A stretch of 35,752 bases of DNA from Patescibacteria group bacterium (lineage in GTDB: Bacteria; Patescibacteriota; Patescibacteriia; UBA1558; GWA2-36-10): positions 1-35,752 of the forward strand of contig JAQUKX010000004.1 of NCBI GenBank assembly GCA_028718865.1, in the 5' to 3' direction. How positions within the stretch are numbered: position 1 is the first letter of the stretch; each line of letters opens with the position of its first letter. The position numbers and the translations under genes are program-made. A model generated the notes under the pieces. That model had not been told where the DNA came from. It searched no databases and saw nothing but the letters and a program-made list of their open reading frames with translations. Positions 1-35,752 of this stretch are shown piece after piece.

Positions 1-96
1 AGTAGCAGAAAATCATCCGATACACCTCTCAAAACCCCAACAAAAAAATCACCCTAACCAACGAAAGTTGACATCAGTCTTCCTTCTTTTTTGTCA

Positions 97-122
97 AAAA
101 ACGCCGTTAAGGCGGTTTTTTT
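97..122. terminator. Possible bidirectional intrinsic terminator
   Basis: aaaaaacgccgttaaggcggttttttt: short GC stem (CGCC/GGCG) flanked by an A-tract and a T-tract. Confidence 0.6.
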
Positions 123-140
123 GTTTTTATCAAAATGAAG

Positions 141-160
141 AGCGCTACCGAAGTAGCGCT
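141..160 (-). terminator. Hairpin at the 3' end of the small zinc-ribbon gene
   Basis: Perfect 8-bp stem with TTCG loop on the minus strand: AGCGCTAC-TTCG-GTAGCGCT; overlaps the stop codon. Confidence 0.55.
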
Positions 161-309
161 CAGGAAGCGAGCTTGCTGGACAAAGGATCTTTGTCCAATT
201 TAGGGAACTCGGGTTGAAACTCAAGCTTGAACTTACAGCCGCAATTGGAGCAAAAACCTTGTTGTTGCCAAGCCCAGTGGCCACAGTGCCGACAGAAGTG
301 ATACTTCAT
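160..309 (-). CDS. Small zinc-ribbon protein (49 aa), absent from the ORF track
   Basis: Own translation: MKYHFCRHCGHWAWQQQGFCSNCGCKFKLEFQPEFPKLDKDPLSSKLAS*. CxxC-x10-CxxC zinc-ribbon spacing; perfect AGGAGG upstream of the ATG; upstream TTGACA-17-TAAATT promoter. Confidence 0.8.
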   Translation of the reverse strand: MKYHFCRHCGHWAWQQQGFCSNCGCKFKLEFQPEFPKLDKDPLSSKLAS

Positions 310-347
310 GTCTCTGCCTCCTAGAAAAACGAACAAGAGACCTTATT

Positions 348-376
348 AATTTAATATTTATAGAGGGTTTTGTCAA
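348..376 (-). promoter_or_regulatory. Sigma70-type promoter of the zinc-ribbon gene
   Basis: Minus strand TTGACA (371-376), 17-nt spacer, TAAATT (348-353). Confidence 0.6.
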
Positions 377-384
377 ATAAAATA

Positions 385-413
385 TTCACATTTTAGCTAA
401 ATAAAGATATAAT
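385..413 (+). promoter_or_regulatory. Promoter of the lycopene-cyclase-like gene; apparently leaderless
   Basis: TTCACA (385-390), 17-nt spacer, TATAAT (408-413), then 8 nt to ATG 422. Confidence 0.65.
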
Positions 414-421
414 AAATCAGT

Positions 422-1192
422 ATGAAAAAAATTAAAAAAGCACAAGGGGCTTTACTTTTATTATATGTTTTTCTGGCTTGTCTGCTTGTTTATTTTATCA
501 AGCCCCTTTATTTTTATTCCATTTTGATAGTACTACTACCCCCCGCAACAATCAACTTTATCTGGCTTAAAAATAAAAACAGCCGACGCAATATTTTAAT
601 TTTTTCTCTTTTAAGCGCTCTATTTTTCGCACCGCCAGTGGAGCTGGTCAGTCGCTTAGCCAATGTTTGGGATGTGCAGTCTATATTTTATCGGCCTTTT
701 GGTTATATCCCTCTAGAAAATATGCTCTTTGCTTTTTTGAATTTTTTCTGGGTTTTGAGTTTTTACAAATACTTTATAAAGCGAGATGAAAATAAAAATG
801 CAAAAATATCACCTCGTTTTAAATATTTACTTCTCTTATACGGCTTGTTAAATATTTTAGTTTATTCTTTTTATTTCTATGACAAAAATCTAGTATCTTT
901 TAATTATTGGCTGATGGCTATAATAGTCCTTTTTATTCCTTTTGTTTTGATATTTTCCTGGCGGCCAAAATTACTCAAAAAAACTATAATACCGACTATT
1001 TTCTTTGCTCTAGTGTTTTTTGTTTATGAAATAGTTTCTTTGCTGATAGGTAGTTGGTGGTGGCCGGGGGATTACCTCTGGCCTATCACTATAGCTGGAC
1101 ATATTTTTCCGCTTGATGATGTGCTAATTTGGTATTTTCTTTCTACTCCTGTTTTGATAGGGGCTTATGAGGTTTTTGTGGATGAGGGCTAG
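422..1192 (+). CDS. Polytopic membrane protein resembling the CarR/CrtYcd-type lycopene cyclase domain
   Basis: Hydrophobic 256-aa ORF. Motifs WDVQSIFYRPFGYIPLENMLFAFLNFFW and WPITIAGHIFPLDDVLIWYFLSTPVLIGAYE resemble the paired W..G..P-E/D-E/D motifs of heterodimer-type lycopene cyclase domains. Confidence 0.55.
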   Translation: MKKIKKAQGALLLLYVFLACLLVYFIKPLYFYSILIVLLPPATINFIWLKNKNSRRNILIFSLLSALFFAPPVELVSRLANVWDVQSIFYRPFGYIPLENMLFAFLNFFWVLSFYKYFIKRDENKNAKISPRFKYLLLLYGLLNILVYSFYFYDKNLVSFNYWLMAIIVLFIPFVLIFSWRPKLLKKTIIPTIFFALVFFVYEIVSLLIGSWWWPGDYLWPITIAGHIFPLDDVLIWYFLSTPVLIGAYEVFVDEG

Positions 1193-1199
1193 TAAGCTC

Positions 1200-1228
1200 T
1201 TGACAACTTTTCAAATATACGCTAATAT
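1200..1228 (+). promoter_or_regulatory. Strong sigma70-type promoter for ncRNA candidate 1
   Basis: TTGACA (1200-1205), 17-nt spacer, TAATAT (1223-1228). Confidence 0.75.
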
Positions 1229-1234
1229 GATTAG

Positions 1235-1380
1235 CACTGAGGACTAGCAATAGCCGATTGTCATCAGGTCGATCCCTTCCGGGAATCCAAAACCTAGGTC
1301 GATCGACCTAACAATCCCGCTATTGCGACAGAACTCCTCAGTTGGGCCACCTTGCCAAGTCTCGGTGGCCCTCTTTTTTT
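1235..1380 (+). ncRNA. Structured ncRNA candidate 1, family not recognised
   Basis: Nested helices ACTGAGGA/TCCTCAGT, GCAATAGC/GCTATTGC, GATTGT/ACAATC and AGGTCGATC/GATCGACCT, followed by GGGCCACC-N12-GGTGGCCC plus T-tract. Confidence 0.75.
1344..1380 (+). terminator. Intrinsic terminator of ncRNA candidate 1
   Basis: 8-bp stem GGGCCACC/GGTGGCCC followed by tcttttttt. Confidence 0.85.
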
Positions 1381-1391
1381 AATTAAAACTA

Positions 1392-1420
1392 TTGACATAA
1401 TATATTTTTTATACTATAAT
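1392..1420 (+). promoter_or_regulatory. Perfect-consensus sigma70 promoter for ncRNA candidate 2
   Basis: TTGACA (1392-1397), 17-nt spacer, TATAAT (1415-1420). Confidence 0.85.
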
Positions 1421-1426
1421 ACCAAT

Positions 1427-1728
1427 CTAGTACATTTTTAGGGCCGCTCTCGTGGTTTGCCTAGCAGGTCTCCTCCTAGCCTGCAAAGCAGTCTTCCCTC
1501 CATGATAGCGGCCCCATTTCAGGGCTGTTTTGTCTGAACCTCCCACCGGATTGGGAAAAGCACCACCACCCACGTCCCAGCCGGTAATCTCCTCCGGCAA
1601 AACAGCCCCCAAATTCGGGGGTCTCCAAGAGTATGCGCGCCGCCTAGTCATGAACTAGGCAGAGCCCTCTCTTCGTGAGGCCCCTATCATCAAAAAGCCG
1701 CTTGACATCTCCGGGCGGCTTTTCCTTA
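1427..1728 (+). ncRNA. Structured ncRNA candidate 2 (about 300 nt), family not recognised
   Basis: GC-rich island with helices GGGCCGCT/AGCGGCCC, GGGCTGTTTTG/CAAAACAGCCC (11 bp), ACCGG..TGGGA/TCCCA..CCGGT, CCCCC/GGGGG and GCCTAGT/ACTAGGC, then a terminator hairpin. Confidence 0.75.
1693..1728 (+). terminator. Terminator of ncRNA candidate 2
   Basis: AAAAGCCGC-TTGACATCTCCGG-GCGGCTTTT; loop begins with TTGACA. Confidence 0.7.
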
Positions 1729-1733
1729 TAAAA

Positions 1734-1762
1734 TTGACTTTTAAGCCTATATTTACTACAAT
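1734..1762 (+). promoter_or_regulatory. alaS promoter; apparently leaderless
   Basis: TTGACT (1734-1739), 17-nt spacer, TACAAT (1757-1762), 6 nt to ATG 1769. Confidence 0.65.
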
Positions 1763-1768
1763 TTACTA

Positions 1769-3514
1769 ATGAAACATATGACTAGCCAAGACCTAAAAAC
1801 CCAATTTTTCAAATATTTTCAGTCCAAAAACCATAAGATAATCGGCTCAGCTTCTCTGCTACCGGACAACGATCCGACAGCTCTTTTTACCACAGCTGGT
1901 ATGCATCCTTTGGTGCCTTACCTAATGGGCGAAAAGCATCCTGAAGGAAGCCGATTGGTCAGCGTCCAAAAATGCCTGCGTACTGGTGATATTGAAGAAG
2001 TAGGCGACACTATTCATCATACTTTTTTTGAAATGCTAGGCAACTGGTCTTTGGGTGACTATTTTAAAAAAGAAGCTATTGCTTTTTCTTGGGAATTTCT
2101 AACTGAAGTTCTCAAGTTGGAAAAAGAAAAACTAGCTGTTTCTGTTTTTGGCGGCAACAGTGATGTACCACACTATGATAGTGAATCAGAAAAATACTGG
2201 CTAGAAATAGGCATAGCCAAAGACCGAATTGCCAGAATAAGCGACAACTGGTGGGGACCGGCCGGCAACAGCGGGCCTTGCGGACCTGATACCGAGATGT
2301 TTTATTGGACAGGCCAAGGCCAAGCGCCGGACAAATTTGATCCCGATGATTCCAACTGGGTAGAAATTTGGAACGATGTTTTGATGGAATACAACAAAAC
2401 TCAAGGCAATCGTTTTGAAAAACTCCAACAACAAAATGTCGACACCGGTATGGGACTAGAAAGAACTTTAGCTGTCTTAAACGGTCTAAGCGATAATTAC
2501 CAAACCGAGCTTTTCTTGCCTATTATTGCCAAGCTGGAAGAGCTCTCTGACCAGAAATATCAAGCTGATCAGCGTAGTTTTAGAATTATTGCTGACCATA
2601 TCCGCTCAGCTGTCTTTATCTTGGGTGATGAAAAAGGAATAGCTCCCTCCAACAAAGACCAAGGTTATGTCCTGCGTCGCTTAATCAGACGGGCTATACG
2701 CTTTGGAAAAAAATTGGGCATAGCCAAAAACTTTTGTCAGGAACTGGCAAAAGTAATAGTAGATAACTATCATAAATCTTATCCGGAACTAGGCCAAAAT
2801 AAAAATTTTATCTTGACGGAACTGGAAAAAGAAGAAAATAAATTTCGCCAAACTTTGGAAAAAGGCTTGCGTGAATTTGCCAAACAAAAAACCATAGACG
2901 GCAAAGTTGCTTTCATGCTTTTTTCCACCTACGGTTTTCCCTTGGAAATGACCGAAGAACTGGCAACGGAAAATAATATCAAGATAAACAAAGAAGAATT
3001 TTACGCTGAATTTAAAAAACACCAAGAGCTTTCCCGCACTGCTTCAGCCGGACGCTTCAAAGGCGGCCTGGCTGACGATAACTATAATACCAAGCGTCAT
3101 CATAGCTCTTCTCATCTGCTTTTGGAAGCTCTCAAGATAGTCTTGGGACGCGAAGTCAGTCAAAAAGGCAGTAATATTACCCAGGAAAGAGTGCGTTTTG
3201 ACTTTTCTTGGCCAGAAAAACTAACTCCCGAGCAAATAAAACAAGTAGAAGATATTGTCAACGAGCAAATAAAAAAATCTCTACCTGTGCATTTTGAGGA
3301 AATGAGTTTAGACAAAGCCAAAGAAATAGGCGCTACCGGTGTTTTTGATCATAAATATGGCGATAAAGTAAAAGTTTATTTTATGGGTAGTTTCTCCAAA
3401 GAAATCTGCGGCGGACCGCATGTGGACAATACCAGCGAACTGGGGCATTTCAAAATAATCAAAGAAGAATCGTCTTCGGCCGGCGTCAGGCGCATTAAAG
3501 CAATTTTGGGTTAA
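1769..3514 (+). CDS. alaS: Alanyl-tRNA synthetase, short form ending after the editing (tRNA_SAD) domain
   Basis: Class II AlaRS N-terminus (TTAGMHPLVPYLMGEKHP..HHTFFEMLGNWSLGDYFKKEA) and editing motifs HHSSSH and CGGPH; 581 aa, no C-Ala/DHHA1 region. Confidence 0.95.
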   Translation: MKHMTSQDLKTQFFKYFQSKNHKIIGSASLLPDNDPTALFTTAGMHPLVPYLMGEKHPEGSRLVSVQKCLRTGDIEEVGDTIHHTFFEMLGNWSLGDYFKKEAIAFSWEFLTEVLKLEKEKLAVSVFGGNSDVPHYDSESEKYWLEIGIAKDRIARISDNWWGPAGNSGPCGPDTEMFYWTGQGQAPDKFDPDDSNWVEIWNDVLMEYNKTQGNRFEKLQQQNVDTGMGLERTLAVLNGLSDNYQTELFLPIIAKLEELSDQKYQADQRSFRIIADHIRSAVFILGDEKGIAPSNKDQGYVLRRLIRRAIRFGKKLGIAKNFCQELAKVIVDNYHKSYPELGQNKNFILTELEKEENKFRQTLEKGLREFAKQKTIDGKVAFMLFSTYGFPLEMTEELATENNIKINKEEFYAEFKKHQELSRTASAGRFKGGLADDNYNTKRHHSSSHLLLEALKIVLGREVSQKGSNITQERVRFDFSWPEKLTPEQIKQVEDIVNEQIKKSLPVHFEEMSLDKAKEIGATGVFDHKYGDKVKVYFMGSFSKEICGGPHVDNTSELGHFKIIKEESSSAGVRRIKAILG

Positions 3515-3536
3515 ATTTTAATCTTCAAATAAAAAT

Positions 3537-3899
3537 ATGGAAATAAAAATCTACAAACAAAATTTTGGCTTAAGCGATGATTTTGACGCTTACCTGCGGG
3601 AAAAATTCAGCGCCTTGGAAAAATACCAAGAAGAAATTATGGATTTTCAGGTCAATCTAAAAGGAGACCGTCATCACCGCAAAGGAGATATCTATAAAGT
3701 AGAGGTAAAAGTTATCCTGCCTCACAAAAAACCAATTATTATCAAAGAAAGCGATGCTGATCCGCGCCGGGCAGTAGATATTATTCAGGAAAAAATTTCC
3801 CGCCAATTAATAAAACATAAAGATAAGAAATTTGCTCGGCTAAGAAAAAATATCCGTCGCTTCAAATCTTTAAAATTTTGGAAAAAGAAAGATCTCTAA
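3537..3899 (+). CDS. hpf: Ribosome hibernation promoting factor / sigma54 modulation family
   Basis: 120 aa, MEIKIYKQNFGLSDDFDAYLREKFSALEKY..ADPRRAVDIIQEKISRQLIKHKDK, typical HPF/RaiA pattern. Confidence 0.85.
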   Translation: MEIKIYKQNFGLSDDFDAYLREKFSALEKYQEEIMDFQVNLKGDRHHRKGDIYKVEVKVILPHKKPIIIKESDADPRRAVDIIQEKISRQLIKHKDKKFARLRKNIRRFKSLKFWKKKDL

Positions 3900-3903
3900 A
3901 CCT

Positions 3904-6723
3904 ATGAAATTCTTGGAAAAAATCTTCGGTGATCAAAATGAAAAATTCCTCAAAAGCCTACAGCCCCTAGTAGCGGAAGTAAATAAAATAGAGGAGGAGC
4001 TACTAAAATTATCCGATCAGTCTGTCAAGGAAAAAAGCTTGGAGCTGAAAAAGCAGGTTCAAGAAAAAAAAATTTCTTTGGATGATGTTTTGCCCACGGC
4101 TTTTGCCTTAGTAAAAGTAGCTGCTCAGCGCACGCTCAGTCAGCGTCATTATGATGTCCAAATTTTGGGCGGCATAGTTCTTCATCAAGGTCAAATAGCA
4201 GAAATGAAAACCGGTGAAGGAAAAACCCTTACCTCTACTTTGCCGATTTATCTCAATGCTCTGGCTGGTCAAGGAGTGCATGTGGTAACAGTCAATGACT
4301 ATCTGGCAAAAAGAGACGCCGTCTGGATGGGGCAAATTTATGATTTTTTGGGGCTGACTACTGGTGTTATTACTCACAATAACACTTCTTTTGTTTATGA
4401 CCCAACGCATACTTCCCAAGAAGATGATAGCACTCGTGATCAGGGAGTAAAGATAGTGATGGATTACTTGCGACCCTCTAGTCGCCAAGAGGCCTACCAA
4501 ACTGATATTACCTATGGCACCAACAATGAATTTGGCTTTGACTATCTTCGAGATAACATGGCTCAAGACATTTCTCAGCAAGTGCAAAGAGGCTTGCATT
4601 ATGCCATTGTGGACGAAGTAGACAGCATTTTGATTGACGAAGCCAGGACTCCTTTGATTATTTCTTCTCCAGCTGAAGACTCTACCAGCAAATACCAGCA
4701 ATTTTCCCAGTTGGTAGAAACTCTCACGGAAAATGTAGACTACAATATAGACGAAAAAATGAAGGCCTGCACCCTGACTGAGGAAGGAGTGAAAAAAATG
4801 GAAAAAATGCTGGGTGTAGACAATATCTATGAAAGCCACGGCATTGAAACTGTCCATCATCTAGAACAAGCTCTCAAGGCCAAAACTTTGTTTTTAAAAG
4901 ACAGAGATTATGTAGTCAAAGATAATGAGGTGATTATCATTGATGAGTTTACCGGCAGGATGATGCAAGGCAGGCGCTATAGTGAAGGACTACACCAAGC
5001 CATTGAAGCCAAGGAGGGGGTGGAAGTGCAAAAAGAAAGCATGACTTTAGCAACCATCACTTTCCAAAATTATTTCCGCATGTACAAAAAACTAGCTGGT
5101 ATGACTGGTACAGCAGCCACAGAAGCTGAGGAAATGGCCAAGATTTATAGTTTGGATGTTACTGTTATTCCGCCCAATAAAATTTTTGCCCGTCAAGATC
5201 TCAAAGACCGAATTTATCAAAACAATCGCGGCAAGCTAAAAGCCATTATCAGAGAAATAGAAGAGCGCTATAAAAAAGGACAGCCGGTTTTGGTCGGTAC
5301 TATTTCCATTGAAAGAAATGAGGAATTAGGTCGGCTCTTGGAATCTCGAGGCATACCTCATCAACTACTCAATGCCAAATTCCACGAAAAAGAAGCGGAA
5401 ATTATTGCTCAAGCCGGTCGCAAAAAAGCAGTTACTATTGCTACCAACATGGCGGGTCGTGGTGTGGACATAATCTTGGGCGGTACGCCTTTTGATCAAG
5501 TCAAGCATGACGAAATAAAAGATTTGGGCGGCCTACATGTGCTGGGCACGGAAAGGCATGAATCCAGACGCATAGACAATCAGCTCCGCGGTCGAGCTGG
5601 CCGTCAGGGCGATCCCGGTTCATCACAATTTTACATTTCCATGGAAGATGATCTGATGCGTATTTTTGGCTCTGATAGAATGAAAAATATGATGTCAGCA
5701 CTGGGAATTGCCGAAGACGTGGCTATAGAAAATAAAATAATTTCCAATTCTATTGAATCCGCTCAAAAAAAAGTGGAAGGCCACAACTTTGATATCCGAA
5801 AACATCTAGTAGAATACGATGACGTCATCAACAAACACCGTCAAGTTATTTACAAGCACCGCCAAGAATTTTTGAAAATATTCTCTCAGAAAGAGGAAGA
5901 AATTGAGAAGGAAAATTCAACAGAAAAAATAGACAAGAAAAATAAAAACGAAGAAGAAAATAACCGCTCTTCACAAGGTATAGTTTTGGATTATATTTAT
6001 CAGGAGCTAGAAAATGTAGTGTCTTTTCATACTCTAGTGGAAAAAAACAATGGCGATTTTGATCCCCAAGAAATCGTAGAAACAGTCAAGTCTATTTTTC
6101 CTATTAATAGTGAAGAAGAAAAAAAACTCCGCGAGCTTTTGGATGAAAACAAAAGACAAAATTCTCACGATATCCGCGGCCAAGTAGTAGAATATTTATC
6201 TGATTTGGCCAAAGAAAAATATTTGAATTTGACTCAAGAAATAAACTCCAGTCCGGAATTAACCGGAAACTCTCCTTGGACACCAATGCAGTTGATAGAA
6301 AGGGGAGTAGTTTTAAGAAGCACTGATGCCTTATGGGTAGAGCATTTGACAGCTATGGACAAATTGCGCACTGGTATTGGCCTGCAAGGCTATGGCCAAA
6401 GAGATCCACTAGTGGAATACAAGCGGGAAGCTTACAATCTTTTCAACAATCTACTTGATGCTATACGCAAGCAAATTGTCTATACTATTTACAAAATAAC
6501 TCTGGCTAGAAGCTCAGTAGCTCAGCAGAATATGGCTGCCCAAAACCGCCGTTTTGAAGAACAAAAAGGCACTTTTAAGCCTTTTCAAAAACAAGTAGAA
6601 AGCCGTGAAGACCAAGCTATCCAGCCGTCCAAGCCAAGAGACGAAGAAGGTAAAAAAGTGGGACGCAATGATCCTTGTCCTTGTGGGTCGGGTAAAAAAT
6701 ATAAAAAATGTCATGGGAAGTAA
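3904..6723 (+). CDS. secA: Preprotein translocase ATPase SecA
   Basis: GEGKTLTSTLPIYLNAL, VDEVDSILIDEARTPLIIS, MAGRGVDIILGG and a C-terminal RNDPCPCGSGKKYKKCHGK zinc motif. Confidence 0.98.
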   Translation: MKFLEKIFGDQNEKFLKSLQPLVAEVNKIEEELLKLSDQSVKEKSLELKKQVQEKKISLDDVLPTAFALVKVAAQRTLSQRHYDVQILGGIVLHQGQIAEMKTGEGKTLTSTLPIYLNALAGQGVHVVTVNDYLAKRDAVWMGQIYDFLGLTTGVITHNNTSFVYDPTHTSQEDDSTRDQGVKIVMDYLRPSSRQEAYQTDITYGTNNEFGFDYLRDNMAQDISQQVQRGLHYAIVDEVDSILIDEARTPLIISSPAEDSTSKYQQFSQLVETLTENVDYNIDEKMKACTLTEEGVKKMEKMLGVDNIYESHGIETVHHLEQALKAKTLFLKDRDYVVKDNEVIIIDEFTGRMMQGRRYSEGLHQAIEAKEGVEVQKESMTLATITFQNYFRMYKKLAGMTGTAATEAEEMAKIYSLDVTVIPPNKIFARQDLKDRIYQNNRGKLKAIIREIEERYKKGQPVLVGTISIERNEELGRLLESRGIPHQLLNAKFHEKEAEIIAQAGRKKAVTIATNMAGRGVDIILGGTPFDQVKHDEIKDLGGLHVLGTERHESRRIDNQLRGRAGRQGDPGSSQFYISMEDDLMRIFGSDRMKNMMSALGIAEDVAIENKIISNSIESAQKKVEGHNFDIRKHLVEYDDVINKHRQVIYKHRQEFLKIFSQKEEEIEKENSTEKIDKKNKNEEENNRSSQGIVLDYIYQELENVVSFHTLVEKNNGDFDPQEIVETVKSIFPINSEEEKKLRELLDENKRQNSHDIRGQVVEYLSDLAKEKYLNLTQEINSSPELTGNSPWTPMQLIERGVVLRSTDALWVEHLTAMDKLRTGIGLQGYGQRDPLVEYKREAYNLFNNLLDAIRKQIVYTIYKITLARSSVAQQNMAAQNRRFEEQKGTFKPFQKQVESREDQAIQPSKPRDEEGKKVGRNDPCPCGSGKKYKKCHGK

Positions 6724-7438
6724 AGATAATAGACTAAAAAATTCTAACGATTTAGGAGATAAGTTAATAAAAATTTACTCACACTTTGAGGATTGTTTAA
6801 ACAAACAAAGAGTAGAATTAAAAAAACTAAATTTAAAAAACGAACTTAGATATATATATGTAGTAGAAACCTTTGAGGCGATTAACGATTGTATTAGTTT
6901 ATCACATAAATTAAATACGCCTAAAGAACACGTCCACGGCTTAGTAGTAATTAGACCCGCTTTTGAAAATTTATTAAGATTAGAATATTTCCTAAATCAA
7001 ACAAAGGAAAAACAAAATGAATTAGCAACAAAAGAAGTATTAAAAATAGCTGCTAGATTTTATAAATTTACCGGGGATGAAAAATATAAAACTTACTATA
7101 AAAAATTTAATAAGGAAGCCATAACCTCTAATGATATAGAAAGATTCGATACTAAAGATAAAATTTTTCCTGACATAAAAACTTTGATAAATAAAACAAA
7201 AATTAACATTAAAGACCTAGAATTCATATACTCTAATTTATCTGAATTTAGTCATGGGAGATTAATGGCTTTGGTAATGGGTAAGTCTGAATTACAATAT
7301 TTTAGTCCAACGCCAATAGCGCATCTAATAACTATAGAATTAATGAAAATTACAGATAATTTTCTAAATAGAAAAACATATAACTACATAAAAACTGCTA
7401 TGGAAAAATCAAGTAAAATTTTATCTATAAGTAAATAA
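6713..7438 (+). CDS. Uncharacterised protein, possibly DUF5677/HEPN-like
   Basis: ORF track starts at 6605 inside secA, but the first in-frame ATG near the secA stop is 6713 (MGSKDNRLKN). Helical, with FIYSNLSEFSHGRLMAL. AT-rich codon usage unlike its neighbours. Confidence 0.65.
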   Translation: MGSKDNRLKNSNDLGDKLIKIYSHFEDCLNKQRVELKKLNLKNELRYIYVVETFEAINDCISLSHKLNTPKEHVHGLVVIRPAFENLLRLEYFLNQTKEKQNELATKEVLKIAARFYKFTGDEKYKTYYKKFNKEAITSNDIERFDTKDKIFPDIKTLINKTKINIKDLEFIYSNLSEFSHGRLMALVMGKSELQYFSPTPIAHLITIELMKITDNFLNRKTYNYIKTAMEKSSKILSISK

Positions 7439-7762
7439 ATGCCAGCGAAAAAATACAAAATAGTAGTTTTTGTACCTATTGATTCTGCCGATTTAGTGCG
7501 TCAAGCTATAGCCCAAGCCGGCGCTGGCCAAATAGGAAATTATAGCCACGCCAGTTTTTCCAGTCGCGGTATCGGTAGATTCAAACCCCTTGATGGCGCC
7601 AATCCAACTATCGGCCAAGTAAGAAAAATAGCCGAAGTAGAGGAGGAGAGAATTGAAGTAATTTGTCCACAAGAAGTAGCTGAACAGGTTATCCAAGCCA
7701 TGAAAAAAGCCCATCCTTATGAAGAGGTGGCTTATGATGTTTATAAATTAGAAAATATTTAA
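7439..7762 (+). CDS. NIF3-like inserted-domain / YqfO C-terminal (CutA/PII-like) small protein
   Basis: KYKIVVFVPIDSADLVRQAIAQAGAGQIGNYSHASFSSRGIGRFKPLDGANPTIG..HPYEEVAYDVYKLEN. Confidence 0.8.
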   Translation: MPAKKYKIVVFVPIDSADLVRQAIAQAGAGQIGNYSHASFSSRGIGRFKPLDGANPTIGQVRKIAEVEEERIEVICPQEVAEQVIQAMKKAHPYEEVAYDVYKLENI

Positions 7763-7763
7763 T

Positions 7764-7794
7764 AAAAAAACCAGCCAATGATGGGCTTGGCCGG
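7764..7794 (-). terminator. Intrinsic terminator of ncRNA candidate 3
   Basis: 8-bp stem with one G-U pair, then T7 on the minus strand. Confidence 0.7.
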
Positions 7795-7872
7795 GATCAG
7801 GTCTCAGAGAGCAGTTGCTCTCTGTAGGCGTCCCTACAACGCCTCGTTGTTCGGCCAAAGGCCTACACCTGA
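7764..7872 (-). ncRNA. Structured ncRNA candidate 3 (about 105 nt)
   Basis: Minus strand: TATAAT (7879-7884) with weak -35; hairpin CAGAGAGC-AACT-GCTCTCTG; CAGGT/ACCTG and GTAGGC/GCCTAC helices; terminator CCGGCCAA-N8-TTGGCTGG-TTTTTTT. Confidence 0.55.
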
Positions 7873-7922
7873 GTTGGTATTATAAATATATTATTTTTTC
7901 AGATAAAAAGCAATAAAAATAA

Positions 7923-8426
7923 ATGAAAACCCTGCTGACTTTGACGCTAATTCAAAAAAACAAGCAAATACTTTTGGGTTATAAAAAAAGAGGTTTTGGA
8001 ATTGGCAGGTTTAACGGCTTTGGTGGCAAAGTAGAAAAAGAAGAGAGTGTTAAAGAAGCCGCTTATAGAGAAGTATTTGAAGAAGCAGGAATTGAAGTGC
8101 ATGATTTGGAAGAAATCGGAATAATTGATTTTTCTTGGAACAATCAAAAAAATCCGCCTCTAACAGTTTATGTTTTTAAGGCCGATTCTTTTTCCGGTCA
8201 AATTGAGGAAAGCGAAGAAATGAAGCCAGAGTGGTTTGAAATAGATAAAATCCCTTATAAAAAAATGTGGGATGATGACCGCTACTGGTTTCCTTATTTT
8301 CTTCAAAACAAAAAATTTCAAGCCGAGTTTATTTTTGACAGCAAAGATAAGGTAGTTGAATACAATATCCAGGAAATGACTGACGCAAATAAATCCAGAC
8401 AAAAAGAAGAGGAGCCCGCAAGCTGA
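7923..8426 (+). CDS. NUDIX hydrolase, MTH1-like (8-oxo-dGTP/oxidised purine NTP hydrolase)
   Basis: Nudix box GFGGKVEKEESVKEAAYREVFEEAGIEV; MWDDDRYWFPYFLQNKKFQAEFIF resembles the MTH1 W.DD.YWFP motif. Confidence 0.85.
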   Translation: MKTLLTLTLIQKNKQILLGYKKRGFGIGRFNGFGGKVEKEESVKEAAYREVFEEAGIEVHDLEEIGIIDFSWNNQKNPPLTVYVFKADSFSGQIEESEEMKPEWFEIDKIPYKKMWDDDRYWFPYFLQNKKFQAEFIFDSKDKVVEYNIQEMTDANKSRQKEEEPAS

Positions 8427-8608
8427 TAACAGTTTTTGAGCTCCTTGAATTGATTGATTTTGACTCGGGGAGCGCTCCCGGCAACACGTCTCTTCTATTT
8501 TTGAACACAATTTTACGTGTTTTGTCTCATATAGAGACTAAGGATCCTTTTCGCTTACGCTACTTCGGTCTCCTCGCCAGGAACGCTCCCGCCCGTCGAC
8601 CAATCAAT
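8400..8608 (-). ncRNA. Structured ncRNA candidate 4 (about 205 nt), rod-like
   Basis: Minus strand: ATTGATTG at the predicted TSS pairs with CAATCAAT; 15-bp helix GGGAGCGTTCCTGGC/GCCGGGAGCGCTCCC; hairpin GTCTC-TATAT-GAGAC; terminator AGGAGC..GCTCCT-CTTCTTTTT. Confidence 0.75.
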
Positions 8609-8613
8609 AGAGT

Positions 8614-8642
8614 ATATTAGCACAAATAAAATAATTTGTCAA
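8614..8642 (-). promoter_or_regulatory. Sigma70-type promoter of ncRNA candidate 4
   Basis: Minus strand TTGACA (8637-8642), 17-nt spacer, TAATAT (8614-8619). Confidence 0.75.
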
Positions 8643-8658
8643 TAGGAGCTCAATAACC

Positions 8659-8687
8659 TTGAAAAAATCGCTAATTTTTGCTAAATT
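8659..8687 (+). promoter_or_regulatory. Promoter of the GT2 gene; very short or no leader
   Basis: TTGAAA (8659-8664), 17-nt spacer, TAAATT (8682-8687), 10 nt to ATG 8698. Confidence 0.5.
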
Positions 8688-8697
8688 ATAGCTAATT

Positions 8698-10227
8698 ATG
8701 AACTACAAATACCATGATTACTATTACTACCGATTTTTGGAAATAATACCAGGTTTTTTGGTTTGGCTGACTTTTACCGTAGCAATTTTGTTGGCATTTT
8801 TCAATCCGCTGGCTGGTATTTACTTTATAATTGTCTATGATGTTTACTTTGTCCTGCGGGTGCTCTATATGCTTATCTTTCTTTTAATATCTTGGTTTAA
8901 GTACAGAAAAGCAATCAAAACCAACTGGTGGCAATTTTTACAGACTAATCACCAAAACTGGGCTGACTATTATCATCTTATTTTTTTACCAACTGCCGGC
9001 GAACCTTGGGAAGTAGTAGACACTACTTTTGATAATCTGGCTCAAAAAACCAAATACGACCAGAAAAAAATGATCTTGGCTTTGGCTGGAGAAGAGCGCT
9101 TCCAAGAGCAGTTTGCCGAAATTGCCCAAAAGATAAAAGAAAAATATCAAACTGTCTTTTATCAAATACTAATAACTATTCATCCTGATGATATTGCCGG
9201 CGAAGTCAAAGGCAAAGGCTCCAATCTCTATCATGCCGGCCATGAAGCTAAAAAATTCATAGATCAAGAGGGGATAGATTACAAAAAAATCATTGTTTCT
9301 ACTTTTGATATTGATACTATTTCTCATCCGGATTATTTTGCTTATTTGACCCAGCGCTTTATCAGTCACAAAAATCCCTACCGCGCCAGCTTCCAGCCCT
9401 TGGCTTTTTATCACAATAATGTCTGGGAATCAGATATTTTCACTCGAGTGGTGGCCAATTCCACTACTTTTTGGCTGTTAACTGACCTAGCCAGACCAGA
9501 TAGATTATTTACCTTTTCTTCCCACTCTATGAGCTGGCAAGCATTGGTAGATATCGGCTTTTGGCAAAACAATATTGTTACCGAAGACTCACGCATATTC
9601 TTGCAGTGTTTTATACGCTATGATGGTGACTACAAAGTAGAACCAATGCATATTCCGGTTTCTATGAATACCGTCTATGTTGGTAATTTTTGGCGTAGCC
9701 TAAAAAACCAATATAGACAAATGCGTCGCTGGGCCTGGGGAGTGGAACACTTTCCTTATATGGTTTGGCATTTCAAAAAAAATAAGAAAATCCCCAAAAG
9801 AAAAAAATGGATTTATATTTGGAATCAAACCGAAGGAGTCTATTCCTGGGCAACTGCTCCGGTCTTGGTCCTGGTAATGGGACGCTTACCTTTATTTGTG
9901 GCGGAAAAACAAAACCTGACCAATGTCCTGACCCAAAATGCTCCTTTGCTACTGGAACAGCTAATGCGTTTTGGTATGATAGGATTATTTATTATCGCAA
10001 TTATGAGCGTGGTTATACTGCCACCTATGCCCAAAAAACTACCGCAAAACTTTTTGAGTCGCTTACTCAACTACAGCTTGATGTTCTTGCAATGGATGAT
10101 TTTCCCCGTTACTATGATCCTTTTTGGTTCGGTGCCGGCGATTGACTCCCAAACCCGCTTGATGTTGGGTAAATATCTTGGTTTTTGGGTAACGGAAAAA
10201 AAGAAATTAAGTTTAGAGGAAAATTAA
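8698..10227 (+). CDS. Membrane glycosyltransferase, GT2 (cellulose-synthase-like)
   Basis: N- and C-terminal TM segments, STFDIDTISHPDYF, TEDSRIFLQ, QYRQMRRWAWG (Q..RW). Confidence 0.8.
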   Translation: MNYKYHDYYYYRFLEIIPGFLVWLTFTVAILLAFFNPLAGIYFIIVYDVYFVLRVLYMLIFLLISWFKYRKAIKTNWWQFLQTNHQNWADYYHLIFLPTAGEPWEVVDTTFDNLAQKTKYDQKKMILALAGEERFQEQFAEIAQKIKEKYQTVFYQILITIHPDDIAGEVKGKGSNLYHAGHEAKKFIDQEGIDYKKIIVSTFDIDTISHPDYFAYLTQRFISHKNPYRASFQPLAFYHNNVWESDIFTRVVANSTTFWLLTDLARPDRLFTFSSHSMSWQALVDIGFWQNNIVTEDSRIFLQCFIRYDGDYKVEPMHIPVSMNTVYVGNFWRSLKNQYRQMRRWAWGVEHFPYMVWHFKKNKKIPKRKKWIYIWNQTEGVYSWATAPVLVLVMGRLPLFVAEKQNLTNVLTQNAPLLLEQLMRFGMIGLFIIAIMSVVILPPMPKKLPQNFLSRLLNYSLMFLQWMIFPVTMILFGSVPAIDSQTRLMLGKYLGFWVTEKKKLSLEEN

Positions 10228-10255
10228 AAAATTTAAAATTATAATTTATAAATAT

Positions 10256-11803
10256 ATGAAAAAGTTTTTATTTATTTTTAGCCTGTTTTTTTCCTGCTTA
10301 TTTATCCAAACAGCTCAGGCTAACTCTCCCTCTGACTATCAAGAAATAAAAAACCGCTACAGCGGTAGCGTAGTTGTTTGTGATGAAGGTTTTGACAAAA
10401 GTTATTGGTATATTGTTCCAATAAAAGCAGAAAAATTCCCCCTAGAAAATACTGTTGATTTAAATAGCCTTCTTAATCTTTTTGCCCAAGGAATACATAA
10501 CAAAGATCTGGAGAAAATAAGTAGCAAAGAAGCTCTGACTAATATAGACTATCAGTTAACTCACAAGTTCCGTGGCCGTTTTCTGTTGCAAACTGAAGAA
10601 AAAGGTGAAGCTTGGTATATCAACCCTTTAGACAATCAGCGTTATTATATTAGCAATAATACCCAAGGTTTAGAAACTCTAAAAAACCTAGCTATTGATA
10701 TCAGCCGCGATAAGCTGGAAATATTTACTCTTTCAGAAGCTAAAGATTCTATCTCTGTGAGCAAAAAAGAGTTTGAGTTTTTTCGCTATTTTGAAGTTTT
10801 TGATCTCTTGAAAAATCGTTATTATCAACCAGATTTAGTAAATGAAAAAGAATTATTTTACGGCTCACTCCAAGGTATGGCCCAGTCATTGGGCGATCCT
10901 TATACTGAATTTTTCACTCCTAGTGCCAAAAAAGATTTTGATAATAGTCTGGAAGGGACTTTGGAGGGCATAGGAGTAATGATAGACACCAGAGAAGGAA
11001 TTTTGGAAATAATTAGCCCTTTAGAAAATTCTCCAGCTATAAAAGCGGGTTTAAAAGCCAAAGATCAGATTTTGACTGTAGACGGTATTGATATTTACGG
11101 CTATCACCTAGAAGATAGCGTCAATTTGATCAAAGGACCGGCCGGCACTGAAGTTCTTTTAAATATTTATCGGCCCTCTAGCAGAGAAAATTTTTCTCTA
11201 AAAATCACCCGCGAAAAAATAAATCTAGAGAGTATCAGTGGTCAAGAGCTGGAAAACAACATTATTTATTTTAAGATAAATCGCTTTGATTTAAATTTAA
11301 AATCAGAATTTGAAAATATAAAAAAAGAGTTATTAAAACCAAATAGCAGGGGAGTGATTATTGATTTGCGTAATAATCCCGGAGGTTATAGCCAAGCAGC
11401 TCTTGATCTGGCTGACTACTGGCTACCCAAAAATGTTACAGTGGTGCAAGAAAAATATCCAGACAGTTTATATCTTTACAACTCTCGTCAAGAACAAAAA
11501 ATAAATTTACCCACTGTGATTTTAGTCAACCAAGGTACCGCTTCGGCTTCAGAAATATTTGCCGCTGCTTTATCTGAACATGGAGTGGCTAAAATAATAG
11601 GCCAAGAAACTTTTGGGAAAGGTACTGGCCAGATGCTTTTCAATTTTCCTGATCAATCCGCTTTGAAGTTTACTATTTTTGAGTGGCTCACTCCCAATGG
11701 CCAGTCGCTAGAAAAAAATGGCCTAGTCCCTGATCTTATTATAGAAAACCAAGACGACGATTTTGATAAACAGTTGGAAAAAGCAATTGAAATTTTAAGA
11801 TAG
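10256..11803 (+). CDS. S41 family C-terminal processing peptidase with PDZ domain
   Basis: Signal peptide, LGDPYTEFFTP, PDZ, RGVIIDLRNNPGGYSQAALDLADYWLP, GTASASEIFAAAL, GKGTGQ. Confidence 0.93.
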   Translation: MKKFLFIFSLFFSCLFIQTAQANSPSDYQEIKNRYSGSVVVCDEGFDKSYWYIVPIKAEKFPLENTVDLNSLLNLFAQGIHNKDLEKISSKEALTNIDYQLTHKFRGRFLLQTEEKGEAWYINPLDNQRYYISNNTQGLETLKNLAIDISRDKLEIFTLSEAKDSISVSKKEFEFFRYFEVFDLLKNRYYQPDLVNEKELFYGSLQGMAQSLGDPYTEFFTPSAKKDFDNSLEGTLEGIGVMIDTREGILEIISPLENSPAIKAGLKAKDQILTVDGIDIYGYHLEDSVNLIKGPAGTEVLLNIYRPSSRENFSLKITREKINLESISGQELENNIIYFKINRFDLNLKSEFENIKKELLKPNSRGVIIDLRNNPGGYSQAALDLADYWLPKNVTVVQEKYPDSLYLYNSRQEQKINLPTVILVNQGTASASEIFAAALSEHGVAKIIGQETFGKGTGQMLFNFPDQSALKFTIFEWLTPNGQSLEKNGLVPDLIIENQDDDFDKQLEKAIEILR

Positions 11804-11843
11804 ATAAAGTAAACTAAAATAAATTATAATTATCAATAAATTT

Positions 11844-12668
11844 ATGGATTTTGAAAAAATGCCACCGGAAAATGAAAATATAAATCCCCAAGAACAAATA
11901 CCTGATACTGACCCTATAAAAAATCAAGAACCAGCAAAAGAAGAAATACTAGCTGAATTGGTAAATGATTCTCAAGCAGCTCAAGAAGCTGATGCTAACG
12001 AGTTGGCTAGTTTGAGAGAAAGCATGGGACTACCTCAAAAAAATGAAGCTGGATTTTCAGAAGTTGATCCTAAGAAAGAAGCTTTAATCAAAGAAAGAGG
12101 TCTTTTTGAAGCAGAACTAACAGCCGGCAATCTGGAATCAGCTGAGGCAAGGTTGATGAACTTAAAAGAAAAAATAGAAGCACGTGAACTTGATCATAAA
12201 AGCCGAAGTTTATATAAAGCAGCCAAACAGACTGCTAACTGGGATCTAGCCAGAAGGATGATCCCTTTAGCTAGTGATGAAAACGGTCGTATTGGCCGAG
12301 CAGAAGCTTGGAGTAAAGAAAGCGGTCAATCTTATGAAGGAGAGCCAGTTGTAGAAAAAAATCCAAATGAAAAGGAAACTGCTATAGAAACAATGGATAA
12401 AACAAAAACCAGCTATTTCAAGGCTTTATTGGAAGCTGGTCAGTTTGATGAGGCAGAAGCTTGGGTAATGACAAATAAAGATGGAAAATATGCTGGCAAT
12501 ACTGACTGGTTAAAACATGTTAGTGGGCCATTATTCAAACAATATAGAGCAAAACAAGATTGGGTAAATGCTAAAAGAATGGTCGAGATGCTACCTGAAG
12601 ATCAAGATAAAGAAAATAGACGACAAAAATTAGCCCAAGAAGCTGGTCAGCCTTACGAGCAAATTTAG
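11844..12668 (+). CDS. Uncharacterised protein with two internal ~82-aa repeats
   Basis: Residues 84-165 and 189-272 align (NWDLARRM..ESGQSYE vs DWVNAKRM..EAGQPYE). Confidence 0.7.
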   Translation: MDFEKMPPENENINPQEQIPDTDPIKNQEPAKEEILAELVNDSQAAQEADANELASLRESMGLPQKNEAGFSEVDPKKEALIKERGLFEAELTAGNLESAEARLMNLKEKIEARELDHKSRSLYKAAKQTANWDLARRMIPLASDENGRIGRAEAWSKESGQSYEGEPVVEKNPNEKETAIETMDKTKTSYFKALLEAGQFDEAEAWVMTNKDGKYAGNTDWLKHVSGPLFKQYRAKQDWVNAKRMVEMLPEDQDKENRRQKLAQEAGQPYEQI

Positions 12669-12678
12669 TTAATAATAT

Positions 12679-13602
12679 TTAGGTCAAATATTTTTGATAG
12701 CCACGGATAAATTCCTCGGCTGTCATTATTTTTTTAGCAAAGGGTTGAAGAGTCAAAATTTTTAAAGATTTTTCAGCCGTGCCTATAATAATGTTTTTCT
12801 TATCAAAAAAGATATTTCCCGCTGGCAATTCTTTATCAACTACTTCGCTTTTAATAATCTTTACTTCCAAATCAGCCAAACGACAAAAAGCCGAGGGCCA
12901 AGGATTAAAAGCTCTAACTTGATTGTGTATTTCTTGAGCTGATTTATGCCAATCAATTTTACCTTCTTCTTTTTTTAGCAAGCGACAATAAGTGGCCTGA
13001 GTATGATCTTGAGCTTGAGCTTTTAATTGTCCATTTAAATAGGGTTCTATTTTTTGCTCCAAAAGCTCTGCTCCAAGTACAGCTAACCGCTCAGATAGCT
13101 CTCCATAAGCCTCATTTGGCTCTATTTTGGCCTCTATTTGACCCAAAATTGGCCCGTGGTCCATTTTTTCGTCCAATTGCATCAATGACACTGCTGTGGC
13201 TTCAAAACCCCTAAAAATCGCTGTTTGAATGGGAGAAGGACCACGCAGTTCGGGTAAACGGGAAGGGTGAATATTAACTGCTGGCAAATAAGATAAATCT
13301 AAAATTTCTTTGGGAATTATCTTGCCATAAGCTACCACCACAAAAAGAGCGGGTAAATATTTTTTTAATTCAAAAATAAATTCCTGATCCAGCTTTTCTG
13401 GCGCTAGGAATTTTAGCTCATTTTCCAAACAATATTTTTTGACAGGAGAGGAAAGCTCTTTTAAACCACGGCCAGCTGGCCTATCTGGTTGGGTAACAAC
13501 TAACTTAAGCCAGCCTTTTTGGTCTAGAGATTTCAAAGAGGCTAAAGAAAATTCCGGCGTGCCCCAAAAAATAATTTTTTTATCAGTTTTTGAGCTTGTC
13601 AT
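12679..13602 (-). CDS. fmt: Methionyl-tRNA formyltransferase
   Basis: IIFWGTPEFSLASLKSL, VTQPDRPAGRGLKE, NIHPSRLPELRGPSPIQTAI. Confidence 0.95.
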   Translation of the reverse strand: MTSSKTDKKIIFWGTPEFSLASLKSLDQKGWLKLVVTQPDRPAGRGLKELSSPVKKYCLENELKFLAPEKLDQEFIFELKKYLPALFVVVAYGKIIPKEILDLSYLPAVNIHPSRLPELRGPSPIQTAIFRGFEATAVSLMQLDEKMDHGPILGQIEAKIEPNEAYGELSERLAVLGAELLEQKIEPYLNGQLKAQAQDHTQATYCRLLKKEEGKIDWHKSAQEIHNQVRAFNPWPSAFCRLADLEVKIIKSEVVDKELPAGNIFFDKKNIIIGTAEKSLKILTLQPFAKKIMTAEEFIRGYQKYLT

Positions 13603-14086
13603 TGAGCTTGGCTTTTAGTTTTTCCAGCTCGGCCTGGCCTTTGCTTATTTTATCAGTTCTATCAATAAACAGTATTCCCTGCAAATGATCCATTTCATGC
13701 TGGAAAATTACTGCATCAAAGCCTTTGAGCTTTTCTTTTTGCACTTTGCCTGCCAAATCCTGATATTTGATATGAATTTTTTTTGGTCGGCTGACATAGC
13801 CAAAAATCCCCGGCAAAGATAAACAACCTTCTTCCATAGTAGCCTGATCTTTGGAGCTAAAAGTTATTTCCGGATTAATATAAGCTTTGAATTTGCCTTG
13901 ACCCAAGCCTATTATTAAAATAGACGATCTCACGCCTATCTGAGGAGCAGCCAATCCCACACCATCATCTGCATACATCAACTTACCCATTTCTTGAACC
14001 AAGTCAGCCAACTGCTGGCCAAACTCTTTGACTGGCAAGGCTTTTTTCCTCAAAATCGGATCGGGATATTTAACTATTTTAAACAT
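13583..14086 (-). CDS. def: Peptide deformylase
   Basis: GVGLAAPQIGV, EEGCLSLPG, QHEMDHLQGILF. Confidence 0.96.
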   Translation of the reverse strand: MFKIVKYPDPILRKKALPVKEFGQQLADLVQEMGKLMYADDGVGLAAPQIGVRSSILIIGLGQGKFKAYINPEITFSSKDQATMEEGCLSLPGIFGYVSRPKKIHIKYQDLAGKVQKEKLKGFDAVIFQHEMDHLQGILFIDRTDKISKGQAELEKLKAKLNDKLKN

Positions 14087-14093
14087 ATATCAT

Positions 14094-14122
14094 ACTATAA
14101 TAAAAAATTACATTTTTGTCAA
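14094..14122 (-). promoter_or_regulatory. def promoter; apparently leaderless
   Basis: Minus strand TTGACA (14117-14122), 17-nt spacer, TATAGT (14094-14099), 7 nt to ATG at 14086. Confidence 0.7.
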
Positions 14123-14126
14123 TGTT

Positions 14127-14153
14127 TTGAATAATCAACATATTTGCTAAAAT
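14127..14153 (+). promoter_or_regulatory. Promoter of the 90-aa protein gene; apparently leaderless
   Basis: TTGAAT (14127-14132), then TAAAAT (14148-14153, spacer 15) or AAATAT (14150-14155, spacer 17); 5-7 nt to ATG 14161. Confidence 0.45.
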
Positions 14154-14160
14154 ATAAATC

Positions 14161-14433
14161 ATGCAGACAATTGGAGAAATATTCAAAAACAAGCCCAAAA
14201 ATAAAAAAGCGCCAGCTTATCAATGGCAGGATTTTGCTCTAAAAATTATCGAGGAGCTAAGCGTGCCAGCTTTTAAAAGAAGTGCTGTTTTCAAAATCTG
14301 CAAGGAAAAAGAAAAGCACTTTGTGGAAAAATGCCTAGATGAAACCAAAGAATTAGCTCAAGGAGAAAAGTGGAAATATTTTTTTAAGCTAGCTGGACAA
14401 AATCAAGATACCCGAAAATTTTCTACCAAATAG
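14161..14433 (+). CDS. Small uncharacterised protein (90 aa)
   Basis: Intact ORF with own promoter; 3' end overlaps the convergent gene by 31 nt. Confidence 0.65.
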   Translation: MQTIGEIFKNKPKNKKAPAYQWQDFALKIIEELSVPAFKRSAVFKICKEKEKHFVEKCLDETKELAQGEKWKYFFKLAGQNQDTRKFSTK

Positions 14434-15194
14434 CCGATACCAAAAGGCGCTTCATAGCTTAGTTGTTGGGGCTGATAATCTATCTCCTTGATTATTCCCA
14501 AAAGAGTAATCAAGGAACGCAAACCGCATTCACCAGCTTCCATTATCAAGTCCTTGTCCATATTGACCAAAGCGTCAATATTTTTTTCATTGACCAATTT
14601 TAGCAGTTGACGATCAAACTCTTGAGCCATAGGTGAAAAGCCGGCCGGTGAATCCTGATGCAATTTGTGAGACAAATCACCGGAGGCCACGACAGCGATT
14701 CTTTTGGCTGACAGGTTGATTTGCTTTCTGATTATTTGGCCAAAATTGAGATGCTGATTCAAAGACAAGTCAGCATAACCAATGCTGATTATTTTCAGCT
14801 GAGGCAAATGCTGGGCAAGATAAAACAAAGGCACGCCACTGCCATAATCCAGCTGACTGTCAGCCGTGAGAATTATAGGCAGATGATCTTCGCAAGACTC
14901 TTTTATTTTATAACCGAAGCCAATGTCATTTTCAAACTCTAAATTGGTAATCAAATCACCAAAATCCTTAAAACTCACTTTTAACATTGGTTGCTGGTTG
15001 ATAGTAAAAAACTCTCCGCCGCGCTTATTGGCGTGGGAAGAAATTATTATCAATAAATCCGGCTTGAGCGAATAAAGGTCTGACTCAAGATTTTTGTAAG
15101 CTTCGGCGGTTTTTTTTAATTTTTCCAAATTTTCTTTGCCCACTTCTGGAATCAGTATAGGGGAGTGGGGAACAAAGGCGGAAAAAATCAACAT
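14403..15194 (-). CDS. AmmeMemoRadiSam system protein B / class III extradiol dioxygenase (LigB) family
   Basis: FSAFVPHSPILIPEVGKENLEKL, LIIISSHANKRGG, IAVVASGDLSHKL. Confidence 0.8.
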   Translation of the reverse strand: MLIFSAFVPHSPILIPEVGKENLEKLKKTAEAYKNLESDLYSLKPDLLIIISSHANKRGGEFFTINQQPMLKVSFKDFGDLITNLEFENDIGFGYKIKESCEDHLPIILTADSQLDYGSGVPLFYLAQHLPQLKIISIGYADLSLNQHLNFGQIIRKQINLSAKRIAVVASGDLSHKLHQDSPAGFSPMAQEFDRQLLKLVNEKNIDALVNMDKDLIMEAGECGLRSLITLLGIIKEIDYQPQQLSYEAPFGIGYLVENFRVS

Positions 15195-15208
15195 ATTTTT
15201 ATTTTAGG

Positions 15209-16699
15209 CTATTCAATGCTAATATCTTCTCCCAAGAAGTGTAGGTTCATCACCCGGCTGGAAACAGTCTTGATCTCTGACCAGCTATAGCCGAAAAATT
15301 CAAAAGTAGCTTCATCGGGGATAAAGCGGCGAACGCCGTTGTAAACTACATAAACCCGCCTGTCTTTATCCAACTTAATTAAAGAGCCGTCAGTCAACTT
15401 GACCGGGCCAGTGTTGGCCAAGGCGTCCAGAGTGGCAACAGTAGTATTTTTGACACTCAGCTCAGGAAAATTGGCCTTGGCAATAAAATCGTCAATAATA
15501 AGTGATTTTTGGCCATCTTTGACATAATAAATCCTATCAGCAGCTGTGTCTTTTAGCAGCTGGGCAAAGGGGCTGGCTGAAGCAGCTGTGCTCAAAGGCA
15601 GTCCTTCTTGATAGATCAATAATTCCTGATCGCTGACTTTGACCAATTCATCGGGATTGAATCCTAAACTCCTAAATACCTCATCAGAACCTATCAAGCG
15701 CTTATTGAGCCCATCAATCAGCCAGCGCCTGCCAAAATTGTCTTCTAGTAGAGAATAATTGGCGTGGGCGATTACTCCGCCGTCTTCATAAAGCTCTATT
15801 TCTTTGCTGTCTATAGCCAGTACCTTGCGCGGATCATAACGGGAAACTAGAGCGTTGGCGGAGGCGAACTGAAGTCTTTGACCATCTTTGATAAGATAAA
15901 CCGGTGCATTTTCTAGACCCTTGGCTTTGACCAAAGCTCCATCGGGAATCACGCCGGATCTGATTGCTATCGGCGGAACAGGAGAACCAATAGCGCTGCC
16001 AAAGCCGTATCTATTCCACAAAGTAGCAAAAAGACGATTGCCGGCTATATGTGGAGTATAGACATAGAGAGCCGCGGTAATGGCATTGAGTGGAGTAACT
16101 TCTGTTCCTTTGGAAGTGCAGGGCAGCTGACGAGGCAGAGGATCGCCTATGCAGACTGTTTCTCCCGGCCGAAAACTATACCTATTTATATTGTCAATAT
16201 ACCAGCGAAATTGCAAAGCAGCCGAACGGACTTGTTTGCCAAAGCCTTTGTACTGGGGATTGCAAGGTTGACCATCATAACAAAAATAACCCATGGCAAA
16301 ATCCAAATTTCTTTCAGTAGGGTTGGAATTTTCTATCAAGCTCTGCTCCTTTTGCAACATAGTCAAGATAAATTGGGGATTGATCCGAGCTTCTTGGGCG
16401 GCGTTATAGATGATTTCTGCGGCCGAACGGGTTTTGACATATTTTTTTTCTGGATCAAGCGCCAGCTGGGCCAATGAAGGATTATTACCGCTATACTGAT
16501 AATCTTTCAAAAAACTATTTTTCTCCTCTAAAAATCTCTGAATATCCCTTTCATTCATGGACAGATAATTATTGGCCTCCTCATCGGCCAACAAAAAATT
16601 ATAATCCACCTCAAAAGCCGAGGCAGACAGAGTAAAATAAGAGAGAAATAAAGATAATAAAATAAATATATTAGTTATTTTTTTGGCGATTTTACGCAT
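15209..16699 (-). CDS. Secreted protein: lytic-transglycosylase-like N-terminal region and repeated KDGxRxxI-type C-terminal modules
   Basis: Signal peptide; SAAEIIYNAAQEARINPQFILTMLQKEQSLIE; repeats YLIKDGQRLQFAS, YYVKDGQKSLIID, YVVYNGVRRFIPD; AGGAGAT upstream of the ATG. Confidence 0.75.
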   Translation of the reverse strand: MRKIAKKITNIFILLSLFLSYFTLSASAFEVDYNFLLADEEANNYLSMNERDIQRFLEEKNSFLKDYQYSGNNPSLAQLALDPEKKYVKTRSAAEIIYNAAQEARINPQFILTMLQKEQSLIENSNPTERNLDFAMGYFCYDGQPCNPQYKGFGKQVRSAALQFRWYIDNINRYSFRPGETVCIGDPLPRQLPCTSKGTEVTPLNAITAALYVYTPHIAGNRLFATLWNRYGFGSAIGSPVPPIAIRSGVIPDGALVKAKGLENAPVYLIKDGQRLQFASANALVSRYDPRKVLAIDSKEIELYEDGGVIAHANYSLLEDNFGRRWLIDGLNKRLIGSDEVFRSLGFNPDELVKVSDQELLIYQEGLPLSTAASASPFAQLLKDTAADRIYYVKDGQKSLIIDDFIAKANFPELSVKNTTVATLDALANTGPVKLTDGSLIKLDKDRRVYVVYNGVRRFIPDEATFEFFGYSWSEIKTVSSRVMNLHFLGEDISIE

Positions 16700-16777
16700 G
16701 ATTTTATCTCCTTTTTGGCTATCAAGTAATTAATTTATGATACTAATTATAATAGCAGAAAACAGCAAAAAAGACCA

Positions 16778-16806
16778 TTGATTTTTATCCACATTTGCGA
16801 TAAAAT
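16778..16806 (+). promoter_or_regulatory. thpR promoter; apparently leaderless
   Basis: TTGATT (16778-16783), 17-nt spacer, TAAAAT (16801-16806), 6 nt to ATG 16813. Confidence 0.6.
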
Positions 16807-16812
16807 CATCTC

Positions 16813-17364
16813 ATGGATAATAAAAGATTATTTGTTTCTCTGCCAATAGACGAGGGATTGAGTCGCCATATTTTCAAGGAATTCGGCCAGCTGGATCTGC
16901 CTTGGGAAAAAATCAAAGCTGTTTCTCCTTCCCAATTACATTTGACTCTGAAATTTATCGGTGATACTAGCTTAGAAAAATTGCCTCTGATTATCCAATC
17001 GCTGGAGCAGATAAAAACCAATTATAAAGAAATAGAATTAAAAATAAATAAAAGTAAAATATTCAACCCCCAAAGTCCGCGAGTCCTGGCTTTGGCAATA
17101 GAAACAAATCCTAAACTAAGCCACCTGCAAAAGGCCGTAGAAGAAGCCCTGGCTCTAGCTGGAGCTGGTCAATATGATGCTAAAAAATTCACCCCTCATC
17201 TTACGCTGGCTCGCATCAAGAAAAAAGCCGAGATAACTGAATTCAAAAATTTTGAAAATTGGCAAATAAAAAAAACTTTCTACGCTGCTTATTTCCAACT
17301 AATGGAAAGCGAGCTCGGTGGTCGGGGATCAGTCTATAGCGAGCTGCAAACTTTTGAACTATGA
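16813..17364 (+). CDS. thpR: RNA 2',3'-cyclic phosphodiesterase (LigT/2H family)
   Basis: HxTx motifs HLTLKFIG and HLTLARIKK; starts RLFVSLPID. Confidence 0.9.
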   Translation: MDNKRLFVSLPIDEGLSRHIFKEFGQLDLPWEKIKAVSPSQLHLTLKFIGDTSLEKLPLIIQSLEQIKTNYKEIELKINKSKIFNPQSPRVLALAIETNPKLSHLQKAVEEALALAGAGQYDAKKFTPHLTLARIKKKAEITEFKNFENWQIKKTFYAAYFQLMESELGGRGSVYSELQTFEL

Positions 17365-17367
17365 TTT

Positions 17368-18114
17368 ATGATCAAGGAGTATAAAATTCTGGGAGTAAAA
17401 GTCCATGCTCTGCCCGAGCATATACTCAAAAGCACCTTAAATACTTTTTTACACTCCGACTCCCAACATCAAATCGCTACAGTCAATCCTGAATTTATCG
17501 TAGCTTGTCAAAAAAACCAAAAATTTTTGCAAATCATCAACAATGCCAGCTTGGCCACCATAGACGGAGCCGGTATTATCAAGGCTCTGCAATTTTTAGA
17601 AAATGACGTTTATCTAGATGATAGAATCACCGGCGTCCGACTGACAGAGATATTGATTGACCTGGCGCTAAAGAATAACTACAAAGTAATGTTTTGTCTT
17701 TACAGCCGCGGTTTGACCAGGCCGGATGACTTTTTTATCAAAACCAAGCAAAAATATCCGCTTTTAGAATTCCAAGTGGCCGATGAAAATAATGCTTTGG
17801 AAAAAGGCAATATTTTTTCTCCCGATATTATGCTGGTGGGTTTTGGCGCCCCGCGTCAAGATCTTTGGATAAATGAAAATTTGGATAGACTGCCGTCGGT
17901 AAAAATCGCTGCGGGAGTGGGCGGTACCTTTGACTTCATGGCCAAGACCAAAAAAAGAGCGCCCAAGCTGCTGCGTAGTCTGGGACTGGAGTGGCTCTGG
18001 CGACTGATTTTACAGCCCTGGAGAATAAAGAGAATATTTAAAGCCACGATTTTTTTCTTTTTTTTAGTGATAAAAGATAACCTAAAAAACAAACATGCCC
18101 AAAATAAAAACTAG
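17368..18114 (+). CDS. WecG/TagA/CpsF family glycosyltransferase (GT26)
   Basis: ATVNPEFIVACQ, IDGAGII, MLVGFGAPRQDLWI, GVGGTFDFMAKTKKRAPKLLRSLGLEWLWRLILQPWR. Confidence 0.93.
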   Translation: MIKEYKILGVKVHALPEHILKSTLNTFLHSDSQHQIATVNPEFIVACQKNQKFLQIINNASLATIDGAGIIKALQFLENDVYLDDRITGVRLTEILIDLALKNNYKVMFCLYSRGLTRPDDFFIKTKQKYPLLEFQVADENNALEKGNIFSPDIMLVGFGAPRQDLWINENLDRLPSVKIAAGVGGTFDFMAKTKKRAPKLLRSLGLEWLWRLILQPWRIKRIFKATIFFFFLVIKDNLKNKHAQNKN

Positions 18115-19522
18115 ATTTGCTCCCAGCCCGACCGGCTATCTTCACATCGGCAGCCTGCGTACAGCTCTGTTTAGCTATTTGTTTGCCAAAAACCAAAAAG
18201 GCAAATTTATCATTCGGATAGAGGACACTGACCGGCAGAGATTCGTGGCCGGCGCTGAAGAAAAACTAATCAAAGTCTTGACTGACTTAGGCCTCAGCTC
18301 TGATGAAAAAATAATCCGCCAGAGCGAGAGACTAAAAATTTATCAACAAGCCGCCGAGCGACTAATAAAAGAAAAAAAGGCTTATTATTGTTTTTGTTCT
18401 CAAGAGCGACTGGAGGAGGTCCGAAAAAATCAAGAGCAAAATAAACAAGTACCTCGCTACGACAGACATTGTCTTAATTTCAGCGACCAAGAAATACAAC
18501 AAAGACTGTCAGCTGGAAAAAAACATGTTATCCGCTTCAAAGTCCCCGACAATCAAATAGTAGCCATATCCGATCAGGTCTATGGAAAAATATCAGTCAA
18601 AACTCAAGATCTAGACGACTTTGTTATTATCAAATCTGACGACTTTCCTACTTATCATTTGGCGAACATTGTTGACGATCACGAAACCAATATCAGCCAT
18701 GTAATCAGGGGCGATGAATGGCTGCCGTCTTTACCCAAGCATATTTTGCTTTATCAAGCTCTCAAATACCAAGCGCCGGTTTTTGCCCACTTACCGCTTT
18801 TGCTCAATCCTGATAGATCCAAATTGTCCAAAAGGCAAGGTGATGTGGCAGTAGAGGACTTTTTGGCCAAAGGCTATTTGCCGGAAGCACTGATAAACTA
18901 CGTGGCTCTGTTGGGCTGGAACCCGGGGACTGATCAAGAAATTTTTACAGTCAAAGACTTGATAAAAGAATTTTCCCTGGCCAAAGTAAACAAAGCTGGA
19001 GCAATTTTTGATATTAATAAGCTCAATTGGTTCAACGCTGAATATATCCGCTTGATAGTCAAACAAAAAGGGGAGAGGTATAGGCAGCTTTTAGAGCAAC
19101 TGCAAAGATTGATACCAAACCATGCTTCCTCAGCTGAAAAATTACTGCTTTTATTTTGCAGCCGCATAAATAATCTCCAAGAACTAATAGAGCAAAGCCG
19201 ATTTTTATTTGCCTTGCCGGAATATAAAGGCGAACTTTTAATTTTTAAGAAATCTGACCAAGATAAAACTAAACTAGGACTCAACCTGCTTCTGGGAACT
19301 TTGGGTCAAATTCATCCTGACCACTGGCAAGATGCCAAACTAAAGCTGGTCTTGGAGAACCTCGTTGCTAAAAACAAACTATCAGCGGGAGATGTTTTTT
19401 GGCCAGCCAGAGTAGCTCTGTCAGGACTGGATAAAAGCCCATCGCCGACTGAAATCATGGAATTTTTGGGTAAAGAAGAAAGCTTGTCTCGCGTAAAAAA
19501 GGCTTTGAAAAAATTTGATTAA
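18095..19522 (+). CDS. gltX: Glutamyl-tRNA synthetase
   Basis: RFAPSPTGYLHIGSLRTALFSYL; KLSKRQGDVAVEDF (KMSKS-like). Confidence 0.95.
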   Translation: MPKIKTRFAPSPTGYLHIGSLRTALFSYLFAKNQKGKFIIRIEDTDRQRFVAGAEEKLIKVLTDLGLSSDEKIIRQSERLKIYQQAAERLIKEKKAYYCFCSQERLEEVRKNQEQNKQVPRYDRHCLNFSDQEIQQRLSAGKKHVIRFKVPDNQIVAISDQVYGKISVKTQDLDDFVIIKSDDFPTYHLANIVDDHETNISHVIRGDEWLPSLPKHILLYQALKYQAPVFAHLPLLLNPDRSKLSKRQGDVAVEDFLAKGYLPEALINYVALLGWNPGTDQEIFTVKDLIKEFSLAKVNKAGAIFDINKLNWFNAEYIRLIVKQKGERYRQLLEQLQRLIPNHASSAEKLLLLFCSRINNLQELIEQSRFLFALPEYKGELLIFKKSDQDKTKLGLNLLLGTLGQIHPDHWQDAKLKLVLENLVAKNKLSAGDVFWPARVALSGLDKSPSPTEIMEFLGKEESLSRVKKALKKFD

Positions 19523-19528
19523 AACTAC

Positions 19529-19567
19529 CCCACCCGACGGGTTGGCTTTGCCAACCCGTCGGGTGGG
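19529..19567. repeat. Perfect 18-bp GC-rich inverted repeat (TTT loop)
   Basis: CCCACCCGACGGGTTGGC-TTT-GCCAACCCGTCGGGTGGG; no T-tract follows. Confidence 0.9.
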
Positions 19568-19632
19568 AATCAAACTTGTATAAAGAGTAAAAATATGCTA
19601 TAATATAGCTATTGATTAGAATATTTTAAGCC

Positions 19633-20889
19633 ATGCTAGCCAAAATAAAAATAAAAGTTAAAAAAATACCTCAAATAATAATAGCCTTGGTTTTGGGAGG
19701 CTTATTTTTGTATCCGCTAAATATTTTGGCTACCGAGCTTACTTTCAATAATCTGGACAATGTGGAAATCTGGCAAATAAACCAAGATATCAACCAAAAA
19801 TTATCAGAAATCCAAGAGCTCAACCGACAAATAGATGTCTACCAAAAAAACATAGTAGCCAAACAAAGGGAAATAAGCAACTTGCATTCCCAAGTCAATA
19901 CTATTGATGAGAGTATTGCCAAGATAAACTTGGAAATAAAAGCGGCTGAACTGGAAATAGAAACCGTCAATCTGCGAATAGAAAACACCCAATTAAAAAT
20001 CCAAGCCAAAGAAAAAGAAATTGATCAGCAAAAAGAAATTCTGGCAGAAATTATCCGTGGCCTTCACCGCGAGCAGCAAAAAAGCGGATTGTTGCAAATC
20101 TTGATACTCAACGACAACTTCAGTGATTTTTTGGCGGAAATGGATAGGTTAAAAAATATACAAAACGACTTACTCAAAGGAGTAGAGGATCTGGACAATA
20201 TCCGTATTGCTTTAAATAGCGACAAAGATAGTTTGGAAGGCGAAAAGATTGAGTTGGATGCCCTAAAAAATATCCTTGATTCGCGAATAGAAAGTTTGGA
20301 CAGCCAAAAAACCGTAAAATTCGCTTTGATGCAAGCCACTCAAGGGCAAGAATCAAAATTCCAAGAACTACTACGCCAAGCTAAAGAAGAGCAAGAACAG
20401 GCCAATAAAGATATTATTTATCTGGAAAGAGTAGCTAGAGAAAAGCTCAATCGACAGTTGGAACTGGAAGCCATAGACAGCGACGGACTGATGTGGCCGG
20501 TCACTTCCCGCCGCATCACTGCTTATTTTTATGATCCTACTTATCCTTTCCGCAATCTTTTTGAGCACCCGGCTATTGACATTGCCACTCCCCAAGGCAC
20601 GCCTATAAAAGCAGCTGAATCAGGTTATGTAGCCAGAGCCAGAGACGGAGGCGCCAAAGGATATAGCTACATCATGATAGTCCATGCTGGCGGTTTGTCC
20701 ACAGTCTATGGCCATGTCAATAAAATCATAGTAAGCGAAGATCAATTTGTCACCAAAGGATCAATTATCGGCTACTCCGGCGGTATGCCTGGCACCAATG
20801 GCGCCGGCCCTATTTCTACTGGACCTCATCTACATTTAGAGGTTAGGCTCAATGGCGTGCCAGTTGATCCACTTAAATATTTACCTTGA
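19633..20889 (+). CDS. Coiled-coil plus M23 peptidase murein hydrolase (EnvC-like)
   Basis: Signal/TM start, long coiled coil, HPAIDIATPQGTPIKAAESGYV..GHVNKI..GPHLHLEVRLNGVPVDPLKYL. Upstream TTGTAT-17-TATAAT. Confidence 0.92.
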   Translation: MLAKIKIKVKKIPQIIIALVLGGLFLYPLNILATELTFNNLDNVEIWQINQDINQKLSEIQELNRQIDVYQKNIVAKQREISNLHSQVNTIDESIAKINLEIKAAELEIETVNLRIENTQLKIQAKEKEIDQQKEILAEIIRGLHREQQKSGLLQILILNDNFSDFLAEMDRLKNIQNDLLKGVEDLDNIRIALNSDKDSLEGEKIELDALKNILDSRIESLDSQKTVKFALMQATQGQESKFQELLRQAKEEQEQANKDIIYLERVAREKLNRQLELEAIDSDGLMWPVTSRRITAYFYDPTYPFRNLFEHPAIDIATPQGTPIKAAESGYVARARDGGAKGYSYIMIVHAGGLSTVYGHVNKIIVSEDQFVTKGSIIGYSGGMPGTNGAGPISTGPHLHLEVRLNGVPVDPLKYLP

Positions 20890-20952
20890 TATCCTACCTC
20901 ACCAAAAAATTTAAAAATACCAAAATTTATCTAATTTTAGCTAAAATTATAT

Positions 20953-20993
20953 AAATAAACCCCTAGGACTATTGACAGGGGTTTATTTTTTTG
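20953..20993 (+). terminator. Intrinsic terminator of the M23 peptidase gene
   Basis: 12-bp perfect stem AAATAAACCCCT/AGGGGTTTATTT plus T-tract. Confidence 0.85.
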
Positions 20994-21000
20994 CTATACT
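20972..21000 (+). promoter_or_regulatory. Promoter of ncRNA candidate 5, embedded in the preceding terminator
   Basis: TTGACA (20972-20977), 17-nt spacer, TATACT (20995-21000). Confidence 0.75.
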
Positions 21001-21006
21001 TATCTT

Positions 21007-21235
21007 TGTGCCAAAATAAGGCACTGTTTTTTTCCAATCGGTGCATAGACTTCTGGGAATATCGGGATTCCTCCAAAGATGCGGCTAATTCTCCCCAGAA
21101 AGCCATCACAGTCTTTGGGGCAACGTTTTCCTGGTGTCAGCACCGCTTTCTCTCCTGCCAAGGAGAGCGTAAACATCCAAGGATGGACTATCCACAAGGA
21201 TGTGGGAGGGTACGATAAGCCCTCCTCTTTTTTTA
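21007..21235 (+). ncRNA. Structured ncRNA candidate 5 (about 225 nt), family not recognised
   Basis: Helices GTGCC/GGCAC+T7, CGGTGC/GCACCG, TTCTGGG/CCCAGAA, CTCTCC/GGAGAG, CCACA/TGTGG; possible pseudoknot CCAAAGA/TCTTTGG; terminator GGAGGG/CCCTCC + T-tract. Confidence 0.75.
21205..21235 (+). terminator. Terminator of ncRNA candidate 5
   Basis: GGAGGG-TACGATAAG-CCCTCC followed by tcttttttt. Confidence 0.8.
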
Positions 21236-21238
21236 ATT

Positions 21239-22198
21239 TTATTTTTTCAGAGGATGGAATTGGCTGTGAATTTTTTCCGCATAACGATCAGAAGCATGAA
21301 CATAACGAGTAGTAGTATCTAAAGATTCATGCCCTAAAAGTATCTGAATAGCTGCCGGATTAGCACCATTTTCCGCCAAATAAGTGGCAAAAGCATGACG
21401 GATAGAATGAGCGGAAACCGGCACATTGATGGAAAGAAGCTCGCGATACTTTTTTATTTTATATTGCAGATAATTGGCTGATATTTTCTTAGCGCGGCTT
21501 TGGCTATTGCGGCCGCGGTAGGGGACAAATAAATACTCACTATCATCCACTCGAGTTTTTAAATAAGTCTTGATATGGACAATGGCTCTAGCAGTAAGAT
21601 AGACAAAACGCTGTTTTTTGCCTTTGCCCAAAATATAAATCCGGCCGCTGGTATCCAGCTGCTGCCGCTTTAATGACAGTAGTTCGGAAATACGCATGCC
21701 AGTAGCAAACAAAGTCTCCAGCATAGCTCGATTGCGCAAAGCAATGTTTTTATCTTTTTCAAAACGATCCGGAGCTTCAATCAGATTGATCAAATCATGC
21801 ATCTCTGGCACTTGGCCATGCTTTTTTTCGGTTTTCAAAAGCTTGATAGCATCGGCGCTGATCGGCACGTTTTTATAATCAAGGTCAACTAAAAATTTCA
21901 AATAGGATCGCAGAGCCGATAAAATCCTATTGATGCTATAACTAGACAATTGTTTTTGACCCGCCTCGCTTTTGGCTGTCTGGCGTGAAGTAGAGGAGAG
22001 GTAGGCCTTGAACTTGATAATATGCCTTTTGTTTATTTTTTCAAAAGGAGTTTGGATATCTTCGGTCAAAAAATTTTCAAAAGTATTTAGATCTCTTTCA
22101 TAATTATAAACCGTTTCATTGGAGTAGTTATTGGACTGGATATTTTCTAAGAATTCGTCCAAAAGGGGGAGAGTATATTTTTTTAGCTGTTTTTTCAT
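21239..22198 (-). CDS. xerC/xerD-like: Xer-type tyrosine recombinase
   Basis: N-terminal core-binding domain; ATGMRISELLSLKRQQLD, HSIRHAFATYLAENGANPAAIQILLGHESLDTTTRYVH (R-K-HxxR-H-Y). Confidence 0.95.
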   Translation of the reverse strand: MKKQLKKYTLPLLDEFLENIQSNNYSNETVYNYERDLNTFENFLTEDIQTPFEKINKRHIIKFKAYLSSTSRQTAKSEAGQKQLSSYSINRILSALRSYLKFLVDLDYKNVPISADAIKLLKTEKKHGQVPEMHDLINLIEAPDRFEKDKNIALRNRAMLETLFATGMRISELLSLKRQQLDTSGRIYILGKGKKQRFVYLTARAIVHIKTYLKTRVDDSEYLFVPYRGRNSQSRAKKISANYLQYKIKKYRELLSINVPVSAHSIRHAFATYLAENGANPAAIQILLGHESLDTTTRYVHASDRYAEKIHSQFHPLKK

Positions 22199-22204
22199 GT
22201 TTAT

Positions 22205-22233
22205 ATTATATCCAGACTTTTTGACCTTGTCAA
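22205..22233 (-). promoter_or_regulatory. Perfect-consensus promoter of the xer gene; apparently leaderless
   Basis: Minus strand TTGACA (22228-22233), 17-nt spacer, TATAAT (22205-22210), 6 nt to ATG at 22198. Confidence 0.8.
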
Positions 22234-22261
22234 ATTGAGTGTAAGAGTTATTATACTCAAT
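22234..22261. other. Candidate dif (Xer recombination) site
   Basis: 28 bp as 11-6-11: ATTGAGTGTAA-GAGTTA-TTATACTCAAT; arms 10/11 complementary; inner ends TAA/TTAT as in known dif sites; abuts the xer promoter. Confidence 0.6.
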
Positions 22262-22278
22262 TTATATATACCATAAAT

Positions 22279-22302
22279 AAAAGGCTAAAAAGCCCTTTTA
22301 AT
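22279..22302 (-). terminator. Possible terminator downstream of the ftsQ-like gene
   Basis: Minus strand AAAAG-GGCT-TTTT-AGCC-TTTTATTT. Confidence 0.5.
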
Positions 22303-22309
22303 AATCTAG

Positions 22310-23134
22310 CTACTTAAAATAAACCCTATCCCCGAAACGCAAGTCTATATAATCTATTTCCGAGCTATTAATCACCTCAGTCAATACCCTGTCCAAATTC
22401 AAAATCTGTCTTTCTACATCTTGCGGGCTCAATTTAATATAAAAACCGGCATCAGTAATGATGTCTATATCCCAATTATCATCAATTAGTAGCCTATTTA
22501 TAGCAAAAGACTGGCTAAAGATGCTTTCCCAAGTAAAATACAAAGTATTCAGTCTGTCTATTTCCTCCTGACTAAACACTTGATTATCATCAATTCGGCT
22601 CATTCTTTTATCTTCCAAGAGCAAAAGGCCATCTGTTTCATTTTGAGCTCTTATTTGCCCGTTTAAGGCGCCTTTGGAGTCTATCAGGTATAAAACATCA
22701 TCTCTTTGCCAAATAAAGTGGGATATTTTTTCTTTGACTTCCACCATCAGGCTCTTGGGGAATTTTTTGGTCACTAGGACTGATTCAAAATTATAGTGGG
22801 TAAGCAAAAATTCCTCCAAAGCATCTGTTTTGAGAAGAAAATAATTATTGCGCTTAAATATATGAAAAACCACTGCCGATAATTCTTCTTCTATGGCCTC
22901 ACTTATTTCTTGGGCGGAAAAATTTTCATTGCCGCTGACGCTTATCCGGTCAACTTCCAAATAACGAGTCTGAAAAATTCCTTGAGCCAAAATGATCGCA
23001 AAAAGAATCCAGATTATTCTGACGATGATTTTTTGGCCGGGTATTTTTTCCCGATTATAATAGCCGACCGACCGCCGATGCGGTCGGCCGGGCATGTGTT
23101 TGCGCCAAGTTTTATTGGTTTTTACCAAAGACAT
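22310..23134 (-). CDS. ftsQ: FtsQ-like (POTRA) cell division protein
   Basis: Single TM then LEVDRISVSGNENFSAQEISEAIEEEL (POTRA); GGGGAG upstream of ATG. Confidence 0.75.
   Translation of the reverse strand: MSLVKTNKTWRKHMPGRPHRRSVGYYNREKIPGQKIIVRIIWILFAIILAQGIFQTRYLEVDRISVSGNENFSAQEISEAIEEELSAVVFHIFKRNNYFLLKTDALEEFLLTHYNFESVLVTKKFPKSLMVEVKEKISHFIWQRDDVLYLIDSKGALNGQIRAQNETDGLLLLEDKRMSRIDDNQVFSQEEIDRLNTLYFTWESIFSQSFAINRLLIDDNWDIDIITDAGFYIKLSPQDVERQILNLDRVLTEVINSSEIDYIDLRFGDRVYFK
23068..23087. repeat. GC-rich palindrome inside the ftsQ-like coding region
   Basis: CCGACCGC-CGAT-GCGGTCGG, encoding PGRPHRRSVG-like residues on the minus strand. Confidence 0.6.
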
Positions 23135-23188
23135 CTTGCTCCCCTGCTAAATAATCTCCCCTTAATATTGTGTCGTAAAATATATAAA

Positions 23189-24301
23189 TTACACTACTAT
23201 TCTTTTTATATTTGGATTTAAACGAGTAACTGTTTCATAATTTATAGTCTGTGATAAATAAGCCAGTTCATCGGCTTTTATTTCCACTTGCCCGTCTGCC
23301 CCAATAAGAGTGATAATGTCCCCTACTCTGACCTTGTCAGCCAAAGGCACTTCTATCATTGACAAATTCATGCAAACATTACCGCGGATATTATACTCTT
23401 TGCCCTTGATAAGCACTTTGGCTTTATTGGATAAAAGCCGGCTATAGCCATCATAGTATCCTACGGGAATGATTGCCAGCTGCATGTCCTGCCCTACTTT
23501 ATAAGTGCGATTATAACCTACGCTTTCACCCTTTAATATTTTTTTTACTTGAATTATTTTTGTTTTTAGCGATAAAACTGGCTCAAGAGAAATACCTAAT
23601 TGATGGCCGCGAGTTTTGGCGGCTGGGCTGGACCAAAGGCCATAAAGCGACAAGCCTAATCTTACTATATCCTGCCGTGCTGATGACAAGCCCAAAGCAG
23701 CGGCGGAACAAGCTGAATGCATTTTTATCTCCGGGACGGTCTTTTTTATTTTCAAAAAATCATCAAGCTGCTTGTGGCTAAAAGATAAATCTTCACTTTC
23801 TGATTCAGCATAATGCGTAAAAATACTGAAAATCGATAAACTATCTTTGGCTTTTATTTGATTAATAGCCTCTGTCGCCTCCTCTGTTCTAAACCCCAAT
23901 CGAGAGGTACCGGTATCTATTTTGATATTGACCGAAAACGACAAGTGATTTTTTTGCGCCAAATCACTGAGATAATCAGCGGTCTCTAGATCGTATAAAG
24001 GCAGAGATATATTATATTTAGCGGCTGTTATCAGCTCGGCCTCGCTTTTTTCAAAAAAACTCAAAACCATTATCGGCTTATCAGTGTGTTTGGCCAAAGC
24101 CAAGGCCTCCTTCAAAGAAACAACCATCAAGCCGGAACAATCAGCGACCTTGTCCAAGATTCCAGCTACTATTTCCCAACCGTGACCATAAGCATTGCTT
24201 TTTATTACCGGCCAGATTTGACTGTGCGGGCAAATTTTTTTGAATTGAGCCAGATTATGCAAAAGATTGGCCTGACTAATTTCTATCCAAGTAAGCGCCA
24301 T
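23189..24301 (-). CDS. alr: Alanine racemase
   Basis: VIKSNAYGHGW (PLP lysine), IDTGTSRLGFR, GYYDGYSR, RGNVCMNLSMIEV. Confidence 0.95.
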   Translation of the reverse strand: MALTWIEISQANLLHNLAQFKKICPHSQIWPVIKSNAYGHGWEIVAGILDKVADCSGLMVVSLKEALALAKHTDKPIMVLSFFEKSEAELITAAKYNISLPLYDLETADYLSDLAQKNHLSFSVNIKIDTGTSRLGFRTEEATEAINQIKAKDSLSIFSIFTHYAESESEDLSFSHKQLDDFLKIKKTVPEIKMHSACSAAALGLSSARQDIVRLGLSLYGLWSSPAAKTRGHQLGISLEPVLSLKTKIIQVKKILKGESVGYNRTYKVGQDMQLAIIPVGYYDGYSRLLSNKAKVLIKGKEYNIRGNVCMNLSMIEVPLADKVRVGDIITLIGADGQVEIKADELAYLSQTINYETVTRLNPNIKRIVV

Positions 24302-24314
24302 ATTTTATTTCTGG

Positions 24315-25562
24315 CTAATTATTACCCAAAAACTTTTTGCCTAGGTATTTTTGCAAAACCTTGGGCACTTTCACCCTACCGTCAGCTTGCTGATGCTGCT
24401 CCAGTATTGCCGGCAACAAACGGCTGGTAGCCAACCCCGAAGCATTGAGAGTGTGAACAAATTTGTTTTTGCCGTCTTGATCCTTGAAGCGGACATTGCC
24501 GCGTCGCGCCTGATAATCAAGAGCATTAGAGATACTGGAAACTTCTTTGTAGACCCCCATACTGGGCAACCAAACTTCCAAATCAATTGTCTTGGCCATA
24601 GCGGCGCTGGCGTCAGCCGCAGCCAACTGAACAGTATTAAAATGCAATTCCAAGCCAGCGAGCAATTTTTCGGCATTTAGCAAAAGCTCGTCAAAGGCTT
24701 TCCAAGAATCCTCCGGCCGAGTAAATTGAAACATTTCTATTTTGTTGAATTGATGACCGCGTATCATTCCCCTCTCCTCCTTGCGATAGCTGCCAGCTTC
24801 CCGCCTAAAACAAGGGGAATAAGCAAAATATTTCAAAGGCAATTCAGCTGCGGATAAAATCTCACCGGCATGATAATTGCCCAGCATCATTTCACTGGTG
24901 GCATTGAGACATAAGCCGTCTTTTTCTATCCAAAACAGGTCTTCCCTGAATTTTGGCAAATGGCCGGAAATATAAGCAGAGTTTTCATTGAGTAAGTAAG
25001 GCGGCAAGATAAAAGTATAAGCATTTTGCCGGTGGAAATCCACAAAATAATTAAGCAAGGCCCATTCCAAAAGCGCGCCATCGCCAATATAAGCCCAAAA
25101 ACCCGAACCTGACATTTTGACCGCCCGCTTATAATCTACAAGCTTCAAAGCGGTCGCCAAATCAACATGGTCTTTTGCCGCAAAATCAAATTTCGGCTTA
25201 GTTTTGAAGGTTTTGATTATTTTATTGTTTTCTTTACCGCCGGATGGCACATCATCAGCGCTGATGTTGGGTAAAGCCGATAATTTTTCAAACAAAATAT
25301 TTTCCGCTTGATTAAGCTCTTCTTTCAAAGCCGCCAACTGCGCCCCCAGCTCTTTCATTTTTTTGACTGTAGCGGCATCCGGCTTGGTCTTAGAAAATTT
25401 GTTTCTCTGAGACTGAAGATTTTCTACCTGAGTGATAATACGGCGGTGTTTAGTGTCCAAGCTCAAAATCAGATCCAGATCAAAATCTTTTTTATCCAAA
25501 CGCTTGAGCAAATTCTGCTCAACTTCTTGCTTGTTGTCTCTGATAAGTTTAATATCTATCAT
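24315..25562 (-). CDS. serS: Seryl-tRNA synthetase
   Basis: MIDIKLIRDNKQEVEQNLLKR, coiled-coil arm, FRREAGSYRKEERGMIRGHQFNKIEMF. Confidence 0.96.
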   Translation of the reverse strand: MIDIKLIRDNKQEVEQNLLKRLDKKDFDLDLILSLDTKHRRIITQVENLQSQRNKFSKTKPDAATVKKMKELGAQLAALKEELNQAENILFEKLSALPNISADDVPSGGKENNKIIKTFKTKPKFDFAAKDHVDLATALKLVDYKRAVKMSGSGFWAYIGDGALLEWALLNYFVDFHRQNAYTFILPPYLLNENSAYISGHLPKFREDLFWIEKDGLCLNATSEMMLGNYHAGEILSAAELPLKYFAYSPCFRREAGSYRKEERGMIRGHQFNKIEMFQFTRPEDSWKAFDELLLNAEKLLAGLELHFNTVQLAAADASAAMAKTIDLEVWLPSMGVYKEVSSISNALDYQARRGNVRFKDQDGKNKFVHTLNASGLATSRLLPAILEQHQQADGRVKVPKVLQKYLGKKFLGNN

Positions 25563-26158
25563 ATTTTTTCTATTTGCCTAATAAATTCATTAAGAGCTAA
25601 GCCCCGATGGCTAATCTGATTTTTTTGCTCCACTGTCAGCTGGGAAAAAGTCAGATTATGGCCCTTAGGGATAAAAACCGAGCTGTAAGGAAAACCAGCC
25701 TCAATCGGACAAAGTTGCTTTTGAGCAATTAGTCCCCTGACCTCTCCTTGAGAAATTACTTCATTTTGGCCGTCACAATAAGCGACTGTGGTTATAAAAC
25801 TAGCATGTCTTTTATCAGCTTGAACTTTTTCCATTTTGGCCAAAAGCATTTTTAAAAGTTCTTCATCACCGGCTCTATAGCCAGGCCAAGTCCGAGAATT
25901 TATTCCCGGCTCTCCATTTAGAGCCTCTACTGACAGCCCTGAGTCATCTGCCAAAGAAGGTAAACCAGAAAGCTGATAATAAAATTTGGCTTTACCTAGA
26001 GCGTTTTCCTGATAAGTAGCGCCGATTTCCTGATAATCCTCTTTTATACCTAGATCTGCCAGGGAAAAAAGCTGAACTTTGAGAGGAAGTAAATATCGAC
26101 TGATTTCCTTGAACTTGCCCGAATTATGGGTGGCAATGAGCAGTTTATTTATTTTCAT
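25559..26158 (-). CDS. rdgB: XTP/dITP pyrophosphatase (RdgB/HAM1)
   Basis: LLIATHNSGKFKEI, LADDSGLSVEALNGEPGINSR, SHRGLAL. Confidence 0.95.
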   Translation of the reverse strand: MKINKLLIATHNSGKFKEISRYLLPLKVQLFSLADLGIKEDYQEIGATYQENALGKAKFYYQLSGLPSLADDSGLSVEALNGEPGINSRTWPGYRAGDEELLKMLLAKMEKVQADKRHASFITTVAYCDGQNEVISQGEVRGLIAQKQLCPIEAGFPYSSVFIPKGHNLTFSQLTVEQKNQISHRGLALNEFIRQIEKI

Positions 26159-26166
26159 TATCCTCT

Positions 26167-27651
26167 TTAGTTTTTATTTTTAGGGCGCATAGCCGGAAAT
26201 AAAATCACTTCCTTGATATTTTCAATGTCACCCAAAATCATCGCCAAACGATCTATGCCTATGCCCAGCCCGGCTGTCGGCGGCATGCCATGCTTGAGAG
26301 CTTCAATAAAATCATCATCAGCTCCTTGGGCTTCTTCATCGCCGGCCGCCCGCAATTCTTTCTGCTGGTCAAACCTCTCCTTCTGATCCAAAGGATCATT
26401 GAGCTCGGAAAAAGCATTGCAAATTTCCGCTGTTTTGACCACCAATTGGAATCTTTCTACATAATTGGGTCGGGCGGCAATTTTTTTGGCCAAAGGAGAG
26501 AGCTCCAGAGGATGGTTGATAACAAAGACCGGCTGGATCAATTTGGGGCGAACAAATTTTTTGTACAGCTCGTCCAAAAGCTTGCCTCGACCCCAGGCCT
26601 TGTCGCTTTTCAGTCCGGCTTTTTTGGCTATGGCTATCAGCTCATTATCTTTGATTTTTTCCAAATCAATTTTTAGTTCTTTTTCCAAAAGCTCTTTGAA
26701 ATCCAAACGCGGATAAGGCGCCTTAAAATCCAAAATATCGTTGCCGTTTTTTACTTTTGTTTTTCCATTATTTAATTTCTTTGTCAGCCACTGCATAAAA
26801 TTCTCCACAAACTTCATATAATCATTATAATCAGAATAAGCTTGATAAGCTTCTATTTGGGTAAACTCCGGATTATGCTGATGGCTAATACCTTCGTTTC
26901 TAAAACAACGGGCAATTTCATAAACTTTGTTGTAGCCGCCGATAATCAGGCGTTTGAGATAAAGCTCGGGCGCTACTCGCAAATAAAGCTCCATATCCAA
27001 AGTATTGTGACGAGTGACAAAAGGCTTGGCCGTAGCGCCGCTGGCCACTTGCTGTAAAATTGGCGTGTCCACCTCTAAATAGCCCTGCTGGTCAAAATAC
27101 TCTCTGATAAGCTTGATAATCCGGCTACGCAAATCAAACACTTCTCTGGTTTTGGGATTGACCAAAAGATCAATGTATCTCTTTCTAAAACGCAAATCCG
27201 GATCTTTTAGTCCATAATACTTATCTGGCAAAGGCAAAAGCGCTTTGGCTAAAAGCTTGAACTGGGAAACCAAAATTGTTTTTTCCTCACTTTTGGTCAA
27301 AAAAGCTTGCCCGCTAAATTCAATAAAATCACCCTGATCAATTGTTTCTTTAAAAAGTTGATAAGCTTCCTCTCCTAACTGATCTTTTCTGATAAAGGCT
27401 TGAAGCTCAGCTCCATCGTCGTAAAAATGCAAAAAACAAGAGCCGCCTTGAAGACGCAAACTACTTATTCGTCCAGCCAAAACCACTTTTTTCTCCTCTT
27501 TTAAAAGAGTGTCAAAACTAGATAAAAAATCAGCCACACTTAAATTTCTCTTACTAACACTAGGATAAGGCTCTTTTAGGCCTCTGAGTTTATCTAGTCT
27601 CTGCAGATACTCGTCATTGATATTTAGCGTATTTTCTGTTTTTTTAGCCAT
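26167..27651 (-). CDS. lysS: Lysyl-tRNA synthetase (class II)
   Basis: RVAPELYLKRLIIGGYNKVYEIARCFRNEGISHQHNPEFTQIEAY, GLGIGIDRLAMIL. Confidence 0.96.
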   Translation of the reverse strand: MAKKTENTLNINDEYLQRLDKLRGLKEPYPSVSKRNLSVADFLSSFDTLLKEEKKVVLAGRISSLRLQGGSCFLHFYDDGAELQAFIRKDQLGEEAYQLFKETIDQGDFIEFSGQAFLTKSEEKTILVSQFKLLAKALLPLPDKYYGLKDPDLRFRKRYIDLLVNPKTREVFDLRSRIIKLIREYFDQQGYLEVDTPILQQVASGATAKPFVTRHNTLDMELYLRVAPELYLKRLIIGGYNKVYEIARCFRNEGISHQHNPEFTQIEAYQAYSDYNDYMKFVENFMQWLTKKLNNGKTKVKNGNDILDFKAPYPRLDFKELLEKELKIDLEKIKDNELIAIAKKAGLKSDKAWGRGKLLDELYKKFVRPKLIQPVFVINHPLELSPLAKKIAARPNYVERFQLVVKTAEICNAFSELNDPLDQKERFDQQKELRAAGDEEAQGADDDFIEALKHGMPPTAGLGIGIDRLAMILGDIENIKEVILFPAMRPKNKN

Positions 27652-27664
27652 AAAATAATTTTAT

Positions 27665-28225
27665 CTACAAAATATTTAATGCAATAATTTTTTTAATCGC
27701 CTTATTTACATTAGGAATTCTCTCTTCCATTATTTTTATATCTACCCACTTAAAATCATTAATCTCTTTATTATCTATATTAATATTTTTACTACTAGTC
27801 TGCATAATAAACATAAAATCATGATGCCAATGACTAGCCTCCTTTTTTTCTTGATTTTCAGGTATGGGATGAGTATCTATAATTATAGGACATTTGTTAG
27901 TTAAATGCCAATTATGAATTTTTACACCAGGCAATCCTGTTTCTTCTCTTACCTCCCTTATAGCTGCTTCCGATAAACTAGAATCATTAAGCTCTATATG
28001 CCCCCCTGGAACTAGATATTTTTTCAATTTTTTATGAAAAATAAGAAGAATTTTATGATCGTCTGATAAAACTAAACCACTAACCGTAAAATGTCCAAGA
28101 AAATTCTTCCTGTTAAAAAAATCCTGAGACTTTTTTGTAAAATTTAAAAATTTCTCTAAATCATCTTTCTCTTCCGGAAACAAATCAATATAACTTTTTA
28201 ATTGACTTACAAGCTCTTCTTTCAT
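27665..28225 (-). CDS. NUDIX hydrolase with N-terminal helical extension
   Basis: Nudix box GGHIELNDSSLSEAAIREVREETGL. Confidence 0.88.
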   Translation of the reverse strand: MKEELVSQLKSYIDLFPEEKDDLEKFLNFTKKSQDFFNRKNFLGHFTVSGLVLSDDHKILLIFHKKLKKYLVPGGHIELNDSSLSEAAIREVREETGLPGVKIHNWHLTNKCPIIIDTHPIPENQEKKEASHWHHDFMFIMQTSSKNINIDNKEINDFKWVDIKIMEERIPNVNKAIKKIIALNIL

Positions 28226-28293
28226 GTCAGCAAAAAAACCTTTTTATCAAATAATATTAGCTTAACTTATAATACTTAATTTAAGCTAAAAAA

Positions 28294-29112
28294 TCAACCT
28301 ACTTTTGGCAAAGACTGGCCTTTGAATTTATGGAGATACTTCAAAAAACTCCGGATATGATGGCGGGCCGATCGGGAGAAAATAAGGCCTGTGAAGCTGT
28401 CAGCCGCTGACTGACGACGATGAAGATGTATAACTTCGGCTTGGCCGATATAAGCCACTTTATAGCCGGCCTGCCAAAAACGCCTTGACCAATCCAAGTC
28501 CTCCATATACATAAAATATCTTTCATCCAAAAGACCGACTTTTTCCAGAGCTTGACGGCGAAAAATAAGACAAGCGCCAAACAGTGCTGGGACATAAAAA
28601 TTTTGGTAGTGATCCAAGTCCTTCATCAAATAAGCGCGCAGCCACTTACGACCAGCTTTAGTCTTTCCCAAAGAAGTACGCCGATAAAAAGGCAGACGCC
28701 AATTGGGAAAAGTAGTGCAAGAATGCTGAATACTCTTGTCGGCGTTTATCAGCCTGGGACCAGCCAAGCCTACTTCGGAGTGCTCGTCTAAATAATCTAT
28801 CATCAAAGAAATAGCATTGGACAAAATAGCCAAATCCGGATTCATAATAATAATATATTTTCCTTGAGCTTCTTTTATGCCCAGATTATTGCCATAAGCA
28901 AAACCGCCGTTTTTCTTGCTCTGAATAAATTTGACGCCGGCAAAACTCTTGACTATCTCCTCTATGCCGTCATAAGAGCCGTTGTCCACGACAATAATTT
29001 CATGCTTTTGAGGCAAAACTAGCTCTTGGATATTCTTCAAGAGTTCTTTGCTCAAGTTTTTGTTGTGATAATTAAGTATGATAATTGACAATTCCATTTT
29101 TATTGAAACCAA
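28294..29112 (-). CDS. GT2 family glycosyltransferase (rhamnosyltransferase-like)
   Basis: LSIIILNYHNKN, EIIVVDNGSYDG, IIIMNPDLAIL, DERYFMYMEDLDWSRRFWQAGYKVAYI. Confidence 0.9.
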   Translation of the reverse strand: MVSIKMELSIIILNYHNKNLSKELLKNIQELVLPQKHEIIVVDNGSYDGIEEIVKSFAGVKFIQSKKNGGFAYGNNLGIKEAQGKYIIIMNPDLAILSNAISLMIDYLDEHSEVGLAGPRLINADKSIQHSCTTFPNWRLPFYRRTSLGKTKAGRKWLRAYLMKDLDHYQNFYVPALFGACLIFRRQALEKVGLLDERYFMYMEDLDWSRRFWQAGYKVAYIGQAEVIHLHRRQSAADSFTGLIFSRSARHHIRSFLKYLHKFKGQSLPKVG

Positions 29113-30098
29113 GGATAAATATCAGCTGGATCGACCCGACGATTTTTCATGACAAAAGTTTTTTTACGGGCAGCTTTGGGCAAAAGACGCAAATAATCGC
29201 CAATGGCCGCCAAAGAACTGCGTTCAAACAAAAGCAGATAAACAAACTTTTGCAGCTCATAAAACTTGATGTAAAACAAATCTTTGAAAATATGCCTAGC
29301 AAAAGAATTTTTGTAAAGCATCAGCCAATGATTGCGGTAAGAAAGACGATGGGCCATTTTTTTATGGCTGCGCCTTTGTCGCCAGCCCTGGCGGCGGCTC
29401 AAGCTACGATGATGATAAGCTCTGGCAGCGGCAACCAGCCAGCTCTGCCAGCCCAAGAGGCGCAAGCGCCAGCCCAAATCTACATCTTCTTTATAAGCAA
29501 AAAAATCTTCGTCAAAATACTCTCGGTGGCTGTCGGCAAAAGAATAAGCGGCCATTTCCAAGCTCTGGCGCCTATAAAGCGCGGCGGCTGCCGATACAGC
29601 AAAAACTTCGCGGTTTTCAAGGGCAAAGTCCTCCTCTCCCTGATGCAGATCAGAAGCTTGCCGCCGCCTATCAATTTTGATACCAAAAGAATCTATTTGC
29701 TGGCTTTTTTTACCCGCCTCAAAATCCCAATAAAGCAGCTTGCCGGCCACACTGCCGGCTTTTTTGTTTTTATCCATAAAATCAACCAGCCTGGCCAGAT
29801 AATCTTCATCTAAAATAACATCTTGATTAAGCACCAAGACGTATTCTGAATCAGACCAATTCAGCAATAGATTATGCCCTCGGGCAAAGCCCAAATTGCT
29901 CTTTTGAGTAATTATTCTGGCCTGCGGGCAATACTCCTTCACCAGTGCCACCGACTTATCAACCGAAGCATTATCCAAAACCAGCAGTTCCCAATCGGAA
30001 AAAGTCTGGGCTTTGATGCTCTGTAAAAGCCAAGGCAGATAACGCTCGCCGTTATAACTAAGCAAAGTAATGGTTACCTTTTTTTTATTCATAAACAC
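29100..30098 (-). CDS. GT2 family glycosyltransferase
   Basis: VTITLLSYNGERYLPWLLQSIKAQTFSDWELLVLDNASVD, LVLNQDVIL, FFAYKEDVDLGWRLRLLGW. Confidence 0.9.
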   Translation of the reverse strand: MFMNKKKVTITLLSYNGERYLPWLLQSIKAQTFSDWELLVLDNASVDKSVALVKEYCPQARIITQKSNLGFARGHNLLLNWSDSEYVLVLNQDVILDEDYLARLVDFMDKNKKAGSVAGKLLYWDFEAGKKSQQIDSFGIKIDRRRQASDLHQGEEDFALENREVFAVSAAAALYRRQSLEMAAYSFADSHREYFDEDFFAYKEDVDLGWRLRLLGWQSWLVAAARAYHHRSLSRRQGWRQRRSHKKMAHRLSYRNHWLMLYKNSFARHIFKDLFYIKFYELQKFVYLLLFERSSLAAIGDYLRLLPKAARKKTFVMKNRRVDPADIYPWFQ

Positions 30099-31509
30099 TA
30101 AACACTACCGTGCCCAAAATCAACAAGCCTAAACCTAAAGGATGATTGATATAAGGGCTAAAAAAATGAACTATTGCCAACGCAAAGACAGACGGCAAAA
30201 GAAAAGCCAGGCTATCCCTTCCTTTCTTTAGGGTATTATAAGCCCTGACTAAAATCAAGCTCAGCCAAAATACAAACAACAAAACAAAAAATATTCCTCC
30301 TTTGAGCCAAATATCCAGCCAGCCCCATTCAAAAGCATAAGTACTGTGCCAGCCCTCGGGATTTTCTTGGTTTTTTATCCTGGGATCAGACGATTGATAA
30401 GTTAATTCCTTGCCAAAACCATGCCCCAACCAAGGCTTTTGGCTTATCCCCTGCCAAAGCGGCCCCCATAATTGCTGACGACTGCTTACAGCTGCTTCTG
30501 ACAAATCTAAGCCTCGTTGCTTGAAAATATTTAAATTATTGAATTTCGGTAAATTATAGACTACCTCTATCGACACCAAGGCAAAAAATCCCGCTGACAA
30601 TGCCAGAAGCAAAGCGCTGAGCAAAACTTTTTTGTTGGTCAAAAAAAGCCAAAGGAGAAAAAACAAAAAAACTAAAGCTCCGCCCAGCCAAAGACTGCGG
30701 GACAAGCTAATAAATAAAGCGGCTGAAGTCAAAATCAAAAGTAAAAAATTGCGCCGCTGCCAAAAATCTTTGAGTTGATTTATAAAAAGACCAAAAAAAG
30801 CCACTAGTAAATAAAAATGCGACTGAAAAAATACCCGGAAAAAATTATCGGCAAAAGGCGTTATTTCCCCGGTTCTAGTGTCTCTAATCCAGCGATAAAG
30901 ATAGTGATTATCAAAAAATGAATAATTTTGCGAAAATAAATGCAAAACAATTAATGTTTTGGCCGCAACTATCAAAGCCGCTGCTTGAAGCAAGCGCCAG
31001 ATATAGGCAGTTGACTTTGGACTATAGACTTCCAGCCAAATCGGCAAATACAAAATGTAAAAATAAGCATTGGCGTCAAAAAATATATTGCGCCAGCTGT
31101 GGCCGTTGAAGTAAGCTGTCAAAGAAGCGACAATAATAAACAGTAAGGAAAAAATAAAAACAAAAAATAATTTTTTATCTTTTATCAGCCGCAATTTTTT
31201 TAAACTGGTGATATTTTTAAAAATAAAAACAAAAATTACCGCTGCAAAAATAAACAAACGCAAACCAAAGCCTTGATAGCTCAAGCTATGCCCCAAAGAA
31301 CCCCAAAAAAGCTCAGCTAAAGGCAAATAAAGTAAATACTCGTCTCTTAAAAACCCTAGAATAACTACTAAAACAAAAATCATTGCCAAAAACCAGAAAG
31401 ACAAAAAGCTAAAATTAAAAGCCAGCCAAGAAAAAAGCTCGGCAAAAAGAAAAATTGCCAACCAGCTAGATATTATTTGCGGTTCTTTTGCTTTGTAAAA
31501 AAATGACAT
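30085..31509 (-). CDS. O-antigen ligase/polymerase-like membrane protein
   Basis: Many TM helices; SSRQQLWGPLWQGISQKPWLGHGFGKE, typical Wzy_C region. Confidence 0.8.
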   Translation of the reverse strand: MSFFYKAKEPQIISSWLAIFLFAELFSWLAFNFSFLSFWFLAMIFVLVVILGFLRDEYLLYLPLAELFWGSLGHSLSYQGFGLRLFIFAAVIFVFIFKNITSLKKLRLIKDKKLFFVFIFSLLFIIVASLTAYFNGHSWRNIFFDANAYFYILYLPIWLEVYSPKSTAYIWRLLQAAALIVAAKTLIVLHLFSQNYSFFDNHYLYRWIRDTRTGEITPFADNFFRVFFQSHFYLLVAFFGLFINQLKDFWQRRNFLLLILTSAALFISLSRSLWLGGALVFLFFLLWLFLTNKKVLLSALLLALSAGFFALVSIEVVYNLPKFNNLNIFKQRGLDLSEAAVSSRQQLWGPLWQGISQKPWLGHGFGKELTYQSSDPRIKNQENPEGWHSTYAFEWGWLDIWLKGGIFFVLLFVFWLSLILVRAYNTLKKGRDSLAFLLPSVFALAIVHFFSPYINHPLGLGLLILGTVVFSVYE

Positions 31510-32347
31510 AAAACAAAGTAAGAATAAAATTCAAAGGTAAAAATAAAGCTATCAGCAAATATTGCCACCGAGGCTGATGCTTATAAAAATAATAAAGTAG
31601 GCTTTTATTAAAAATCATCTGTTTTTTTAGAGTATTGGCTTGACCGAAGCTTTGGCCGCCATAATGAACAACGCTGGCGCCGGGAAAATATTTGAGCAGC
31701 CAACCATTTTTTTTAGCTCGATAGCATAAATCCACTTCTTCAAACCAAATAAAAAATCTTTCGTCAAAAAAATTAAGGGATTTAAGCACCTCGGCTCTGG
31801 CTACTATCGCCGCTCCCATGATTTGATCCACTGGCTGCTCTCTGTCATAATCAAAATCCGGCAACAAATATGCTTGGAAAAATTTCTTAGCTAAAGGAAT
31901 ATTTTTTAATTTTAATAAGATCAGAATCTGTGATCGCCAATCAGGCAAGCTTCTCACCGAAGCTTGAATACTGGCATCAGGATTGAGTAGTTTGGGACCA
32001 AAAATAACTACTTCTGGATTGGACTCTAAATAGGCTTTGCTCTGACCAAAAAATCCTGGCACTATTTCCGTGTCCGGATTGAGCAAAACAATGTAAGAGC
32101 CGGACGCTTTGGCCAAAGCCAAATTATTGGCTTTGGCAAAACCAAAATTTTTCTCAAGAGCCAAAACCTTTATTTGCGGGTACTTCTGCGCCAGCATTTT
32201 GAGACTGCCGTCTTGGGAGTTATTATCAACAACGATTATTTCAAGCGTCAAATCGCCAGCATCAGCCAAAATCGAAGCTAGGCACCTATCCAAAAGATCT
32301 CTTACCTTCCAATTGACAATAATAATGGAAAAATCCGCCCTAGCCAT
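31466..32347 (-). CDS. GT2 family glycosyltransferase
   Basis: FSIIIVNWKVRDLLDRCLASI, IIVVDNNSQDGS, IVLLNPDTEIV, DERFFIWFEEVDLCYRAKKNGW. Confidence 0.9.
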   Translation of the reverse strand: MARADFSIIIVNWKVRDLLDRCLASILADAGDLTLEIIVVDNNSQDGSLKMLAQKYPQIKVLALEKNFGFAKANNLALAKASGSYIVLLNPDTEIVPGFFGQSKAYLESNPEVVIFGPKLLNPDASIQASVRSLPDWRSQILILLKLKNIPLAKKFFQAYLLPDFDYDREQPVDQIMGAAIVARAEVLKSLNFFDERFFIWFEEVDLCYRAKKNGWLLKYFPGASVVHYGGQSFGQANTLKKQMIFNKSLLYYFYKHQPRWQYLLIALFLPLNFILTLFYVIFLQSKRTANNI

Positions 32348-33517
32348 TTAATTGATTTTTTTATCCACTAAGTCCATCATTTTATTGACGGTATTAAGCC
32401 AAGAATATTTTTTGGCGAATTCCTGACGAGCTAGCCTCTTGTCAGCATCATCGTTTTTCAAAACCTCGCTTATTTTTTGATCAAACTGCTCATAATTGAC
32501 GGCTACTTCTATAAGCTGGCCGATATTTTCCGTACCGATGTTGCCCGTAGCCACTACCGGTTTAGCACAAGCCAAATACTCATAAGTCTTCATTGGATTG
32601 GTACTGGCACTGAAGCCTGAAGAGCGATGAGGAATAATGCCAACATCAAACTGCTGGATATACATCGGCGCTTCCTGATAAGTTTTGTAGCCCAAAAAAT
32701 GAACATTGGGCATTTTTTCTAACTCCTCTTTCAGCTGATTTTGTTCATCCCAGACCGGTCCAACTAAAACTATTGATTTTTTCTCGTTTTTTTGCGCCAG
32801 ATATTTTATCAGCTCCAAATCCACTTTTTCCTGTATCACTCCTATATAACCGATAATGGGCTTAGATATATCAGCAATGTCGCGATTGACCAAAGGAAAT
32901 TTCCGATTATAGTGTTTGAAGTCAACGCCGTTTGGCAACCAGTAGACATTGGGTTGGTCATCAAAAAAAGTAAGCAAGTTCTGGGAAACAACAAAAATCA
33001 AATCAGCGGAATTTTTTATTTTGTCATAAGCGGCCTGCAAGCGACCAGTCTGCTTGGCATAAGAGGAATGCAACATCCAATTATCTACTGCTTCAAAAAC
33101 AGTCAGTTTCTGACCCAAGACATCCCAATAAGGCGCAGCAAAAGGAAAATAAGACCATAAAATCAAATCACCGAAATTAAGTTCCAAAGCAGTGCGGCGG
33201 ATATTTTTCATAGTAGCGGCCGGTCGCCAGAAAAAACCCGTATCAGAATAAACATAAAGTTTTTCCGAAATCTTACTCACCTTGTAAGTGAGGCCTTTTT
33301 TTATAACCTTACTGTTTTTGAGATTAAGCACCAAGTCCTCTTTAAAAATCCGTACTGCCCGCTTGGCTGTCAAAGGCAGATAATCAACCGCCAGTATTTT
33401 TCCCACTTCCGGCCGGCTGGCTAGCTCTTTTAATATATGATAATTACGGTTGGAAACGCCTTCGTCCCACTCAGAATAGTTGGACATGTTGAGCATGATA
33501 ATATCAAATTTTTTCAT
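32348..33517 (-). CDS. GT4/GT1-like glycosyltransferase
   Basis: YWLPNGVDFKHYN, PIIGYIGVIQEKVDLELIKYLA, NPMKTYEYLACAKPVVATG. Confidence 0.88.
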   Translation of the reverse strand: MKKFDIIMLNMSNYSEWDEGVSNRNYHILKELASRPEVGKILAVDYLPLTAKRAVRIFKEDLVLNLKNSKVIKKGLTYKVSKISEKLYVYSDTGFFWRPAATMKNIRRTALELNFGDLILWSYFPFAAPYWDVLGQKLTVFEAVDNWMLHSSYAKQTGRLQAAYDKIKNSADLIFVVSQNLLTFFDDQPNVYWLPNGVDFKHYNRKFPLVNRDIADISKPIIGYIGVIQEKVDLELIKYLAQKNEKKSIVLVGPVWDEQNQLKEELEKMPNVHFLGYKTYQEAPMYIQQFDVGIIPHRSSGFSASTNPMKTYEYLACAKPVVATGNIGTENIGQLIEVAVNYEQFDQKISEVLKNDDADKRLARQEFAKKYSWLNTVNKMMDLVDKKIN

Positions 33518-33527
33518 TTTGGGATTG

Positions 33528-34613
33528 TTAGTTTAATATTCTTTTCAGCCGCGCGCTGTTTTTTTCAGGCTGATTGAAACTCTGATATTTAATAAAAGCC
33601 CTGTCAGCCAGTTTATCAGCAATTTTAGGCTCTTTCAATAGCCCTCTTATCTGCCTGGCCAGCTGTCTGAGATCGCCGCCGTCAACCGAAATTATTTCAT
33701 CAGAAGAAAAAATCTCGCTTACCCCCGCTCCTTTGCCGGCAATAATAGGCCGGCGACAAGCAGCTGCTTCCAAAAAAACCATACCAAAGCCTTCTACATC
33801 TTCTCGACGATTGACGCTGGGCAATAAAAATATATCCGCCAAATGATAAAAACAAACCAATTCCTGATCGTCGACAAAATCGCAAATAAAAACTCTGTCG
33901 CTTAGATTTTTTTCTTTTATCAGCTGGCGCAAAGCTTCTTTTTCCTCGCCTTGACCAACAATAAAATACTTCAGCGAAAACTCATTCCGCAGATAATCCA
34001 TGGCCTCAATTACCAAATCTTGCCCCTTTCTTTTGGTCAGACGGCCGACAGTCAAAAGAACTTTATCGGTCGGGCCAAGGTTGTACTTTTTGGCAAAAAT
34101 CTCCTGCTGTTTCTCATCAGCCGAGCAGTCAAAATCAATACTAGGGTAAATCAGCTCTATTTTATCAGCCGCAATACCAATATCCAAAATTATCTGCTTG
34201 GTAGCTTGGGAATTGACAATGATTTTTTTAGCTTTATTTAATATTTTTTTGCTAAAATTAGGCTTATTTTTCAAAGCTAAATTAATATCTAAGCCATGCA
34301 AAGATATAATATAAGGCTGGCCGAGAAAATAAGCAATAGATCCCAAAGGCAAAATATTGGGAGTAAAAATCTGCTCAATTTTAAATTTTTTTATTATTCT
34401 TTTGAGCCTGAAAAAAGCCGGTAGCCAGCTCGGCCAAAAATAAGGCCAAAGCATTCTTGTTTTGATGATATTAGCTTTTTCGTCCACTTCCTGATGATCA
34501 CAAACCACCAAATAATCTTGGTCTTTGAAAAATTTGAAAAGATTATAAACATAGCGAGCTACTCCGCCCTTAAAAGGATAATATTCGTGAGTTAAAAGCA
34601 AAGTTTTTTTCAC
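33528..34613 (-). CDS. GT4 family glycosyltransferase
   Basis: LLLTHEYYPFKGGVARYVYNLFKF, LLTVGRLTKRKGQDLVIEAM, GFGMVFLEAAACRRPIIAGKGAGVSEIF. Confidence 0.92.
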   Translation of the reverse strand: MKKTLLLTHEYYPFKGGVARYVYNLFKFFKDQDYLVVCDHQEVDEKANIIKTRMLWPYFWPSWLPAFFRLKRIIKKFKIEQIFTPNILPLGSIAYFLGQPYIISLHGLDINLALKNKPNFSKKILNKAKKIIVNSQATKQIILDIGIAADKIELIYPSIDFDCSADEKQQEIFAKKYNLGPTDKVLLTVGRLTKRKGQDLVIEAMDYLRNEFSLKYFIVGQGEEKEALRQLIKEKNLSDRVFICDFVDDQELVCFYHLADIFLLPSVNRREDVEGFGMVFLEAAACRRPIIAGKGAGVSEIFSSDEIISVDGGDLRQLARQIRGLLKEPKIADKLADRAFIKYQSFNQPEKNSARLKRILN

Positions 34614-34630
34614 GTCTTAAAATTAATAAA

Positions 34631-35752
34631 TTAAGATGATTTAAAAATAGCGTTTTTGACATAGACAATATCCCGCCATTTTAAGCTGCGGCTGGCAAAC
34701 ATCAAAACAACATAGGCCGCTCCCCCCAGCAAAGCGCTCACTATCCAATTGAGCTCTTCTTTAAGCTGGATTATCAACCAAAACATAAAAACCGCCGAAA
34801 GCAAAGATCCCAAAACCGGCCAAAAATTTGGCCAATTTATTTCCATAACCAATTTGACTACTGCCCGCAAATTGAGCGTAAACAAAAGTAAAGTGCTAAG
34901 CGAAGAAGCTAAACTGGCTCCCCAAATTCCCAACCAAGGAATAAAGATAAGATTGAGCAAAACATTAAAAGACATGACTATGCCCAAATTGCGAGTATTT
35001 ATTTTTTCTTTTTGAGCGGCATTTAGCAGGCTGGATAAAGAAAAATTTATAAACAAAAAAGGAATAGAAGCAATCAGTATCTGCAAAGGCAAAACCGAAT
35101 AAACAAAACGGCTGGTGTAAAGCTTTTCCACCAATTCTCCGGCCAAAGCAATAGTGCCAAAAGCCAGAGGCAGGGAAATAAAAGCCAAATAACTGAAAGA
35201 CCTGCTAAAAGCTTCTTTCAATTTATCTTTGCTGGTATTAAAATAATTGGCAAAAGCAGGATAAAGAGCGGCCACAAAAGCCAAAGGAATAAACTGCAAA
35301 GCAAAAGTCATTTTATAAGCCACGCTATAAAAACCGACTTCCTCGTCTCCCAAAAATATCTTTAGCAAAAAAGTGTCCATATAAGCATAGACTTTGGCAA
35401 AAATAGCCGCTAGAGCAAAAGGCAGACAAACTTTTAGAATATGCTTGACCAAAGGCTGGGAAAAATAAAATTTTAATTTCAGTTTGTATTTGACCAAGAG
35501 TATATAAGCAGAGTAGAAAAGATTGAATAAGCTGGCCAAAAGCAAAACTATTAAAAATAAAAATACCTGGTCACTAAACTGCATCAGACTGAAACCAGCC
35601 ACTAGCACCAAAATTTGAAAAATTATCGTTCCCCAGGACTCCCATTTCAAGTTTTGGCGACCGCGGATAAAAGCATAAAAAAGCAAAGTAAAACTATCTA
35701 CCACGATAATAGCCGTAGTGATAAAAATCAAATTCCTCACAGCATCATCGTA
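34631..35752 (-). CDS. Polysaccharide flippase (MOP/Wzx-like), truncated by the window end
   Basis: Polytopic; frame stays open through 35752 (YDDAVRNLIFITT..), so the ORF-track start at 35740 is probably internal. Confidence 0.82.
   Translation of the reverse strand, partial: YDDAVRNLIFITTAIIVVDSFTLLFYAFIRGRQNLKWESWGTIIFQILVLVAGFSLMQFSDQVFLFLIVLLLASLFNLFYSAYILLVKYKLKLKFYFSQPLVKHILKVCLPFALAAIFAKVYAYMDTFLLKIFLGDEEVGFYSVAYKMTFALQFIPLAFVAALYPAFANYFNTSKDKLKEAFSRSFSYLAFISLPLAFGTIALAGELVEKLYTSRFVYSVLPLQILIASIPFLFINFSLSSLLNAAQKEKINTRNLGIVMSFNVLLNLIFIPWLGIWGASLASSLSTLLLFTLNLRAVVKLVMEINWPNFWPVLGSLLSAVFMFWLIIQLKEELNWIVSALLGGAAYVVLMFASRSLKWRDIVYVKNAIFKSS

Follow-up and report, generated by a model that had tools for sequence, protein, structure and literature searches.

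A probable structured RNA gene of a lineage-restricted family in the mnmA–alaS island of a Patescibacteria genome

The window, as we call the whole 35,752-nt stretch of DNA analysed here, is the start of contig C4 in an 877-kb draft genome (98% complete) of a Patescibacteria group bacterium, and its named AlaS relatives are Parcubacteria and Falkowbacteria MAGs. Contig C13 ends with the same 127 bases with which the window begins (positions 1–127), an overlap that places mnmA and a pair of small genes upstream of the window. Two tandem RNA cassettes precede alaS, and hpf (raiA family) lies directly behind it. The second cassette is our subject, and the elements at this locus are as follows:

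1200–1378, plus strand: candidate 1, a separate tandem RNA cassette (promoter at 1200–1228, rod-shaped hairpin, terminator)
1392–1420, plus strand: sigma-70 type promoter TTGACA-17-TATAAT, a 12/12 match
1427–1440, plus strand: unpaired 5′ leader CTAGTACATTTTTA, with GTACATT kept in the sister species G001
1441–1514, plus strand: domain D1, closing helix GGGCCGCT/AGCGGCCC, extra in comparison with G001
1516–1614, plus strand: domain A, 13-bp closing helix, the core that is conserved in G001 and has two compensated pairs there
1617–1685, plus strand: domain B, closing helix GGGGGTCTC/GAGGCCCCT, counterpart GGGAGCTTCC/GGAGGCTCCC in G001
1693–1723, plus strand: hairpin of the intrinsic terminator, with a short T-tract behind it, from the predicted fold and a terminator scan
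1734–1762, plus strand: alaS promoter TTGACT-17-TACAAT; a similar promoter precedes alaS in most family members
1769–3514, plus strand: alaS (alanyl-tRNA synthetase), the downstream neighbour with its own promoter
G001 contig C29, 232 to 1, minus strand: the ortholog, a 232-nt structured RNA at the contig end

A first-pass annotation had proposed an ncRNA gene of about 300 nt at this site, a proposal that the promoter, the fold, the terminator and covariation with the sister species support at the level of sequence. The perfect promoter that it placed ahead of a GC-rich island is indeed there: the two strands of 863 kb contain only 17 such 12/12 sites, of which 13 are intergenic, and the GC content reaches 0.58 in 1441–1724 vs 0.37 in intergenic DNA of the same genome. 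The minimum free energy of 1427–1728 is −127 kcal/mol, compared with a mean of −88.6 (sd 5.0) for shuffled sequences (z −7.7), and none of 100 shuffles equalled it. Both long helices proved exact as quoted, namely the 11-bp helix of domain A, GGGCTGTTTTG/CAAAACAGCCC (1522–1532/1598–1608, extendable to 13 bp at 1522–1534/1596–1608), and the 8-bp helix of D1 (1441–1448/1507–1514). The island also ends in a terminator, with arms AAAAGCCGCTTG/CGGGCGGCTTTT at 1693–1704/1712–1723, but its U-tract (TTTTCCTT) is short, and of two scans our custom one accepts it while the stricter one does not list it.

Following mnmA, the conserved gene at the far side of the island, into G001, the only same-genus genome available, led to an ortholog with the promoter TTGACA-18-TATAAT, a fold z of −4.5 and the same leader motif, GTACATT. 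Contig C29 ends within the terminator, and contig C71 begins with T's 92 nt before alaS; the two apparently join, in which case the ortholog would adjoin alaS in G001 across the contig break. The first-pass annotation had suggested a comparative alignment, and one with G001 did reveal paired mutations. In the MAFFT alignment, the G001 domain aligns to domain A of the window, and the central 11-bp helix, which reads GGGCCGCTTTG/CAAAGCGGCCC in G001, carries two compensated pairs and no broken one. TTTGTCTGAA and CCCCCAAAyTC are identical in both genomes, and direct reading of domain B gives a second conserved helix with one further compensated pair. As there are only two clear orthologs, the covariation amounts to two pairs of the main helix, and the shuffle control, which has just two sequences to work on, is weak, 130 of 500 shuffles reaching the covariation of domain A. 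The eight outer pairs of D1 are the same as those of the G001 domain, so that D1 looks like a duplication, and this extra 5′ domain of the window is probably a second copy of domain A. Within the family, a covariance model built on domain A matched convincingly at the window and G001 loci only (E about 1e-29), with no convincing match in other genera. The general features of a structured ncRNA gene, that is, a promoter, a terminator, a compensated helix and no conserved frame, are thus all present, in two orthologs only. Judged from sequence, 1427–1724 is very probably an RNA gene.

The tandem arrangement with candidate 1 before alaS, also put forward at the outset, held in part. Candidate 1 itself folds strongly (z −7.0) and has no Rfam match, but it is absent beside the ortholog in G001, which implies that the pair is not conserved and that each RNA is a gene of its own.

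This RNA does not belong to the standard housekeeping RNAs. The Rfam search that the first-pass annotation had recommended found no family at the gathering score in the window, and none of the sub-threshold matches was meaningful. The RNase P model has no match in the window; its best match in the genome lies at C9:24365-24638, below the cut-off, and at the orthologous junction another genome of the family comparison, G016, has a recognisable RNase P. No T-loop motif was found in the candidate RNA and no match to the tmRNA model in the window, the tmRNA of the genome being located at C5:15425-15833. The 6S model gave no match in the window or anywhere in the genome up to E 10, and the raiA RNA model none in the window even at E 10. 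Nor was the candidate identified as SRP RNA by the small SRP model or by a GGAAG-type apical motif, and no SRP RNA was recognised genome-wide. Neither 53 relatives nor 36 genomes from the order showed a nucleotide match to the RNA; a 45-nt match to G001 among the relatives is the alaS promoter region. Phage sequences gave no match to the RNA, and plasmids a single one of 45 nt over the promoter, likely by chance. Our literature search found no description of such structured ncRNAs in the Candidate Phyla Radiation.

Of about 18 genomes of the GTDB family whose DNA upstream of alaS could be read, 12 have promoter/structured-RNA/terminator cassettes there, one to four per genome and with fold z values from −2.6 to −10.6; in another 75 or so loci, almost all of them not of this family, none was seen. 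Cassettes of different genera share no significant blastn similarity. Within genera, homology is seen for G003/G014 and G004/G015, with compensatory changes in G003/G014. As a yardstick, blastn of G000 against G016 recovers the tmRNA (69% over 428 nt) and RNase P, and does not recover the cassette RNAs; at the junction C2:36005-36255, both genomes carry a cassette in the same orientation and of unrelated sequence. A similar 5′ stem, about GGGyyGCTG, does recur in seven to nine cassettes at a comparable distance from the promoter. A test of the shared D1-type closing stem in nine sequences gave double changes in 7 of 9 pairs, with arms hand-picked from predicted folds and artificially joined, a design in which unrelated hairpins would show double changes too. 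A closing stem of the D1 type is nevertheless likely to be common to several genera, its homology being suggested by the shared 5′ sequence alone. The pentamer GTACA occurs in 6 of 30 cassette leaders vs 7 of 540 background promoters; being the best of 1024 pentamers, and with two of the six leaders orthologs, it is only modestly enriched after correction. More tentatively, the family may carry a lineage-specific class of RNA cassettes at fixed junctions (mnmA–alaS and others), all with the same plan of promoter, leader, hairpins and terminator and with near-complete sequence turnover between genera. If true, RNA would here be evolving in an unusual way; such turnover is expected of RNAs that are engaged in an arms race or work by shape alone.

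Fast turnover would also be displayed by a neutral or selfish cassette that occupies a hot spot and serves no function in the cell. The island is variable, with some 0.65 to 22 kb between mnmA and alaS in members of the family, and the RNA has no convincing sequence match outside the genus. We consider this rather unlikely, since the genus retains compensatory changes, the strong promoter and the position of the RNA, and neither a mobility gene beside the RNA in the window nor a phage match was seen. That a strongly promoted RNA is kept in a genome of <1 Mb suggests that it has earned its place. The best reading remains an undescribed, rapidly evolving RNA family in the variable mnmA–alaS island of a Patescibacteria lineage.

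Lying shortly before a tRNA synthetase gene and in the same orientation, the RNA might also be taken for a T-box-like leader or attenuator that regulates alaS in cis. This is improbable, however: a terminator and the separate promoter at 1734–1762 stand between the RNA and alaS, no T-box match was found with Rfam, and in some relatives alaS has no such RNA upstream. Since alaS is served by a separate promoter beyond the terminator, the RNA is more than a leader of alaS, and action in trans is favoured, although we would put the chances of such action at about even. The reading as a whole, an independently transcribed and intrinsically terminated ncRNA gene of a lineage-restricted family that probably acts in trans, is one that we hold with moderate confidence.

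Under this reading of an independent RNA gene, the molecule would consist of a short single-stranded leader, the lineage-specific hairpin domain D1, the conserved domain A, domain B and the terminator, and would be a stable structured RNA acting in trans. Its long helices may hold out conserved single-stranded segments (the leader GUACAUU, UCUGAAC and CCCAAAyUC), and these exposed segments could contact a partner RNA or protein. Hfq was not found in the genome; CsrA is encoded, as is a KH protein from the KhpA/KhpB family. When targets were predicted from duplex energies, the scores were not clearly better than with shuffled loops, and no partner emerged.

One specific trans mechanism would be an sRNA whose CUCC-rich loops mask Shine–Dalgarno sequences, as the four CCUCC motifs of the RNA (1.3 expected) and the CTAGGAGG before the start of a neighbouring small gene might suggest. 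The G001 ortholog, however, has no CCUCC, CTCC over all cassettes shows no enrichment (35 vs 30), GGAG-type Shine–Dalgarno sequences occur in only 30 of 641 genes (>=150 aa), and no target stood clearly above shuffled loops, so that we regard this mechanism, too, as hardly credible. Slightly less probable still is a small-protein gene, in the form of a TTG-started frame at 1530 that encodes 42 residues. In G001 a 60-codon frame begins at the same TTGTCTGAA, and many small proteins are made from promoter/terminator cassettes in the island, where small SD-led genes are also found. Yet beyond the 5′ arm every one of the 40 identical columns counted has another codon phase in G001, peptide homologs are absent from the fetched loci, and the frame lacks a GGAG-type Shine–Dalgarno sequence and starts inside the long helix. 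A CsrA sponge was rejected on its GGA content (2 vs 2.8 expected, none fully unpaired); overall, the tests lent no support to a reading as anti-Shine–Dalgarno RNA, CsrA sponge, alaS leader, small-protein gene or housekeeping RNA.

Several known systems resemble the RNA gene proposed here. Orphan structured bacterial ncRNAs of the raiA-motif type are likewise independent multi-hairpin RNAs beside housekeeping genes, whereas the window RNA has no Rfam match and is restricted to one lineage; raiA RNA is widely conserved, and the sequence of the window RNA evolves far faster (PMC11706538). Structured trans-acting sRNAs with unpaired pairing loops share the own promoter, several hairpins, exposed loops and intrinsic terminator, but here the genome has no Hfq and no target is supported. 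CsrA sponges of the CsrB/RsmZ type are similar in being multi-hairpin RNAs of genomes that encode CsrA, and differ in that the window RNA shows no GGA enrichment and no fully unpaired GGA.

Some further observations concern the surroundings of the RNA and its relatives. The 16S rRNA of this genome keeps CCTCC despite the scarcity of GGAG-type Shine–Dalgarno sequences (30/641 genes), and several small cassette genes have such a sequence. A gene for a small zinc-ribbon protein lies in the mnmA–alaS island of both genus genomes (window 140–376, minus strand; L258 1343–1619, plus strand). Another conserved small protein, MDTWIIFYGEDPVSSF / MHIWVIFYGSPVSTF, is encoded with a strong Shine–Dalgarno sequence at the same junction in C16:926-1216 and G016:545349-545627 (both minus strand). 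Upstream of alaS in G014 (L011), the cassette m3 looks tRNA-like, with an acceptor-type stem ending in GCCA, and lies beside a tRNA-Cys(ACA)-like gene that has its own promoter; in the window's own genome, C17:5793-6062 (minus strand) holds two tRNA-like genes with abnormal anticodon loops in one promoter/terminator cassette, which ARAGORN cannot assign. Finally, the window contains two more promoter/structured-RNA/terminator cassettes with no long frame, at 8410–8642 (minus strand) and 20972–21226 (plus strand), and at the junction orthologous to the latter G016 has a cassette on the opposite strand.
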